From Bacillus weihaiensis (lineage in GTDB: Bacteria > Bacillota > Bacilli > Bacillales > Bacillaceae): DNA of 64,000 nt. The DNA is taken from assembly GCF_001889165.1 (NCBI RefSeq), contig NZ_CP016020.1:744001-808000 (forward strand). The letters run 5' to 3'. Both the position numbers and the translations under genes were made by a program. The notes beneath the pieces are model-generated. The model ran no database searches and was not told the DNA's origin. It was given only the letters and a program-made list of their open reading frames with translations. Of the stretch, positions 1 to 64,000 are shown one piece after another. Numbering within the stretch: the first letter of the stretch is position 1; each line of letters begins with the position of its first letter.

Positions 1-9
1 AGAGTCGCG

Positions 10-1623
10 ATGAATAAATACTTACAAACATTGGTGAAAAACGTACGTAAACAATTAGAAGCTTGGTTAAATGAACAAGAAGGGATTCACCATAGAGAGT
101 TATTTCGATTTCTTCACTCGATATCAGGTACAGCGGAAACAATTGGTTTTAGTGAAGCGGGGAAAATGGCTCGTTCATTAATGGAGAGCATCGATGAGAA
201 AGAGGATAAAGAGTGGACAAAGGAAGAGCTCCAATCCTTCCTCTTCCCTCTTATTTCAATCTTTTATCACGAGGAGTATTCTAATGTTGATGAAGTTATT
301 ACTAAAAAAGAGAATCTCGATGATCAAAAGCTCATTCTATTAATTGACGATGATACAGCCTTATTAATGTATTTAAAAGATGAATTAGAAAAAAACGGTT
401 GGGTTGTCATCGCTGTAGCAGATTCGGAACGAGCTATTCATTCTTATTATGATTTAAATCCTGATTGTGTCATTATTGATATTCATATGAAGGATAAAAA
501 TGGGTTAGAGGTTCTTAGCCATTTGAAGGAGCAAATGAATCAGCATTTTATTCCGACTATTATGATCAGTGTGGATAAGTCGAAAGAAATGAGAATGAAG
601 AGCTATGAGCTTGGTGCAGATGATTATATTCAGAAACCATTAGAAATGGATGAATTCATTGTTAGAATAACTAGACAGCTGGACCGTAAACAGGCCATTG
701 ATGATTTAATATTAGTGGATGAACTAACAAGAGTCTATAATCGAAAGTATCTTCCGCAGGTGTATGATCGATTAGTCAATCAATTACAAAGACACTATGA
801 AACATTCTCTATTGGAATGCTGGATTTAGACCACTTTAAATCAGTTAATGATACATATGGACATATTATTGGTGATAAAGTGCTGGCGAGCTTTGCTGAA
901 ATGTTAAAAAATACGTTAAGGTTAAATGATGTTGTTATTCGATACGGTGGGGAAGAGTTTATAGTATTACTTCCTGACACGAAGGCAGATGACGCAAAGC
1001 TTGTCCTTGATCGAATACTACAAGATTTTTCGAAGCAAACATTTGCTAAAAATGGAGAATCGTTCACATGCACATTTTCTGCTGGAGTTCATGAAGTGCA
1101 AGTACATGAATTGGATTTGACAAAGAATATTGAATTAGCAGATAGTGCATTATATGAGGCGAAACAGGCAGGGAGGGCACAGGTGAAAATTGTTCCTGTC
1201 ACGGAAGGAACTTATCTCAAAAAGCCTGTTCATCTTGGAATTATTGACGACGACCCAATTATTAGAACGATGTTAGAAGATTTAATGAGTAAAAGCAAGT
1301 TTACAGAACAGTTCAAGCTTGATATTCGTTCGTTTAAGGACGGTATGGAGTTTATGGAAAGTGATTGGCATACAATAAAAGATGAGCCTTATCTCATTAT
1401 ATTAGATGGAATGATGCCAAGAATGGATGGATTAGAGGTGCTGCAAAGCCTACGTAAAATGAGGTATCAAGAGCGTTTTACAATTATGATGCTGACTTCT
1501 AGAAAAAGTGATCATGATATCTCACGAGCACTTCAGCTTGGTGCAGATGATTATATTACAAAACCATTTAAGTTATTGGAGCTCGAAACAAGGCTAGGTC
1601 ATTTACTAAAGAGGATGAAATAA
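10..1623 (+). CDS. HPt-REC-GGDEF-REC diguanylate cyclase/response regulator
   Basis: Predicted cytoplasmic c-di-GMP synthase controlled by phosphorelay. Domains seen in order: an HPt-like helical domain (residues 1-90, candidate phospho-His36 in FLHSISGTAE), a REC domain (about 107-225, acidic DDD pocket, phospho-Asp157 in CVIIDIHM), a GGDEF domain (about 235-395, active site RYGGEEF near residue 311, inhibitory RxxD motif RLND at 303-306), and a second REC (about 408-535, Asp466 in LIILDGMM). The intact GGEEF and I-site suggest an active, product-inhibited cyclase; that is inference from the family. It is the first gene of an operon with a HEAT protein and a glycosyltransferase, with one base to the next start. 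The ribosome binding site lies at or before the window edge, so the start is less certain than the reading frame. Confidence 0.9.
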   Translation: MNKYLQTLVKNVRKQLEAWLNEQEGIHHRELFRFLHSISGTAETIGFSEAGKMARSLMESIDEKEDKEWTKEELQSFLFPLISIFYHEEYSNVDEVITKKENLDDQKLILLIDDDTALLMYLKDELEKNGWVVIAVADSERAIHSYYDLNPDCVIIDIHMKDKNGLEVLSHLKEQMNQHFIPTIMISVDKSKEMRMKSYELGADDYIQKPLEMDEFIVRITRQLDRKQAIDDLILVDELTRVYNRKYLPQVYDRLVNQLQRHYETFSIGMLDLDHFKSVNDTYGHIIGDKVLASFAEMLKNTLRLNDVVIRYGGEEFIVLLPDTKADDAKLVLDRILQDFSKQTFAKNGESFTCTFSAGVHEVQVHELDLTKNIELADSALYEAKQAGRAQVKIVPVTEGTYLKKPVHLGIIDDDPIIRTMLEDLMSKSKFTEQFKLDIRSFKDGMEFMESDWHTIKDEPYLIILDGMMPRMDGLEVLQSLRKMRYQERFTIMMLTSRKSDHDISRALQLGADDYITKPFKLLELETRLGHLLKRMK

Positions 1624-1624
1624 C

Positions 1625-2671
1625 ATGATCGAGGTTAGTCTAGTTTTTTTATTCGTGCTGTTTATTAGTTTGTTTTTCATTTTACTCACGTTATTTTTGT
1701 ATTTATTAATTGAAAAATATACACATAATGAATCGAAAAGAAAAATTGAAGCATACAAAGAACGCTATCGATTAGATATGTTCCACTATTTGCAAGATGG
1801 AGAGAAGTCTCCCGTTATTCCAACTGGTGAGAATGAGAAATTCATTGCGTTAGTGGAATTATTAAGTGATTATTCCAATGTTTTGGATAGTAAAGATGTC
1901 AGAACTAGAATTAGTGCATATGCGAAGGAATATTTAACGGATTATATAAAAAAACATCTTAAGAAAAGACGATGGAGTCTAAGGATGAATGCCTTATTTA
2001 CCATTGAAGATTTTCACATGATTCATCTATCAGACACTCTTCATCAAATGTATGAGAAACCTTACATTACATCAGCTGAAAGAACTCAAATCTTAAAGCT
2101 TTTTGCAAAATTTAATGATGAAAGAATAATTGAGTATTTAGTTTCATCAAAAGAAAATTTTTCGGATTTTGCAATTCTATCTACTTTATCTCATGTAGAG
2201 GAAGAGAGATTTGATGAGTTAGTCCAGCAGTTTCATCAGCTTGATAAACGAATTCAGTATATGATCATCGAAACAATAGGTAAGTTGCAATTGCTTACCT
2301 ATCGTGAGCTATTACAATCTCAATTACATTCAACAAATGAAGAAATGAGAATTCGAGCGTTAAAAGCATTTGCCAATACAGGTGCCCCCATTTCTCAAGA
2401 GATACTGGGTCAGTACTTTGATAATGAAAGTTGGCAAGTAAGAATGATGGCCGCAAAGGTTACAGGCGCACAAAAAATTACGGCCTTTACAGAACAGCTT
2501 ATTACCTTGTTATCTGATACAGAATATGTGGTTCGAGCGGAAGCTGCTAAAGCTATTACTCAATTTCAATTTGGTAAAAGTATGTTAAATAAGGTAATTG
2601 AAGAGACAGAGGATGGCTTTGCTAGAGATATGGCTCTTGAATGGCTTGAGAAGGAGCGTGGGTACAATTAA
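1625..2671 (+). CDS. Membrane-anchored HEAT-repeat protein
   Basis: 348 aa. One strongly hydrophobic segment at residues 5-28 (runs of F, L and I) should anchor it in the membrane with the rest in the cytoplasm. The remainder is made of about 30-residue helical repeats such as EEMRIRALKAFANTGAP and SWQVRMMAAKVTGAQK, which have the spacing of HEAT/PBS-lyase-like repeats. Such repeats usually bind proteins, so a scaffold role for the neighbouring glycosyltransferase or cyclase is inferred, not shown. The ATG follows the upstream stop by one base, with AGAGGATG as ribosome binding site. Its 3' end overlaps the glycosyltransferase reading frame, which points to translational coupling. Confidence 0.8.
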   Translation: MIEVSLVFLFVLFISLFFILLTLFLYLLIEKYTHNESKRKIEAYKERYRLDMFHYLQDGEKSPVIPTGENEKFIALVELLSDYSNVLDSKDVRTRISAYAKEYLTDYIKKHLKKRRWSLRMNALFTIEDFHMIHLSDTLHQMYEKPYITSAERTQILKLFAKFNDERIIEYLVSSKENFSDFAILSTLSHVEEERFDELVQQFHQLDKRIQYMIIETIGKLQLLTYRELLQSQLHSTNEEMRIRALKAFANTGAPISQEILGQYFDNESWQVRMMAAKVTGAQKITAFTEQLITLLSDTEYVVRAEAAKAITQFQFGKSMLNKVIEETEDGFARDMALEWLEKERGYN

Positions 2672-4070
2672 TTGGTCTCAAATAGTAGTTGCTGGAAGTT
2701 GGATTATTTTAATTTATATGGTCCTAATTGTCTTGGTGTATGGTACCATGCTGGTCATTTCTCTTTTGCAAATAAGAAAAGTATACGAATTAGATGATTT
2801 AGAACCATATGAGGACCTCCTTCAATCAGAATACACGAAGCCTGTTTCTATTTTAGTACCGGCTTATAATGAATCCGTTGGAATATATGGGACGATTCGT
2901 TCACTTATAAGTATCGAGTATCCAGAATATGAAATTATCATTATTAATGATGGGTCAACAGATGATACGCTTGAAAAGCTAATTGAAAAATTCAAGCTGA
3001 AGAAAGTAAAGCGAGTAGTACGACGTCAATTAGATACGAAAGAAATTCGAGAAGTCTATCAATCTGCCATATATGATAATCTGTTCGTATTAGATAAAGA
3101 AAATGGAGGAAAGGCTGATGCGTTAAATGCTGGAATCAACATGTCCAGATACCCATATTTTTGCTCTTTAGATGGTGACTCTATTATTGAACGTAATGCC
3201 TTCTTAAAGGTACTGAAGCCAATCATTGAATCGGATGATGAAGTGATTGCCTCAGGAGGTAGTGTCCGAATTGCAAATGGTTGTGATATTCAAAATGGGG
3301 AAATTATTCGTACCGGCTTGTCTACAAAGCCTCTTGTAGTCATGCAAGTTATCGAATATTTGCGAGCGTTTTTAACTGGGCGTATTGGTCTTAGTAGTAA
3401 TAATTTATTGTTAATTGTTTCGGGAGCATTTGGAGTATTCTCAAAGAAATGGGTTGTTGAAGCAGGTGGCTATGCTCACACAGTCGGTGAAGACATGGAA
3501 CTTGTCGTAAGACTCCATCGCATGATGAAGGAAAAGAAAGAGAAGAAAAAAATTATTTATGTGCCTGATCCTGTTTGTTGGACGGAAGCACCAGAATCAA
3601 TGAAATTCTTACGAAGACAACGAAAAAGATGGCATAGAGGTTTATTCGATAGCTTGTGGAAGCATAAGAAGCTTATGTTTAATCCTAAATATGGTTCGAT
3701 TGGTCTTTTTTCAATGCCTTATTTCTTTTTTATTGAATTTTTAGGACCCTTAATTGAGCTTCTTGGATATCTCATTCTTATCATTTCAATTTTTACAGGA
3801 AAGATTTATTTAGAATATGCCATTCTTTTCTTCCTGCTTTCACTTATTTATGGATCGATTTACTCAATGGCTGCCGTACTACTGGAAGAGTGGAGTATGG
3901 AGCGTTATCCCAAAGTGAAGCATTTTACCATATTATTTCTAGTATCTTTAACGGAAACATTTTGGTATCGACCATTGACCGTCATTTGGCGAGTGGAAGG
4001 TATGATTGAAATGTTATTTGGTAAAAAGGGTTGGGGAGAAATGGTTAGAAAAGGTGTGTCCAATGACTAA
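2598..4070 (+). CDS. Processive family 2 glycosyltransferase (beta-glycan synthase type)
   Basis: Predicted membrane polysaccharide synthase. An N-terminal TM segment (about residues 28-60) is followed by a GT-A domain with SILVPAYNES near 84, the DGSTDDT nucleotide-binding motif, SLDGDS near 192, GEDMEL near 297 and the processivity motif QRKRW near 342. Further TM segments lie at about 375-400, 405-430 and 450-470. This is the IcaA/HasA/BcsA arrangement; no PilZ domain is visible, so c-di-GMP is not sensed here in the BcsA way. The substrate cannot be told. The start is ambiguous: TTG 2598 gives the longest form, and ATG 2613 or GTG 2658 are alternatives; all overlap the HEAT gene, whose 3' end carries AAGGAG at 2651. 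Confidence 0.87.
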   Translation: MKRQRMALLEIWLLNGLRRSVGTINWSQIVVAGSWIILIYMVLIVLVYGTMLVISLLQIRKVYELDDLEPYEDLLQSEYTKPVSILVPAYNESVGIYGTIRSLISIEYPEYEIIIINDGSTDDTLEKLIEKFKLKKVKRVVRRQLDTKEIREVYQSAIYDNLFVLDKENGGKADALNAGINMSRYPYFCSLDGDSIIERNAFLKVLKPIIESDDEVIASGGSVRIANGCDIQNGEIIRTGLSTKPLVVMQVIEYLRAFLTGRIGLSSNNLLLIVSGAFGVFSKKWVVEAGGYAHTVGEDMELVVRLHRMMKEKKEKKKIIYVPDPVCWTEAPESMKFLRRQRKRWHRGLFDSLWKHKKLMFNPKYGSIGLFSMPYFFFIEFLGPLIELLGYLILIISIFTGKIYLEYAILFFLLSLIYGSIYSMAAVLLEEWSMERYPKVKHFTILFLVSLTETFWYRPLTVIWRVEGMIEMLFGKKGWGEMVRKGVSND

Positions 4071-7000
4071 AAAGAAAGTCTTATTAACAGTGTCGATTGT
4101 TGCGCTAGTCATCTTATTTACTTCCCCACTTTGGGTATGGCAAATGAAATCATCTAGTAGCCTTGATGTCCTCGTTATTGATAAAACTGTCCCTGACGAG
4201 AGTTATAGGGAGCATAAGGGGTTAATTTGGTTATTAAATCATCTGAAGCTTAAGAAACAAAACGATGAAGCTTATGATGTGCAAGAGGATTATGTTGGCT
4301 TTGTTCCTTCAGATAATCCACCTACATTTGATGTGAGAACTTTACCTGAAGACTTATCTCAATACGATCTTCTATATGTAGCAGATGGATATGGTGTGTA
4401 TGAGGATGAGTATGTAGGAGAAAACAGAGAAGGCAATCGCTCGGAGCTATTATATGGAGGAATTACTGAGGATGAAGTTAATCAGTTAAATACATCTTTA
4501 ATAGAAAACAATCAAACACTAGTTGCTGAATTTAATACCTTTGGTTCACCAACTGGACAGAAGGTACGGGATGCCTTTTACCATTTATTAAATCTTGAAT
4601 GGTCTGGATGGATGGGGCGTTATTTTACTGATTTAAGTAATGCGGAGGTTCCTGTCTGGTTAAAGGGAAATTATGAAAAGCAATACGGAGAGCCTTTTAC
4701 ATTTGAAGGAAGAGGCCTGGTTTTTGTAAATGACCAGGATAAAGTAATTGTTTTAACGGATGAAGAGTTAAGCGATAACCCAGTGTTGTTCTCTTTTACG
4801 GATGAAGGTCAGAAGCATTTTTCTATGCAAAACCAGCTTCAATACAATTATTGGTTTGATATAGTTGAGGCTAAAAATTCATCTGAAATACAAGCAACCT
4901 ATAAGCTCTCTCTTTCCAATAAAGCGGAGGAAATGTTGGCAAGTCAAGATATACCATTAGACTTTCCTGCCGTTATTCATCATCAAGACACATTATATGA
5001 CACTTATTACTTTGCGGGTGATTTTGTTGATCATGAAAAGGTTCCAGATCTCTATCAATTAAGTGGACTTAGATGGTGGCAACAACTCTTTTCATCTGAT
5101 GAAAAAGGAAGAACGGATGCTTTCTTCTGGAAAGTGTATCTTCCAATGATGGAAAAAATACTAACATCACAAGACCAAGCAAAAGGTAAGGAGAAAATAG
5201 TGGAACAAGAGGTTATGACAAAAGGTGAAGTAACCTATAACGGCTCTACTAATGATGAATACTTACAAGTGTATAAAAACGGAGCTTGGGAAGAGATACT
5301 TATTAAAGGCGTTAACATGGGTATTGCAAAGCCTGGAACATTTCCAGGAGAGACAGGTATTACGAAAGAAGAATATGCAAGATGGTTTGAGCAAATTAGT
5401 GAGATGAATGCAAACGCACTGCGCATATATACGATTCATCCTCCTGCCTTTTATCAGGCGCTTTATGAACATAATATAACAAGGGAAGATCCCCTCTATC
5501 TATTTCATGGAGTTTGGATAAATGAAGATAATTTTCTAAAGAAGATGGACGTTTATGATCCTGAATTTATCGAGGATTTTCAAGCCGAAATAAAACGAAT
5601 TGTGGATATTATCCATGGAAATGCCACAATTGAACCAAGAGAGGGTCATGCAAGCGGAACGTACAACCATGACTTATCCCCTTATTTATTAGGCTGGGTT
5701 TTAGGGATTGAGTGGGATCCTGAAGCTGTATACGAATCAAATGAGAAGAATAAAGCAAAGACATCCTTTGAAGGAGAATACTTCAAAGTTGAAAATGGTC
5801 AGGCATTCGAGACGTGGATGGCAGAAATGATGGATTTTACAGCTACGTATGAAGCGGATCGATACCAGTGGCAGCATCCTATGAGCTTCACAAACTGGGT
5901 AACGACAGACTTGCTGAAACACCCTGCAGAACCAAGTAAAGAAGAAGATTTAGTCTCAATAGATCCGAATAAAATTAAAACGAAAGATGATTTCTATGCA
6001 GGGATGTTTGCATCCTATCATATTTATCCTTACTACCCAGATTTCCTCAACTTTGAAGAGGAATATGTAGAATATGTTGATCATCGCGGTGAAAAAAATA
6101 ACTATGCGGGCTATTTACATGATATGAAAAACAATCATGATCTACCTTTAGTTGTTGCAGAATTTGGCGTACCGGCATCAAGGGGATTAACACATGAAAA
6201 TGTGTATGGCCTTGACCAAGGAAATCTTTCAGAAAAAGAGCAAGGAGAGTATGTAGTCAGGCTCTTTGAGGATATTGTAGAAGAAGGTATGGCAGGTGGA
6301 ATGGTCTTTTCATGGCAAGATGAATGGTTCAAAAGAACTTGGAATACGATGGAATATGATAATGAGGAAAGAAGACCGTACTGGAGTAATATACAAACAA
6401 ACGAACAAGCTTTTGGCCTGTTAAGCTTTGACCCTGACACGGAAGAGACAGAGTTCATTATTGATGGTAATCCTTCGGAATGGGAAACTAGAAAAGTCGA
6501 GCCTATATACAGTGGGTCTGAAGAGGATCCAATACAACAACTTTATGTGTCAAGTGATAGTCGTGGAATCTATTTGAGGTTTGATTACAAAGAAGATTTA
6601 GTAAACCAAGATAAATTCAACACCTATATAGCTTTAGATACAATTGAGAATCAGGGGCAATCAAAAATACCAAATGTGGATGGAATAGATATTTCAGGTA
6701 CTGACTTCTTAATTGAACTAAAAGGAGAAGAACAGTCAAGAGTGTTAATCGATAGTTACTATGACACGTATTATTACCACTATGGACAAATTCTAGGGAT
6801 GATTCCAAAGGTTTCTTATGCGAACCAAAAGAATAATGGTATATTCCATCAAATCAACTTAACTTTAAATAAAGAGTGGACGATAAATAAAGGAGAAGAA
6901 TCGATTTTCTCTCCATTTTCTAGCTATGAGACAGGAAAGCTATTATTTGCAAATGGAAACCCCGAAGTGGAAAATTCCAATACACTAGCTGACTTTTATC

Positions 7001-7311
7001 GAAAAGATGGAGTTCTTGAAGTACGAATTCCATGGCTCATGCTAAATGTAAAAGACCCTAGCCAGAAAGAAGTTATGGGAGATATATGGTCGGAAAAAGG
7101 CTTGGAGAGTGAAGCTACCATTGACGGAATATCTGCAAAAGTTGTAGTAGCTACTAATGATCAAGAAGTGATTCAACAGTCTTCTCCAAATGAATGGCTA
7201 TACTATACATGGGAAAACTGGCAAACACCTAATTTTCATGAGCGATTAAAAAAATCGTATCCAATGGTTCAAGAAGCTTATGATCGTATAGACATACAAA
7301 CGAAAAAGTAA
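4063..7311 (+). CDS. Membrane-anchored glycosidase with CBM9-like C-terminus
   Basis: 1082 aa from ATG 4063, chosen because AAAGGTG lies 7 bases upstream and the ATG overlaps the glycosyltransferase stop by 8 bases; a TTG at 4006 would add 19 residues. An N-terminal hydrophobic segment (about 5-25) exports and anchors it. Residues 30-390 form a domain I do not recognise, with features like the amidotransferase-like domains of some glycosidases. Residues 410-770 look like a TIM-barrel glycoside hydrolase of the GH2/GH5 clan: candidate acid/base Glu550 in LGIEWDP and nucleophile Glu700 in VVAEFGVPAS. Residues 795-1010 resemble a CBM9/DOMON-type beta-sandwich (IDGNPSEWE, GIYLRFDY). It probably trims or releases the polymer made by the upstream synthase (inference). 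Confidence 0.8.
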   Translation: MTKKKVLLTVSIVALVILFTSPLWVWQMKSSSSLDVLVIDKTVPDESYREHKGLIWLLNHLKLKKQNDEAYDVQEDYVGFVPSDNPPTFDVRTLPEDLSQYDLLYVADGYGVYEDEYVGENREGNRSELLYGGITEDEVNQLNTSLIENNQTLVAEFNTFGSPTGQKVRDAFYHLLNLEWSGWMGRYFTDLSNAEVPVWLKGNYEKQYGEPFTFEGRGLVFVNDQDKVIVLTDEELSDNPVLFSFTDEGQKHFSMQNQLQYNYWFDIVEAKNSSEIQATYKLSLSNKAEEMLASQDIPLDFPAVIHHQDTLYDTYYFAGDFVDHEKVPDLYQLSGLRWWQQLFSSDEKGRTDAFFWKVYLPMMEKILTSQDQAKGKEKIVEQEVMTKGEVTYNGSTNDEYLQVYKNGAWEEILIKGVNMGIAKPGTFPGETGITKEEYARWFEQISEMNANALRIYTIHPPAFYQALYEHNITREDPLYLFHGVWINEDNFLKKMDVYDPEFIEDFQAEIKRIVDIIHGNATIEPREGHASGTYNHDLSPYLLGWVLGIEWDPEAVYESNEKNKAKTSFEGEYFKVENGQAFETWMAEMMDFTATYEADRYQWQHPMSFTNWVTTDLLKHPAEPSKEEDLVSIDPNKIKTKDDFYAGMFASYHIYPYYPDFLNFEEEYVEYVDHRGEKNNYAGYLHDMKNNHDLPLVVAEFGVPASRGLTHENVYGLDQGNLSEKEQGEYVVRLFEDIVEEGMAGGMVFSWQDEWFKRTWNTMEYDNEERRPYWSNIQTNEQAFGLLSFDPDTEETEFIIDGNPSEWETRKVEPIYSGSEEDPIQQLYVSSDSRGIYLRFDYKEDLVNQDKFNTYIALDTIENQGQSKIPNVDGIDISGTDFLIELKGEEQSRVLIDSYYDTYYYHYGQILGMIPKVSYANQKNNGIFHQINLTLNKEWTINKGEESIFSPFSSYETGKLLFANGNPEVENSNTLADFYRKDGVLEVRIPWLMLNVKDPSQKEVMGDIWSEKGLESEATIDGISAKVVVATNDQEVIQQSSPNEWLYYTWENWQTPNFHERLKKSYPMVQEAYDRIDIQTKK

Positions 7312-7313
7312 CC

Positions 7314-7363
7314 TTTAAATACCCAGACGTTGCTCTTATGCTATATGGTCTGGGTATTTTAAA
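7314..7363 (+). terminator. Hairpin between glycosidase and response regulator genes
   Basis: A nearly perfect 15-bp inverted repeat (TTTAAATACCCAGAC at 7314-7328 against GTCTGGGTATTT at 7348 onward) begins just after the glycosidase stop. The T-run is short (TATTTT), so it may be a weak terminator that partly separates the biosynthetic genes from the downstream REC and kinase genes. Confidence 0.55.
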
Positions 7364-7383
7364 CAAAAGGGAGGAAAAAAGGT

Positions 7384-7749
7384 ATGGCAAGAATTTTACT
7401 TGCAGAGGATGAAGAAGTATTACGTATGCTTGTCGTCGATACTCTTGAAGACGAAGGATACACAATAGATGAAGCATGTGATGGGGAAGAGGCTTACAAC
7501 TTAATTAAAGAGAACGAGTATGATTTGCTTTTATTAGATTACATGATGCCAGTGTATACAGGTCTAGAATTAATTGAAATGATACGGAAAGATAACAATC
7601 AAACGCAAATCATGATGTTAAGTGCCAAGAGCCAATCCTCTGATCAACAAAAAGTGCTAGATGCAGGGGCAAATTATTTCATGTCAAAACCTTTTAGTCC
7701 TATACAGCTTGTTCAAAGAATTGAGGAGATATTAGGGGATGCTGAATAA
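7384..7749 (+). CDS. Single-domain (CheY-like) response regulator
   Basis: 121 aa, only a receiver domain: acidic pocket EDEE at residues 7-10, phospho-acceptor Asp in LLLLDYMMP near residue 53, a Ser in MLSAKS and Lys in MSKPFSP. There is no output domain, so it should act as a shuttle or by binding a partner. GGGAGG precedes the ATG. Its stop overlaps the start of the hybrid kinase, so the two form a translationally coupled pair. A phosphate path from the kinase through this protein to the HPt/REC cyclase at the operon start is a reasonable inference. Confidence 0.92.
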   Translation: MARILLAEDEEVLRMLVVDTLEDEGYTIDEACDGEEAYNLIKENEYDLLLLDYMMPVYTGLELIEMIRKDNNQTQIMMLSAKSQSSDQQKVLDAGANYFMSKPFSPIQLVQRIEEILGDAE

Positions 7750-10642
7750 ATATATGAAAACGAGCTTAGCTAAGCAATTTAGCTTATTAACAGCGACAAT
7801 CATTTTAGCATTCACATGTCTTATTGCCTCATTGCTCATTTATCAAAATAAATTAACAACAGAGTTTGAAAAGGTAAATAGCGAACTAGAAGAAAAACAA
7901 GATACCGTTTATGAATTAGATTATGCGTTTAATTTAGCTATTTCAGAAATGAGGGCACTGTTTGCATATGGCTCATTAGACGACTCTTATAAAGCAACGT
8001 ATCTTGAAAATGTCATGCTTCAAAAGGATATTGTAAAAGACAAGATTCAGGTTCTTAATGGAATGAGTTTAGAAGAAGATGGTCGATTATTTTTAGAGAA
8101 TACGAATGAATTTTATGAGTATTATTTTGAGAATCTTGTTCCAAAGTCAATTGATCTGTTTGAACAAGGGAAATTAGAAGAGGTTTCAAAAATTGCCACT
8201 ACAGGAGAAAACGCCTCAGCAAAGATTCGTGATTTCCAATCTAGTCTACAGGACTATAGTACGGGACTAGAAGAGAAAGTTGAAACAAATTTTTATTCTC
8301 TTCAAACAAACACACTTTACAGTCAAATCGCCTTTGCTATTGCCTTATTTCTATTAATAGTGGGAATGGTCATCTTTACAAGAATGATGTTAGTCAAGAT
8401 AGGAAAACCACTTCGTAAATTAACAATAGCAGCAGGAGAAATTGCTGAAGGGGAATCGGTCCTATTTACAGACACAACAAATCGTCAAGATGAGCTTGGC
8501 TTATTATCCATTGCTTTTGAGAAAATGACAAAAAGCATTCAGGATAAAGAACAAGATCTCAATGCGCAAAATGAAGAGTTATTAGCGCAGCAAGATGAAC
8601 TTCAAGCCCAACAAGCAGAGCTGGAAGAGGCGTTGGAAACAACTCAGAACAGAGAGCTGGATTTAAAACGTAGAAATGACTTAGTAAAAGGGATTGCCAA
8701 TTCACTAGATAAACAAGAAGTTCTTTCGAGCATCGTGAAAACCATGTGTGAAGTCATTGATGCGGATAAGGGTATTGTGGTCATGCTGGATAAAAGTCTG
8801 GACCATGCAAGTTTTGGTATTTCAAAGTTAGGAAAAGAACAATTTTTAACGCATCTTCAATCTGGTTTAATTGTTCGATTACAAGAAACGAAAAAGCCCT
8901 ATTCAGTACAAAGGGAAAGTAGTGAGGCAGAAATGGCGTTCCATACGACTAAGTCTTACTGTTATGACCTTTATTTACCCGTTCTATCTGGTTCAGGAAA
9001 GATAGAAGCTGTCTTAATGTACTCTCGGTTCTCAAGGCCATTCACCGAGATAGAAATAATGGAATATGAGGCCCTTACGAAGCAGGTGGCTATTTCTTTA
9101 GATAAAATAAAAATGTACGAGCATTCTGAAAGAGAAAGAGTGTTAGTCCAAGATATTTTAGACACGATTAAAGAAGGAATACAGCTAGTTGATTCAAAAG
9201 GTTCCGTTATTCAAATTAATAAAAAGCTATGTGATATGGTCGATTGTCACTCTCAATCATTTATTGATAGTTCATACGAGACATGGATTGAAAAATTATC
9301 AGCTTCTGTTAAAAATAAACTAGAATTTAAAGCCTTCTTCCAAAGAGTTTTAGTTGAAGGAAAGGGAGAAGAAGCGTCCTTCATTTATCATCAAGAAGAA
9401 CCCCTAAAGAGAGTCGTTCAAGTGTATTGTGAACCATTAAGAAGAGATGGAGAAAAAGTAGGGACAGTTATAGTGCATCGTGATATCACGAAAGAGTATG
9501 AAGTTGACTTAATGAAATCTGAGTTTGTTAGTACGGTGAGTCACGAATTGAGAACCCCGCTTGCAAGTGTATTAGGTTTTACTGAATTAATGTTAAACAA
9601 AGAGCTAAAACCAGATCGACAGAAGAAATATTTAACGACGATCTATCAAGAAGCTAAAAGGCTTACGGCATTAATCAATGACTTTTTAGATGTTCAACGA
9701 ATGGAAGCTGGAAAACAAACGTATGATAAAAAATACGATGACATCTTACCACTCTTGACAAATATTGTGGAAACAACACAAATTAACACCCCGAATCATC
9801 AAATTACACTTGATGTAGCAACACATAATACGATGGTTCTTGGTGATCGAGATAAAATTGGGCAGGTCTTTAATAACCTAATAAGTAACGCAATTAAGTA
9901 TTCACCAGACGGTGGTCAAGTTGAAATTAACGTATTTGAAGAGGGATCTAATCTGAAAATTGAAGTGAAAGATGAAGGGTTAGGTATACCTCCCGATGCG
10001 ATTGATAAGCTGTTTACGAAGTTTTATCGTGTTGATAATTCTGACCGTAGACGTATTGGTGGAACTGGTTTAGGGTTAGCTATTGTAAAAGAAATTATGA
10101 AGGCCCATGAAGGTGAAATTGACGTTCAGTCTAAGATTAAAGAAGGAAGTACATTTACTGTAAGTTTCCCTCTAGTGATCGGCATGTATGATTCCTCACG
10201 AGATACAGAGCAAAAAGATGGAAATGAAAAAGAAGTGAATGTCATTATTGTCGAGGATGATAGTAGTTTAGCCAATCTATTAAAAACGGAATTAGAGGAA
10301 AGTCACTTTAATGTCAAAACCTTTAACGAAGGAGAGACAGCCTTAAAAGCAATAAAGCAAGAACATCCAGACGCTATCGTCCTAGATATAATGTTAAAAG
10401 AAAAAGGGATTGATGGTTGGGAAATCATTAGGCAACTAAAAGAAATAGAAGAACTAAAATCAATTCCAATCTTCATTTCATCTGCCTTAGATGAAAAAGA
10501 AAAAGGACTTGCTTTAGGTGCTAATGAATATTTAGTTAAACCGTATCAGCCAAGCAAACTCTCTAAGCTTATTCTTCAAACCCTCTTAAAAAAGGATTGG
10601 AGTGGACAAATTCTCGTACCAAGTAAAAGCTATGACGAATAA
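7739..10642 (+). CDS. Hybrid sensor histidine kinase (HAMP-GAF-PAS-HisKA-HATPase-REC)
   Basis: 967 aa. TM segments at about 14-34 and 195-217 flank a helical extracellular region. HAMP follows (about 218-272), then a Gln/Glu-rich coiled coil (273-310), GAF (about 320-460), PAS (about 468-585), HisKA with phospho-His602 in STVSHELRTPLAS, HATPase (about 700-815, with DEGLGIPP and GGTGLGLAIV boxes) and a C-terminal REC with Asp883 in AIVLDIML. It starts inside the preceding regulator gene, GAGGAG lying 9 bases upstream. As the last gene of the cluster it is the likely input for the whole phosphorelay; its signal is unknown. A strong terminator follows. Confidence 0.93.
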   Translation: MLNKYMKTSLAKQFSLLTATIILAFTCLIASLLIYQNKLTTEFEKVNSELEEKQDTVYELDYAFNLAISEMRALFAYGSLDDSYKATYLENVMLQKDIVKDKIQVLNGMSLEEDGRLFLENTNEFYEYYFENLVPKSIDLFEQGKLEEVSKIATTGENASAKIRDFQSSLQDYSTGLEEKVETNFYSLQTNTLYSQIAFAIALFLLIVGMVIFTRMMLVKIGKPLRKLTIAAGEIAEGESVLFTDTTNRQDELGLLSIAFEKMTKSIQDKEQDLNAQNEELLAQQDELQAQQAELEEALETTQNRELDLKRRNDLVKGIANSLDKQEVLSSIVKTMCEVIDADKGIVVMLDKSLDHASFGISKLGKEQFLTHLQSGLIVRLQETKKPYSVQRESSEAEMAFHTTKSYCYDLYLPVLSGSGKIEAVLMYSRFSRPFTEIEIMEYEALTKQVAISLDKIKMYEHSERERVLVQDILDTIKEGIQLVDSKGSVIQINKKLCDMVDCHSQSFIDSSYETWIEKLSASVKNKLEFKAFFQRVLVEGKGEEASFIYHQEEPLKRVVQVYCEPLRRDGEKVGTVIVHRDITKEYEVDLMKSEFVSTVSHELRTPLASVLGFTELMLNKELKPDRQKKYLTTIYQEAKRLTALINDFLDVQRMEAGKQTYDKKYDDILPLLTNIVETTQINTPNHQITLDVATHNTMVLGDRDKIGQVFNNLISNAIKYSPDGGQVEINVFEEGSNLKIEVKDEGLGIPPDAIDKLFTKFYRVDNSDRRRIGGTGLGLAIVKEIMKAHEGEIDVQSKIKEGSTFTVSFPLVIGMYDSSRDTEQKDGNEKEVNVIIVEDDSSLANLLKTELEESHFNVKTFNEGETALKAIKQEHPDAIVLDIMLKEKGIDGWEIIRQLKEIEELKSIPIFISSALDEKEKGLALGANEYLVKPYQPSKLSKLILQTLLKKDWSGQILVPSKSYDE

Positions 10643-10717
10643 GAAGGGACATGCGCTTATTTAGGCAGTTGATCATTAATGGGTAATGGAATATTCACAA
10701 CCTAAAAAAGACAATGG

Positions 10718-10757
10718 AAAAACGCTGTTGGTATGTAGTAAGCCAACAGCGTTTTTT
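10718..10757 (+). terminator. Rho-independent terminator of the polysaccharide/signalling operon
   Basis: Perfect 14-bp stem (10718-10731 with 10743-10756), loop of 11 bases, ending in six T. It closes the operon that begins at or before the window start. Confidence 0.9.
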
Positions 10758-10904
10758 AAGTCGTGCCAGCTAGCTATAGACGAAGGATCTAAATATCAAG
10801 TGAAGCCTTTCATCATTTTTATTTCTAGATAGCGCCTAGTGAAAATAGGGTATTATAGGTACACAAGCTATTTGAAAGAAAAATAAAACAGGAGGTTTTC
10901 CACT

Positions 10905-11315
10905 ATGTTAAAAGAATTTACGATATCAACGGATAAAAGAGATGAAATGATTGACGTTACGACAGTAGTTCAACAATATGTTAATGAAACTGGTGTAAAG
11001 GAAGGAACGGTCCTTGTTTACTGTCCTCATACAACAGCAGGAATAACGATTAATGAAAATGCCGATCCAGATGTAAAAACAGATATGATTCGTCGCTTTG
11101 ATGAATTATATCCATGGACCGTTGTAAGGGATCTTCATGCAGAAGGAAATACTGCAGCACATATGAAAGCAAGTACAGTGGGAGCTTCACAGACGATTAT
11201 TCTGACTAACGGAAAGCTAGTGTTAGGGACATGGCAAGGTATTTATTTCTGTGAATTTGATGGACCGCGAACACGTCACTTCTACGTAAAGGTTCTTAAC
11301 GATAATAGGGAATAG
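10905..11315 (+). CDS. YjbQ/UPF0047-family protein
   Basis: 136 aa, full family length. The family signature is clear: [36 protein letters not shown] and [16 protein letters not shown], with the conserved His and Asp residues of the trimeric beta-barrel fold (E. coli YjbQ, B. subtilis YugU). Members have been annotated as secondary thiamine-phosphate synthases, but their true cellular role is not settled. Monocistronic, with ribosome binding site GGAGG 9 bases ahead of the ATG. Confidence 0.9.
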
Positions 11316-11449
11316 TTGCAGGCTTTTTTTCTTAATTTTTTTTGCTAGTTGAGTTAATTTTATAACTGGTTATTTTAAAGAAACACAGACCTACAGAATT
11401 TAGATACCTTTCACATTTAGACTATTTATCATGTGTCAGGTCTGGTTAA

Positions 11450-11582
11450 ATTCCGCTCAATTTGCTCGCTTTTTCACGGGGCGGGAGGTGAGACTCCACG
11501 GCCTAAACGCCTTTGGGGTCTTACCTTCATCTGTCCCACACATCCTGCAGGAGTCACGCACTTCCCCTCCGTTTCAATCTTA
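11450..11582 (-). repeat. Dispersed Bacillaceae intergenic repeat, copy 1
   Basis: About 130 bp, more GC-rich than its surroundings, in the reverse orientation. It shares GACTCCTGC, AAGACCCC, an AAAGCGAGC-like block and a terminal GGAGCGGAAAT-like block with the copy at 21980-22110. Reading frames across it are composition artefacts. Such elements recur between genes in many Bacillus-type genomes; their function is unknown to me. Confidence 0.65.
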
Positions 11583-12000
11583 CGTCATTTTGTTCAAAGA
11601 ACCTATTTAAAAGGTAACAATCTCTTAGAAAAGAGCTCAATTCATCAAGAGGTTTTATTTCAGATGATACAGTCGCTATTGATTGACACATTTTGAACCG
11701 AAAGATCCGGCACCATAAAAAGAAGGAAAGCCTAAGCAGAGTTGAAGAAACGTGGTCAAAAACCAAAGAATCATCATTCACACGTAATACCAAGGTAAAT
11801 AAGAAAGAAAAGAACTGCTCTCCCATTACAAAGAGAAAAGCCTAGTACTCAGAGGGGAAAATCAGCTTGGGATTTTTTTAGGAAATGATATTCAAAGCGA
11901 AAACAGCTTTGTTGTAAGAAACAAACTTTACATAAATAAGCTGTTAGTGTGATAAAATGAAGAGAATATAATCAACAGAACTGTTCGTTTGAGGTGAACT
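11583..12000. other. Non-coding stretch before the small membrane protein
   Basis: AT-rich sequence. I find no convincing gene on either strand. TTTACA at 11927 followed by an AT-rich region near 11950 could be the promoter of the small gene at 12001; the -10 match is weak. Confidence 0.4.
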
Positions 12001-12237
12001 ATGGAATTTCTAGTAATCATGATATTTTTTCCTATTGGTGTTATTTTACTTACACTTTTAGGCTTCTATTTAACAAAAAAGAGCTATGTAACGCCTTCTC
12101 TTATATTTGTGTTATTCGCTTTTATTATGCTTCTTTTCTTTAATGAATCGTTTTTTATTTGGGTCGTAATTTATACAATTCTTTCCATTGTAACAACACT
12201 TCTCGTGTTATTTATAAAAAAGCTCCTAAAAAAATAA
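12001..12237 (+). CDS. Small hydrophobic membrane protein
   Basis: 78 aa, almost wholly hydrophobic: three predicted TM segments (about 4-22, 32-48 and 50-70) and a basic tail ending in KKLLKK. GAGGTG sits 6 bases before the ATG and a strong terminator follows, so it is probably a real monocistronic gene. I do not recognise the family. Confidence 0.65.
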   Translation: MEFLVIMIFFPIGVILLTLLGFYLTKKSYVTPSLIFVLFAFIMLLFFNESFFIWVVIYTILSIVTTLLVLFIKKLLKK

Positions 12238-12252
12238 TGTTATTATGATGAG

Positions 12253-12302
12253 GAGCGGGCGTTTTAAGAATAATTTCTTAAAATGACCCGCTCTTTTTTT
12301 CT
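12253..12302 (+). terminator. Rho-independent terminator
   Basis: GAGCGGG at 12253-12259 pairs with CCCGCTC at 12287-12293, and an inner TTTTAAGAAA/TTTCTTAAAA pairing extends the stem. Nine T follow. It ends the small membrane protein gene and lies between converging genes. Confidence 0.9.
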
Positions 12303-12307
12303 CCAAT

Positions 12308-13129
12308 TTATAAAGAAAAATAGTTCCTTCCCACTCTTGCTGCAATTTTTTTGGAGGTAATAAAATTCACATGCAAGCCCCTAGATAAACCTGAAGCAAA
12401 TTGAAACAAATACGAATCATCGATGCGAGTAACTTGGGATAATAGATGGGCTGATTCTGTTGCGTAAGGACTCCTTTTTTTATTCAGCGACTCGACAATC
12501 CCCTCAGCTGTCTTAATCCCTATTCCATGTCCAAAGTATAGATCATTCCCTAAATCAATTACATTTTCCCCTTGCCATTGAGGTGTATTCGGATCAAATT
12601 GAGGGTTCTTAAAGTACAAACAGTCTCCAGGTAAAAAGTCATTTCCTCTTCTCGTATAGATAGGCAAATCCTCATCTGATTGCCAGTCACGTAAATAAAG
12701 TCCTTGATAGAGCCGATCAAATTGTTGATGATCTATGGAATAAAGAACTGCCGTATAGAAAATAATCACAATGGCTGTTGCACATTCAAATCCGTATAAA
12801 CGACCATTCTCATAAATATCCTGAATTGCTTCTGATGGTCTTGCCTGTGGCTTTAATTTGAAACCACCCTGATTGGTTAGCTGCCAATACTGACCGTTAC
12901 AATATGAGGTTCGAAAGGTTCGGAATTTCACTTTACTTGCAAGTAAATTGCGGGATGCTTGAATAATATGTTGACGAAGCATAAGTGTAAACTGAAAATG
13001 GCTATAGCTACTAAATACATAATTGTTCGGATATCGATTCATCTTTTCAACCATTTCAATTTGTTCAGGAGAAAGAGACTGAGATGAAAGTTGATTTCCA
13101 CTAGCTACTTTATTTCCGATCGTAATCAT
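12308..13129 (-). CDS. tgl: Protein-glutamine gamma-glutamyltransferase (spore transglutaminase)
   Basis: Forms epsilon-(gamma-glutamyl)lysine cross-links in spore coat proteins in B. subtilis. The match is direct over most of the length: the catalytic Cys lies in YGFECATAIVIIFYTA, followed by LPIYTRRGNDFLPGDCLYFKNPQFDP, then QWQGENVIDLG and FGHGIGI. The start is set at ATG 13129 because AGGAGG lies 6 bases upstream; the longer frame from 13144 would run through the ribosome binding site itself. At 273 aa it is somewhat longer than B. subtilis Tgl (245 aa), mainly at the ends. It is good evidence for a spore former. Confidence 0.95.
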   Translation of the reverse strand: MITIGNKVASGNQLSSQSLSPEQIEMVEKMNRYPNNYVFSSYSHFQFTLMLRQHIIQASRNLLASKVKFRTFRTSYCNGQYWQLTNQGGFKLKPQARPSEAIQDIYENGRLYGFECATAIVIIFYTAVLYSIDHQQFDRLYQGLYLRDWQSDEDLPIYTRRGNDFLPGDCLYFKNPQFDPNTPQWQGENVIDLGNDLYFGHGIGIKTAEGIVESLNKKRSPYATESAHLLSQVTRIDDSYLFQFASGLSRGLHVNFITSKKIAARVGRNYFSL

Positions 13130-13250
13130 AAGTTGCCTCCTCATAGTAGGGATGTAATAGAAGTATATGGAGATTGTAAGCTGGGTAGAAGTCTGGGGCG
13201 GGAAATGTGTGCTTGGTGCGGTGTAGTGGAGTGGCGAGAATGGTCGCGGT

Positions 13251-13303
13251 GAAAAGGATTGCGGCGAAAAGGATCACGTTGAAAAGGATCGCGGCGAAAA
13301 TTG
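13251..13303 (+). repeat. Three 15-bp tandem repeats
   Basis: Units GAAAAGGATTGCGGC, GAAAAGGATCACGTT and GAAAAGGATCGCGGC stand head to tail and run into a partial fourth. They border the 21-bp array and share its ATCGCGG core, so they may be a degenerate or alternative form of it. Confidence 0.7.
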
Positions 13304-13321
13304 ACGTAATTTGTTGTCTGA

Positions 13322-13452
13322 GCCCGAATCGCGGATAGAGGAGCCGGAATCGCGGAAAGAGGTGTGGGAATCGCGGAAAGAGGTGTGGGAATCGCGGAAA
13401 GAGGTGCCGGAATCGCGGAAAGAGGTGCCGGAATCGCGGATAGAAGCCTGAA
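13322..13452 (+). repeat. 21-bp tandem repeat array, segment 1a
   Basis: About six units of 21 bp, type GAATCGCGGAAAGAGGTGTGG, with the invariant core AATCGCGGA. There are no spacers. The 21-bp period equals seven codons, so reading frames here encode spurious seven-residue repeats. Confidence 0.9.
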
Positions 13453-13652
13453 AATTGCTGATGAGGGCTCGAAAATCAGGATAAAGCACTAAAATCATGG
13501 AATAAAAGACAAATCTGACAAATTACGTACCTAAAGATTATGATCGTGAAGTTTGAATGCTGCCTTTCATAATGAATTGAAATTTTTTCCGTTACGTAGA
13601 AGGAAGAAGAGGAGCTAGATGTTGCACAAAATGTCGTAAATTGTGGTATGAG

Positions 13653-13849
13653 CCCGAATCGCGGATAGAAGCCCCAAAATCGCGGATAGAAGCCCCAAAA
13701 TCGCGGATAGAAGCCCCAAAATCGCGGATAGAAGCCCCAAAATCGCGGATAGAGCACCCAAAATCGCGGATAGAAGTCCAAGAATCGCGGATAGAGCACC
13801 CGAAATCGCGGATAGAAGCCCCAAAATCGCGGATAGAGCACCCAAAATC
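13653..13849 (+). repeat. 21-bp tandem repeat array, segment 1b (left of the IS)
   Basis: About nine units of the form AATCGCGGATAGAAGCCCCAA, varying only in the 3' half (GCCCCA, GCACCC, GTCCAAG). The array stops abruptly at the left inverted repeat of the IS and resumes at 15327. Confidence 0.95.
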
Positions 13850-13881
13850 GATAAAGTCCATATAATTGTGTAAAAAGAAAG

Positions 13882-13955
13882 GAGTCATTTTATTCCTTCT
13901 TGTCAACAATGTTTAACGACCAAGAAAAACATTGAAAAGGAGAATAAAATGACTC
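13882..13955 (+). promoter_or_regulatory. Nested inverted repeat hiding the transposase start
   Basis: GAGTCATTTTATTC (13882-13895) pairs perfectly with GAATAAAATGACTC (13942-13955), which contains the transposase ATG. Inside it CAATGTTT (13907-13914) pairs with AAACATTG (13927-13934). In an RNA read in from outside this structure should block ribosome access, a control known from other insertion sequences such as IS10 and IS50. Confidence 0.75.
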
Positions 13956-15115
13956 AATTACAGTTTAGCCTAGATATGAATGTTTTAAAAGATTCAGTTA
14001 TGAATTCTAATATTGATACTGTTATAAAGTCTGCAATAGTTTTAGTTTTAAATGAATTTATGGAAAAAGAAAGAGACGAATATCTCCATGCATACCCTTA
14101 TGAGCGTTCTGACGAACGTAGAGATTACCGTAATGGTTACTATGAACGTGATTTAACTATGAGTGTTGGCAAGATAAAACTCAAGGTCCCTCGAACACGT
14201 CATGGTGAATTTTCACCATCTGTATTTGAGAAGTATGCACGTTGTGATCAGGCTTTGGTCCTTTCTATGTTAGAGATGGTCATTAATGGTGTATCTACTA
14301 GGAAAGTGACACATATTGTTGAACAACTCTGCGGTGAGAATATATCAAAATCATTTGTATCCTCACTTACTCAAAAATTAGATCCAATCGTGAATGACTG
14401 GGCAAAGAGACCTTTAAACATAACTTACTACCCCTTTGTTTTTGTAGATGCTATGTATATAAAAGTTCGTGAACATCAACGAGTTGTCTCTAAAGCTGTC
14501 TATATTGCTACTGCTATTACAGATAAAAACAAACGTGAAATCCTAGGATTAAGTGTTGATCATACAGAAAGCTTTGAATCCTGGAGAAACTTTTTCCAAC
14601 AACTGAAATCACGTGGTCTTCAATCTCCTAAGCTTGTAATTTCCGATGCTCATCAAGGTCTTCAGAAAGCTATCCAGCGTGAATTTATTGGGACTTGTTG
14701 GCAAAGATGTAATGTCCATTTTAAGCGTAATATTTTTACCAAACTGCCAAAAAAAGATTCTACTGAGATAAAATTGATGATAAAACGTATTTTTGAAGCT
14801 GTCACAATTGAAGATATGAGAAACTTTAAAGAAGAGTTGATGGCTCAGTTTACTGACAATCATAAATATGAAAAAGCACTCGCTATCCTGGATGATGGTT
14901 TCGAAGATACCATACAATACATGAACTTTCCAGAACACATACGTTGCCATATCAGAAGTACTAATTCTCTTGAAAGATTGAATCAAGAGGTACGTAGAAG
15001 AGAGCGAGTCATACGAGTTTTTCCAAATACACAATCTGCTTTTCGACTAGTTGGCGCAGTTCTTATGCATTACCAGGATTCTATCTATTCTAAAAAGAAA
15101 TCCTTAACAAAATAG
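13949..15115 (+). CDS. IS256-family (mutator-type) transposase
   Basis: 388 aa, intact. DDE-type transposase of the IS256/MuDR group: RRDYRNGYYERDLTMSVGKIKL and the KVPRTRHGEFSPSVFEKYAR region near the N-terminus, first catalytic Asp in FVFVDAMYIKV (near 168), second in KLVISDAHQGL, the WQRCNVHFKRN motif, and the Glu region in STNSLERLNQEVRRRERVIRVFPN. AAAAGGAG stands 6 bases ahead of the ATG but is caught in the inverted repeat described separately. No frameshift or stop is seen. Confidence 0.97.
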   Translation: MTQLQFSLDMNVLKDSVMNSNIDTVIKSAIVLVLNEFMEKERDEYLHAYPYERSDERRDYRNGYYERDLTMSVGKIKLKVPRTRHGEFSPSVFEKYARCDQALVLSMLEMVINGVSTRKVTHIVEQLCGENISKSFVSSLTQKLDPIVNDWAKRPLNITYYPFVFVDAMYIKVREHQRVVSKAVYIATAITDKNKREILGLSVDHTESFESWRNFFQQLKSRGLQSPKLVISDAHQGLQKAIQREFIGTCWQRCNVHFKRNIFTKLPKKDSTEIKLMIKRIFEAVTIEDMRNFKEELMAQFTDNHKYEKALAILDDGFEDTIQYMNFPEHIRCHIRSTNSLERLNQEVRRRERVIRVFPNTQSAFRLVGAVLMHYQDSIYSKKKSLTK

Positions 15116-15153
15116 TTCCTTTTTCAGCATAGCTTCCAATTGTGGGAGGATCT

Positions 15154-15209
15154 CATATCCAGGAATAGCTGTCAAAGTGAGGAGCCTTTGACAGCTATTC
15201 CTGGATATG
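15154..15209 (+). repeat. Perfect 24-bp inverted repeat in the IS 3' region
   Basis: Arms 15154-15177 and 15186-15209 are exactly complementary over 24 bases around an 8-base loop (TGAGGAGC). It lies between the transposase stop and the right terminal repeat. There is no T-run, so it is not a standard terminator. Confidence 0.9.
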
Positions 15210-15326
15210 AAGTGATTAACCCATGGAAGCATTGCTCGAAAAAAATGGGAGGTTAATAAAAGATTTAGAAGACGAAAGGTTGAAAAACATTGTTTAGAGT
15301 TTTTACACAATCGTTAGGACTTGACT

Positions 15327-15405
15327 CCAAAATCGCGGATAGAAGCCCAAGAATCGCGGATAGAGCACCCAAAATCACGAATAGAGCACCCAAAATCACT
15401 TATTA
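15327..15405 (+). repeat. 21-bp tandem repeat array, segment 1c (right of the IS)
   Basis: The array continues after the IS with about three to four units that become more degenerate (AATCACGAATAGAGCACCC). Removing the IS and one CCAAAATC copy joins segments 1b and 1c without changing the 21-bp phase. Confidence 0.9.
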
Positions 15406-15532
15406 AGCTCTCTCACTGCCATTGAGTAGTCAACTTGAGCGTCCTGTTCTACCTTTTTTCATTTAGCTGCAAGATTTCACGTTTTTGAATTAGTAACTTA
15501 GAGATGCAAAGTGTTTACCTCGAGCGAGTCAC

Positions 15533-15571
15533 AAAAAAATGGAGCAGTTTTCTCCTATTCATTTGTGCTCC
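15533..15571 (-). terminator. Terminator of the metallo-hydrolase gene
   Basis: On the minus strand GGAGCA (15571-15566) pairs with TGCTCC (15546-15541), followed by seven T. An outer ACCTCGAGC/GCTCGAGGT pair (about 15517 and 15577) could extend the structure. Confidence 0.6.
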
Positions 15572-15599
15572 TATTTGCTCGAGGTGAAAGGATGGTGAA

Positions 15600-16412
15600 T
15601 TAGTTTTGTTTCACATTTTCTGGAATTTCTGTTTCGTTAAAATTCTCTGCAAGTCTTTTTAAATCGGTTGTTAGTTCGTCATCTGCTAAAGGAAGTCCGT
15701 GTCCACTCACAGCTATGAGGGGATTTAATGCTTCAAGCTTCTTAACGGATTCGGAAGCGGCCGTCCAGTCCGTAGTAAAGTATGCTGGTGGACCATGGAT
15801 TTCTTGTTTCTGAGTCATGACTTCGTATAGTGACTCTTGTTCGACGTTTGTAAAGGCGTCACCCGCGATTAGAGCGCGATCTTGTTCTCTAAAAAGTGAG
15901 ATATGGCCTGGAGTATGTCCAGGTGTGTGAATATAGCGCCACTCAGAGAGAGTTGGAATGTTCCCATCATCATTTAAAAGATTTAAGTGAGAGCTAATAT
16001 CAATACTATGTCTTGGGAACATAGGTGACATTTTAGCGATAAGTCCTTCTATCTCAGGGTTTGGTGGTGGATAATTACTTTTCCCTGTTAAATACGGTGC
16101 TTCAAGTGGATGGGCATAAACTGGTACATTCCACTCTTTAAGTAAATCATGAAGTGCTCCCACATGATCAAAGTGACCGTGTGTTAGGATAATGCTCGTT
16201 AATGTAGCGTCTTCCCCAAATCTTTTTCTGGCTTCTTTCATAATGAGGTCAGCTGAGCCTGGCATTCCAGCATCAACGAGGATAAATTCATTTGATACTT
16301 TCGGATCTCCAATAAAACAAACATTTACAATTTGTACACTAAGACAAAAAATATCCGGTAACACTTCAATACCCATGCCACTAGTAACGGATGTAATCGG
16401 CATTTTTTCCAA
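15600..16412 (-). CDS. Metallo-beta-lactamase-fold hydrolase (YflN-like)
   Basis: 270 aa cytoplasmic hydrolase. The metal-binding motif HxHxDH is present as LTHGHFDHVGAL, with HTPGHTPGHISLF, an Asp in IAGDAFTN and the late His in AVSGHGLPL, which together bind two metals, usually zinc. Length and layout resemble B. subtilis YflN; the substrate is unknown. TTG at 16412 is chosen as start because GGGGAG lies 6 bases upstream. It is monocistronic and divergent from the heme-monooxygenase-like pair. Confidence 0.88.
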   Translation of the reverse strand: MEKMPITSVTSGMGIEVLPDIFCLSVQIVNVCFIGDPKVSNEFILVDAGMPGSADLIMKEARKRFGEDATLTSIILTHGHFDHVGALHDLLKEWNVPVYAHPLEAPYLTGKSNYPPPNPEIEGLIAKMSPMFPRHSIDISSHLNLLNDDGNIPTLSEWRYIHTPGHTPGHISLFREQDRALIAGDAFTNVEQESLYEVMTQKQEIHGPPAYFTTDWTAASESVKKLEALNPLIAVSGHGLPLADDELTTDLKRLAENFNETEIPENVKQN

Positions 16413-16546
16413 GGAATACTCCCCCTTTCAAGTTCGAGAATAGTATCTCTTTTAAGCGTGTAAGATATGAAATAAGATTTTGGCAGTTATTTGTCTATTT
16501 ATTTTCCTTATTAAAAGAACAATTAGAACGAACTACTATTCATATT

Positions 16547-16566
16547 AGTTTCAACCTATTGAAACT
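16547..16566. promoter_or_regulatory. 8-bp inverted repeat upstream of the monooxygenase-like gene
   Basis: AGTTTCAA, four bases, TTGAAACT: a perfect dyad ending 73 bases before the next gene, just upstream of TATAAT at 16572-16577. Its position suits an operator. The regulator is not known; a MarR gene lies 1.2 kb downstream. Confidence 0.45.
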
Positions 16567-16639
16567 TGATTTATAATGTAAAATAAGGTAATACCTCAAT
16601 AAACTAAACATACATACAAAATATAGGGAGAGTCTTAAC

Positions 16640-16945
16640 ATGTATATTGTACATTCAACCTTTCTAGTTCCAGTGGAAAAGGTAGATGAAGTTATTTCGA
16701 TTTATACTACTCGATCAAAAATGGTGGACCAATATGATGGCTTTCTTGGCTTTCAGCTTTTACAAAATGAAGTGAAGAAAGGTGAGTTAACGGTTCAAAT
16801 AAAGTGGAAAACGAAACAGGATTATGTGAATTGGGTTACAAGTGATGCTTATAAGAAGGTTCATGAGTTAGAAAAAAATTACCCTGATCAAGAGTTGGCT
16901 TCCATTAAACCAATCGTCCAAAGATATGAAGTGGTTGCCGAATGA
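16640..16945 (+). CDS. ABM-domain protein, heme-degrading monooxygenase-like
   Basis: 101 aa, one antibiotic-biosynthesis-monooxygenase ferredoxin-like domain as in HmoA/IsdG proteins: a YDGFLGFQLLQNEVKKGE strand-turn, an IKW tryptophan, then DYVNWVTSDAYKKVHE, whose W and H fall where IsdG-type enzymes keep their heme-pocket residues. Heme breakdown is therefore possible, but ABM proteins have other activities too. GGGAG precedes the ATG. Its stop overlaps the ATG of the next gene, so the two are translated together. Confidence 0.75.
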   Translation: MYIVHSTFLVPVEKVDEVISIYTTRSKMVDQYDGFLGFQLLQNEVKKGELTVQIKWKTKQDYVNWVTSDAYKKVHELEKNYPDQELASIKPIVQRYEVVAE

Positions 16946-17310
16946 AGCAGCAAGATATAGATTCTACTATTGAAAAAGTAGTGAAGGGAATATATGAATC
17001 ATATCCAATTCTTCTTGAGAAATATGGAGAGCTTGGACGGAAGAAATGTAGAGAAGATAATTATCATCATTTTAAGCATTTAGATACTGCCTATACACTT
17101 CAAGAAGAAAACATCTTTATTGATTATACGCTATGGTTGAATAATATTTTAACCTCCAGGGGAATGAAAGAGGATCATATTATTGATAATTTTGAGCGCA
17201 TTTCTCATGCACTAGAATCTTTTACGGATCATGAGGAAGCCGTATATTATATAAAATTACTGAATCTTGCTAGTGCAAAACTTGAGGATATAAAGAAAAA
17301 GGTGGAGTAG
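16942..17310 (+). CDS. All-helical protein of unknown function
   Basis: 122 aa, predicted all alpha-helical, rich in Tyr, His, Glu and Lys (REDNYHHFKHLDTAYTLQEE, FIDYTLWLNNILTSRGM). No signal peptide or TM segment. The pattern recalls the helical N-terminal modules of cobalamin-binding or stress regulators, but the metal or cofactor motif is absent and I do not assign it. It overlaps the preceding monooxygenase-like gene by four bases (ATGA), so the proteins probably act together. Confidence 0.7.
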   Translation: MKQQDIDSTIEKVVKGIYESYPILLEKYGELGRKKCREDNYHHFKHLDTAYTLQEENIFIDYTLWLNNILTSRGMKEDHIIDNFERISHALESFTDHEEAVYYIKLLNLASAKLEDIKKKVE

Positions 17311-17325
17311 CTCCATCTTTTTTTG
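17299..17325 (+). terminator. Short terminator at the end of the monooxygenase-like pair
   Basis: TGGAG-TAG-CTCCA overlaps the stop codon region and is followed by seven T. The stem is short, so strength is uncertain. Confidence 0.5.
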
Positions 17326-17359
17326 TTGAGTAAGATACACCAAGTCGAACAACTTTGCC

Positions 17360-17578
17360 CTAGCCTCTTTTATAAAGGTAATTTCGTCCTTTTAAAACAA
17401 GCGCCAATATAAACGGAGCAAAGGCTGTCATATAGAGATAGCTCCAATCTCTGTAAATAAGAAAATCAATGGAATAACCAAAAAGTAACAGCCAAAAGAT
17501 AACAAAGTAAACAAAGGGGAAAATTTCACGCTCACTTTTCCGTATTCTACGAGTCATCACGGATTGTTTCACAAACAT
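17360..17578 (-). CDS. Small two-TM membrane protein
   Basis: 72 aa: a basic N-terminus (TRRIRKSERE), TM segments at about 20-40 and 46-64, and a basic C-terminus (KGRNYLYKRG). AAGGAG is 4-5 bases before the ATG. It is convergent with the preceding pair and divergent from the MarR gene. Family not recognised. Confidence 0.6.
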   Translation of the reverse strand: MFVKQSVMTRRIRKSEREIFPFVYFVIFWLLLFGYSIDFLIYRDWSYLYMTAFAPFILALVLKGRNYLYKRG

Positions 17579-17734
17579 TTCACTCCTTTTTAGTTTAGTT
17601 TATTCTTTAAAGGGTCTTCTTATCCTCCTATTTTATCCATTTTCCTTTCACATCTTATTGATAAGATGAGACTACCGTTTTATAGTTAAATCCATTAATA
17701 GTTCAATTCTTTAATTAAATGGGGAGGTCATTTC

Positions 17735-18205
17735 ATGAACGATCAAAAGCAAGTTGAAGAATGGATTGACAGGTATCTTGCTGTTTCTTTTTCTGCAATG
17801 AAAAAAGGGGAAAACCTTGTGAAAGAAAGTATGGGTGATTTTATCACAATTGATCAGCATTATACTTTACGGTATATACATAAAGTTGGGACTTGTACCT
17901 CCAAGGAGCTTTCAGAATTACTTAATGTAAAAAAAAGCGTGATAACGGCTATAACTAATCGTTTAATTGAAAAGGAGTTAATGAAGCGGAAACGAGATGA
18001 AAATGATCGCCGTGTGACTTATTTGACCCTTACAGATAAAGGGGAAGAGTTATTTGAGAAAACAGAAGGAAAAATACGTAGGTTAGTTGACTCGATTATC
18101 ACAGGTTTTAGCCCTAGTGAAGTTGTTTCTTTTATAGAAGCGTATGAAAAGTTCAATCTGCTTTTGGATAACTATAAAGAGTGCAAAGTGCAGGAAGAAG
18201 AGTGA
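17735..18205 (+). CDS. MarR-family transcriptional regulator
   Basis: 156 aa winged-helix regulator: CTSKELSELLNVKKSVITAITNRLIEKEL is the helix-turn-helix, and KRKRDENDRRVTYLTLTDKGEELF is the wing with the DxRxxxxxLT signature. The flanking helices form the dimer interface. No obvious ligand-binding Cys pattern of the OhrR type. Monocistronic, with GGGGAGG upstream. The target is not evident from the neighbours. Confidence 0.9.
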   Translation: MNDQKQVEEWIDRYLAVSFSAMKKGENLVKESMGDFITIDQHYTLRYIHKVGTCTSKELSELLNVKKSVITAITNRLIEKELMKRKRDENDRRVTYLTLTDKGEELFEKTEGKIRRLVDSIITGFSPSEVVSFIEAYEKFNLLLDNYKECKVQEEE

Positions 18206-18623
18206 GAGTAATTAAAAGTGGAAAATAAGGACTGGTTTTAGAGAAATCCCGTCCTTCAAATTATTTCTCCGAGTACGAATTTTTTCCTCTACAAATAGGG
18301 CTAGACGTTCCTATTCATTTACTTTGAAGATGTGAGTGAAGGATGAGTATCGTGATAATATATAGTTACCTAGCATTAAAGTATAAGAAAAGAGCAGCTG
18401 ACATTCATGTTGGGCTGCTCTTTTTCTTTAGCTAGGAAATAAACGATTCGACTAATAAGTTTACCTTAGGTTTAAAAGTGATACTGATTAAAAGAAACGA
18501 ATTTGCGATTTTAACACCTCAATTTTATGATGCTTTTTCCGTTGAAAAAAGATAAGATATTGAATAGAAAATGAGCTATTTCGACAATGCTCTGCATGTT
18601 TTTTGAACGATAGGAGAAACGTA
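18206..18623. other. Intergenic region with one terminator
   Basis: No gene found on either strand. The terminator at 18387-18427 is about 180 bases past the MarR stop, so it either ends a long 3' untranslated region or an unseen small transcript. Confidence 0.4.
18387..18427 (+). terminator. Rho-independent terminator
   Basis: AGAGCAGC (from 18391) pairs with GCTGCTCT, followed by TTTTT. The 13-base interior includes a small loop. Confidence 0.85.
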
Positions 18624-20249
18624 ATGTCCAGTATAAATTTACGCACGTTGTTTTCACTCACTTTTTTATGTTTTGTCGTCCTGTTAACAGCTTCGATTAC
18701 GTTGCTTATTTCAAATAAATCGAGTTCGGATATTGAAGCAGAAATAGGTGATTCCATTGCCGGTATTGCTTATCAGATGGCTGATAAATTGGATTTCTTT
18801 ATGTGGTCACGTTATAGTGAAGTGGAATTAGTTAGTGAGATGAATCTTTTCAAAGAGTCTACTAATCTTGAAGAAATAAGAAACGTAATGAATCAACTAA
18901 ATGATAGTATTCCATCATTTTCTTGGATTGGTTTAACAGATGAGCAAGGAAATATAAAGGCGGCCACAGATGATCTATTAGTAAATGAGAGTATTGCAAA
19001 ACGCCCTGTTTTTAAAGAGGCAATTGAACAGCCCTTTGTCGGAGATGTTCACGAAGCTGTCTTGTTAGCGGAGTTATTACCAAACCCTACCGATGAACCT
19101 CTAGAATTTGTTGATATAAGCTTTCCAATCTATGATGATAAAAATCAATTCAAGGGCGTTTTAGCGACACATTTGAGTTGGAGTTGGTCAAAAGAGATTG
19201 AAAGGACAATTATTAAGCCATATAAAAGTAGTCTAGATCATGCGAGGAAAATGGATATTTTCATTATTCGTCCGAAAGACAAACGAATTATTTTAGGGCC
19301 TGAGAATTTAATAGGAACAACTGCTCCCGAGCTCTTGATAAGTGAAGATAATTGGAAAGTTGTCACATGGCCAGATGGGGAAAAGTACGTGACTGGTTAC
19401 TCGACATCAGATGGTTACTTAACATATCCAGGATTAGATTGGCGCATTCTTGTTCGAGTCCCAGTTGAACAAGCTTTTGCATCAGTAACTCACTTACAAG
19501 AATACATCCTATTGGTGGGGGTTTTTTCTGCTGTACTTTTTGCCATTCTTGGATGGATGATCGCTGGGAAGATTGCGGATCCTTTACATGAAATTTCAAG
19601 AGCGGCTAACAAGCTTAAAAAGGGTGAAAATGTGGAGATCCCTCATTTTAAATTGATAAAAGACTTAGATATCCTTTCTTTTTCATTAAGGGAAATGGTA
19701 AAAACAATAATTCAAACAAAATCGGAATTAGGAGAAATGGAACGATTAGCTCATAAAGATTCTTTAACAGGATTACCTAATCGCATTGCGCTTTATTCCT
19801 ATATAAATCATAAACTAGAAAATGAGTCGCTGAATGAGAGATATTTATTCCTATTTTTAGATTTAGATGGTTTTAAGGATATTAATGATACATATGGTCA
19901 TCAAGCTGGAGATCACTTACTTAAGGTTGTGTCCTCTTGCCTTCAGGAGCTAGTAAAAACAGAAGGACTAGCTGCTCGATTGGGTGGAGATGAATTTATC
20001 TTGATCAAAAAATCTACAACGATGAATTCAACTAAAGAAGGGGAAGAGATTGGACAGTCCATTATAACTGCAATTAATAAACCTATAAGTTTAAACGAAG
20101 AAACTGAGGTTATTATTAGGTGTAGTGTTGGTGGAGCTATTTGGCCTGACTATTCTATTGAACCTGATGAGGTCATACAATTAGCAGACGAAGCACTGTA
20201 TGTATCTAAGAACAAAGGGAAAAATCAATGTACCTTTTATACAAAATAA
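18624..20249 (+). CDS. Cache-HAMP-GGDEF membrane diguanylate cyclase
   Basis: 541 aa from ATG 18624, chosen because AGGAG lies 7-8 bases upstream; an in-frame TTG at 18603 lacks a ribosome binding site. A TM segment (about 6-28), an extracytoplasmic double Cache-like sensor (about 35-285, GLTDEQGNIKAATDD, VDISFPIYDDKNQFKG), a second TM (about 290-318), HAMP and a C-terminal GGDEF domain with intact RLGGDEF. The RxxD inhibitory motif is absent (KTEG at that place), so product inhibition is not expected. Monocistronic; likely makes c-di-GMP in response to a small extracellular ligand. Confidence 0.9.
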   Translation: MSSINLRTLFSLTFLCFVVLLTASITLLISNKSSSDIEAEIGDSIAGIAYQMADKLDFFMWSRYSEVELVSEMNLFKESTNLEEIRNVMNQLNDSIPSFSWIGLTDEQGNIKAATDDLLVNESIAKRPVFKEAIEQPFVGDVHEAVLLAELLPNPTDEPLEFVDISFPIYDDKNQFKGVLATHLSWSWSKEIERTIIKPYKSSLDHARKMDIFIIRPKDKRIILGPENLIGTTAPELLISEDNWKVVTWPDGEKYVTGYSTSDGYLTYPGLDWRILVRVPVEQAFASVTHLQEYILLVGVFSAVLFAILGWMIAGKIADPLHEISRAANKLKKGENVEIPHFKLIKDLDILSFSLREMVKTIIQTKSELGEMERLAHKDSLTGLPNRIALYSYINHKLENESLNERYLFLFLDLDGFKDINDTYGHQAGDHLLKVVSSCLQELVKTEGLAARLGGDEFILIKKSTTMNSTKEGEEIGQSIITAINKPISLNEETEVIIRCSVGGAIWPDYSIEPDEVIQLADEALYVSKNKGKNQCTFYTK

Positions 20250-20534
20250 TGAGGCTAGGATATCAAGTCCTAAATGATGCTAAAATGACAAATAATTTTG
20301 CTTCCGATGTTACTTATTCATGGGAAAATAAGTACGTACCATTCGCTCCATTGTATTAGGTAGGAATACTAGTATTCCAAAATCAAATAACTTTTTAAAT
20401 CAAAGAGACCCGAACAAGTAGATAGTAATAACAATTGTTCGAGTTGATTATTGACTAGTATTCGTATGTCTCAGCTGCTTTTAAATTAGGGTGAAAATAT
20501 GCCCTATTTTTCAGGAATAAAAAGGGTTAGACAT

Positions 20535-21083
20535 TTACAATGAATGATTTGCTCTAATAAATTTAATAAATACCCGTAAAGAGCATCCATATAGGACGAG
20601 ACCGAAAAAAGAATAGGTGTGTGTCCACCACTTGTGGGCTATATACATGTCATAATAAGAAAAGATTGGTTCGACGATAAAGGCTAAGAGTAGTGAAAAA
20701 AGCAGATAGAATAGAATATAAGAAGACCACTTAGTGGTGTATTGGTAAATCAGCATAGAACTAACGGGGATAATGACTAAGTCTGCAGGTAATAATGGCG
20801 GAAGAACTGGTATTAATTTATCTGGATATCCCCATAAACCAATTGTAACTCCAATTACATCGAGAAAAGAAGCGAGAGTAGCACTAAAAAGACCAAACGA
20901 CGTCATTTCCATTAGTCTCTTTCGATCAACGATTCGCCACCAAATAAAATAGGGAACAATAGTTGCAAAGAATAGTACCCACCAAGTTAGAGCAAATAAA
21001 TCATCATAATACCAATGATAAAACCCTTTATCATTTGCATCATCATGTAAACGATAAATATCGTCATACGAAGGTGTAGTCAT
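20535..21083 (-). CDS. CBO0543-family membrane protein
   Basis: 182 aa with about five TM segments. The stretch GLWGYPDKLIPVLPPLLPADLVIIPVSSMLIYQY is the hallmark of the CBO0543 family, common in Bacillaceae and clostridia, often in several copies and of unknown function. AGGAGG lies 6-8 bases before the ATG. No operon partners. Confidence 0.85.
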   Translation of the reverse strand: MTTPSYDDIYRLHDDANDKGFYHWYYDDLFALTWWVLFFATIVPYFIWWRIVDRKRLMEMTSFGLFSATLASFLDVIGVTIGLWGYPDKLIPVLPPLLPADLVIIPVSSMLIYQYTTKWSSYILFYLLFSLLLAFIVEPIFSYYDMYIAHKWWTHTYSFFGLVLYGCSLRVFIKFIRANHSL

Positions 21084-21600
21084 ATGTCCTCCTTAGTCGT
21101 TTTCTTCATGTTTAGTACTATTATTTTTCTCTTTAGTGAAAATATGTATGGGTATTGAAGAGAGACTTCAAAATATTGTAAGGTCTAAAAGGTTTGAAAT
21201 GATACTAGAGCTTTAACTATTTGACCCAAAATAATGACTCATTGCGCCATCTTTTATTAATAGGATAGAGCAACAACATGAATGAACTAATTTTGTTTGT
21301 AAGTGTTTATAAAGTGAAGAAGAGTTCTATAAGAGATGAGAATATTGATCTTCTAAAAAAACTGTCTTTGATTAATAGGATGATAGATTTTCCTAAAAAA
21401 ATGAAAACATTTTCAAAGTTTCTTATGTCTGAACCTTGCTTTCAGCTCTATTTAATGGTAAGATTAACTTAATTATTTTTGTTCGGATAAAGGCTGAAAG
21501 TAGGAAATACTTCTTTACAGAAAATGTTCCACTAAAGACGTTGTCTAGCAAGAATAGTAATACAATGTGAAAAGATTTTTTTCACACAGGAGGAAAAACA
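21084..21600. other. Intergenic region and probable cold-shock gene leader
   Basis: The 64-codon frame at 21278-21472 has no good ribosome binding site and no family resemblance, so I do not call it a gene. The last 100 bases probably hold the promoter and the long leader typical of csp genes; exact signals cannot be fixed by eye. Confidence 0.4.
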
Positions 21601-21798
21601 ATGTTACAAGGTAAAGTTAAATGGTTCAATTCAGAAAAAGGTTTCGGTTTCATCGAAGTTGAAGGACAAGACGATGTATTCGTACATTTCTCAGCTATCC
21701 AAGGTGACGGTTTCAAAACTTTAGAAGAAGGCCAAACGGTTACTTTTGAAGTTGAGCAAGGAGCTCGTGGACCTCAAGCTGCTAACGTTCAAAAATAA
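21601..21798 (+). CDS. cspB: Cold shock protein, CspB type
   Basis: 65 aa, a single cold-shock domain that binds single-stranded RNA and DNA. RNP1 (KGFGFIEV) and RNP2 (VFVHFSAI) motifs are intact, and the sequence is nearly that of B. subtilis CspB/CspC through [23 protein letters not shown]. The ribosome binding site is GGAGG. Which of the paralogues it corresponds to cannot be decided here. Confidence 0.95.
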
Positions 21799-21826
21799 GT
21801 ATAACGCTGCATAAGCAGCTATAATA

Positions 21827-21853
21827 AAGACTCCTTTTAGGGGTCTTTTTTTC
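21827..21853 (+). terminator. Terminator of the csp gene
   Basis: GACTCC/GGGGTC stem with one G-T wobble, then eight T. A small GCTGC-ATAA-GCAGC hairpin lies just before it at 21806-21819. Confidence 0.8.
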
Positions 21854-21979
21854 TATACTTTTTTAGACTAATAGATAGCCAACTTGTATGGATCAAGTAT
21901 TAACTTGGCATTGATTCTCTTTTTGTGTTGATTTTGTCGACTTTATGGTTTAAAAAGTAGGCTGAAATAATGTTTAATG

Positions 21980-22110
21980 TTGATTGGAGTGGAAGGAGGG
22001 AGACTCCTGCGAGTGCAGCGTGTTAATGGGAGACCCAACAGCTCCGCAGCTTTCGAGAAGGCACCCGGATCGCTCATGGAAAGCGAAGGCTTGTAACGGA
22101 AATCAACAAC
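21980..22110 (+). repeat. Dispersed Bacillaceae intergenic repeat, copy 2
   Basis: GC-rich 130-bp element starting GATTGGAGTGGAAGG, with GAGACTCCTGC, GGGAGACCC and GAAAGCGAAG blocks and ending ACGGAAATCAAC. It belongs to the same family as 11450-11582 but is in the opposite orientation. No reading frame of interest. Confidence 0.75.
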
Positions 22111-22344
22111 TACGTTTAACAAAACTAAGCATTAAAGGCTCTTTATTTAATGATGGTGGCTAATCTCCTAGAAATGAATTAGGAACAGAGCATTTAGTAT
22201 AGTATAAATAAGGAAGTATTCTAAGAAGATAAGATGCCATTAGACTTTATACAGCGCTGTTTTCATCATATGACGTATAGCAACTAAGTTTACGAAACCA
22301 GCTAAGTTAACTTATGATAGATAAAATAAGAGGTGGTGAACAGA

Positions 22345-23031
22345 ATGAAAGTTCTAGTTGTTGAAGACAACGAAAGTGTATGTTCAATGATTGATATGTT
22401 CTTTTCGAAGGATGGAATATCAGGGGAATTTGTTCACGATGGACTTAAGGGGTATGAAAGATTTAAGAGTGAAAAATGGGATTTACTTATTCTTGATTGG
22501 ATGTTACCTGGTATTGATGGTGTAACATTATGTCGTAAAATTAGGGATGAAAAATACACAGTACCAATTATTATGCTAACGGCAAAGGACAGTGAGTCAG
22601 ACCAAGTTCTGGGGCTTGAAATGGGAGCAGATGATTATGTCACGAAGCCTTTTAGTCCATTAGCCTTGATGGCGAGAATAAAGGCAGTTACTAGACGATA
22701 TCAAAGCTCTACACATAATCAAGTAATGGTGCAGAATGTGATTAAGACGGAACACTTTCATATAAATAAAACGACAAGAGAAGTTCTTTTACAAGGCAAA
22801 GAAATTACGAATTTGACGCCAAAGGAATTTGATCTTTTGTATTATTTTATTCAACATCCGAAACAGGTTTTTACGAGAGAACAGCTGTTAGAGAGTGTCT
22901 GGGGTTACTCTTTTTACGGTGATGAACGAACAGTTGATGTGCATATTAAAAGATTGAGAAAAAAGGTTGAAACGCCTTCAAATCCTTTCTTTCATACTGT
23001 TTGGGGAGTAGGATATAAATTTGATGAATAG
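22345..23031 (+). CDS. OmpR/PhoB-family response regulator
   Basis: 228 aa from ATG 22345 (AGAGGTGG 7-8 bases upstream). REC domain 1-120 with acidic residues EDNE and phospho-Asp in LLILDWMLPG near residue 51, and KPFSP near 101. Winged-helix output domain about 130-228 with NLTPKEFDLLYYFIQHPKQVFTREQLL and RTVDVHIKRLRKKVE. Its stop overlaps the kinase start. A PrsA-like foldase gene lies 0.27 kb further on in the same direction, which hints at an envelope-stress role; the specific system is not recognised. Confidence 0.95.
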   Translation: MKVLVVEDNESVCSMIDMFFSKDGISGEFVHDGLKGYERFKSEKWDLLILDWMLPGIDGVTLCRKIRDEKYTVPIIMLTAKDSESDQVLGLEMGADDYVTKPFSPLALMARIKAVTRRYQSSTHNQVMVQNVIKTEHFHINKTTREVLLQGKEITNLTPKEFDLLYYFIQHPKQVFTREQLLESVWGYSFYGDERTVDVHIKRLRKKVETPSNPFFHTVWGVGYKFDE

Positions 23032-24439
23032 CTTAAAAAACATAAAAATTAAGTATATTTACCAGCTGTTTATTAGTCATTTTAGTATTATATTTATTGC
23101 ATTTCTCATCTTGAGTATTTTATTTAGTCATTATGTGGAGAACTTAGTTTATAAAAATAAGGTGAGTGAGCTAACAAGCTATGGCGAAAGTATTTTGCGG
23201 GAATTTGAACAATCGAAAAGAGAACAATCTCTGAGCCAATATAGAAGGTTTCTAAATGAACAAAATACATATTTTAGTATATTTGATTCACGTGGAAGAA
23301 TTGTGTACCCATTAGCTACAGCTTCTTCACATATGAAGATAACTGAGGAAGATTGGGATAAGCTTTCTAATGGTCAAAATGTAGTGGTAAAACAAAACAT
23401 CCAATGGGCTTCACAAGATGTCTCCTTAGTAGCGATTCCATCTCTGTCGAATGGTGATATTAATGGGGGCATTCTTTTAATTTCTCCGATAAGTGGATCA
23501 AGAGAGATGATAAGTGAACTTAATCAATCCTTATTTTACACCATTCTTATCGCACTTTTTGTTTCGGTATTATTAAGTTGGCTTCTTTCAAAAGTTCATG
23601 TGAACCGAATTGAGAAAATTAGAAGGGCAACGTCAAAAATAGCAAAAGGTAACTATGATGCTCACATCGAAACAGGCAATTTAGATGAAATTGATGAAAT
23701 GGCAAATGATTTCAATAATATGGTGGATCAGCTTAAGTTATCAAACGAGGAAATTGTTCGTTTAGAAAACCGGAGAAGACAATTTATGGCGGATGTCTCC
23801 CATGAGCTACGAACACCGCTTACCACAATTAGTGGTGTTATTGAAGGGATGAGGAATAATATGATCCCTGAGGAAGAAAAGGAAAAAGGAATACAATTAG
23901 TGAGTGATGAAACTAAAAGACTAATTCGACTAGTAAATGAGAATCTTGATTATGAACGGATTCGATCGAACCAAATAACCTTAATGAAGGAAACAGTCCA
24001 GCTTAAGGAATTATTTGAAATAATGAATGAGCACTTAATTATGGAAGCGAAGAATAAACATAACACCATTCAACTTGATGTTGATGAAGAATGTGAAGTC
24101 CAAGTAGATTATGATCGATTCATTCAAATTTTAATTAATATTACAAAAAACAGTATTCAATTTACAGAAAACGGAACTATTTGGTTGCGTGGTAAGCAGA
24201 CTTTGACAAATACCGTCATTGAAATTGAGGATACTGGAATTGGAATTGATCCAAGTGAGATTGAGTCAATTTGGAGCAGATTTTATAAAGCTGATTTATC
24301 GAGAACGAGCAATCAATTTGGAGAATTTGGATTAGGACTATCCATTGTTAAGAGGTTAGTTGAATTACATGACGGAACAATTGATGTGAAGAGTCAAAAG
24401 GGAAAGGGGACAATATTCAGAATAATTCTTCCAAAATAA
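23024..24439 (+). CDS. HAMP-domain sensor histidine kinase
   Basis: 471 aa from ATG 23024, overlapping the regulator stop. TM segments at about 13-35 and 170-190 enclose a roughly 130-residue extracellular sensor region. Then HAMP (about 192-245), HisKA with phospho-His in ADVSHELRTPLTT (near 260) and HATPase with N box NSIQF, G1 DTGIGIDP and G2 GLGLSIVKR. It is the cognate kinase of the upstream OmpR-type regulator. Confidence 0.95.
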   Translation: MNSLKNIKIKYIYQLFISHFSIIFIAFLILSILFSHYVENLVYKNKVSELTSYGESILREFEQSKREQSLSQYRRFLNEQNTYFSIFDSRGRIVYPLATASSHMKITEEDWDKLSNGQNVVVKQNIQWASQDVSLVAIPSLSNGDINGGILLISPISGSREMISELNQSLFYTILIALFVSVLLSWLLSKVHVNRIEKIRRATSKIAKGNYDAHIETGNLDEIDEMANDFNNMVDQLKLSNEEIVRLENRRRQFMADVSHELRTPLTTISGVIEGMRNNMIPEEEKEKGIQLVSDETKRLIRLVNENLDYERIRSNQITLMKETVQLKELFEIMNEHLIMEAKNKHNTIQLDVDEECEVQVDYDRFIQILINITKNSIQFTENGTIWLRGKQTLTNTVIEIEDTGIGIDPSEIESIWSRFYKADLSRTSNQFGEFGLGLSIVKRLVELHDGTIDVKSQKGKGTIFRIILPK

Positions 24440-24450
24440 AATAGGGGACT

Positions 24451-24522
24451 GGGACAAAAAGTAGTTCAGTCATGGTTAAACCCGAAGGATTAGGTGATCA
24501 TATCCTTTCGGGTCTTATTTTT
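24451..24522 (+). terminator. Terminator carried on a dispersed GGGACA-type element
   Basis: ACCCGAAGGAT (24480-24490) pairs with ATCCTTTCGGGT (24502-24513), followed by a T-rich tail. The preceding GGGGACTGGGACAAAAAGT block recurs, in the other orientation, at 36500-36535. Confidence 0.8.
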
Positions 24523-24704
24523 GTCTTTGATCTACATATTGTTGATTTTCGTTACATTTATTCCTTGATTCTTCATGTTTTGTTCATAGTTTAGTCATAG
24601 ATGTTCGATAAGATAGAGAAACGAGTTCAAGCGAAGTACTTTCATTACATGAGAGGATAGTAGATTTCTATGAACTTAATAGGTCAAAGACTAAAGGAGT
24701 TACT

Positions 24705-25598
24705 ATGATTGAAAAAATTTTAGCTAGCAAAAAAACAATTGTTATCTTAGCAGTTCTTATTTCTTTAGCTATAGGATTATCTGTCTTTTTAGCATTAAAT
24801 AAAGATGTCGTAGCAAAGGTGGGAAGTGAGTCTGTAACAAAAGATGACTTGTACGCATTTTTTGTTTCACAAAATGGAGAAGCAGCGTTAGATTCACTTA
24901 TCACTAAAAGTATTATTGAGCAAGAGGCAAAGAAGCAAGAGGTGAAAGTTTCAGATGAAGAAGTAGAAGCTGAGGTAGATGAACTTGTTTTATCCTATGG
25001 TGGAGAAGAGATGTTTAATCAAACATTAGCAACGAGTGGTTTAACGATGGAAGATGTTTTTGAAGATATGAAACTAAATCTTCAAATTGAAAAGCTTGTA
25101 GAATCTCGAATAGATGTGACGGAAGAAGAATTGCAAACGTATTTTGAGGAAAATAAGGAGTCCTTTGCAAAAACAAAGCAAATTCAAGCAAGTCATATTT
25201 TAGTTAAAGATGAAGATACGGCAAATGAAGTAAAAGATAAATTGAATGCTGGACAAGATTTCATTGAACTGGCACAAGAATATTCAACAGATACCGCATC
25301 CGCAGAATCGGGTGGTGACTTAGGATATTTTGGAGAAGGCAGTATGGTTGCTGAATTCGAAGAAGCAGCTTTTTCAATGAAAGTGGACGAAGTAAGTGAG
25401 CCAGTAAAAACCGAATATGGCTATCATATTATTAAAGTGACAGATATACAGGAAGCTTCCGAAGCAAGCTTTAATGAGAGTAAAGAAGAAATTACAACTA
25501 TTTTAACTGACGAAAAAATGTCAACGGAATATCCAATCTGGCTAGAAGAGAAAAAAGAAGAATATGATGTAAAAAACTATTTAAGTAGGAACGAATAG
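24705..25598 (+). CDS. PrsA/parvulin-type peptidyl-prolyl isomerase, membrane anchored
   Basis: 297 aa extracytoplasmic folding factor. A TM anchor at residues 11-30, N-terminal SurA/PrsA-like helical region, parvulin rotamase domain about 155-250 ([41 protein letters not shown]), and a C-terminal helix. PrsA itself is a lipoprotein; here there is no Cys in the anchor, so it should stay bound through the TM helix. AAAGGAG precedes the ATG. It follows the two-component pair but is separated from it by a terminator, so it has its own promoter. Confidence 0.9.
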
Positions 25599-25627
25599 GG
25601 ACTCCGTTATATGGGGTCTTTTTTTAT
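25599..25627 (+). terminator. Terminator of the foldase gene
   Basis: GACTCC (25600-25605) with GGGGTC (25613-25618), one G-T pair, followed by nine T. Confidence 0.8.
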
Positions 25628-25788
25628 TACCTTGGATTAAGATTTTTGAGTGAGTAAAATGTTCCTATAAGATGTCAGGCGCCAATTCAACCTACAAATT
25701 GTAAAAGACCCTCCATACGGTAGATAAATAATGGTACAATGAAGTTAATTTTATTTTCAGAATAAAGAAAAAATGAGGGGGAGACCTT

Positions 25789-26955
25789 ATGGAAAAGAAT
25801 ACGTTAGAAAAAGGGTATTTTGGAGAGTTCGGAGGTAGCTTTGTTCCGCCGGACTTAAAAAATGTTTTGGACATTTTAGATGAAAACTTTGAAAAATACA
25901 AAAATGACCCAGAGTTTGTAAAAGAATTTCATTATTATATGAAAGAGTATATCGGGAGAGAGAACCCACTTACATATGCTGAAAACTTAACGAAACAGGT
26001 GGGTGGTGCAAAAATCTATCTTAAGCGTGAAGATTTAAACCACACAGGAGCACATAAAATTAATAATGCAATTGGTCAAATTTTACTTGCAAAACGAATG
26101 GGTGCTACGCGAATTATTGCTGAAACAGGAGCAGGGCAGCATGGTGTAGCTACGGCAACAGCTTGTGCGATTGTTGGCGGAATGGATTGCACGGTTTATA
26201 TGGGGAAATTAGATACTGAAAGGCAAGCATTGAATGTGTTTCGTATGGAGTTGTTAGGGGCAAAGGTAGTCCCGGTTGAAAAAGGTCAAGGACGTTTAAA
26301 GGATGCCGTGGATGAAGCGTTAAATGACTTAGTAGAGAATTATGAAAATACGTTTTATCTTTTAGGATCTGCCGTAGGACCTCATCCGTTTCCAACGATG
26401 GTCAAACACTTTCAATCAATCATAAGTGAAGAATCGAAAAAACAAATTCTAGAGAAAGAAGGCAAATTACCAAAGGCAGTTGTTGCTTGTGCTGGTGGAG
26501 GTAGTAATGCAATTGGTGCTTTCGCTCATTATCTTGATGAAAAAGATGTAAGACTTGTGGGAGTTGAGCCAGCTGAAGCGCCGTCCATTTCAGAAGGGAC
26601 TCCAGCAGTTATTCATGGTTTTAAATGCTTAACATTATTAGATGAAAATGGAGATCCGAAGCCTACTTATTCTATTGCAGCGGGACTTGATTACCCTGGG
26701 ATTGGCCCAGAGCATAGCTTTTTGAAAACAAGTAATCGAGCTGAATATGTGACGATTGCTGGTCAAGAAGCATTAGAAGCTTTTCAAGTATTGTCCAAAG
26801 TAGAAGGGATTATCCCAGCTTTAGAAAGTGCCCATGCAGTTGCACATGCTATGAAGCTAGCAAAAGAGCTAGATCAAGATGATTCCTTGATTGTAAATCT
26901 TTCAGGACGAGGAGATAAAGACGTCGAGCAAGTATATAAAATGCTAAAAGCATAA
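25789..26955 (+). CDS. trpB: Stand-alone tryptophan synthase beta chain
   Basis: 388 aa PLP enzyme that condenses indole with serine. The PLP lysine is in HTGAHKINNA (near 87), the catalytic region is ETGAGQHGVATATACA, the phosphate-binding loop is AGGGSNAIG, and GPHPFPTMV and SGRGDKD are in place. The N-terminus GYFGEFGGSFVPP and the GQGRLKDAVDEAL stretch differ in detail from the usual operon-borne enzyme. No trpA or other trp gene is nearby, so it is probably a second copy, or an indole-salvage enzyme (inference). GGGGGAG precedes the ATG. Confidence 0.9.
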   Translation: MEKNTLEKGYFGEFGGSFVPPDLKNVLDILDENFEKYKNDPEFVKEFHYYMKEYIGRENPLTYAENLTKQVGGAKIYLKREDLNHTGAHKINNAIGQILLAKRMGATRIIAETGAGQHGVATATACAIVGGMDCTVYMGKLDTERQALNVFRMELLGAKVVPVEKGQGRLKDAVDEALNDLVENYENTFYLLGSAVGPHPFPTMVKHFQSIISEESKKQILEKEGKLPKAVVACAGGGSNAIGAFAHYLDEKDVRLVGVEPAEAPSISEGTPAVIHGFKCLTLLDENGDPKPTYSIAAGLDYPGIGPEHSFLKTSNRAEYVTIAGQEALEAFQVLSKVEGIIPALESAHAVAHAMKLAKELDQDDSLIVNLSGRGDKDVEQVYKMLKA

Positions 26956-27573
26956 ATATTGCGTGGATATATGTAACCACTTTTAACACCCAAAAAGGTA
27001 GCTGAACTATCTAGTTGGGTGTTTTTTTCTGGGAGTTGCTGTTATCACATCTTGTTCCTGCGTGATCTATTCCTTTATACCTATAGATCTCCTAGAATGA
27101 TCGCTTGATGATGCGCTAACACACGTAGCTAAAGTGCATGTGATTATCCTTTTAGTGAGTGTCATTGCCATGGTTTACACTCTCTCCTCATTCGTATGAC
27201 CGACATACGGCATTGAAGAGAGAGGTAAGTGGGAAATATCGTAGAAATAAGAAAATTACGTTTAATGAGAATGCTAGGCTTATTGGTACACTACGAGAGG
27301 CTATAACACGTATGCTTGATCAATTGAAAAAGCTCGTATCATTCATTACACTAGCGGCTATCTCACTATGGATCTTGAAGCTTTACAGGTATGTAGGTTA
27401 TAGAATGTGATCTCCCTTTGGCAGGCTCTCTTGCAGGGATTTCATACCTCCTACTGATTGCACATCGGGAAAAAAACATAACATTGTTTAAAAAAATTTG
27501 ATATTGAAACAAAATTTATATTAAACTGTGTAAGGACAAACTATATGTTGAAGATAAAAGTGAGGAATTTTAC
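26956..27573. other. Long intergenic region with one terminator
   Basis: A terminator stands at 26985-27029. The 83-codon frame at 27159-27410 begins with GTG, has no ribosome binding site I trust and matches no family; it could be a gene relic. The rest shows nothing I can name. Confidence 0.4.
26985..27029 (+). terminator. Terminator of trpB
   Basis: AACACCCAA (26985-26993) pairs with TTGGGTGTT (27015-27023), with an inner GGTAGctgaaCTATC pairing, and is followed by a run of T. Confidence 0.85.
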
Positions 27574-28464
27574 ATGTTACATGAATTTAAGATAGATGTA
27601 CCTTATAAAGTAGTTGATCAGCTAACAGATCAGTTGAATGCAGTTGGTATTTATCATCTTTATTACGAATCACCAATTGAAATTATTAAAGTTCAAAATG
27701 GATACGGATATGAAGAGAAGGAAGAACAAGAGGTTGAATTAAAGATCTACGCAAGTGATATAGAAGTCGAGAATCTTCCTGAAGCTTATTTTTCCCTTAT
27801 CACTGAAACACTCTCCATCTCAAAGGATGATATTGTTCACTCTGCTCAAGATGAGACGGACTGGGAGCAATCCTATGATTTTAACGACATTGATTTAGGG
27901 AATAATTGGATGATTCAATATCCTTCTTCAACGGAAAACTACGAAAATAAAAATGTGTTGAAGTTTGATCCTCTTGCTGCTTTTGGTACAGGATTACATG
28001 AAACGACACAGGGTTGTTTACGAATGATTCTTGAAAAAGAATTTAAAGGGAAAACCGTATTAGATTTAGGAACTGGGTCAGGTATGCTTGCTATTGCAGC
28101 TTCTCTTAAGGGAGCAAGCAAAGTGGTAGCTGTGGATTATGAGGATGTGGCAAGAGAGCTATTGCATAACGCAGAATTGAATTCAGTAGTGAATGATCTT
28201 CAAGTTGTACAAGCAGATCTTATTACTGGAGAATATAAAATTACAGATCATTATGACTATATTTTCATTAATATCGGTGCAAATGAAACAATGAGTATTA
28301 TTGATCGACATCAGCTTTTACACTTTAGTAATGAATTTATCATCTCTGGTCTTGTTGAATGGCACATTGATCAGCTTATTGAGAAGTTTCAGGTAGAAGG
28401 ATTTTCAATTAAGGAAAAAACACAAACAAATGAATGGGTAACAATTCACTTTACAAAAGCGTAA
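27574..28464 (+). CDS. PrmA-like (ribosomal protein L11 methyltransferase family) enzyme
   Basis: 296 aa SAM-dependent methyltransferase. The PrmA signature AAFGTGLHETTQGCL is followed by motif I VLDLGTGSGMLAIAA, an acidic VAVDYEDVA and NIGANETM, where PrmA usually has an NILA-type motif. The N-terminal domain (1-115) is divergent from PrmA. The usual dnaJ-prmA context is missing, so this is likely a paralogue and its substrate may not be L11. Ribosome binding site GAGG upstream; monocistronic. Confidence 0.8.
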   Translation: MLHEFKIDVPYKVVDQLTDQLNAVGIYHLYYESPIEIIKVQNGYGYEEKEEQEVELKIYASDIEVENLPEAYFSLITETLSISKDDIVHSAQDETDWEQSYDFNDIDLGNNWMIQYPSSTENYENKNVLKFDPLAAFGTGLHETTQGCLRMILEKEFKGKTVLDLGTGSGMLAIAASLKGASKVVAVDYEDVARELLHNAELNSVVNDLQVVQADLITGEYKITDHYDYIFINIGANETMSIIDRHQLLHFSNEFIISGLVEWHIDQLIEKFQVEGFSIKEKTQTNEWVTIHFTKA

Positions 28465-28647
28465 GAGTTTCTAAAGGTGGTTCTAATTGAATCATCTTTT
28501 TTTGTTGCTGATTATATGGTTTTTCTGTGGCAAGAAAGGAGAGAAGGAGGAAATCTTTTTTCAAAGAGGAAAAATCCTTCTTTCCAAATCAAGTAGCTTC
28601 GTTTAAAATTAATTGTTGGAAAATGTTGATAAGTTTGAGGTGTGAAT

Positions 28648-29142
28648 GTGAAGGAAAAACTAGAAGAGTTTATTGTTCAGAGCTTAGATTTTTTACCTGC
28701 TGAACTTGTGGTGATTATTGTTTCAGCACTGCCAATACTAGAATTACGTGGTGGGCTACCGCTAGGGTATTTGCATTATGATTTTTCCTTAATGAAAGCT
28801 TCATTATTGAGTATTCTAGGCAATGTCTTACCGATTATTCCCGTATTATTTTTATTTCAGCCTTTAAGTAAATGGCTTACACGATTCAAATGGTATAAAA
28901 GAATGTATGATTGGCTTTATACTCGAACGATGAAGAAAAGTAGTAGTGTAGAAAAGTATGGAGCGATTGGACTTATGCTATTTACGGCTCTGCCACTTCC
29001 AACAACAGGTGCTTATAGTGCTTGTGTAGCAGCCATTATTTTTGGCATTCGTTTTAAATATGCGTTCCTTTCAATCACAGCTGGAGTTCTTGTGGCAGCT
29101 TTCATTGTAGCAATTGGTCTCGCATCCTTTTCGCTATTTTAA
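28648..29142 (+). CDS. Small multidrug-export family membrane protein
   Basis: 164 aa of the COG2426/Sm_multidrug_ex family: VVIIVSALPILELRGGLPLGYLHYDF and GLMLFTALPLPTTGAYSACVAAIIFGI form the two re-entrant-loop-like halves, with about four to five TM segments. Despite the family name no substrate is established. GTG 28648 is preferred because GAGG is 7 bases upstream; GTG 28642 is one base from it. Monocistronic, upstream of ppaC. Confidence 0.85.
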   Translation: MKEKLEEFIVQSLDFLPAELVVIIVSALPILELRGGLPLGYLHYDFSLMKASLLSILGNVLPIIPVLFLFQPLSKWLTRFKWYKRMYDWLYTRTMKKSSSVEKYGAIGLMLFTALPLPTTGAYSACVAAIIFGIRFKYAFLSITAGVLVAAFIVAIGLASFSLF

Positions 29143-29220
29143 TTTTTCGTTATAATTATTAAATATCCATAGCTACATATGTTATCATAGACTATATTTC
29201 ATTTGATAAAGGAGATTATT

Positions 29221-30150
29221 ATGGAAAAAGTACTTATTTTCGGTCATAAAAATCCTGATACAGACACAATTTGTTCTGCAATTGCTTATGCGGATCTAAA
29301 GAATAAGCTAGGACAACCTGCTGAACCTGTTCGGTTAGGTGAGGTTAGTGGCGAGACTCAATTTGCTCTTGATACTTTTAAAAAAGAAGCACCACGATTC
29401 GTAGAAAAAGTTGCTGGAGAGGCTAGTGGCGTTATTTTAGTAGACCATAATGAACGTCAACAAAGTGCTGATGATATTAATGAGGTTCGTGTTCTTGAAG
29501 TCATTGATCATCATCGTATCGCTAATTTTGAAACGAGTGATCCCCTGTACTATCGTGCAGAGCCGGTTGGCTGTACTGCAACAATTTTAAATAAGATGTA
29601 TAAAGAGAAAGGCGTAGCTATTGATCAGGATATAGCAGGATTAATGCTATCGGCGATCATCTCTGATTCACTTTTATTTAAATCTCCTACTTGTACACAA
29701 GAGGATATAGATGCTGCAAAGGAATTAGCTGATATTGCTGGTGTTAATGCAGAAGAATATGGCTTAGAGATGCTTAAAGCTGGTGCTGATTTAAGCGATA
29801 AAACAGTTGAACAATTAATCTCCCTTGATGCGAAAGAATTCCAGATGGGTTCAAGTAAAGTGGAAATTGCCCAAGTAAATGCCGTTGATACAAATGATGT
29901 GTTAGGGAACAAAGCTGAGGTGGAAGCGGCATTAACTAAGGTTGTTAATGAGAAAGGCTTAGACCTATTCTTATTCGTCGTAACAGATATCTTAACAAAC
30001 GATTCAGTTGCTCTAGCAATTGGTAAGGAAACAGCTAAAGTGGAGCAAGCTTTTGATGTGACTCTTGATAACAACCAAGCGACACTAAAAGGTGTAGTTT
30101 CTCGTAAGAAGCAAATCGTTCCTGTTTTAACAGAAGCTTTCTCTAAATAA
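29221..30150 (+). CDS. ppaC: Manganese-dependent inorganic pyrophosphatase
   Basis: 309 aa class II (DHH) pyrophosphatase that hydrolyses PPi with Mn2+. Metal ligands are in [10 protein letters not shown], in LVDHNE and in the DHH motif IDHHRIANF; the C-terminal DHHA2 domain ends in [10 protein letters not shown] with the substrate-binding SRKKQ. Length equals B. subtilis PpaC. ATG 29221 is chosen because AAGGAG lies 6 bases ahead; the six codons before it overlap that site. It fits the manganese theme of the window. Confidence 0.96.
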
Positions 30151-30172
30151 TCTCCCTAAAAGGGGCAATAGT

Positions 30173-30233
30173 AAACCCGAATTATCGGATGATATTTTCA
30201 TGAATATCTTCCCTAATAATTCGGGTTTTTATT
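30173..30233. terminator. Terminator of ppaC (element of the CCCGAA family)
   Basis: Perfect 13-bp stem (30173-30185 with 30216-30228) with an inner GATATT/AATATC pairing, then five T. On the minus strand it reads like the elements at 24480 and 36442 (CCCGAA, TATTAGG). Confidence 0.88.
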
Positions 30234-30489
30234 TTTCGAATCTTCTCATGATGGGAGAGTTAAAAAATCCACTTAGATAAGTTGCCTCCAAAGTCCTTCC
30301 TTATGCAAAAAGTTCTAGTTTTGATTACTCGTACATATGTATGAGATAAATTAAACCCTTTTCAATCTTCCATTTTTAAGATAATCTAAAATAAATGTAT
30401 TTTTTCAAATATTTACTAGCTGAAGTAGAAAGCCTGAGTATTTTTACTTCACATCATTAGAGGGAATTTGATAATTGGAGTTTGTGAAT

Positions 30490-32085
30490 ATGCCTACTGA
30501 TATCCTTATTTATATTGTGTTAATGGCAGTTGCTGGTGTGTTAAATATTTTGCTAGGTGTGTATGCGTATAATAAGAGGGAAAAATTCAGAGGGAGTAAA
30601 ACGTTCATTCTAATATGTGTATTCACCTCAATTTACACGTTTGGACATGCCTTTGAGCTAGCTAGTCAAGAATTGAATGTAATCGTATTTTGGACTTATT
30701 TTCAATATATTGGTATCCCTTATCTCGCTCCACTTAGTTTAATATTAGTCATTCAATACACTGGACTTGAAAAATTCTTAACAAAATGGAATAGACGATT
30801 TCTCTTTTTTATACCGGCGCTGACAACGTGTGTGGTTTGGACCAATCATTGGCACAATCAATTTTATCACACTATATTTTTAAAAACAGAGATCTATCCA
30901 ATGATTCAATTTGTGATTGGCCCATGGTATATTGTTCACGGCAGTTATACGTTTGGATGCATGTTAGCAGGTGGACTAATCCTATTACATTATTGGAGAC
31001 AAACAAAATCAACTTATTGGAAACAGATTTTTGTCTTATTACTAAGTATATACTTACCTTTGGTTTCTGCCTTTCTATACCTACTGGGCTATACACCTTA
31101 TGGAATGGATCCTGTTCCAGTTGTCATGAGCTTGACTTCCATTATGTATATATGGGCTTTTTTATCAACTAGTTTATTAGAATTAGCACCAATTGCAAGG
31201 GGATTAATCTTTGATAGCATGCGAGATGGAGTGCTAGTTTTAGATTCCACTTTACGAATAGTCGATTTTAATCATGCAGCCACAAAGCTGATTGCCAATC
31301 TAGATGATCAGTCCATTGGACAGGAGATTCATTCATTGTGGAAAGGGATAGATAGTGATCGTTATTTCTTTCCTTCCATTCACCACTATAATCAAAAAGA
31401 AGAGTACGAATTAGAGTGGACGGGAAAACACTCTTCCTACCAAATTCGTTCCACACCTGTTCGAAAAAAAACAGGAGTTACTGTTGGAAGTACAATTGTC
31501 ATTGCGGATGTAACAGAACAAAAACAATTACATAATAAGCTCATTCATATGGCTTATATGGACGGGTTAACAGGTATCTTAAATCGACGGGCGTTTCTCG
31601 ATAAAAGTGTCCAGTTAATGGAGGAGCATGCTAAGCAAGACGATATTTGTACGATGATTCTATTCGACATTGATTATTTTAAGAAGATTAACGATACATA
31701 CGGACATCATATTGGAGATGAAGCAATTCTTCATGTTGTGTCTGTTTGTAAACAGTTTCTCCAGCCTAAAGATTTATTCGGGAGATATGGTGGTGAAGAA
31801 TTTGTCATATGCTTACCATCCGCTAACTTGATAGAAGGCATTGAATATGCAGAACTTCTTAGAGTAGGGATAGAGAATACCCCTCTTGAAATGAATCATC
31901 TTTCGATTCCAATGACTGCAAGTTTTGGGGTGACAGAAGCATTAAGACATATACCTATTGAAGAGGTTTTACGAAATGCAGATCTTGCCTTATATGAATC
32001 GAAAAAACAGGGCAGAAATGTAGTACATATGGCAAAAGACTCAAAGGTCATTCTTCATGCTAACCCAAGGTTATTAAATAAATAA
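30490..32085 (+). CDS. 7TM sensor-PAS-GGDEF diguanylate cyclase
   Basis: 531 aa from ATG 30490, with TTGGAG 9 bases upstream. Seven TM segments in the first 225 residues, of the type found in HisKA_7TM sensor proteins. A PAS domain follows (about 235-350, SMRDGVLVLDSTLRIVDFNHAA) and then GGDEF (about 360-520, FDIDYFKKINDTYGHHIGDEA, GRYGGEEFVICL). The active site is intact, but the RxxD motif is replaced by QPKD, so product inhibition is doubtful. Monocistronic, closed by a terminator. Confidence 0.9.
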   Translation: MPTDILIYIVLMAVAGVLNILLGVYAYNKREKFRGSKTFILICVFTSIYTFGHAFELASQELNVIVFWTYFQYIGIPYLAPLSLILVIQYTGLEKFLTKWNRRFLFFIPALTTCVVWTNHWHNQFYHTIFLKTEIYPMIQFVIGPWYIVHGSYTFGCMLAGGLILLHYWRQTKSTYWKQIFVLLLSIYLPLVSAFLYLLGYTPYGMDPVPVVMSLTSIMYIWAFLSTSLLELAPIARGLIFDSMRDGVLVLDSTLRIVDFNHAATKLIANLDDQSIGQEIHSLWKGIDSDRYFFPSIHHYNQKEEYELEWTGKHSSYQIRSTPVRKKTGVTVGSTIVIADVTEQKQLHNKLIHMAYMDGLTGILNRRAFLDKSVQLMEEHAKQDDICTMILFDIDYFKKINDTYGHHIGDEAILHVVSVCKQFLQPKDLFGRYGGEEFVICLPSANLIEGIEYAELLRVGIENTPLEMNHLSIPMTASFGVTEALRHIPIEEVLRNADLALYESKKQGRNVVHMAKDSKVILHANPRLLNK

Positions 32086-32095
32086 TCTCATTCAG

Positions 32096-32123
32096 AGCTT
32101 TCTATCATGTAGAAAGCTTTTTT
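32096..32123 (+). terminator. Terminator of the 7TM-GGDEF gene
   Basis: AGCTTTCTA (32096-32104), five-base loop, TAGAAAGCT (32110-32118), six T. Confidence 0.88.
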
Positions 32124-32367
32124 AGTGCCTAGCATAACATTCAGTACCAAAGCAATCTTTTTCAGCAAATAAAGTAAGCTGCCTATCAAAAAGCCCAAAA
32201 AGATGTGCCGATGAAGCCATTGCGACAGACCGACATGCTTTTTAGAACATAAGCGATGAGCTAGGTTTACGAATAGCACATTGGAATTTGACTCGCTTTC
32301 TTTAACCTTATATATTTTTACTATGTGAACTGAACAAGACTGATGATCTTCATAGAGGAGGATGAAT

Positions 32368-32934
32368 TTGACAAGAGGGAAAGACCAAAGAACTAAAATT
32401 TTAGATGCAGCAATGAATATTTTTGGGAAAAATGGGTATTACGAAACGAAGATCGTAGATATTGCTGAGCAGGCAGGTGTCTCAAAAGGGACGATTTATA
32501 TTTATTTTTCTTCAAAGGAAGAACTCTATATTGAGGCACATGAACGGGAATTTCGTCAATATTTAGCCCACCTTCATCATGAAGTTGGTAAATTTACAAC
32601 ATTTAAAGAAAAACTTTTGTGCATTGCCGAAAAGCAATTAGTGGTTTTTTATAAAGATCGCCAGACACCTAATAAATATCTGCAAGCCTACAATAACGAT
32701 CCCAAAATGATTAAATGCTTGCATGACTTTCTTGATCATTATCATAAATATGTTGTTACATTAATGAGATCTGAGGGAATAAGTAACCCAGAGGAGCATG
32801 CGAAGGCGTTTATTGGAATGTTAGAGAGCTATAAGCGTGATATCTTTTTTAATCCCAACTTCGACTATGCCATGCTGCTTCAAACCGTTCTTTTTGTTGT
32901 TGAGTTATTTTTAAATGGATGTCAAAAGGATTAA
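32368..32934 (+). CDS. TetR-family regulator, likely of the RND pump
   Basis: 188 aa if started at TTG 32368, which has AGGAGG 6 bases upstream; ATG 32362 touches the AGGAGG directly and is less likely. The N-terminal helix-turn-helix reads KILDAAMNIFGKNGYYETKIVDIAEQAGVSKGTIYIYFSSKEELY; the remainder is a helical ligand-binding domain. It sits 160 bases ahead of an RND exporter in the same direction, the usual layout for a local repressor of efflux. Confidence 0.9.
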   Translation: MTRGKDQRTKILDAAMNIFGKNGYYETKIVDIAEQAGVSKGTIYIYFSSKEELYIEAHEREFRQYLAHLHHEVGKFTTFKEKLLCIAEKQLVVFYKDRQTPNKYLQAYNNDPKMIKCLHDFLDHYHKYVVTLMRSEGISNPEEHAKAFIGMLESYKRDIFFNPNFDYAMLLQTVLFVVELFLNGCQKD

Positions 32935-32972
32935 TTCTTACTTTTAACTAAGAAAATCCTCTGCATGAAGAG

Positions 32973-33049
32973 TACCCATTGGTCATAAATTAGTTCAGTA
33001 TCATTTTAGTATACTAGGTTAATTATTGGTTTTCGATACCCGTTGGTCA
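32973..33049 (+). promoter_or_regulatory. Repeated 13-bp motif between the TetR and RND genes
   Basis: TACCCATTGGTCA (32973-32985) and TACCCGTTGGTCA (33037-33049) differ in one base and lie 64 bp apart, flanking a TATACT hexamer at 33010-33015. They are candidate operators for the upstream TetR protein; this is inference. Confidence 0.5.
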
Positions 33050-33096
33050 GTTTGCGGACGACGATGTGAAAAGCAAACAAGATAGAGGAGGAACCT

Positions 33097-36000
33097 ATGT
33101 TTCAATTATTGATTAAACGTCCGAAAGTAACATTAACATTTTTGACCTTACTGATTATTATCGGTGTTTTGACAGCTTTTCAGCTTTCTAAAAGAGAAAT
33201 ACCTGAAATTTCTGTTAATGTTGGCACAATTACAACCGTGTATCCAGGAGCTGTTCCGGAATTAGTAGAGAGATCCATTACAAATCCGCTTGAAGAAGAG
33301 CTAGAGTCGATAAATGGTATTAAGGAGATGACGTCTGTATCGGGTGCGGGTATTTCAAGTATTGTCCTTGAATTGACAGATGACGTGGATCGAGACAAAG
33401 TGTTCTCTGATGTCCGTCAGGCTGTTTCTGATACGAGTAACTCCTTTCCAGAAGATGCTTTGAACCCTGTTGTGAATTCAGATATCCAAACGGGTGCATT
33501 ATCTTCCTATCATATAGTAAGTGACGATCGTGAATTACTTCAGGAGCAAAGAGAGCTTCTTTTATCTTGGCAAAAAGAGATTGAAAAAATTGATGGTGTA
33601 CGTAAGGTTTCATTTAAAGGAATAATGGAAGATCAATACTTACTGACACTCGATCAAGAAAAAATGGATGAAAATCAAATTTTATTCCCAGATATCTTAA
33701 CTACTATTAATAAGGAATTAGAAATTACGCCACTAGGAAGTCAAGAAATTGACAATGTTAATAAACAATTATCATTAAATCACATAGAAAATATTGAAGA
33801 AATAGAAAAGGTTTTCGTGAAAACATCATCTGAAGGCGAAGATATTTTCATAGGAGATATTGCTACGTTGGAGCTAGTACCTAAAGAAAAGCCAAGTCTA
33901 GTTCAATATAACGATACGCCAGCTCTATCAATGACAGTCCTTCAAGAAAAAGGGGTTGATATCCCTTCATTACACAAAAAAGTCAATGAAAAAGTAGAAG
34001 AATTAGCAAGTGATCTACCTGATAACACTGAGTTAGATATGTATTATACTCAAAATACCATTGTTGGGAAGATCTTTACTGATTTAGGAACGTCCTTTTT
34101 AATCTCTATTTTAGTTGTTGTACTGGTGACCCTGCTTGGATTAAATGTTAATTCGGCAATCTTGGTTGCAATTGCAATTCCATCATCAATTGCTTTAGGA
34201 TTAATTCCGCTGCCATATATGGGAGTCGACCTGAATCAAATTTCAATTATTGGAATGATTATTGCTTTAGGTATTTTAGTTGATGATGCAATTGTTATTA
34301 ATGATAATATTCGTAGACGTTACGTATTAGGTGATAAACCATTAGAAGGTGCTCTTAAAGGATCAAAAGAGGTTCGAGTTTCGATTATTACATCTACGTT
34401 AGCAATAGTTTTTACATTTTTACCTCTTACTTTTATTACGGGTTCAAACGGTGCATTTATTAGAGCCTTGCCATCTGTTCTTATTACGACCATTATCGGT
34501 TCAACCATTATTGCGTTAACCATTGTGCCGATTTTCTTAGTTTGGAGACAGAAACGTTTTGAAGAAAAAGCGAAGAAGAAAAATAAGAAGATGAGAGATG
34601 GGTTATTGGGGAAACCTCTTGAGGCTTTGGCAGCTTGGTATAGTGACAAAATCTTGAGAAAAGTTGTAAAATTTCCTATGCGTTTCGGCTTATCCGTATT
34701 GATTTTCTGCACACTGGTTTATGGGCTCGTTCCTTTTATCCCAGTCGTATTCTTTCCAAGTGCTGACAGAGAGGAAGTAACAATTACTGTTACTTTACCA
34801 CCAGGAGAGACGATAGAAAGTACGGATGACTATTTATCCGAAATACGATCTTTTTTAGAAGAAGAAGATAAAAATATCTATGAAGTCACGACGTTTGTTG
34901 GTACAAGTGAACCAGGGTTATTTGGTAGTGTTGTATCAAATCCTGGTGAAAATATTGGTCAATTAGTCCTTAGGGTGGAGAGGGAATCTCAATCTGCATC
35001 TGAAACCATAGAAAGATGGGAGGATACGCTAAGAGAAAGGTATTCTGATGCGGTTATTTCCATGTCAACGATTGAAGCAGGACCACCGGTAGGAGCGCCA
35101 ATTGCGATTACAGTATCAGGTGAGGAACTTGATGAACTGATGTCTGCAGTCGACGAAATGAAAGAGGATATTACTGGTATTGATGGAAGTGGTGCAGTAC
35201 TAGATGATGTAGGAAAGCCTCGCCCAACCATTACGTATGTTCCTGTAAGAGAGGAGCTTCAAAAGCATGGTATTACTCCAAGTGAGATCAGTGAACAAAT
35301 CCGTCTTATCACAGATGGTGTTCCAATGGGAACCTATGATAATGGTGTCACAAGTCGTGATTTCACCATAAAATTAGATGGAGTTGAGGCTGGAAAAGCG
35401 GTTGATTTAGAAGAAATTGAATTACCTTCTAAAACTCAAGCCGGTCAAGGTCCACCAGAGCTTGTTCCTTTATCTGACTTACTCTCGGTAGAAGAGGGAG
35501 AGGAAATTCAATCAATTCCTCATACTGATGGTGAACGTACGGTCACAATTAGAACGTATCCAAAAGACGAACAAAAAGCTCAGGTAGAAGAAGAGATTCA
35601 GAAACTAGCAGATGAATATACGACAGATTCCATTTCCGTATCTGTTGGAGGAGAATCATCTGCACGCTCAGATTTCTTTGTGGAAATTGGTAAGCTATTT
35701 ATCATTGTTGTGTTCTTAATTTATCTTTTAATGGTTGTTCAATTTAATTCTTTAAGAATTCCGTTGTTGATTATGAGCTCTGTTTATTTAGCCGTATCGG
35801 GAGCGATGATAGGATTATTCATCACCCAAACAGGCCTAGGATTTATGGCAATGATGGGAATCGTTTCACTTGCAGGTATCGTTGTACGGAATGCTACAGT
35901 GTTTATTGAATTTATGGAGCAACGTTTAAATGAGGGAGCAAGCTTGGTGGAAGCAGTTGTGGAGTCAGGTCAAGCAAGGCTTCGTCCGGTTGTTTTGACT

Positions 36001-36180
36001 GCTGTTACTTCTATGGGAGCTTTATTACCAATTGCTTTTAGTGGCGATGTTCTCTTTACACCACTTGCTATTTCTATTATTTCAGGAATTTTCTTTTCAA
36101 CAATCTTTACCTTACTGTTCGTACCAGCCTTTTATACGTTAATTAAAAGGAAAAAAGTGAATAGCACGGAAGAAGGCTAA
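33097..36180 (+). CDS. RND-family efflux permease
   Basis: 1027 aa. Typical HAE1 architecture: TM1 at about 10-30, first large extracellular loop, TM2-6 near 330-480 with the proton-relay motif GILVDDAIVINDNI in TM4, TM7 near 530, second loop with PPGETIESTDDY and AGPPVGAPI, and TM8-12 near 865-1015. Like many Gram-positive RND proteins it has no outer-membrane partner, and no adaptor gene lies next to it. Substrate unknown. GAGGAGG precedes the ATG; the upstream TetR gene is the likely regulator. Confidence 0.95.
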   Translation: MFQLLIKRPKVTLTFLTLLIIIGVLTAFQLSKREIPEISVNVGTITTVYPGAVPELVERSITNPLEEELESINGIKEMTSVSGAGISSIVLELTDDVDRDKVFSDVRQAVSDTSNSFPEDALNPVVNSDIQTGALSSYHIVSDDRELLQEQRELLLSWQKEIEKIDGVRKVSFKGIMEDQYLLTLDQEKMDENQILFPDILTTINKELEITPLGSQEIDNVNKQLSLNHIENIEEIEKVFVKTSSEGEDIFIGDIATLELVPKEKPSLVQYNDTPALSMTVLQEKGVDIPSLHKKVNEKVEELASDLPDNTELDMYYTQNTIVGKIFTDLGTSFLISILVVVLVTLLGLNVNSAILVAIAIPSSIALGLIPLPYMGVDLNQISIIGMIIALGILVDDAIVINDNIRRRYVLGDKPLEGALKGSKEVRVSIITSTLAIVFTFLPLTFITGSNGAFIRALPSVLITTIIGSTIIALTIVPIFLVWRQKRFEEKAKKKNKKMRDGLLGKPLEALAAWYSDKILRKVVKFPMRFGLSVLIFCTLVYGLVPFIPVVFFPSADREEVTITVTLPPGETIESTDDYLSEIRSFLEEEDKNIYEVTTFVGTSEPGLFGSVVSNPGENIGQLVLRVERESQSASETIERWEDTLRERYSDAVISMSTIEAGPPVGAPIAITVSGEELDELMSAVDEMKEDITGIDGSGAVLDDVGKPRPTITYVPVREELQKHGITPSEISEQIRLITDGVPMGTYDNGVTSRDFTIKLDGVEAGKAVDLEEIELPSKTQAGQGPPELVPLSDLLSVEEGEEIQSIPHTDGERTVTIRTYPKDEQKAQVEEEIQKLADEYTTDSISVSVGGESSARSDFFVEIGKLFIIVVFLIYLLMVVQFNSLRIPLLIMSSVYLAVSGAMIGLFITQTGLGFMAMMGIVSLAGIVVRNATVFIEFMEQRLNEGASLVEAVVESGQARLRPVVLTAVTSMGALLPIAFSGDVLFTPLAISIISGIFFSTIFTLLFVPAFYTLIKRKKVNSTEEG

Positions 36181-36344
36181 GAGGTAAATCTGGTTTTGAC
36201 CAGAAAGCTTCTAGTGGTAGAGCCTGTTATTCTTTAGTTGAAGACATAAAAAACATAACAATTCCGAAAAGGAAAGAGGTTGGGTCAAAACTCAATCATT
36301 TTTTAAAAAGACGAACGATTATCATTTAACACGTTGTTGTGGTG

Positions 36345-36405
36345 GAAGAACAAGTACGTTCCATTCCGCTGCATCCACTTGCTTTCCGCGGAGTAAAATT
36401 AACAT
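36345..36405 (-). repeat. Partial dispersed Bacillaceae repeat
   Basis: TTCCATTCCGCTGCATCCAC and GCTTTCCGCGGAG are fragments of the same element class seen at 11450 and 21980. A further degraded trace lies near 20325-20360. Confidence 0.4.
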
Positions 36406-36441
36406 TATATGCATAAACAATACATGTAGTGACAAAGAATA

Positions 36442-36495
36442 AAACCCGAACGATATGGGAGATTTTCATTGGAAATCACCTAATAGTTCGGGTTT
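36442..36495. terminator. Bidirectional terminator (element of the CCCGAA family)
   Basis: AAACCCGAAC (36442-36451) pairs with GTTCGGGTTT (36486-36495), with an inner GATTT/AAATC pair. On the minus strand it lies 52 bases beyond the DUF1232 stop and ends that operon; on the plus strand it can end the RND transcript. Confidence 0.8.
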
Positions 36496-36546
36496 CTCAT
36501 TAACTAAAAACACTTATGTCCCAGCCTCTTCTAGTAAAATCTTTTT

Positions 36547-36825
36547 TTACCTTATTATAAGCCCGTGTTTTTCCTTTAATGAGTCTGGAGCAATTTTTAT
36601 CATTCTGTCTAATATAAAGGTTGCGATTACAAGATCATCTAGTACCCCAAGGACAGAAAGGAAGTCTGGAATAAGGTCAAAAGGAAAGAAGATATATACG
36701 AGTAAAAGGCTGACTCCCAAGACTTTTTTTGAGAGAGGTACCTGCTTTGTTAGAAAAAAATCCTTTAGGAACGGAATAAATTTCCAAAAAGTTAAGATGA
36801 ATTTGAATCGCTTGATAAATTTCAT
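36547..36825 (-). CDS. DUF1232 (YkvA-type) membrane protein
   Basis: 92 aa. The family core VYIFFPFDLIPDFLSVLGVLDDLVIATFIL is clear, with TM helices at about 36-52 and 58-76 and a basic N-terminus. Function is unknown. It is the third gene of the set led by the manganese riboswitch (FbpB-like, Spo0M-like, DUF1232) with 40 bases between it and the Spo0M-like gene. Confidence 0.85.
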   Translation of the reverse strand: MKFIKRFKFILTFWKFIPFLKDFFLTKQVPLSKKVLGVSLLLVYIFFPFDLIPDFLSVLGVLDDLVIATFILDRMIKIAPDSLKEKHGLIIR

Positions 36826-36865
36826 TTGTTTTCAACACTCCTGGATCATTCTGGAAGATTTCCTG

Positions 36866-37255
36866 TTAATGAACATAAATAATGTCAAGGTCTTTACTTT
36901 CAACACCTTCGTTAAAAACGAGTCTAGTCTTAAAACGATAAGAGATCGACTGTGAGGAAGGTGTAAGAGTTTCTGGTAATTGAAAGGTGAAATGTAGATG
37001 GTTTGTCTCTTCAGAATGAATAACTTTAGAAGATAAGATTGTTACTGTATCTACAACCGTTTCTTTCTCAGTTTTATGGTCAATTCTCATTAAATCACAT
37101 TCAATTCGCCTAAGACGTTGTTCAATAGTACCGCCTTTAATTAAGAAGTGGCCTTTGATGAGTTCACCTTTATGATAATGTGACTTAGGTAAAATAAGGT
37201 CAATTAAAGCAGATCCAACTCCTAACAAAGACATATATTTTCGCAAAAGCATCAT
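36866..37255 (-). CDS. Half-length Spo0M-like (arrestin-fold) protein
   Basis: 129 aa. LLGVGSALIDLILPKSHYHKGELIKGHFLIKGGTIEQ matches the N-terminal arrestin-like domain of Spo0M (about 258 aa in B. subtilis), and the sequence ends after that domain at LDIIYVH. Since the reading frame closes cleanly and the context is intact, I read it as a natural short form and not a broken gene. GGAGG lies 6 bases ahead. Its ATG overlaps the stop of the FbpB-like gene (ATGA), so the two are coupled. Confidence 0.8.
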   Translation of the reverse strand: MMLLRKYMSLLGVGSALIDLILPKSHYHKGELIKGHFLIKGGTIEQRLRRIECDLMRIDHKTEKETVVDTVTILSSKVIHSEETNHLHFTFQLPETLTPSSQSISYRFKTRLVFNEGVESKDLDIIYVH

Positions 37256-37395
37256 CGGTTTCCTCCATTGTTAGTTATTTTTGTAATCTTTTCATCAACA
37301 CGTTTTTCAATTACGTCTAGCAGCTCTTTATTTTTAAGAAGTTCTTCCTTGTTTTGTTTAATTAACTCAAGATAGGATTTTTTCTTGGTAAACAT
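37252..37395 (-). CDS. Small FbpB-like basic protein
   Basis: 47 aa. The stretch KKKSYLELIKQNKEELLK followed by NKELLDVIEKRVDEK matches the pattern of Fur-regulated basic protein B (Fur_reg_FbpB), small proteins linked in B. subtilis to the iron-sparing sRNA FsrA. AAAGGAG lies 9 bases before ATG 37395; an earlier overlapping ATG is in a frame that stops after 11 codons. The stop overlaps the Spo0M-like start. I see no Fur box upstream; instead the leader holds a manganese riboswitch. Confidence 0.65.
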   Translation of the reverse strand: MFTKKKSYLELIKQNKEELLKNKELLDVIEKRVDEKITKITNNGGNR

Positions 37396-37502
37396 TTTTC
37401 ATTTCTCCTTTAGTAAAGGGATTTAAATGTAGAACCGGTCGGTAGAGGCTTTTTGATTGATGTATCCTAAAGTGAGCAACGTCTTAATCGATAACATCGT
37501 AT

Positions 37503-37535
37503 AAAAAAAAACCTTTACCACATATGGTAAAGGTT
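37503..37535 (-). terminator. Second hairpin of the riboswitch platform (strong terminator)
   Basis: On the minus strand AACCTTTACCA (37535-37525) pairs with TGGTAAAGGTT (37520-37510) around a 4-base loop, followed by eight T. It repeats the CCTTTACC/GGTAAAGG sequence of the hairpin just upstream (37552-37576). Confidence 0.85.
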
Positions 37536-37551
37536 TTTAAAGAAATAAAAG

Positions 37552-37664
37552 GACCTTTACCAAAATAGTAAAGGTCTTGCTAACAACCAAGGTTGCCAAC
37601 AAAGCCGAGAAGGTGAAATTCCTTCTGTAATGACGACTTTATTGTAAAAGCTACTCCCCTTTAG
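37552..37664 (-). ncRNA. yybP-ykoY manganese riboswitch
   Basis: On the minus strand the aptamer opens with TAAAGGGGAGTAGC (about 37664-37651), continues with AAAGTCGTCATTAC and CGGCTTTGTTGGC and closes with TTAGCAAGACCTTTAC (about 37583-37568), all hallmarks of the yybP-ykoY Mn2+ class. The closing strand also pairs with GGTAAAGGTC (37561-37552), giving the alternative hairpin. In known members Mn binding stabilises the first helix and turns expression on. The first gene downstream is the FbpB-like gene 157 bases away. Confidence 0.88.
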
Positions 37665-37689
37665 GAGACCGATTCAATTATATACATTA

Positions 37690-37718
37690 ATAATAAACGA
37701 GAAGTAGCGTTTAGTCAA
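37690..37718 (-). promoter_or_regulatory. SigA-type promoter of the minus-strand riboswitch
   Basis: TTGACT (37718-37713), 17-base spacer, TATTAT (37695-37690), about 25 bases before the aptamer. Confidence 0.75.
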
Positions 37719-37763
37719 TATAGAAATCAACTAGTGGAATACACTAACAAGAAAGTATGAAAA

Positions 37764-38501
37764 TTAGTTTTTCATCAACGCTTCTAGTAATTGCATGGGT
37801 ATCGGAAACTGATCTTGATCGATTTTCACGATCATTTCATCAGAGTTAGTTTCTTTATCTAAATGCTTTAATACATTCACTTCTTTATTTAATTGCTCCA
37901 TTTTTTTATCTAGCATCATAGCTTTAGTTGCGGCATCTTTAAGTTCGGTTAAAAGATGTTCGGGAATATCTTTATTATATTTATAGTAGATTTTATGCTC
38001 CAGACTTGCCCAAAAGTCCATAGCGATGGTTCTGATTTGAATTTCTACATACACATTTTCTTCACGATCGGACATGAAGATTGGAATTTGCAAAATAAGA
38101 TGAAGACTTTGATAGCCATTTGGTTTTGGTGTCTGGATATAATCCTTACTTTCTACAATAGTAATATCCTTTTGATTTGCAAGCATGTTACGTATTTCAT
38201 ATATATCTGATATAAAAGATACCGTGATCCGAATCCCTGCTATATCACGAACTTGGTCTTTAATAGATTGTAATGAGTAGGGAATCCCTTTCTTCGCCAC
38301 TTTCTTCATCAGACTTTCTGGAGATTTGAGTCTTGATTTTACATGTTCAATAGGATTGTAATCATGTATATACGTAAATTCATCCTTTAAGATATTAATT
38401 TTCGTATTTACTTCATCAATTGCAAATTTATATGCCATCATAAAACGAGTCATTTCTACTTTCATTTTCTTTATGTCATTTATATCAATTTGTTGGATCA
38501 C
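37764..38501 (-). CDS. sasA: Small alarmone (p)ppGpp synthetase
   Basis: 245 aa RelA/SpoT-type synthetase of the SasA/RelP (YwaC) group, transferring pyrophosphate from ATP to GDP or GTP. KFAIDEVNTKINILKDEF and HDYNPIEHVKSRLKS, then DIAGIRITVSFISDIYEI, the catalytic stretch DYIQTPKPNGYQSLHLIL and VEIQIRTIAMDFWASLEHKIYYK match YwaC closely. There is no hydrolase domain. The C-terminus is about 35 residues longer than in B. subtilis. The start is GTG with a distant AGAGGAA. In B. subtilis ywaC is induced by envelope stress. Confidence 0.93.
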   Translation of the reverse strand: MIQQIDINDIKKMKVEMTRFMMAYKFAIDEVNTKINILKDEFTYIHDYNPIEHVKSRLKSPESLMKKVAKKGIPYSLQSIKDQVRDIAGIRITVSFISDIYEIRNMLANQKDITIVESKDYIQTPKPNGYQSLHLILQIPIFMSDREENVYVEIQIRTIAMDFWASLEHKIYYKYNKDIPEHLLTELKDAATKAMMLDKKMEQLNKEVNVLKHLDKETNSDEMIVKIDQDQFPIPMQLLEALMKN

Positions 38502-38528
38502 GTTAAGTAATTCCTCTCTAATCAGAAT

Positions 38529-39194
38529 TTAACTAGTATGTTGGGATGTGGAATTGCTCTCTATAAGCTTTTCCAACACTTCTGGGGGAAAAATGAGTCT
38601 GCAAATGATCTTTGCTAATTCAACATAGTTTGTTTTATTCGGTTGATATTGATTAATTTCTATTATAGAGGCGGACAAACTCATAATGGACCAAGCTGTT
38701 ATGCTACTATCTAAGTCAGTCCAACTAAGTCCTTGTTCTTTAGCTGTTTCAAGCTTTTGCATGATTTTTTTATGAATCCTTGTTTGGTTTTCTTTGATTA
38801 TTTCATTAATCTGTTGATCTTTTAGCAATTCCGGAAATAATTTTTGAAGTCCTAATTGTTGAAAGTGACAATCATGGGTTTCTAATTGTTGAGCAATATA
38901 GGAAATGGGATCGTTATTTGTCCAATTTAATTCCGGTGGAATGATTTTGTCTACATAATCTTCGATGATTGACATCAGAAGCTGACGTTTATCTTTAAAA
39001 TAGCGATAAAAAGTGCCAGTTGCCACATGAGCATGTGCTGCAATTTCTTTCGCGTTTGTCTGCTCCCATCCTTTTTCAATAAATAAGGTACGACCACTTT
39101 CTAGTAGAGCTAGTCTCTTCTGTAAAGCACGTTTTTGCTTTGGAAGAGAGGGGTATTCACCAATTAACTGGTGTTCTTGTTCCTTTGCCATCAT
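38529..39194 (-). CDS. TetR-family regulator
   Basis: 221 aa from ATG 39194 (GAGGTGG just upstream; ATG 39191 is nearly as good). The helix-turn-helix is RTLFIEKGWEQTNAKEIAAHAHVATGTFYRYFKDKRQLL; the C-terminal helical domain is that of an effector-binding TetR. It lies upstream of sasA on the same strand with a 27-base gap, so the two may be cotranscribed. A dyad TGAACT-GA-AGTTCA 41 bases before the start suggests autoregulation. Confidence 0.9.
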   Translation of the reverse strand: MMAKEQEHQLIGEYPSLPKQKRALQKRLALLESGRTLFIEKGWEQTNAKEIAAHAHVATGTFYRYFKDKRQLLMSIIEDYVDKIIPPELNWTNNDPISYIAQQLETHDCHFQQLGLQKLFPELLKDQQINEIIKENQTRIHKKIMQKLETAKEQGLSWTDLDSSITAWSIMSLSASIIEINQYQPNKTNYVELAKIICRLIFPPEVLEKLIESNSTSQHTS

Positions 39195-39234
39195 GACCAC
39201 CTCACAAGCATCATACCATAAAAAAAATATAACC

Positions 39235-39248
39235 TGAACTGAAGTTCA
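39235..39248. promoter_or_regulatory. Dyad upstream of the TetR gene
   Basis: Perfect TGAACT-GA-AGTTCA palindrome, next to TTGACA at 39255. A likely operator for the adjacent TetR protein; inferred from position only. Confidence 0.5.
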
Positions 39249-39257
39249 CGTTTGTTG

Positions 39258-39461
39258 ACAGCCTATATTATGGATGTGATATGATTACTAATATTATAAA
39301 TATAGGCTGTAAAGGTTGTTAATCGTCTAAAAACAGGTGCCTAATTATCCCCTTGGTACAAGGATTTTTCTCTGATTGGGTAGAGCCGCTCTTTTCTTGT
39401 TTAGCGATTGATAACTTGTTTTTTTAAAAAGTCGTAGTAATAGCTACGGGTAAGAAAAGAG
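39258..39461 (+). other. Structured intergenic region
   Basis: ACAGCCTATATT (39258-39269) pairs with AATATAGGCTGT (39299-39310). Then CTCTTTTCTT (39389-39398) pairs with AAGAAAAGAG (39452-39461) around an inner CGTAG/CTACG hairpin. No gene is visible. It could be a leader RNA or small RNA ahead of the small gene at 39551. Confidence 0.45.
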
Positions 39462-39550
39462 TATAATAGTCTTCGGAAATTAATTAAAGGAATATTCAAA
39501 AGGATAAAGAATTATAATAAATTAATACGTGTGGGAAGGTGTTGGGGAAA

Positions 39551-39727
39551 ATGACGATAGAGGCAAACAATGGAGTTAAGATTAACTCAACCATTTCATT
39601 AAAAGGAATCGTGAAGGCGATTTTTCAAGATTCAGTTCACGTTCAAATAGGTGGGAAAATCATCACAATGCCAATTACTGATTTTAAGGGATTAACAGGT
39701 GAAGAGAATAAAGGAAAAATAAAGTGA
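39551..39727 (+). CDS. Small beta-rich protein, DUF2187-like
   Basis: 58 aa from ATG 39551; GTG 39539 and TTG 39542 are in frame and possible. GVKINSTISLKGIVKAIFQDSVHVQIGGKIITMPITDF has the strand pattern of a small SH3/KOW-like barrel as in DUF2187 proteins, and is followed by a Lys-rich tail. Function unknown. The upstream GGAAGG and GGGG do not settle the start. Confidence 0.55.
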   Translation: MTIEANNGVKINSTISLKGIVKAIFQDSVHVQIGGKIITMPITDFKGLTGEENKGKIK

Positions 39728-39772
39728 TAGAATAAGAGGATGCTTCTGTTAGGGGAGGCATCCTCTTTACTA

Positions 39773-40372
39773 TTATTTAAACCAGCCTTTCTCTTTTGAT
39801 TGAGTAATGGCTTCTATACGATTTTTGACATCAAGCTTTTCGAGGATCGTTGAGATGTAGTTCCTAACTGTTCCTGTTTTAAGGCTTAGTTGATCAGCAA
39901 TTTCCTTCGTATTTAGTCCGTCGGCAACTAGTTCTAAAACTTCTTTTTCTCGTTCGGTTAAGGGATTTTCTTCGCTATAAACATCATCCATTAATTCTGG
40001 TGCATAAATTCTTTTTCCGGACATAATATCTCGTATACAACTGGCTAATTCTTCACTTGGACTATCCTTAAGAAGATACCCCTTAACACCTGCTTTTAAT
40101 GCCCTTTGGAAATAACCAGAGCGTGAGAAGGTAGTAAGGATAATCACTTTACTGTCTGTATCTTTCAATTTTTCAGCTGCTTCTAATCCTGTCATACCTG
40201 GCATTTCAATATCCATAATACACACATCTGGTTGATGCTTTTGAACAAGCGTTAAGGCTTCTTCCCCATTTGTCGCTTTTCCGACTACTTCCATATCATC
40301 CTCAAGGTTTAGTAATGATCCTAATGCTCCTAATAACATTTGCTGGTCTTCCGCAATGACTATTTGAATCAT
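39773..40372 (-). CDS. desR: Response regulator DesR (NarL type)
   Basis: 199 aa from ATG 40372 (AGGAG 8 bases upstream), exactly the length of B. subtilis DesR, to which it is very similar: AEDQQMLLGALGSLLNLEDDMEVVGKA, phospho-Asp54 in QPDVCIMDIEMPG, GYFQRALKAGVKGYLLKDSPSEELA and the LuxR-type helix-turn-helix ADGLNTKEIADQLSLKTGTVRNYIS. Phosphorylated DesR activates the desaturase gene. It follows desK with an 11-base gap. Confidence 0.97.
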   Translation of the reverse strand: MIQIVIAEDQQMLLGALGSLLNLEDDMEVVGKATNGEEALTLVQKHQPDVCIMDIEMPGMTGLEAAEKLKDTDSKVIILTTFSRSGYFQRALKAGVKGYLLKDSPSEELASCIRDIMSGKRIYAPELMDDVYSEENPLTEREKEVLELVADGLNTKEIADQLSLKTGTVRNYISTILEKLDVKNRIEAITQSKEKGWFK

Positions 40373-40383
40373 CCATAACACTC

Positions 40384-41502
40384 CTAATCTATCTGTTTCA
40401 CAATATTCGGTACAATTATTTGTAACGTTGTTCCTTGATCTGCCGTTATTTCAAGGTGGCCATTCACAAACTCTAGCCGTTCCTTCATACCTGAGAGCCC
40501 ATTACCTTTAGTGAAGTTTTCTGTATCGATCCCGATGCCGTTGTCCTTTACAACAATACTAGTATCATTCTCAGTTTGTTTAATGGAAATATGACAAGTT
40601 GTTGCTTCACTGTGTCTTACAACATTTGTAACAGCTTCTTTTAAACACATACTTAAGATGTTTTCTGTTAGTAAAGGGACATTTGATAAAGCGATACTTC
40701 CTTCTGTAGTGAGGTTGATTTCCGCTGCATCTACAATTTTGCGTACATGAATCATTTCTTCCTTTAAACGAATTCCACGCATTTGCGATACCATTTTTCT
40801 TACCTCATTTAAGGCGGTTCGTGCAGTTTGTTGGATATCCTTCATTTCGTTCTTGGCTTGCTCTGGATCCTTTTGGATGATTTTCCTCGCTAGATCGCTC
40901 TTAAGGCCTATCATCGAAAGCTTCTGTCCTAATGTATCGTGGAGATCTCGCGCTATGCGCTGCCTCTCTTCTAAAATGACCAATTCAGAAATACGTTTAT
41001 TAGCATCCTCAAGCTTTTCCTGAAGCTGATCTCGTTCTTTCTTATTGTAAATACTAAAGGGGAGAAAGACGGTACTTAAGGAACTAATAATAACAAAGGG
41101 TAGTTGTTTCAAAAAGAGTGCCTCATGTAGAACGATACTAAAATTAATGCCAACTGCCGCGCTGACTAGGTGGACTATATATAAAGTAAGAAAACCAGAG
41201 CGATTTTTAATATTTCCTATAAAATATGCGATGTAAAAGGAAAAATAGAAATAATTAAATAAATAGGTCGATGTAAAGGAAATGCCAATGAGAACACAGG
41301 TTAAAACATAAACTCTCCATTTCCTAGCGAGAAAAGCATATCTTAAGGTAATAAAAAATAAGACTGTTAGAATAATTCCTGTAATTACTTCAGCTGTTGA
41401 GGAGGATTGAAAAATAAAATAAAACGGTAAGATGCTTAAAAATGCCCATATATAAGGAGAAAGTCCATTTAGTTTTTGAGTTTGTAGTATTTTTCTCTTC
41501 AT
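40384..41502 (-). CDS. desK: Membrane-fluidity sensor kinase DesK
   Basis: 372 aa (370 in B. subtilis). Five TM segments in the first 150 residues form the thermosensor, then a linker coiled coil ERDQLQEKLEDANKRISELVILEE, the DHp helix with phospho-His188 in RQRIARDLHDTLGQKLS, and a HATPase_c domain (VKDNGIGIDTENFTKGNGLSGMKERLE). His188 is at the same position as in B. subtilis DesK. It acts as kinase when lipids are ordered in the cold and as phosphatase when they are fluid. Confidence 0.97.
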   Translation of the reverse strand: MKRKILQTQKLNGLSPYIWAFLSILPFYFIFQSSSTAEVITGIILTVLFFITLRYAFLARKWRVYVLTCVLIGISFTSTYLFNYFYFSFYIAYFIGNIKNRSGFLTLYIVHLVSAAVGINFSIVLHEALFLKQLPFVIISSLSTVFLPFSIYNKKERDQLQEKLEDANKRISELVILEERQRIARDLHDTLGQKLSMIGLKSDLARKIIQKDPEQAKNEMKDIQQTARTALNEVRKMVSQMRGIRLKEEMIHVRKIVDAAEINLTTEGSIALSNVPLLTENILSMCLKEAVTNVVRHSEATTCHISIKQTENDTSIVVKDNGIGIDTENFTKGNGLSGMKERLEFVNGHLEITADQGTTLQIIVPNIVKQID

Positions 41503-41576
41503 AATAGTAACCCTACTTTAAAATATACTAATTCTATAGAATTTATTTTACCATATATTTCAATAGAATAGATGAA

Positions 41577-41631
41577 GAGGATAAAGAGTAGATGCTGCAT
41601 TAAAAAATGAAATCATCAAAACTTTATCCTC
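41577..41631. repeat. 10-bp inverted repeat between des and desK
   Basis: GAGGATAAAG (41577-41586) and CTTTATCCTC (41622-41631) are perfectly complementary with a 35-base interior. There is no T-run after it. It may slow or process the des transcript before desKR. Confidence 0.6.
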
Positions 41632-41644
41632 AATTAATTGGTGT

Positions 41645-42643
41645 TTATTTTTGTAGTTTAGATAATTGATTAAATCCAACAAATTTTTTAGCCTGTGTGT
41701 CCCATAGACGGAATTTTAGTGATTTTAAGCTAGTTGATAATGTAATCGTCGGAACGTGTTGAAGTGGCTGTGTATTATTATGAGCGTCTTCAAGCTTGTA
41801 ATTCGGTACTCTTGGACTAAGATGGTGTACATGGTGATAGCCAATATTACCAGATAGCCATTGTAGGAATTTTGGAAGCTTGTAAAAGGAGCTACCTTCC
41901 ACAGCAGCCATGACATATTCCCATTCATCATTTTTTTCATAATAAGAGTCCTCAAATGTGTGCTGCACATAGAATAACCAAATTCCAATTGATCCTGAGA
42001 TTAAAAAGATTGGAACTTGAACTAATAAAAATGGAACGGTACCAAGTAACCAACAGAATAGAGCAATTAATACAACGATTGCTACATTTGTTAAGTAAGT
42101 ATTTATACGTTCAGGGCGTCTAGCACCAGGTTTGTTAAATCGATTTTTAATTAAGAATTGATAGATTGGACCTAAGCCAAACATGATAAATGGATTACGG
42201 TAAAGTCTATATTTGATTTTCCCCCATAATGGTTGTGCTAAGTATTCATCAACAGTTAAAACCCAAATGTCACCTGTTCCTCTTTTATCAAGATTTCCAC
42301 TTGTCGCATGATGAATGGAATGATCATGTTGCCATTGGCTGAAAGGGAAAAGCGTGAAGATTCCAGTAATCGTACCTACCACTTTATTGGCTGTCCTATT
42401 TTTGAAAAATGAGTAGTGGCAGCAATCGTGAAAGATAATAAACATCCTAACGAGAAAGAATGCTGCTAAAATGGTAATGGGCAATGTTATAAAATAAGAA
42501 ATACTTAAGCTTTGATACGCAAGGAACCAGAGAAGTAGAAATGGAATAAACGTCGTGATTAGCTGTGTAATACTTGATTTTAAGTCTGGACCTTCGTATG
42601 GAGAAACTTGTTTTTTTAAATTCCTTTGTAGTTGTTTACTCAT
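41645..42643 (-). CDS. des: Acyl-lipid delta-5-type desaturase
   Basis: 332 aa membrane di-iron desaturase acting on fatty acids in phospholipids. Three histidine boxes: HDCCH (72-76), HDHSIHH (106-112) and HHVHH (270-274). Hydrophobic segments lie at about 30-45, 50-70, 185-205 and 210-225. First gene of des-desK-desR, in the B. subtilis order, 142 bases ahead of desK. The upstream region holds a DesR-type operator. Confidence 0.95.
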   Translation of the reverse strand: MSKQLQRNLKKQVSPYEGPDLKSSITQLITTFIPFLLLWFLAYQSLSISYFITLPITILAAFFLVRMFIIFHDCCHYSFFKNRTANKVVGTITGIFTLFPFSQWQHDHSIHHATSGNLDKRGTGDIWVLTVDEYLAQPLWGKIKYRLYRNPFIMFGLGPIYQFLIKNRFNKPGARRPERINTYLTNVAIVVLIALFCWLLGTVPFLLVQVPIFLISGSIGIWLFYVQHTFEDSYYEKNDEWEYVMAAVEGSSFYKLPKFLQWLSGNIGYHHVHHLSPRVPNYKLEDAHNNTQPLQHVPTITLSTSLKSLKFRLWDTQAKKFVGFNQLSKLQK

Positions 42644-42701
42644 ATTAAAATTCCCTTCTATGTCTGTCTAGATTAAGAATGTTATGGCGAATTTACTTTT
42701 C

Positions 42702-42743
42702 TATCGTGCTTCTAATGAAAGTATATCGTGCTTCTAATGAAAG
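42702..42743 (-). repeat. 22-bp direct repeat in the des promoter region
   Basis: TATCGTGCTTCTAATGAAAG occurs at 42702-42721 and again at 42724-42743, a 22-bp period, just downstream of the DesR-type sites with respect to des. It may duplicate the -10/start region. Confidence 0.8.
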
Positions 42744-42756
42744 GTGTAGACATAGG

Positions 42757-42785
42757 TGTCATGCAGAGAGTATGACAAATGTCAT
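42757..42785 (-). promoter_or_regulatory. Probable DesR operator
   Basis: TGTCAT (42757-42762), ATGACA (42772-42777) and TGTCAT (42780-42785) form overlapping dyads 114-142 bases before des. DesR of B. subtilis binds similar TCATGAC-type half sites upstream of des. Confidence 0.65.
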
Positions 42786-43331
42786 AAATCTTAGAAAAAG
42801 TAAGATATAATGCTTCTTTTAATAGGAAGAACATAAAAAAGATGGACGTTTCTCTATAAAACATATCCAAAAATTCAATGAAAAAAACTTGTTTTTAATG
42901 CCTTTTTAAAAGATTTTGTTTTTAGTTAAAAAGTATAAGTAGACCTTTGCACATTGAGAGATTATTGCTGGCTCGAGAATAATGTTAATTCTTCTATGTA
43001 GAGCAATATAGCGTACCTCACTTGCAGATTGTATTCATTGGAAAATAAAAAAAATTTAAAAGTAGTCTTTATTTAAAAATTTAGAAAAATCTGTTAGATT
43101 TAAACAAAAGCGGAAGATTTGGAGGAAAAGAATAACATTATTTCAAATAAAGTTATACTAATACCTTTAAATTCTTTAAATTTTTATTTATAATAAGAAC
43201 AATGGAAAATGAAAGGGCTTTATTCGTACTAAGTTTTGATGAGGAAAGAAGACAATCATGATCATCACCTTTAAACAGAAGAGAGAAAAATTCTTTTCTT
43301 AGAAAAAAGAATGTAAAGGGGAGTTATGTAA
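42786..43331. other. AT-rich intergenic region
   Basis: No gene, strong hairpin or repeat found. It separates the divergent des and glpX genes and should contain the glpX promoter. Confidence 0.4.
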
Positions 43332-44294
43332 ATGGAAAGAAGCTTATCAATGGAATTAGTTCGTGTAACAGAAGCGGCAGCTTTAGCGTCTGCTCGCTGG
43401 ATGGGAAGAGGAAAGAAAGACGAAGCTGATGATGCTGCAACAACGGCGATGAGGGATGTGTTTGACACAATTCCGATGAAAGGAACTGTGGTTATAGGTG
43501 AAGGGGAAATGGATGAGGCGCCGATGCTTTATATCGGAGAGAAACTTGGAAACGGCTATGGACCAAGAGTGGATGTTGCTGTAGATCCATTAGAAGGAAC
43601 AAGTATCGTAGCATCAGGAGGATGGAATGCCCTAGCTGTCATCGCTGTTGCCGATCATGGCAATTTACTTCATGCTCCAGATATGTATATGGATAAGATT
43701 GCGGTAGGTCCAGAGGCTGTAGGACAAATTGATATTAATGCTCCTCTTATTGACAATATTAAAGCTGTTGCAAGAGCTAAGAATAAAGATATAGAAGATG
43801 TTGTGGTAACGATCTTAAATCGTACTAAGCATGAAAAAATAGTTGCGGAGTTACGTGATTTAAGAGTACGAATTAAGCTAATTAACGATGGAGATGTGGC
43901 TGGTGCGATTAATACCGCCTTTGATCATACTGGTGTTGATTTACTTTTAGGTCAAGGTGGAGCGCCAGAAGGTGTACTAGCAGCTGTAGCGTTAAAATGC
44001 TTAGGCGGAGAATTACAAGGCAAGCTTGTTCCTTATAATGATGAGGAAATGAAGCGATGTGTGAAAATGGGACTTGATGTAAATAAAGTCTTAATGATGG
44101 ATGATTTAGTAGCTGGTGATGACGCTATTTTTGCTGCTACAGGTGTTACTGACGGAGAGCTATTAAAAGGAGTTCAATTTAAAGGCTCAATTGGGACAAC
44201 TCAAAGTCTGGTATTAAGAGCAAAATCAGGAACAGCTAGATTTATAGATGGTCGACATAGTTTAAACAAAAAACCGAATTTAGTATTTAAATAA
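43332..44294 (+). CDS. glpX: Class II fructose-1,6-bisphosphatase
   Basis: 320 aa gluconeogenic phosphatase. GlpX signatures: [59 protein letters not shown] (metal-binding Asp and Glu) and [12 protein letters not shown]. The active site uses Mn2+ or Mg2+. GGGGAG is 8 bases ahead of the ATG. Monocistronic. Confidence 0.96.
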
Positions 44295-44337
44295 GATTCC
44301 CTTAGTACTTTTAGGGAAAAAAATATATCAGGATAGT

Positions 44338-44370
44338 AGCGTGAATTCACAGCGAATTCACGCTTTCTCT
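44338..44370 (+). terminator. Terminator of glpX
   Basis: AGCGTGAATTC (44338-44348), five-base loop, GAATTCACGCT (44354-44364), then TTCTCT. The 11-bp stem is perfect. Confidence 0.8.
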
Positions 44371-44683
44371 ATTTTAAAGCCAATATTAAAGCTTTTTTCG
44401 TATAGATTGTTGCTTTTGTGAAAAATCCTAAGTGTCAGATGTCCGCTTTTAATATAAGGTTTTTCTCTCTGTATAGAGAAAGTAGCTCCTCTCTTTCTTG
44501 TTTACTTGGTTTACATGTGTGAAAGAGGGCTATCTCCTTTGAAGTTACTAGTAAAATAGAAATAAAGTGTTAGAAAAGAATCTTAGTAGATAACAAACAC
44601 TCTGATTTTTTCCTTTGAGGTGTCCTGGCACATTGGAGGCTTATCCATAATCTATATTTGTGAGAAGGAATCATAAAAAATGG

Positions 44684-44985
44684 ATGATTACGTTACTTGT
44701 ATTAGTTGTCATAGTTGGTGGAGGTGCCACTTTATACGGAAGCATTACTAATAATAAAAAAGCTGAAACGACCTCAACTGTAGGGACGTAAACAGAGGCG
44801 TAAATCGTGCATCAAGAGGAGATCACGCGAATCTCTCATCTGAGGCATCATTACACATGCTACTTGCGAGAGGCGACCAGGTCCGCTCAAGAAAAATTAT
44901 CGTTAATGTACTAAATAATAGCTACATGCTGTTCATAATGAACAAAACGGAAGAATCGAAAAGTAGTTCTGAGGAAAAACAATAG
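44684..44985 (+). pseudogene. Probable frameshifted small membrane-anchored protein
   Basis: The first frame from ATG 44684 gives a hydrophobic helix (ITLLVLVVIVGGGATLYGS) and then stops at 44789-44791. A second frame, open from 44788 to the stop at 44983, encodes a charged, regular stretch (SSEASLHMLLARGDQVRSRK). A single frameshift near 44788 would join them into one protein of about 100 residues. The N-terminus resembles that of an export-system adaptor or signal-anchored protein, but I cannot name it. Confidence 0.4.
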
Positions 44986-45011
44986 ACATACATTTTAGTG
45001 TAGCGTATAAT
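44983..45011 (+). promoter_or_regulatory. SigA-type promoter of the riboswitch-TerC unit
   Basis: TAGACA (44983-44988), spacer 17, TATAAT (45006-45011), 35 bases before the aptamer. Confidence 0.8.
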
Positions 45012-45045
45012 AAACTAATCATTAGAATCCAAAATAAACTTCCAA

Positions 45046-45155
45046 CGTAAAGGGGAGTAGCGTCAGGTTCAACCTGAAACAAAGTCGTCAATACATGAAC
45101 TTTTGTTCATCGGCTTTGTTGGCATATAGTTATGTGCTTAGCGAGACCTTTGCCA
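45046..45155 (+). ncRNA. yybP-ykoY manganese riboswitch
   Basis: Conserved blocks in order: CGTAAAGGGGAGTAGCGTC, AAAGTCGTCAATACATG, CGGCTTTGTTGGC and TTAGCGAGACCTTTGCC. The last block pairs with the first in the aptamer or with GGCAAAGGTCTC in the terminator. It stands before a TerC/YjbE-family gene, its usual partner, so Mn2+ should switch on the exporter. Confidence 0.95.
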
Positions 45156-45179
45156 CTATGGCAAAGGTCTCTTTTTTTT
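45143..45179 (+). terminator. Riboswitch-controlled terminator
   Basis: GAGACCTTTGCC (45143-45154) pairs perfectly with GGCAAAGGTCTC (45160-45171), followed by eight T. The 5' arm is shared with the aptamer's closing helix. Confidence 0.93.
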
Positions 45180-45274
45180 GGGTTGTATTCTCTTAAAGCT
45201 CTTATCATATGTGCAGAAATGTTCTAAGTATAAGAGTTTTAAGCGAAGATGAAAAAGAATAGGAGGTACATAGT

Positions 45275-45973
45275 ATGGAGATGGAATTCCTTTCCGCACT
45301 TTTAGCTATTGTCGTTATTGATCTAGTGTTAGCTGGAGATAACGCCATTTTAATTGGGCTTGCAGCAAGAAATTTACCAAAGGAGCAACAAAAGAAAGTC
45401 ATCTTATGGGGTTCTTTAGGAGCAATTCTTATTAGAACCATCGCAACTCTCGCAGTTGTTTGGCTATTGAATATACCAGGTTTACATTTAGTAGGTGGGT
45501 TACTGTTAGTTGTAATTGCTTATAAATTACTTGTGGATGATGATGGTCACAGCGATGTAAAAGCAGGAGATAGCTTTTGGGCAGCCATTCGTACGGTTAT
45601 CATTGCAGACGCACTGATGGGTCTTGATAATGTACTAGCTGTTGCCGGTGCTTCACACGGAAATATGACATTGGTTATTATCGGCCTGCTCATTTCCATT
45701 CCTGTTGTGATGTGGGGAAGTACCCTTATTTTAAAATGGATTGACCGTTTTCCAATTATCGTGACAATAGGTTCAGGTATTTTAGCTTGGACAGCTTCTA
45801 AGATGATTGTCGGTGAAAACTTCTTAAGTGGCATTTTTGCCAACGCTTTTGTTAAATATGGCTTTGAAGTTTTAGTTGTTGCAGGAGTTATCTTAACAGC
45901 AAGATATGTGAAAGCTAAAGCACTAGATAAAAAAGAAGAAGTCGTTTTATTAAAAACAGGATCTTCTAATTAA
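45275..45973 (+). CDS. TerC/YjbE-family membrane protein, probable Mn2+ exporter
   Basis: 232 aa, about seven TM segments. The paired acidic motifs VVIDLVLAGDNAILIGLA and IADALMGLDNVLAVAGA are the family hallmark and probably bind the metal. Homologues in B. subtilis (YkoY/MeeY, YceF/MeeF, YjbE) are preceded by the same riboswitch and the first two export Mn2+ to metallate secreted enzymes. AGGAGG lies 8-9 bases before the ATG. Closed by a strong terminator. Confidence 0.93.
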   Translation: MEMEFLSALLAIVVIDLVLAGDNAILIGLAARNLPKEQQKKVILWGSLGAILIRTIATLAVVWLLNIPGLHLVGGLLLVVIAYKLLVDDDGHSDVKAGDSFWAAIRTVIIADALMGLDNVLAVAGASHGNMTLVIIGLLISIPVVMWGSTLILKWIDRFPIIVTIGSGILAWTASKMIVGENFLSGIFANAFVKYGFEVLVVAGVILTARYVKAKALDKKEEVVLLKTGSSN

Positions 45974-46002
45974 TAAAATTACTATTTTCAGAGGAATATA
46001 GG

Positions 46003-46033
46003 AAAAACCGTTCTTATTTGAACGGTTTTTTTA
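46003..46033 (+). terminator. Terminator of the TerC-family gene
   Basis: AAAAACCGTTC, seven-base loop, GAACGGTTTTTTT. Confidence 0.92.
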
Positions 46034-46106
46034 TTGCCTAGTAGTGGTAGTGAGCGGGAAAAGCTATATTTATAGAGATTTCCTCTAGTATTGGTCTTTT
46101 TTTGAG

Positions 46107-46260
46107 CTGTATCCGCGATTATGGTTGCTGTATCCGCGATTTTAGGTGTTGTATCCGCGATTATGGTTGCTGTATCCGCGATTTTAGGTGTTGTATCCGC
46201 GATTATGGTTGCTCTATCCGCGATTTTAGGTGCTCTATCCGCGATTCTGCACGTCTTATC
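46107..46260 (-). repeat. 21-bp tandem repeat array 2 (inverted orientation)
   Basis: About seven units with core TATCCGCGATT, the reverse complement of the AATCGCGGATA core at 13653, in the same 21-bp period. Two unit types alternate: one with ATGGTTGC and one with TTAGGTG. The last unit degrades into CTTATCTGCTATTC. Confidence 0.93.
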
Positions 46261-46265
46261 TGCTA

Positions 46266-46835
46266 TTCGGGCAAGTACGACAAATTTCGATCGTGCCCAT
46301 ACTGCCTCTGGTTTCTCACTTTACCTAATTTAATATTCCTCTAATATTGATGCTCAATCCAGGATGTAAGAAGTCTCTGTGAAACCTGCAAATTATGAGA
46401 TAGTCCACAAGTAAGTATGATACGGTATCATGATCGTTATATTTTAATAGCTAATATCTTGCTATGACAGATAGTAGTTCATTTCACCTCTTACTAGAGT
46501 TTCGTGATAGAAACAGACTTCTATATGCCTCTAAGCTATTAAATTCGCACTCACATTATGCGTCACTACAAAAAATAAAGCGTCTACTACTAATAATGAA
46601 ACTTTTTTTTTACTCAATTCGTCTAATAGTTGGCAGAGGAAGGTAATGTAATTGAATGAGGATAGGGACTAAGTAGGGCTTGAATGTTTTTGTGAAATAA
46701 TGGTTGATAAACACTAAAATTAAATCTATAATACATAGGTGGAAAGAAATATTGTTAATATTTATATAATTTGTAAAATCATAACAATATATTTCCGCAA
46801 GTACATATGGTAAAAAAACGGAGGGAATAAACAAA
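46266..46835. other. Intergenic region before the lipoprotein gene
   Basis: AT-rich. No gene, RNA or repeat that I can support. The promoter of the lipoprotein gene should be in its last 100 bases. Confidence 0.35.
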
Positions 46836-47369
46836 ATGAAAAAACGATGGTTATTATTATTAGCATTAATGTTAACGCTTGCTTTAACGGCTTGCTCTAA
46901 TGAAGGTGAGACAGAAGGAAAAGAAGAGGAAACAACAGCAACTGAAACAACGAACAGTGAAGATACAGAAAAAGCGACGAAAAGCGCAATGATGCAGTTC
47001 TACATGACAGTGTCAAAGACAATCAATGAAAAAGATGGAGAGTTAAATGCATACGAAGCGGCAGTTGGAACAGAGGAACCACCTACTGCTGAAATGAAAG
47101 CTAGTGCTGAAGCAGCTGCAGCGGAAGTTGTATCAGATTTAGATAGTGTAGAAATTCCAGAAGCATTAGCTGACCAAAAAGCAGACCTTGAAGCAGTTGT
47201 ACAAGAACTTAAGGATTCTTATCAAGCTAAAGCAGATGAGTTAAAGAAAGAAGAGCCTTCATTAGATGCAGCAAACGAAACATTTACATCTGCTGACGAA
47301 AAAATGGGGAAAGCTTTTGAAAGTGTAGGGTTAAATCCATCTAGCTTAGGTACAGAGGTTAACGGATAA
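46836..47369 (+). CDS. Acidic lipoprotein of unknown function
   Basis: 177 aa. Signal peptide MKKRWLLLLALMLTLALTAC with lipobox LTAC, so Cys20 is lipidated. A Glu/Thr-rich linker (21-45) leads to a helical domain (50-165) with regular Ala/Glu/Lys heptad-like pattern. It should sit on the outer face of the membrane. GGAGGG precedes the ATG. I do not recognise the domain. Confidence 0.85.
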   Translation: MKKRWLLLLALMLTLALTACSNEGETEGKEEETTATETTNSEDTEKATKSAMMQFYMTVSKTINEKDGELNAYEAAVGTEEPPTAEMKASAEAAAAEVVSDLDSVEIPEALADQKADLEAVVQELKDSYQAKADELKKEEPSLDAANETFTSADEKMGKAFESVGLNPSSLGTEVNG

Positions 47370-47490
47370 TTAGGAAAAGTCAGCTTATTATAAGTAGTAG
47401 TTTCGTTTCTAAGTAGAAACATTTAGCTTATTAGTTAAGCAGATTTTACTTATATTTACGTTGTCCAAAAAAAGTAAATAGTCAGCCATT

Positions 47491-47551
47491 AGCATCCCGA
47501 ATTACATCATGACAGTTGAAGTGTCATCTAGTGAATGAGGGGTGCTTTTTA
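47491..47551 (+). terminator. Terminator downstream of the lipoprotein gene
   Basis: AGCATCCC pairs with GGGGTGCT at the ends of a 50-base structure with inner ATGACA/TGTCAT pairing, followed by TTTTT. Confidence 0.7.
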
Positions 47552-47661
47552 GTCTATTTCGTGGAAAGACATGCGGGTTAGTAGAGGATAGAAAAGTGGA
47601 AATTCCGTTCTTCAACAAAAGAGGCAAAAAAGTTAGCGGTGGTTAATGGGGGATGTAGGTA

Positions 47662-47991
47662 ATGAATACGAGGAAAAATTGGCTAATGAAGAAAGAATTC
47701 GTTTTTATTATAGCACTAGTAACTATTTTTTTATTAGTAAACTCAAACCCGAGCATGGCAGTAAGGACTCATGTATTTTTCATGGGGTACCCCAAAGCGG
47801 CACTGACATCTGGAATTGTTGAAGATGATTACCATAACAAAGTAGACAAAGATAAGTTTGTTGACATGAATGCAAAAGCGTACACTTTAACAGAACCTCC
47901 TATTGAAAAAGCAACACAAGGTGAACTTAGAAACTTTCTTGTGAGAAAATATGGATTTTTATACTTAGCTGAATACTATGGCAACACGTAA
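47662..47991 (+). CDS. Secreted or anchored small protein of unknown function
   Basis: 109 aa. Basic N-terminus MNTRKNWLMKKEF, hydrophobic core about 13-27, and a possible signal-peptidase site after PSMA. The mature part is short and has no recognised motif (FFMGYPKAALTSGIVEDDY, RNFLVRKYGFLYLAEYYGN). ATG 47662 follows GGGGGATG; an internal ATG at 47686 is an alternative. A GGCAACA/TGTTGCC hairpin (47980-48001) overlaps the stop codon. Confidence 0.6.
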   Translation: MNTRKNWLMKKEFVFIIALVTIFLLVNSNPSMAVRTHVFFMGYPKAALTSGIVEDDYHNKVDKDKFVDMNAKAYTLTEPPIEKATQGELRNFLVRKYGFLYLAEYYGNT

Positions 47992-48207
47992 TCATGTTGC
48001 CAACCGTCCATTCGGAAGCATGATGAGGAAAGTTTGGGGAAGATCCTAGACTTTTTTTTGTAGAATAAATATTACACAATCTACAAGATGACCTCTAAGG
48101 GGTTCCTTATCGAAGTTCAATCAAAAGCACCCGTCTATAGAAATAGGCAAATAAAAAGTGAAGAAGAGCTCGTTTCTATGGTAGATTGAGGGTATGGAGG
48201 AGATTGG

Positions 48208-48939
48208 ATGCATTTATTTACACCTGATACGGATGATGTCTTTATTTTGTTTTCAATTGAACATATCTTTACTTTAGGAATATTTTTGGCTGTGATTATG
48301 GGGATTGTTCTTTTTCGTAAGCGTTTAAGGGATCCTAAGGTTAATCAAATAGCTAGATATGTTCTGTTTAGTACGTTACTTGTATCGGAAATCAGCTTAC
48401 ATATTTGGTTAGTATGGTATGATTCATGGTCGTATGTTCATTCGCTTCCATTACATCTTAGTAGTATTACGCTTGTTTTAACGGCCATTTTATTACTAAC
48501 GAAAAAATTTTCCCTTTTTGAATTTACATTTTTTGCAGGAGTAGGGAGTGCATTGCAAGCCATGCTTACGCCTGATATAAGTAGCTATGTTTTTCCTCAT
48601 TATCGGTATATTCATTTTTTTATTTCACATGGTGGAACGGTCATTGCCAATTTATTTATGGTCTTTGTGAACGGATATCGACCAAATTTCCGTTCTGTTT
48701 GGAAGGCATTTTTTTGGTTGAACGGCTATGCTGCTCTAATTTATGTAATCAATCGTTTCATTGGTGGCAATTATATGTATGTTGTGAGAAAGCCAGTTAA
48801 TCCAACAATGATTGATTACTTTGGTCCTTGGCCTTGGTATATGATTCCATTGGAGCTGGTTGCGATTAGTACATTTCTTTTCTTATATCTACCGTTTTTC
48901 TTTTATGAAAAAATGGAAGGGAAAGTGAAACAAGGATAG
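48208..48939 (+). CDS. YwaF/TIGR02206-family integral membrane protein
   Basis: 243 aa with about six TM segments. Family features: EHIFTLGIFLAVIMG, HIWLVWYDSWSYVHSLPLHLSSIT, ALQAMLTPDISSYVFPHYRYIHFFISHGG and NYMYVVRKPVNPTMIDYFGPWPWYM. The conserved LPLHLS, SHG and PWPWY motifs are typical, but the function is unknown. GGAGGAG precedes the ATG. Confidence 0.88.
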   Translation: MHLFTPDTDDVFILFSIEHIFTLGIFLAVIMGIVLFRKRLRDPKVNQIARYVLFSTLLVSEISLHIWLVWYDSWSYVHSLPLHLSSITLVLTAILLLTKKFSLFEFTFFAGVGSALQAMLTPDISSYVFPHYRYIHFFISHGGTVIANLFMVFVNGYRPNFRSVWKAFFWLNGYAALIYVINRFIGGNYMYVVRKPVNPTMIDYFGPWPWYMIPLELVAISTFLFLYLPFFFYEKMEGKVKQG

Positions 48940-49061
48940 AAAAAAGATGGCTTTCGTATCGGTAACTTGTTGTCATTGGAAATCCAATGTGTTAATTTTT
49001 ACACCCTACTAGCTAATCGAAATCATCCGTTTGCATAAAATTTTTCAAAGCAACTAAGAAA

Positions 49062-49111
49062 AAGACACGAGCGCGACATAAGTTAGGGTCGCGTTCGTGT
49101 CTTAGTTTTTT
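49062..49111. terminator. Bidirectional terminator between converging genes
   Basis: Sixteen-base arms (49062-49077 and 49088-49103) pair with one mismatch, with T runs on the plus side and A runs (T on the minus strand) at the other end. It ends both the YwaF-like and the LysM-3D genes. Confidence 0.88.
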
Positions 49112-49113
49112 TC

Positions 49114-49869
49114 TTAATCAATGATTGTTACTTTTACTTCTTTTCGGCCAAAATTGATCGCATCTGATTTAGATGGCATAAATAAGTCGATTTTATTTCC
49201 TTTTATTGCACCACCTGTATCGCCGGCAACTGCTTTACCGTAGCCTTCAACATGGACTGTAGAACCTAGTGGGATAACATTAGGATCTACGGCGATGACC
49301 TTTTGATTAGGGTTTTCAAGTAAATTAATGCCTATCGCTGTTGTTCCTGAGCAGCCTTCACAGCTTGCTGTATAGGCTGTTGCAGTGACTGTTAACTCTT
49401 TTGCTGTTGATTTTGATTCAGAGGCTTGTCCAGATGATGTTGTTTTCACCTCTGTACTTGCTTGAGCAACCGTGCTAACGTTTTTACCATCGTCTTCTAT
49501 CTGCTTTTTATCTCTATCGCTTTTTATAATGAGCTCACTGCCAGGTTGAATGGTATCCGTTTCAAGCATATTCCATTGAACTAAATCATCAACTGACACA
49601 TTATATTCTTTTGCTAGATCCCAAAGTGATTCACCTTCTTCGACAACATGAATCTCATGAAGTAATAATGTATCATTTGGGTGTATGATATAATGGGAAT
49701 CATCTAGGTTATTCCATTTAATTAATGTATCTACAGTGATTCCTTCTTCATTTGCTATATCCCAAAGTGTGTCTCCAGCTTTAACTTCTATTTCTTCCGC
49801 GTTTGCATTTGATGAAAATCCAACTGTAAAAGCTGTTGCAGCAACAAATGCTAGTAATTTCATTTTCAT
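49114..49869 (-). CDS. LysM-LysM-3D domain cell wall protein (YocH-like)
   Basis: 251 aa secreted protein. Signal peptide to about residue 24 (SNANA/EE), two LysM domains (about 26-70 and 72-115; GDTLWDIANEEGITVDTLIKWNNL and GESLWDLAKEYNVSVDDLVQWNML) bind peptidoglycan, a Ser/Thr-rich linker, then the C-terminal 3D domain (165-251) with AVDPNVIPLGSTVHVEGYG, AGDTGGAIKGNKIDLFM, whose Asp triad suggests lytic transglycosylase activity. AAGGAGG precedes the ATG. Confidence 0.93.
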   Translation of the reverse strand: MKMKLLAFVAATAFTVGFSSNANAEEIEVKAGDTLWDIANEEGITVDTLIKWNNLDDSHYIIHPNDTLLLHEIHVVEEGESLWDLAKEYNVSVDDLVQWNMLETDTIQPGSELIIKSDRDKKQIEDDGKNVSTVAQASTEVKTTSSGQASESKSTAKELTVTATAYTASCEGCSGTTAIGINLLENPNQKVIAVDPNVIPLGSTVHVEGYGKAVAGDTGGAIKGNKIDLFMPSKSDAINFGRKEVKVTIID

Positions 49870-50179
49870 TTTATAACCTCCTTGTTAGCATGGTAGCTAA
49901 TCAATGCATTCATCTTACCACGAGAAATGAATATTAAAAGAACAAGCAGTTAACAGTTTATTTACGTTTTTACAAACATGTAATAGAAGTGTTACAAACT
50001 GTCCCATTAAAAGGAATTAAGCCAAGATAATGGATTTTTTGGGAGAATAATGGAGAAGTTTTCAGGTCAGAGTAGCTTTACCATAAGCTAAATAATAAAG
50101 ATGCGAGTTCTTGTAGAGGATGGAAGCAATCTGTAGGTGGGAGATTCCCATAAAGATAAGCAACAAAGTCGAAGAAATA

Positions 50180-50208
50180 TTGACAGTTTTTGTAGGATAT
50201 GATATTAA
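50180..50208 (+). promoter_or_regulatory. SigA-type promoter of htpG
   Basis: TTGACA (50180-50185), spacer 17, TATTAA (50203-50208). Transcription would start near 50215, directly at the CIRCE element. Confidence 0.8.
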
Positions 50209-50216
50209 AATTAGAG

Positions 50217-50243
50217 TTAGCACTTAACTACTCAGAGTGCTAA
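50217..50243 (+). promoter_or_regulatory. CIRCE element (HrcA operator)
   Basis: TTAGCACTT-N9-GAGTGCTAA, one base from the consensus TTAGCACTC-N9-GAGTGCTAA, placed at the predicted transcription start of htpG. Confidence 0.92.
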
Positions 50244-50277
50244 AATAGTAGAGAATATGGAAAAAGGAGAGGAAAAA

Positions 50278-52158
50278 ATGGCTACTCAGCAATTTAAGGC
50301 AGAATCCAAAAGACTATTAGAAATGATGATCAACTCCATTTACTCTCAGCGTGAAGTGTTTTTACGAGAGTTGATATCAAATGCAAGTGATGCAATTGAT
50401 AAGATTTACTACAAAGCATTAACTGATGAGTCTCTAACCTTTAATCAAGATGAATACTACATAAAAGTTGTACCAAACAAAGAAGCTCGCACATTGTCTA
50501 TTGTGGATACTGGAATTGGTATGACAAAAGAAGATTTAGAAACGAACTTAGGAACAATCGCAAAAAGCGGATCCCTACAGTTTAAAACAGAAAATGAAGC
50601 AAAGGATGGACATGACATCATTGGGCAATTTGGTGTTGGTTTTTATGCTGCATTTATGGTTGCAGATGAAGTAACTGTTGTCAGTAAAGCATTGGGCAGC
50701 GAAGAAGCCTATATGTGGCATTCAAAAGGTGTAGATGGATACACAATTACACCAGCTGAAAAGGACACAGTTGGGACAGAAATTACGTTAAAAATTAAAG
50801 AAAATGTAGAAGATGATCAATATGATGAATTTTTAGAAGAATACACACTAAAATCCATTATTAAGAAGTATTCAGATTTTATTCGCTATCCAATTAAGAT
50901 GGATGTGTCAGGACAAAGACCTAAGGAAGACAATGAAGAAGAATTGGAATCCTATGTTGAAGAGCAAACGGTTAATAGTATGGTGCCGATTTGGAGAAAA
51001 AATAAGGCAGAATTAACAGATGAAGACTATGTGAATTTTTATCAAGAAAAACATTATGGATTTGATCAGCCACTTAAACATATTCATATTAGTGTGGATG
51101 GTACAGTACGTTACCAATCTATTCTGTATATCCCAGAAAATATGCCGTTTGATTATTACTCAAAGGAGTATGAGAAAGGCTTAGAGCTTTATTCAAATGG
51201 TGTTCTAATCATGAATAAATGCAGTGATTTATTACCTGATCATTTTAGTTTTGTGAAGGGTATGGTGGATTCTGAGGATCTCTCATTAAATATTTCACGT
51301 GAAATGCTTCAGCATGATCGTCAGCTCAAATTTATTGCGAAGAATATTAGCAAAAAAATTAAGAATGAGCTTAAGAGTTTAATGAAAAACGATCGTGAAA
51401 AATATGAGACGTTCTATAAAGCGTTTGGACGCCAGCTAAAGTATGGTGTGTATAGTGAATTCGGTGCGAATAAAGAAATGCTGCAAGATTTAATTATGTT
51501 CTATTCCTCAAAAGAGAAGAAATTGGTTTCGCTTGATGAATATATTTCTCGTATGCCAGAAGAACAGAAGTATATTTATTATGCATCAGGTGAATCGATT
51601 GAACGAATTGATAAATTACCTCAAACAGAGGTTGTATCTGAGAAGGGGTATGAAATTCTGTACTTTACAGAAGACATTGATGAGTTTGCGATTAAGATGC
51701 TTATGTCGTACAAAGAGAAGGAGTTTAAATCTGTCTCTAGTGGCGATCTTGGAATTGAATCAGAGGAAAATGATGAGAATGTAGAGTCTGAGCAAGAGGA
51801 AAATAAAGAGTTGTTTGATTATATGAAATCTATTCTTTCTGATAAGGTGAAGGATATTCGTCTTTCAAAACGCCTTAAAACGCACCCTGTTTGTTTATCA
51901 ACTGAGGGTGAAGTGACAATTGAGATGGAGAAAATTTTAAGTGCAATGCCTGATAACCAAAATGTGAAAGCAGATAAGGTGCTTGAAATTAACCGAAATC
52001 ACGAAGTATTCCTTTCGTTGAAACATGCATTTGAGACAGACAAAGAAAAAGCTGCCTTATATACGAACCTTCTATACAATCAAGCATTGTTAATTGAAGG
52101 TTTGCCAATCTCAGATCCAGTTGAATTTACAAATAACATGTGTAAAGTAATGGTTTAA
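50278..52158 (+). CDS. htpG: Chaperone HtpG (Hsp90)
   Basis: 626 aa, same length as B. subtilis HtpG. ATPase domain with [25 protein letters not shown], and [15 protein letters not shown]; middle domain with the [12 protein letters not shown] stretch; C-terminal dimerisation domain. The start is ATG 50278, with AAGGAGAGG upstream; an ATG at 50257 in frame would place the ribosome binding site inside the gene. The CIRCE element predicts HrcA control. Confidence 0.97.
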
Positions 52159-52171
52159 GTTGAATCATTTT

Positions 52172-52214
52172 AGCAGCCTCAATACGCTTCATATATATTG
52201 AGGCTGCTTTTTTC
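52172..52214 (+). terminator. Terminator of htpG
   Basis: AGCAGCCTCAAT pairs with ATTGAGGCTGCT, followed by TTTTTT. Confidence 0.9.
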
Positions 52215-52343
52215 TTAAAAATATAGATATGATCTTAATCGCAAGTTAGATACGAACACTTAAATGAACTTGCCATAAAGATTTGGGGAGGATAATTCAA
52301 GAATTCTTTTTTTTATCGACAAAATTTGGGGAGTGAAAGGCAC

Positions 52344-53348
52344 GTGATCAATGTTGGTGGACTTGATTTTAGCTGGGATTTAGAAAAGGGGAGTTTTAAG
52401 TTTGAGGGAGATGATGCGGTTCTTTTCTGGATTTCGACAGCAATGAAATCATTTTTAGATACGATAGAAGAGATTTCAGGTGAAGAGGCATCAAATTTAG
52501 TGTTTGAGACAACAGGATTTCGACAAGGACTTGTGGTTGGTGAGTACTTTGAGAAGATGAAGGAACTAAGCGTTAGTCAAGCAGCAGATGCCATCACAGC
52601 GACCTATGCTTCAGCAGGTTGGGGTAAAATCATTATTAAAGACTTAAATTTTGAAACAAAAACATTGACTGTTTATATGAAAGATACATGGGAATACAAA
52701 ATCAATGTAGCTCAGGAAAAAACAAAAGGTGGTAACTTCTTTCCTGCCCATTTTGCAGGGATTTTCACAGGTTTATTTAATACACGTATTTGGTATACCA
52801 TTACTCAACAGCAAATGGAAGGCCATGACTATACCGTTGTTGAATATTTTCCTTCAGACGTCTCGATTACGAAGAATATTCACGAATTAGCAAGAAGAAA
52901 AGAATCAGAGCAGATAACCATGCTAGAAAATCTTGTTGAGGAGAAAACAAGAGAACTGAAGGAGTTAGTTAAGAAGCTGTCGTCACCAGTCATTCCGGTT
53001 TTAGAGGGGATCGTCGTTGTTCCTTTAATTGGGAAGTATGATATGGACCGAGCAGACGAACTAGTTATTAACACTCTACATAATCTACCCACCTATAAAG
53101 CAAGTTATCTTATATTAGATTTAACGGGTTTAGATAAGGATATGAATGAGTATTCGGTAAGCCTGATTGAAAAAGTCGCTTCCACTTCTTCTTTAATTGG
53201 AACTAAAACAATCTTAGTAGGGATATCTCCTGAATTAAGTCTAGCTATTACCAAATCAGGAATTAACCTATCCCAGTTCGATTGCTTTCAATCTCTGCAA
53301 CACGGAATTCACTTCAGTTTAGCGCAAATGGGAAGGAAGCTCATTTAA
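52344..53348 (+). CDS. Sensor protein with V4R-like domain and C-terminal STAS domain
   Basis: 334 aa from GTG 52344 (GGGGAG 10 bases and AAAGG 3 bases upstream); TTG 52326 is possible. Residues 1-175 resemble a V4R/heme-NO-binding-like sensor fold (TGFRQGLVVGEYFEKM, ATYASAGWGKIII, FFPAHFAGIFTGLF). A short coiled coil (180-205) leads to a STAS domain (about 208-325; PVIPVLEGIVVVPLIGKYDMDRA, YLILDLTGLD) like that of RsbR-type stressosome proteins. The Thr in DLTGL matches a phosphorylated RsbR position. No rsbS/rsbT gene is nearby. Cytoplasmic. Confidence 0.75.
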   Translation: MINVGGLDFSWDLEKGSFKFEGDDAVLFWISTAMKSFLDTIEEISGEEASNLVFETTGFRQGLVVGEYFEKMKELSVSQAADAITATYASAGWGKIIIKDLNFETKTLTVYMKDTWEYKINVAQEKTKGGNFFPAHFAGIFTGLFNTRIWYTITQQQMEGHDYTVVEYFPSDVSITKNIHELARRKESEQITMLENLVEEKTRELKELVKKLSSPVIPVLEGIVVVPLIGKYDMDRADELVINTLHNLPTYKASYLILDLTGLDKDMNEYSVSLIEKVASTSSLIGTKTILVGISPELSLAITKSGINLSQFDCFQSLQHGIHFSLAQMGRKLI

Positions 53349-53413
53349 AAAGGCTGTTTTCGTAGTCATACATTATTAATGGAAACAAAGTGGTACCACA
53401 TTGTTTATTGCTA

Positions 53414-53446
53414 CCCTCAGCTCTTTTTATGAGCTTGAGGGTTTTC
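53414..53446 (+). terminator. Terminator after the STAS gene
   Basis: CCCTCAGCTC pairs with GAGCTTGAGGG (one bulge), followed by TTTT. Confidence 0.65.
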
Positions 53447-53483
53447 AGTTTGTATTCGACAAAAACCGAGTGGGGACAGGCAC

Positions 53484-54605
53484 CTACTTCGCTTGTCCTG
53501 TATTCATGAACTCCATTTTTGGTGTGACTTTTAATTTTATTGTAGGGTACGTTTCGTCCCAGTTCAGTTGTTTCCATTGTTCGTAGGTGAGTTGATTGCG
53601 AATGAGTGCCCCGATTCCGAGTGGGTCTACGCCAAGTTCTTGGGTAAGTGTAAAGAATTCCTGTGATTTCGTTGTAAAGTATGTTTCCACGTCTTTCTCT
53701 AGCTTTTTTTGAACGTTTTCTTCATCCAATAGTTCGTCACCTGTGTATTCTAGGACACTTCCCTCTAAATGAATATTCAGTTCCACCGATATAGGTTGAT
53801 CCTTCTTCATTTCTAAGACCGTGTCAAAGTTTGACTTGCTATAATTAAAAACAAGCTGTATGGGGAAAGAGTTCTTCTCCTGTTCATTTTCATCATTTGC
53901 TTTTATTTCGATACTCATTGTCCCTTTTGGTACATCCTTTCGAAGAAAGAATAGGATAGCACTCATTTCAGGAGAAATTGAGCTGATGAATTTATCCTTT
54001 TTGAATAGAGCATATCCTTCTTGGGAGATATGATTTTCTTCTAAAATAAAATATGGTAAGAAGGGATCCACCCCATCATCTGACACATCTCTTAAAAATT
54101 GAAAAGCTGTAAAATTGAGCGACTCTTTTTCAAGGGTCCTTTTCTCTAAATAAGTTCGAATATATTTAGAGGTATCTGGCCCTTCTTTTTGCTTCTGAAA
54201 AAGGAAGGTAGCTGCTTTATCTTTTGTTACACAAAAAAAAGCTCTAGGACCAAGAGTTGGATCTCTCATAAAGGTATCTAATATATCATCTATGCCTTGT
54301 CTTGCTAATTCTTCTCCAAACATAGATACATTTAATTGACCACTTGTAATTTCTAAATTCGTCTCGTTTGATAAGGTCATTCTAGAATCTTTACTTGATT
54401 TTGCATTAGTTGATAGCACATCATAATGAACGGTACCTTCTCCACTAACAGTAGGGAAATTGATCGTTACGGTGATCGGCTTTTCTTCATCTTCAGAAAC
54501 ATCGTATGTGACGGTGTCAATCATAGCTAAATCATCAATAATTTGATTAGAGGCGCAGCCAGTACTAAAAAGTAAAATAAATATACTTAGGATAACTTGT
54601 TTCAT
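53484..54605 (-). CDS. Spore germination lipoprotein, GerAC/GerBC family
   Basis: 373 aa C subunit of a germinant receptor. Signal peptide with lipobox FSTGC (Cys17), so it is anchored on the outer face of the inner spore membrane. The family fold covers the rest, with conserved GEELARQGIDDILDTFMRDP and the C-terminal QELGVDPLGIGALIRNQ. Its start overlaps the end of the B-subunit gene by four bases. Confidence 0.94.
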   Translation of the reverse strand: MKQVILSIFILLFSTGCASNQIIDDLAMIDTVTYDVSEDEEKPITVTINFPTVSGEGTVHYDVLSTNAKSSKDSRMTLSNETNLEITSGQLNVSMFGEELARQGIDDILDTFMRDPTLGPRAFFCVTKDKAATFLFQKQKEGPDTSKYIRTYLEKRTLEKESLNFTAFQFLRDVSDDGVDPFLPYFILEENHISQEGYALFKKDKFISSISPEMSAILFFLRKDVPKGTMSIEIKANDENEQEKNSFPIQLVFNYSKSNFDTVLEMKKDQPISVELNIHLEGSVLEYTGDELLDEENVQKKLEKDVETYFTTKSQEFFTLTQELGVDPLGIGALIRNQLTYEQWKQLNWDETYPTIKLKVTPKMEFMNTGQAK

Positions 54606-55684
54606 GATGAAGAACCTTCCTTATTTTTCAGCTTTATCACTCCAATAATTGCAAGAAGAATGAGAGGGGTAATAATAGCGAAGCCAGTAATGATATAGGT
54701 GAACGCCTCTAACCACATATCGACCTCTCGTATAATATTAGGAATGAGGGAAATGAGATAACCTGAAATAAGAACAATACAAGTAATAAAAATGCGTTTA
54801 ACACGTTTTAGCGTATGCTGTAGTACTTCTTGACCTGCCCAAAAGTACATCACAATTGTGATTAGAACTTTTAAAGCAAATAAGGAAAAGATTAAATTTT
54901 CTACACGTTCAATAAAAGGGAATTTAATAAATTCCAATAGAGTAATAACAGGATACATATCCTCTAATAATTGATTAAAGCTGTAGAAACCGAAGGAAAT
55001 GAAGGTTACGGAAAAATAAATGATAAATGTGATGCTATTTCCAATATAAAGACCTTTAGTCCAGTTTTTTTCGACATATGGAAAAAGAAGCAAGCCAAGT
55101 TCATAGCCTAAAAAAGCGGTGAAAATATTGAAGCCACCCTCAATTAGATTTGTCTCTCCTTTGAAGAAGAATGGGGTGAGTCTTGTGAAACTAAATTCTG
55201 GTATATGGTAGGCAAGCAGGAACATTGTCCATATGGTCATAAAAAATAAGACGACTGTTGTTTTTGCAATATGATAAATAGTGCCCTTTAGCATAAGGAA
55301 ACAAAGGGTAATAGCCATACCCATAAACATATATACAGGTGTTTCATGATAAAAAAGCATCTTTAAAATGAAAATATATTTTTTCGTGACCATAATGGCG
55401 AAAATGATAAATGCCGTGGCTATGACAAGATAGAAAGGAACGACTAGCCAAAACGGCAAAACTTGCTCAAGAATGTGAAAAATTGATTTGCCCTTCCCAA
55501 ACTTGTAAACAAGTGCAATTAAGAAGAGATTAATGGTCACAACAACAAAAATAATGATCAGTCCAGCCCACCCATTCATCCCAAACGTTTCAGCAGTCAA
55601 GCGAGGTATACTAAATAGTGTCACACCTGACTGGATCATATATATCAAAATTGCAACCTGAAAGGGATGGAGTTTTTCCTTCAT
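54602..55684 (-). CDS. Spore germination permease subunit, GerAB/GerBB family
   Basis: 360 aa, about ten TM segments, of the amino-acid-transporter-like GerAB family. HPFQVAILIYMIQSGVTLFSIPR and AFLGYELGLLLFPYVEK are typical. The B subunit forms the germinant-binding site in known receptors. It lies 8 bases after the A-subunit gene and overlaps the C-subunit gene. Confidence 0.94.
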   Translation of the reverse strand: MKEKLHPFQVAILIYMIQSGVTLFSIPRLTAETFGMNGWAGLIIIFVVVTINLFLIALVYKFGKGKSIFHILEQVLPFWLVVPFYLVIATAFIIFAIMVTKKYIFILKMLFYHETPVYMFMGMAITLCFLMLKGTIYHIAKTTVVLFFMTIWTMFLLAYHIPEFSFTRLTPFFFKGETNLIEGGFNIFTAFLGYELGLLLFPYVEKNWTKGLYIGNSITFIIYFSVTFISFGFYSFNQLLEDMYPVITLLEFIKFPFIERVENLIFSLFALKVLITIVMYFWAGQEVLQHTLKRVKRIFITCIVLISGYLISLIPNIIREVDMWLEAFTYIITGFAIITPLILLAIIGVIKLKNKEGSSS

Positions 55685-55692
55685 AAGTCCTC

Positions 55693-57195
55693 CTACTTTT
55701 TCATTTTGTTTACATCATCATTTTTGGTATTCGTTTCATGAGGGCGGTTTTTAACGTACATATATGGAGCTCTCACAAGAGAATCTAACCAATCAGAAAA
55801 AAATGTAGGTGAAACTGGGATGAAATAAGGTGTTTTTAAGGTTGTAAGACCCGTTATATGAACAATGAATAAACCAATTCCAAAGACTAAGCCAATATTC
55901 CCCCAAAAACCGGCCAATAAAATAAGAGAAAAACGCAAGATTCTAATGGATGCACTCATCGTATAATTTGGAATAACAAAAGAAGAAATCGCCGAAACGG
56001 CTACTGCAATGATTAAGATATTGCTTGTTATCCCTGCTTCCACAGCTGCTTGACCAATGACGATTCCCCCTACAATCCCAATTGTCTGTCCAATTTTAGT
56101 AGGTAAACGTGCGCCAGCTTCCCGTAATAGCTCTATAACAATTTCTAGGAATAATGCCTCAATTAACGGTGGAAAAGGTACCTTACTTCTCGATTCAAGA
56201 AGGCTGGCTAGTAATGGCTGTGGAATCATCTCATAGTGAAACGTAGTGACAGATACATAAATAGCAGTAAATGAGATCGTAATTAATAAGGCAAAATATC
56301 TAAGTAACCTAATAAATGTGCCCGTAAGCCAGCGTTGACTGTAATCATCAACAGACTGAAAAAAATCAAAGAAACTTACAGGTGCACAAAATGCATAAGG
56401 GCTTTCATCAACTAAACCAATGACCTTACCACCCAATAATTTAGAAGCTACTACGTCTGGTCTTTCTGTTGTAAAGTATTGAGGGAAAGGAGAGAAAGGA
56501 TTATCATCAATTAACTGAATTAATATATTTGTGTCTAAAACTCCAGTCACTTCAACATCAGCTATTCGATCCTTTAGATCTTGAACAAGGGTAGGTTGAA
56601 CAATATCCTCTAAATATACAAGAATAACATTGGTTTTCGTCACCTCACCAACTGTTAACTTTACAGCTTTTAAGTGGGAGCTTTTTATTTTCTTACGAAT
56701 AAGAGATAAATTCACTTTACTCGATTCAATAAATGCCTCATGAGGTCCAAGTATAACGGACTCTGTCTCGGATTCTTGAATGGAGCGTGTTTCCCCATCA
56801 CTTACTGATAAGTAATACACTTTACCTCCATGATCAACTACACAATTACCATTTAACACTTCAATAACGGCTTCTTTATTGGAATAGATTTCTTCTAGGT
56901 CTGAGTTTTTAATAAATGCCTCTACATCGTCTGCCTCTTGATCCTTCAATTGTTGAATAAATTGATTGACCATATTTTGATCAACTAATTCCTCAAAATA
57001 TAAATATCGAACTCCATTAACATACATTTCTCTATTAATAATATCTAAGCTGTTGTCAAACTGTTTCGCAATATGATTGAAATCTAACTTGTCGTTTAAT
57101 GTGGTGTGTTTAGGTTGATCAGGAGAATCCTCATTCTCTGAGTTACTTTCAGCTGGCTTTAAAATTAAGTGGCGAAGACCTGAGATGATATTCAT
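55693..57195 (-). CDS. Spore germination protein A subunit, GerAA family
   Basis: 500 aa. Two-part cytoplasmic N-terminal region (about 1-290), then TM segments at about 300-325, 385-410, 415-440 and 445-470. Family motifs include LRYFALLITISFTAIYVSVTTFHYEMIPQPLL, PFPPLIEALFLEIVIELLREAGARLPTKIGQTIGIVGGIVIGQAAVEA. First gene of the gerA-B-C operon. The C-terminus is basic. I find no clear SigG promoter by eye. Confidence 0.95.
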   Translation of the reverse strand: MNIISGLRHLILKPAESNSENEDSPDQPKHTTLNDKLDFNHIAKQFDNSLDIINREMYVNGVRYLYFEELVDQNMVNQFIQQLKDQEADDVEAFIKNSDLEEIYSNKEAVIEVLNGNCVVDHGGKVYYLSVSDGETRSIQESETESVILGPHEAFIESSKVNLSLIRKKIKSSHLKAVKLTVGEVTKTNVILVYLEDIVQPTLVQDLKDRIADVEVTGVLDTNILIQLIDDNPFSPFPQYFTTERPDVVASKLLGGKVIGLVDESPYAFCAPVSFFDFFQSVDDYSQRWLTGTFIRLLRYFALLITISFTAIYVSVTTFHYEMIPQPLLASLLESRSKVPFPPLIEALFLEIVIELLREAGARLPTKIGQTIGIVGGIVIGQAAVEAGITSNILIIAVAVSAISSFVIPNYTMSASIRILRFSLILLAGFWGNIGLVFGIGLFIVHITGLTTLKTPYFIPVSPTFFSDWLDSLVRAPYMYVKNRPHETNTKNDDVNKMKK

Positions 57196-57371
57196 GGTAA
57201 AACCTCACAATGCTTAATGAGCTTTCCTTATCTTCTGTCAAGAAAGTTTGGTTTATTCATAAAGTTGGTAAGGTAGGATTTTTTTGTTTGAAGAATGAAG
57301 TTTTTGAATGAAAAGAGGTGGGGAATTTTTAAAAATAGGGGATGCTTTGAAAAGGAAATCACCTCTAGTGG

Positions 57372-57406
57372 AAAAAAGACTGAAGGCTTAAGTTTGGCTT
57401 CAGTCT
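57372..57406 (-). terminator. Terminator of the CapA-like gene
   Basis: On the minus strand AGACTGAAG pairs with CTTCAGTCT, followed by six T (plus-strand A run 57372-57377). Confidence 0.85.
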
Positions 57407-57436
57407 AAGATCACATGCACAAAAGGTGAGTGCATG

Positions 57437-58621
57437 CTAATGTAGTGAAAATTGTAGCTCAGGTAGCCATTGATTCATATGTGACTTTATCTCCTTGTAG
57501 AGCTTCTGCATATTTGGTTCAGTTTCGAGTGGCGAGACAAAATAGTTCTCGTTAACATAGGTAGGTACAAAAACGGGATTCTTAATAGTAATTGTTTCTT
57601 TATCATTTTCTAGGGTTTTTTCAACTGTTATTTGCATGACGCCACCAATGTCTCTGTAATCTTCAGTTTGTCCTGATAAGAAATTTCCAAGCGAGTATGC
57701 AACAAAAGTTCGCTCACCATTTTCACGCTCAAACCATTCCATTGGCTGCAAGACATGTGGGTGATGTCCAATAATGATATCAGCACCAGCGTTAGCAGTG
57801 TAAGCTACAACATTTTTTTGGAAGTCATTTGGCATCCGTTCATATTCTTTACCAAAATGAAGACTCACTACAACGATGTCAGCATTCTTTTTTGCTTCTT
57901 TGATATCGTTCCGAATCGTTTCCTCTTCAATATAATTTACTAAATAAGGTTTACCTTTAGGAGGGGTGATCCCATTGGTCCCATAGGTGTAAGCTAAAAA
58001 GGCAAAAGAAATATCGTTCTTATCTATTATTCGAATTTTGTTACGGTCGTCAGTTGATTCATAAGAGCCAGTGTAAACCATATTAAGCTCTTTCCAATGG
58101 GAAATACCGCTTTTAATAGCTTTTTCACCACGATCTAATGTATGGTTGTTTGCCAATGTAACCACGTCAATACCAATCTCCTTGAGGGTATCCCCAACCT
58201 CGAATGGACTGTTGAAGGATGGGTAGGAAGATAACCCAATCTCCTGACCGCCAATCACCGTTTCTTGATTGGCAATGGTAAGATCAGAGCTTTCTGTTAA
58301 TTGCTGAACCTCTTTTACATAAGGCATGAAATCATATTCCCCATTTTCTAATTTAGCAGGCTCGTAGACTCGGTCATGTATCAAAATATCTCCAATGGCA
58401 GCAATTGTTGCAGATGTTGTGTGCTTTTCCTCTTTCTGTATTTGTTCTTGTTCTTGTAATGGCTTTGGGATGTCTTCTATTTGAGAAGAAGGAGGTTTAT
58501 TTTCGACACCTTTTTTCAAAATTGTAGACTCCGTATTTTTCGTTTGCTGACTATTTACATAAAAAGTAATACCAGACAAAATGACAATAAAAATAGCTAT
58601 GTATATGATAACCTTTTTCAA
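57437..58621 (-). CDS. CapA/PgsA-like capsule-synthesis family protein
   Basis: 394 aa metallophosphatase-fold protein of the PGA_cap family. A signal anchor at 5-24 faces the domain outward. Conserved blocks: IAAIGDILIHDRVYE, LTIANQETVIGG, VVTLANNHTLDRGEKAI, VVVSLHFGKEYERMPN and GHHPHVLQPMEW, the last giving the His cluster of the metal site. The TTG start follows GAGGGTG by 7 bases. It stands alone with no pgsBC-type synthase, so a role in poly-gamma-glutamate cannot be assumed. Confidence 0.9.
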   Translation of the reverse strand: MKKVIIYIAIFIVILSGITFYVNSQQTKNTESTILKKGVENKPPSSQIEDIPKPLQEQEQIQKEEKHTTSATIAAIGDILIHDRVYEPAKLENGEYDFMPYVKEVQQLTESSDLTIANQETVIGGQEIGLSSYPSFNSPFEVGDTLKEIGIDVVTLANNHTLDRGEKAIKSGISHWKELNMVYTGSYESTDDRNKIRIIDKNDISFAFLAYTYGTNGITPPKGKPYLVNYIEEETIRNDIKEAKKNADIVVVSLHFGKEYERMPNDFQKNVVAYTANAGADIIIGHHPHVLQPMEWFERENGERTFVAYSLGNFLSGQTEDYRDIGGVMQITVEKTLENDKETITIKNPVFVPTYVNENYFVSPLETEPNMQKLYKEIKSHMNQWLPELQFSLH

Positions 58622-58802
58622 ATGAATACACCCTCAAAATAAAGTATGTACCTATATTTTATCACTAGTAGATTTGACTAAACCTTTTTTTCGACAAAAG
58701 ATTAGGAATGGGGACCGGAAATGTATAAGGTCAGTGTGAAAGAGCGAAATTAGGAATTTGCAAGAGCGAAAGAGCGAAAGAGCGAAATTTGTCGTACTGA
58801 CC

Positions 58803-58908
58803 CGAATCGCGGATAGAGCGTGTAAAATCGCGGATAGAGCACCCATAATCGCGGATAGAGCGTGTAAAATCGCGGATAGATCATCCATAATCGCGGATAG
58901 AACGTGAG
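58803..58908 (+). repeat. 21-bp tandem repeat array 3
   Basis: Five units with core AATCGCGGATAGA in a 21-bp period; GAGCGTGTAA and GAGCACCCAT type 3' halves alternate. Same orientation as the first array. A short run of AGAGCGAA repeats (58742-58790) precedes it. Confidence 0.93.
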
Positions 58909-58924
58909 AAGTAACGGGAAGTAC

Positions 58925-59165
58925 GTGAAATTCAAGGGTAAAACACAAAAAACAGAGAACGAACCTGAAATTCAAGTCTAAACCATCAAAAAAAGTCAAA
59001 TGCCCCCGTATTTTAAGAGTAGAACATCAAAAAAGAATCAAACGTCTCGCCTTTCAAGAGTAGAACATCAAAAAAATCAAACGCCGCCGCCTTTCACGAG
59101 TAGGACATCAAAAAATAGGCAAACTGTTCAACATTTCAAGAGTAGCCCACCAAAAACAAACAATC
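58925..59165 (+). repeat. Degenerate about 41-bp tandem repeats
   Basis: Six imperfect units with the consensus TTTCAAGAGTAGAACATCAA followed by an A-rich and a C-rich part. They directly follow the 21-bp array. The frame at 59000-59227 is a translation of these repeats, not a gene. Confidence 0.75.
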
Positions 59166-59176
59166 CCCCCACCAAC

Positions 59177-59226
59177 AAAAAAGAGAAGAAGCAACTTTCT
59201 AGAACCGAAAGCTTGCTCTTCTCTTA
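59177..59226 (-). terminator. Terminator of the MFS pump gene
   Basis: On the minus strand AAGAGAAGAGCAAGCTTTC pairs with GAAAGTTGCTTCTTCTCTT (one internal mismatch zone), followed by T6. Confidence 0.85.
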
Positions 59227-59235
59227 AATGATTCT

Positions 59236-60744
59236 TTATACTAATTCCTCTGTTAATGATACTTCTTTCTTCTTTTCATCAGCAGGCTGTGGGCGCTTGA
59301 TAAAGAAGGCGAAGGCTAATGCGATAGCGGCAATGAAAACTGAGACCAAGAAGGAGTCGTTTATTCCCTCAAGTGTGGCTTTCATCATTAGCTGGTGTTG
59401 CATTTCAGCTAAAGCTTCTGCACTAGGTTGTTCAGTCATCGTGGCCTTTGCTGACTCAATCATTTCTTCTGCATGGAATTTAGTTCGACTAGACATAACC
59501 GATACAAGTAGGGCGGTACCAATTGCGCCCGATACTTGGGAAAGAGTGCTGTTCATTGCCGTACCATGCGGATTTAATCGTTGTGGAAGCTGATTTAATC
59601 CGTTTGTCATAACTGGCATCATGACCATGGACATTCCAAACATTCTTATCGTATACATGATGATTAACGTCGAGTATTCGGTTGTTTCTGTTAGTTGACT
59701 GAATGAAAAGGTTGTAGCTACAGTGATGACTAATCCTGTGATCGCGAGCACTTTTGCTCCGTATTTATCAAAGAGTTTCCCAGTAATAGGTGACATGATC
59801 CCCATTACAATTGCACCTGGTAGAAGCAATAAGCCAGAATCTAAAGGAGAGATGCCTCTTAACTGCTGAAGATAAATAGGCATTAAAATCATCGCTGAGA
59901 ACATTGCCATATTTAGAGTAATGGAAATAACAGAGCTTAAGGCAAACATCGGGTACTTATACACTCTAAAATCAAGCATAGGCTTCTCTAACTTATATTG
60001 ACGAAGTATGAAGAAAATTAAACCAATGACTCCAGCAATCAGCGTGCCATATACCTCAACGTCATCCCAGCCCTTGGCACCTGCTGAACTAAATCCATAC
60101 AGTAGACCTCCAAACCCTATTGTTGAAAAGATGAGCGAAAGAGTATCTATAGTAAGATTTACTTTTTCTTTTGTATCCTTTAGCTTGAAAAAAGCGAAAA
60201 GCAAAACAAGGACAGCGATTGGCAGAATCATATAAAATAATGTTCGCCAGTGATAATTTTGAACAATCCAGCCTGAGAGAGTCGGACCAATTGCAGGTGC
60301 GAAAATCATAACTAATCCTAAAACACCCATTGCCCCTCCGCGTTTTTCAACAGGGAAGCTACTTAGCAAGACGTTCATTAATAAAGGCATCATAACAGCA
60401 GAACCTGATGCTTGAACCATTCTTCCTGCTAGTAACAGTGGAAAGCTATCTGCAATACTTGCAACAAATGTGCCGAGAGTAAATAATAGCATTGCCGATA
60501 TAAACAGATGTCTTACTGAAAACTTCTGAATGAGAAAGGCTGTTGTAGGAATGAGAATTCCATTGACTAGCATGTAACCTGTTGCCAGCCATTGGATGGT
60601 AGTTTCCGTTACGTTCAAGTCCTCCATCATTGATGGAAGAGCAACATTTAATAATGTTGAATTCAATATTGAAACAAATGCACCTGCCAAAAGGATTGCA
60701 ATAATCCCATAGGGTGATTTATCGATCGTACTTGATTGTTTCAT
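59236..60744 (-). CDS. DHA2-family MFS multidrug exporter
   Basis: 502 aa with 14 TM segments, EmrB/QacA type. Motif A-like stretch in FLIQKFSVRHLFISAM, motif C-like GLVMIFAPAIGPTLSGWIVQNYHWRTLFY and the motif near NSTLLNVALPSMMEDL are intact. Likely proton-driven drug export, as in B. subtilis LmrB; substrate unknown. GGAGGAAC precedes the ATG. A TetR gene is divergently placed 206 bases away. Confidence 0.93.
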   Translation of the reverse strand: MKQSSTIDKSPYGIIAILLAGAFVSILNSTLLNVALPSMMEDLNVTETTIQWLATGYMLVNGILIPTTAFLIQKFSVRHLFISAMLLFTLGTFVASIADSFPLLLAGRMVQASGSAVMMPLLMNVLLSSFPVEKRGGAMGVLGLVMIFAPAIGPTLSGWIVQNYHWRTLFYMILPIAVLVLLFAFFKLKDTKEKVNLTIDTLSLIFSTIGFGGLLYGFSSAGAKGWDDVEVYGTLIAGVIGLIFFILRQYKLEKPMLDFRVYKYPMFALSSVISITLNMAMFSAMILMPIYLQQLRGISPLDSGLLLLPGAIVMGIMSPITGKLFDKYGAKVLAITGLVITVATTFSFSQLTETTEYSTLIIMYTIRMFGMSMVMMPVMTNGLNQLPQRLNPHGTAMNSTLSQVSGAIGTALLVSVMSSRTKFHAEEMIESAKATMTEQPSAEALAEMQHQLMMKATLEGINDSFLVSVFIAAIALAFAFFIKRPQPADEKKKEVSLTEELV

Positions 60745-60857
60745 GGTGTTCCTCCTTATATAAACTAGGGGTTCATTTTTTTGTACAGTTATTCTAATAC
60801 ATTATCTTACTCCCCTTTTTTCTATTTGGCAACTAAAGAATATTGGATGTGAGAGGA

Positions 60858-60886
60858 TTGTGATGGAGATTAAAATAAGATAGTAT
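60858..60886 (+). promoter_or_regulatory. SigA-type promoter of the divergent TetR gene
   Basis: TTGTGA (60858-60863), spacer 17, TAGTAT (60881-60886), 65 bases before the start codon. Confidence 0.6.
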
Positions 60887-60950
60887 GTTTCATATAGAAG
60901 AGAGCACGAATACATCAAAAAAATGTGAAGAATGAAGTAGGGAGCAAAAG

Positions 60951-61844
60951 ATGAATGAACGTAAACAACAAGTAATAAAAAAAGCGCACGAACTATTTAT
61001 AAATAAGGGATTTCAGGCGACTTCCATACAAGATATCCTTGAGTACAGTGGAATTTCAAAGGGCACGTTCTATAACTACTTCTCATCTAAGAATGAACTT
61101 TTTAAGGAAGTATTCAGTTCACTACGGGATAAGTTAGAGGAAGAAAGAAATAAACTTTTAATTGGAGAAAATCTATCAGATTTAGAAGTATTCATTCAAC
61201 AAGTAACATTAATGATGAAGATCAATAAAAAAAATAAACTATTCTCGCTCATTGAAGAAGTTTATGTTTCAAATGATCCAGATTTAAAGGACTTTATTAA
61301 ACGAAGTCAATACTTAACAATTAGTTGGCTGTATGAACGATTTTTAGATATGTTTGGAGAAGACAGTCGTCCTTACTTATTAGATTGTGCCATCCTATTT
61401 ATGGGGATGCTACAGCACACGTTTCAGTACAATGTCTTAGTAAAGGGTGAACAGCTTAATCATACTGAGATTATTCGCTATTGTGTCGAAAGGCTTAAAA
61501 GAATTGTTGATGATGTCCAAGAACAAAAGGTGCAGCTTTTAGAGCCAAGTCTACTGTCAACTTGGTTACCTGAATTAATGAATTCGGAAAACCATGAGAT
61601 AGTAAAAATGACGACTCTTTCTGAAAACCTAAAAAAGAGTGTGAGTGAAATTATTTCTGACCAAACGACTCAAGAGACTTGTTTACAGCTGATTGATTTT
61701 ATCTATGAAGAATTTTTGAATACAAAGAAAACAAGGATGTTTTTAATTGAAAGTGCACTCTTATCCTTGTCGATGAATAAGAATTTAAAAGAGCGAGAAG
61801 AGTTTGTACTTTACAAGGAATTTCTAGTAAATAAAGATAATTAG
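60951..61844 (+). CDS. TetR-family regulator, likely of the MFS pump
   Basis: 297 aa, longer than most TetR proteins (about 190-220). The helix-turn-helix is KKAHELFINKGFQATSIQDILEYSGISKGTFYNYFSSKNELFK. After the usual ligand domain (to about 190) there is an extra helical segment of about 100 residues. AGGGAG precedes the ATG. Divergent placement suggests it represses the adjacent exporter; it is followed 44 bases later by a DeoR gene. Confidence 0.92.
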   Translation: MNERKQQVIKKAHELFINKGFQATSIQDILEYSGISKGTFYNYFSSKNELFKEVFSSLRDKLEEERNKLLIGENLSDLEVFIQQVTLMMKINKKNKLFSLIEEVYVSNDPDLKDFIKRSQYLTISWLYERFLDMFGEDSRPYLLDCAILFMGMLQHTFQYNVLVKGEQLNHTEIIRYCVERLKRIVDDVQEQKVQLLEPSLLSTWLPELMNSENHEIVKMTTLSENLKKSVSEIISDQTTQETCLQLIDFIYEEFLNTKKTRMFLIESALLSLSMNKNLKEREEFVLYKEFLVNKDN

Positions 61845-61888
61845 GGCTTTTATTATAAAAAAAATCGTAGAATGGGAGGATAGAGTGA

Positions 61889-62653
61889 ATGCTTGCAATT
61901 GAACGACATGAGCGAATTCTTGCTCAGTTGGATAAAAATAAACGTGTGAAAGTATCGGATTTGAGTAATCTATTACAGGTTACAGAAAAAACGATAAGAG
62001 GAGACCTAGAGTTACTAGAGAAACGAGGACTATTAAAACGTGTTCATGGTGGTGCAGTATTGTTTGATGTGGAAGGAAGAATGTTGCCAATTGCTGACCG
62101 TCAATTAAGTCATCATGAGGTGAAGATAGCTATTGCACGTGAAGCATTAAAAAAAATAAAACCTCATGAAACTGTTCTAATGGATGGTGGAAGCACGGTA
62201 TTAGCTTTGGCGAAACTATTAGGAGATTTTCCGGTGACAGTCATTACAAATGACATAAAAATTGCAAACGTTTTATTAGAGAAACGAAATGTCCAATTAA
62301 TGGTTTTAGGGGGGATGAGGATAGATCAGTCTTCTTCATTAATGGGGAGTCAAGCAACAGAGATGTTAGTAAGAATGAAGGTGAACAAACTGTTCTTTGG
62401 ATCAACAGGTGTGTCAATTGACCATGGGTTATCCGTTTTTAATAGTATTCACGCAGACTGGAAAAAACATATTATTAAATGTTCCGATTATATCACTCTA
62501 CTAGCAGATTCGACAAAGTTTGAAAAAGTAGCACTAATCCAGTTTGCTTTACTTGAAGATGTTGATGCCATTGTCACTGACTCTAGCTTAAGCAACGAGA
62601 TACAGAGGAAGTTAGAAAATGATCAATTTCAACTCCATATTGCACAAATCTAA
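61889..62653 (+). CDS. DeoR/GlpR-family transcriptional regulator
   Basis: 254 aa. N-terminal DeoR helix-turn-helix (IERHERILAQLDKNKRVKVSDLSNLLQVTEKTIRGDLELLEKRGLLKRVHGGAV) and a C-terminal sugar-phosphate-sensing domain (MDGGSTVLALAKLL, VITNDIKIANVL, LLADSTKFEKVA). GGGAGG precedes the ATG. A terminator follows. The controlled genes are not in view unless the MFS gene downstream is one. Confidence 0.93.
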   Translation: MLAIERHERILAQLDKNKRVKVSDLSNLLQVTEKTIRGDLELLEKRGLLKRVHGGAVLFDVEGRMLPIADRQLSHHEVKIAIAREALKKIKPHETVLMDGGSTVLALAKLLGDFPVTVITNDIKIANVLLEKRNVQLMVLGGMRIDQSSSLMGSQATEMLVRMKVNKLFFGSTGVSIDHGLSVFNSIHADWKKHIIKCSDYITLLADSTKFEKVALIQFALLEDVDAIVTDSSLSNEIQRKLENDQFQLHIAQI

Positions 62654-62668
62654 ATAGAAGGATATTGA

Positions 62669-62706
62669 GATGATTTACGATGATTATTCGTTGTCATCTT
62701 TTTTTT
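62669..62706 (+). terminator. Terminator of the DeoR gene
   Basis: AGATGA and TCATCT form the closing stem of a 32-base hairpin followed by eight T. Confidence 0.7.
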
Positions 62707-62897
62707 GAAAAATACAGGGGGAAGTGTCATGAATTAACATGAAACAGACGATGACGATCTTCACCTGTGTGAAGGAAAAGAGAAGACTTACCTATAAGAC
62801 GAAAAAAAACAACACGCACCTAAAAAGGAGCAATTTCTTTCATATGTACCAGATGCTAAAATTTATATTTATCAACAAGAGAAGAGGGTGAGGATAT

Positions 62898-64000
62898 TTG
62901 TCAAAAGCATCGGTATCGGAAAAGAAAGTACAAGAACAGAGTTATTTTCATCCTAGTTTGATTGCTATGTATATTGATACGCTTGTTATGTCTATAGGAT
63001 TTTATATGCTTGTCCCCCTTTTAGGTGTTTATTTTATTAACCATCTTAATTGGAGCTCTACATTAACAGGTATGGTTCTTGCTATAAGTGGCCTTTCGCA
63101 GAATGGACTGCGTTTTTTTTGTGGGATAATAGCGGATCGGATTGGGTATAAGCAGGCTATTCTACTCGGAGTAGGTATTCGTGTAGCGGGTTTTATTCTA
63201 TATGGAATGGTGTCTCATCCTATAGGATTTGCGATGGCTGCCTTTATTTCAGGTTTAGGAGGAGCATTTTTTCATCCAGCAAGCTTTGGAGCATACGCAA
63301 GAATTACAACAGAAGAAATGAAGTCAAAGATTTTTAGTATTCGTGAGACATTAAGTAATGTTGGGTTTATATTAGGCCCAGTAATTGGAATGTTCTTGCT
63401 GCAATTTGATTTTAGGCTTGTTTGTTTTAGTTCGGCTTTCATGTTTATTTTGGCGTTTTTACTCTCTTGGTTTTTACTACCTGTAATGAAGGGAGAAGAA
63501 ACCAAAAAGCAGGAATTCATCCCAATTGTAAAACAAATTATGACAAATACGGAATTTCTTCGATTTTGCTTATTGATCATTGGTGTGTGGGCACTAAACG
63601 TTCAACTGTATCTCTCTGTTCCGATACAAGCTGAAATAATAGGTGTTGAGACAGATCTTATTGCGTACCTATACATGACGGGAGCTATTTTTATGGTGGT
63701 CTGTCAAATTCCCTTATTGCAATTTTTATCGAATAAAATAAAGCAATTCGACATCATGGCTTTAGGGACCATGATTCTTGGTACTAGTTTATTGCTTTTT
63801 GGTTTTACACAAGGTTTTTGGTCGCTACTGTTTGCAGTGTTAGTTTTCACCCTTGGTCAAATGCTAGTTACCCCGACAATGAATCATTTAATTACAAGTT
63901 ATTCTGATTCGCAGTCTTTTGCGACTTACTTTGGGTTTACTGGGTGGAGTTTTGCTATAGCTGGCTTTCTTGGCAATAGTGGAGGAGGTTTTCTGCATGA
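62898..64000 (+). CDS. MFS transporter, cut by the window end
   Basis: At least 367 aa, open at 64000. TTG start 62898 with GAGGGTG 7 bases upstream. About ten TM segments are seen. The motif-A loop reads FCGIIADRIGYKQA and motif C-like LSNVGFILGPVIGMFLL follows, so it belongs to the drug/H+ antiporter side of the MFS. It lies 245 bases past the DeoR gene, beyond a terminator. Substrate unknown. Confidence 0.9.
   Translation, partial: MSKASVSEKKVQEQSYFHPSLIAMYIDTLVMSIGFYMLVPLLGVYFINHLNWSSTLTGMVLAISGLSQNGLRFFCGIIADRIGYKQAILLGVGIRVAGFILYGMVSHPIGFAMAAFISGLGGAFFHPASFGAYARITTEEMKSKIFSIRETLSNVGFILGPVIGMFLLQFDFRLVCFSSAFMFILAFLLSWFLLPVMKGEETKKQEFIPIVKQIMTNTEFLRFCLLIIGVWALNVQLYLSVPIQAEIIGVETDLIAYLYMTGAIFMVVCQIPLLQFLSNKIKQFDIMALGTMILGTSLLLFGFTQGFWSLLFAVLVFTLGQMLVTPTMNHLITSYSDSQSFATYFGFTGWSFAIAGFLGNSGGGFLH

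Follow-up and report, generated by a model that had tools for sequence, protein, structure and literature searches.

A putative Mn2+ riboswitch without P2 and with tandem terminators ahead of an FbpB-like/Spo0M-like/DUF1232 operon in Bacillus weihaiensis

Introduction

TerC, a membrane protein that handles manganese, is a known target of riboswitches of the yybP-ykoY class. As described in the accessible text of the two reports, the RF00080 switches of L. lactis (PMC11087558) and of H. halodurans ykoY (PMC10898510) have the conserved core in common, the 3′ strand of their switch helix, P1.1, doubles as a terminator arm, and both studied cases follow an ON logic, the H. halodurans ykoY leader being an ON Mn switch with an intrinsic terminator. 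According to the accessible part of PMC10550928, exported enzymes receive their metal from the TerC proteins MeeF and MeeY, and a Mn riboswitch controls meeY. Two serial terminators within one leader are described for tandem riboswitch gates such as those for Na+ and c-di-AMP (PMC9337991, PMC9481103), in which two aptamers are present, one per terminator. No tandem Mn2+ riboswitch had been reported, as far as the accessible text of PMC9481103 goes.

The leader described here resembles the L. lactis and H. halodurans switches in its conserved core and in a switch-helix 3′ strand (of P1 rather than P1.1) that doubles as a terminator arm, and its presumed ON direction follows the ykoY precedent. 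It differs from both in lacking P2, in a second terminator apparently tied to the 3′ arm of the first, and in the FbpB-like, Spo0M-like and DUF1232 genes behind it. Like the Na+/c-di-AMP gates it carries two serial terminators, but with a single aptamer, for which we propose a strand-exchange chain.

Results

Anatomy of the locus

The window analysed is a stretch of 64,000 nucleotides of B. weihaiensis (contig NZ_CP016020.1, positions 744,001 to 808,000). The promoter, yybP-ykoY-class aptamer and terminators that the initial annotation had placed on the minus strand were all confirmed (Table 1), the aptamer by an RF00080 match and by covariation and the terminators as two hairpins, T1 and T2. 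Equally, the predicted FbpB-like, half-length Spo0M-like and DUF1232 genes behind the switch all scored above the gathering levels of their Pfam families, and the ATGA overlap of the FbpB-like stop and the Spo0M-like start was found at 37255-37252.

Table 1. Coordinates of the features discussed, in window positions
Feature	Position	Strand	Evidence
Sigma-A-type promoter, TTGACT-17-TATTAT	37690..37718	-	Sequence match; similar pair at the same place in 28/28 family leaders
P2-less Mn2+ (yybP-ykoY) aptamer, putative	37570..37665	-	RF00080, own model R1, covariation of 34 relatives
P1 switch helix, 5′ strand AAAGG	37658..37662	-	Alignment A2 and pair counts
P1 3′ strand CCTTT, common to the 5′ arm of terminator 1	37570..37574	-	
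Terminator 1 (T1): stem 37576-37552 and interrupted U tract	37539..37576	-	
Terminator 2 (T2): stem 37538-37507 and U tract	37503..37538	-	
Proposed helix X (second antiterminator)	37526..37561	-	Folding and arm covariation across leaders
Helix X arms: T1 3′ arm with T2 5′ arm	37561-37553 with 37534-37526	-	
FbpB-like small protein, 47 aa	37252..37395	-	PF13040
Short Spo0M-like protein, 129 aa, matching the first half of Spo0M	36866..37255	-	PF07070
DUF1232 protein, 92 aa	36547..36825	-	PF06803
Comparator: P2-containing Mn2+ switch before TerC	45046..45151	+	RF00080 40.6 bits; R1 54.7 bits
Comparator: TerC-family gene, 232 aa	45275..45973	+	PF03741 163.9 bits

Three promoter-like sites were seen between 36500 and 38000 versus 5.5 expected in shuffles, so the promoter match in the window is by itself not beyond chance; a match to TTGAnn-16..18-TAnnWT lies upstream in 28/28 leaders of the family set. 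Terminator-like sites numbered five versus 0.8 expected, two of them being T1 and T2 and the others lying within the aptamer or at its edge. In line with the single promoter-aptamer-terminator unit of the initial annotation, no promoter-like site was found between T2 and the FbpB-like start (37395-37503), and a separate promoter for the operon behind T2 is unlikely. T2 and the FbpB-like gene are 111 nt apart in the window; of 52 tandem leaders with FbpB, 36 have a gap of at most 80 nt. Matches of PyrR and L20-leader models over both hairpins stayed below their gathering scores and fit a hairpin-plus-U-tract sequence, and they were rejected. A gene for a RelA/SpoT-type (YjbM-like) alarmone synthetase (37764-38501, minus strand) ends just upstream of the promoter on the same strand.

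A P2-less subclass of the yybP-ykoY aptamer

The suggested check with the yybP-ykoY covariance model had a divided outcome: RF00080 matched 37582-37665 (minus strand) with an E-value of 5.3e-6 in 601 nt and 8.7e-6 genome-wide, but with 28.6 bits, under the gathering score of 45 bits, which is a detection threshold and no biochemical property. A scan of the whole window at the gathering level returned no Rfam match. The score falls short probably because the P2 hairpin is missing from the window aptamer, which our own model R1 scored at 94.6 bits, the window sequence itself being in the training set. The comparator switch, 7.5 kb from the window unit and with one terminator, is also below the Rfam cut-off (40.6 of 45); no second terminator was found after it.

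Alignment A2, which comprises 34 diverse P2-less members and takes its structure from the window sequence, had 94.2% of pair cells standard, and its covariation score was reached by 0/500 shuffles. Sixteen of 25 pairs were changed on both sides (1/500 shuffles as high), pair counts that relatedness and the window-derived structure can inflate, and when the structure was slid as a control, paired cells dropped to 57% or less. The conserved core loops and helices of the class, with covariation, are present in the window aptamer. The invariant residues of A2 (AGGGGAGTAGC, CGTCA and AGC.AGACCTT) also occur in both P2-containing switches before TerC in this genome, at window 45046-45151 and contig position 2728072. 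From its class and conserved core, the ligand of the window leader is presumably Mn2+.

Of 397 genomes of the order, 272 contained the pattern GGGGAGTAGCN{9,14}GTCGTCA; its reversed control gave 0 among the matches listed. None of the 20 named short-Spo0M loci tried reached the Rfam cut-off, which suggests that the P2-less subclass often scores below it and is hence overlooked in routine annotation. The genome's fourth Mn switch (L113; contig 2845156-2845247, minus strand) is likewise P2-less, matches R1 and precedes a 263-aa TerC; it was absent from the RF00080 matches in the genome, and the finder detected no second terminator in its leader.

Conservation of the switch and the short Spo0M unit

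Comparison across relatives, proposed earlier as a check on this locus, bore the unit out, within the genus and outside it. A family search of 80 genomes, from which 30 loci were fetched and weaker matches, including second copies in genus g3, were left out, placed the aptamer before the short Spo0M-like gene in 28 of the 30; in the two loci without it, L061 and L062, the homologue is more distant (46 and 44% identity). When named GTDB genomes were scanned with the short-Spo0M alignment, 80 loci were obtained among the matches listed, a set biased to this Spo0M subfamily because it was drawn by two peptide patterns. R1 matched within ~600 nt upstream in 79/80 of these Bacillales loci (82.9-103.5 bits; L239 is the exception); by locus id, 4 of the 79 were R1 training rows, and some others probably come from genomes already represented among those rows. 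With unit membership defined by R1 coordinates and genes <550 nt apart, T2 followed 78 of the 79 switches, an FbpB-like gene 46, DUF1232 25, TerC 22 and a kinase-like gene 8. The nearest named relatives among the matches listed belong to Metabacillus; the other named genera include Mesobacillus, Peribacillus, Lederbergia, Rossellomorea, Litchfieldia, Domibacillus, Niallia and Robertmurraya. One record titled Chryseobacterium (L262) has this Bacillales unit and is probably a mislabelled or mixed assembly.

TerC as a partner of the operon genes

For the other 57 of the 79 named switches, some of them with incomplete locus sequences, no TerC was found in the unit. The order FbpB-Spo0M-DUF1232-TerC recurs, with Mesobacillus foraminis (L204), Peribacillus saganii (L210) and Litchfieldia salsa (L211) as examples, and genus g3 has FbpB-Spo0M-TerC. 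The claim that the three genes lie outside the usual Mn targets is thus not supported as worded, since the same cassette runs into TerC in other genera. The TerC at 2.845 Mb shares 85% identity with the operon TerC of genus g3, compared with 73% for the genome's own TerC at 2.728 Mb. Because TerC shares the unit in 22/79 loci, the three window genes appear to belong to a TerC/Mn operon as accessory members, TerC itself having presumably moved elsewhere in this Metabacillus-like genome, and their products may act with TerC in Mn handling.

A census with our own profiles of 89 pattern-drawn P2-less leaders with >900 nt downstream found T2 in 68 and, behind the switches, TerC in 51, FbpB-like in 10, DUF1232 in 9, Spo0M-like in 9, protein-kinase-like in 8 and YybP-type (DUF6376) in 6, with none of these families behind 18. 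This bears on whether the P2-less variant senses a divalent ion other than Mn2+, as might be suspected from the unusual genes that the set drives and from a review that, in its accessible text, expects yybP variants of altered specificity where genes ill fit Mn (PMC7266159). TerC, however, is the most frequent of the families sought, and the invariant residues of A2 are the same in the genome's two P2 switches before TerC, so a different ligand appears quite improbable.

The operon proteins and the iron question

The FbpB model score, on which the initial annotation had made its case depend, stood in one part and failed in the other: the window protein reached 46.1 bits against PF13040 (cut-off 25) but 23 bits against the FbpB equivalog NF033227 (cut-off 60). 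The Spo0M-like protein scored 66.8 bits against PF07070 (cut-off 23) over profile positions 1-135 of 213 and lacks the second half of full-length Spo0M; the short-Spo0M family profile aligned with residues 4-127 of the solved Spo0M (PDB 5cl2) at 62.5 bits, so that the likeness is to the N-terminal half and the window protein differs in being half as long. The DUF1232 protein scored 39 bits against PF06803 (cut-off 23).

With at most three mismatches to the consensus TGATAATNATTATCA, no Fur-box-like site was found in 36500-38000, and the whole window held 13 versus 12.7 expected; the test is weak because the genome's other PF13040 gene (L278) has no such site either. Fur control of the FbpB-like gene was rejected on this weak test. 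Nor did the analysis find any sign of an iron link. Membership of PF13040, and the role of B. subtilis FbpB with FsrA in iron sparing (the RNA chaperone role is only postulated in the accessible text of PMC8464778), would fit an iron-sparing factor whose Mn control couples Mn excess to iron economy. We hold this to be rather unlikely, for the protein is far under the equivalog cut-off, the FbpB-like gene is missing in some relatives that retain the switch and Spo0M, its partners include TerC in several genera, and no Fur-box-like site lies nearby. Compared with the Fur-regulated FbpB of B. subtilis, the window protein is alike as a small PF13040 protein but differs in its score, its Mn switch and the lack of a detected Fur-box-like site. 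Genus g4 has an FbpB-like gene (39.3 bits, PF13040) behind a P2-less switch, there with another partner.

Tandem terminators and their arms

In 205 distinct leaders, 173 P2-less and 32 with P2, a second terminator was present in 148/173 versus 0/32, the P2 set coming only from the genome's own family; the 25 P2-less leaders in which T2 was not found include the genome's own TerC leader (L113). The T1 3′ arm (3′a) is complementary to the T2 5′ arm (5′b), and the two window hairpins have arm sequences in common. At the fourth base after CC, T1 of the P2 leaders has G-C in 32/32, the tandem leaders have U at that 3′-arm position in 140/143, opposite A (105), G (27) or C (8) of their own 5′ arm (5′a), at least some of the C cases reflecting a one-base shift of CCTTA arms, and the 25 P2-less single-terminator leaders are mixed. 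The longest U run behind T1 averaged 4.05 in tandem leaders, 4.84 in P2-less single leaders and 6.06 in P2 leaders.

The duplex of 3′a with 5′b, helix X, averaged -14.5 kcal/mol over 137 arm sets versus -6.3 with arms of 115 generic terminators, and 95.6% versus 17.6% were at or below -10. When 5′b arms were permuted among leaders, 0/2000 permutations matched the observed strength at each of six similarity cut-offs (n 128 to 17) and 166/2000 did so at n 9; as the leaders are related the permutations are not fully independent. In the same 2000-permutation series, which with its equal arm extension served as control, the mirror pairing of 5′a with the T2 3′ arm (3′b) gave 60 to 1045 of 2000, little or no covariation; with arms of unequal extension (n 27), 3′a·5′b gave 7/5000 and the mirror 4457/5000, and in that series similarity cut-offs of 0.72 and 0.68, at which 2 and 1 leaders remained, are uninformative. 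On the mirror-pairing test, T1/T2 likeness was rejected as the whole cause of the complementarity. At the third base, C of 5′b accompanied G of 3′a in 4/10 leaders and A in 3/97 (Fisher P 0.0012, uncorrected for relatedness). Nine leaders have the T1 5′ arm CCTTA with P1 matched to it; in six of them the T1 3′ arm is GGTAAAGG, matching the T2 arm and not its own 5′ arm, and three do not retain GGTAAAGG. In 127/136 leaders the T1 3′ arm holds a base whose only Watson-Crick partner lies in its own 5′ arm, and in 66/136 it holds one with such a partner only in the T2 arm.

In folding of the full leader at equilibrium with 5′a blocked, T2 beat X in 103/136 leaders and X won in 33, and therefore capture by X would have to outlast the passage of polymerase. 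In the window, X appeared during chain growth and was level with T2 at full length (P1+T2 with enforced P1, -43.5; P1+X, -43.0). With 5′a blocked and 3′b not yet made, X folded in 136/136 leaders, a weak test because X then has little competition. With 5′a free, X and not T1 was the minimum in 26/136 leaders, the window included, and the OFF state therefore also needs the order of synthesis. Equilibrium folding is no proof of a domino, and in most leaders the ON state would have to be kinetic.

These data have to be weighed against a genuine Mn switch whose T1 and T2 are independent and redundant, with arms alike since T2 is a copy of T1. T1 and T2 arms are indeed near identical in many leaders, the loops of L055 match too, and T2 is the usual equilibrium winner. 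Yet a copy should make both cross pairings covary alike, and only 3′a·5′b clearly does; the yybP-type leaders L063, L064 and L066-L069 match 3′a to 5′b while their T1 has wobbles, and most CCTTA leaders hold 3′a matched to 5′b, not 5′a. An uncoupled T2 would, moreover, be expected to cap expression even in Mn. We therefore think independent terminators unlikely, though a serious alternative.

Discussion

The explanation that we consider probable, which builds on the observed anatomy, conservation, covariation and gene order, is a Mn2+-ON, P2-less yybP-ykoY switch in which T1 and T2 form a chain via X and whose operon is an accessory module of a TerC-type Mn operon. At low Mn2+ the P1 3′ strand would be free and T1 would form, and polymerase leaking past T1 would meet T2. 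With Mn2+ bound, P1 would keep the T1 5′ arm and leave the T1 3′ arm unpaired, and the freed arm would capture the T2 5′ arm in helix X before the T2 3′ arm is made, so that one binding event could make both terminators fail like dominoes. The order of synthesis would set the choice of P1 or T1 first and that of X versus T2 afterwards. The presumed kinetic capture by X is the weak point of this mechanism, and the ON direction is proposed by analogy with ykoY switches. In sister genera the same switch would drive FbpB-Spo0M-DUF1232-TerC; here the most similar TerC lies elsewhere behind its own presumed Mn switch. The missing P2, the arm sequences common to both hairpins and TerC after the same genes in sister genera go beyond the initial annotation.

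To a wider proposal we give about even chances: that one aptamer runs two serial terminators, by P1 and then X, widely among the P2-less Mn riboswitches of Bacillales, and that the FbpB-like/Spo0M-like/DUF1232 module is Mn-induced with TerC, perhaps for Mn delivery to exported enzymes. Our literature search, with subscription papers mostly outside it, yielded no earlier report of yybP-ykoY with FbpB or with two terminators, none evidently linking Spo0M, manganese and a riboswitch, and, in the accessible text of the sources, no evident one-aptamer serial-terminator riboswitch, the reports of second terminators concerning two-aptamer systems; all this is weak evidence of absence. If the proposal is true, stacked terminators would let an abundant riboswitch class shut off more tightly with a single aptamer. 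This would be one possible reason why tandem Mn riboswitches remain unseen (PMC9481103, accessible text), and it would supply a simple principle for designing low-leak RNA switches. The proposal would also give short Spo0M-like, DUF1232 and FbpB-like proteins a regulatory context beyond Fur control, as partners in TerC operons.

Several minor observations were made alongside. P2-less tandem-terminator switches also precede DUF6376 proteins (L063, L064, L066-L069, L080 and L081; Pfam was run on the L063 protein only), which we take to be YybP, and by eye a tiny basic reading frame of ~40 aa precedes the DUF6376 gene in L063, L064 and L066-L069. A protein-kinase-like family lies behind Mn switches in L074, L076, L077, L110 and L111, the L074 protein scoring 18.7 bits against Pkinase, under the cut-off of 31.7, and by eye a SulP-like transporter adjoins the kinase-like gene in L074 and L076. 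Elsewhere in the window, a 21-bp unit around ATCGCGGATAGAG, or around its complement, forms arrays at 13322-13850, 15327-15397, 46106-46246 and 58805-58906.
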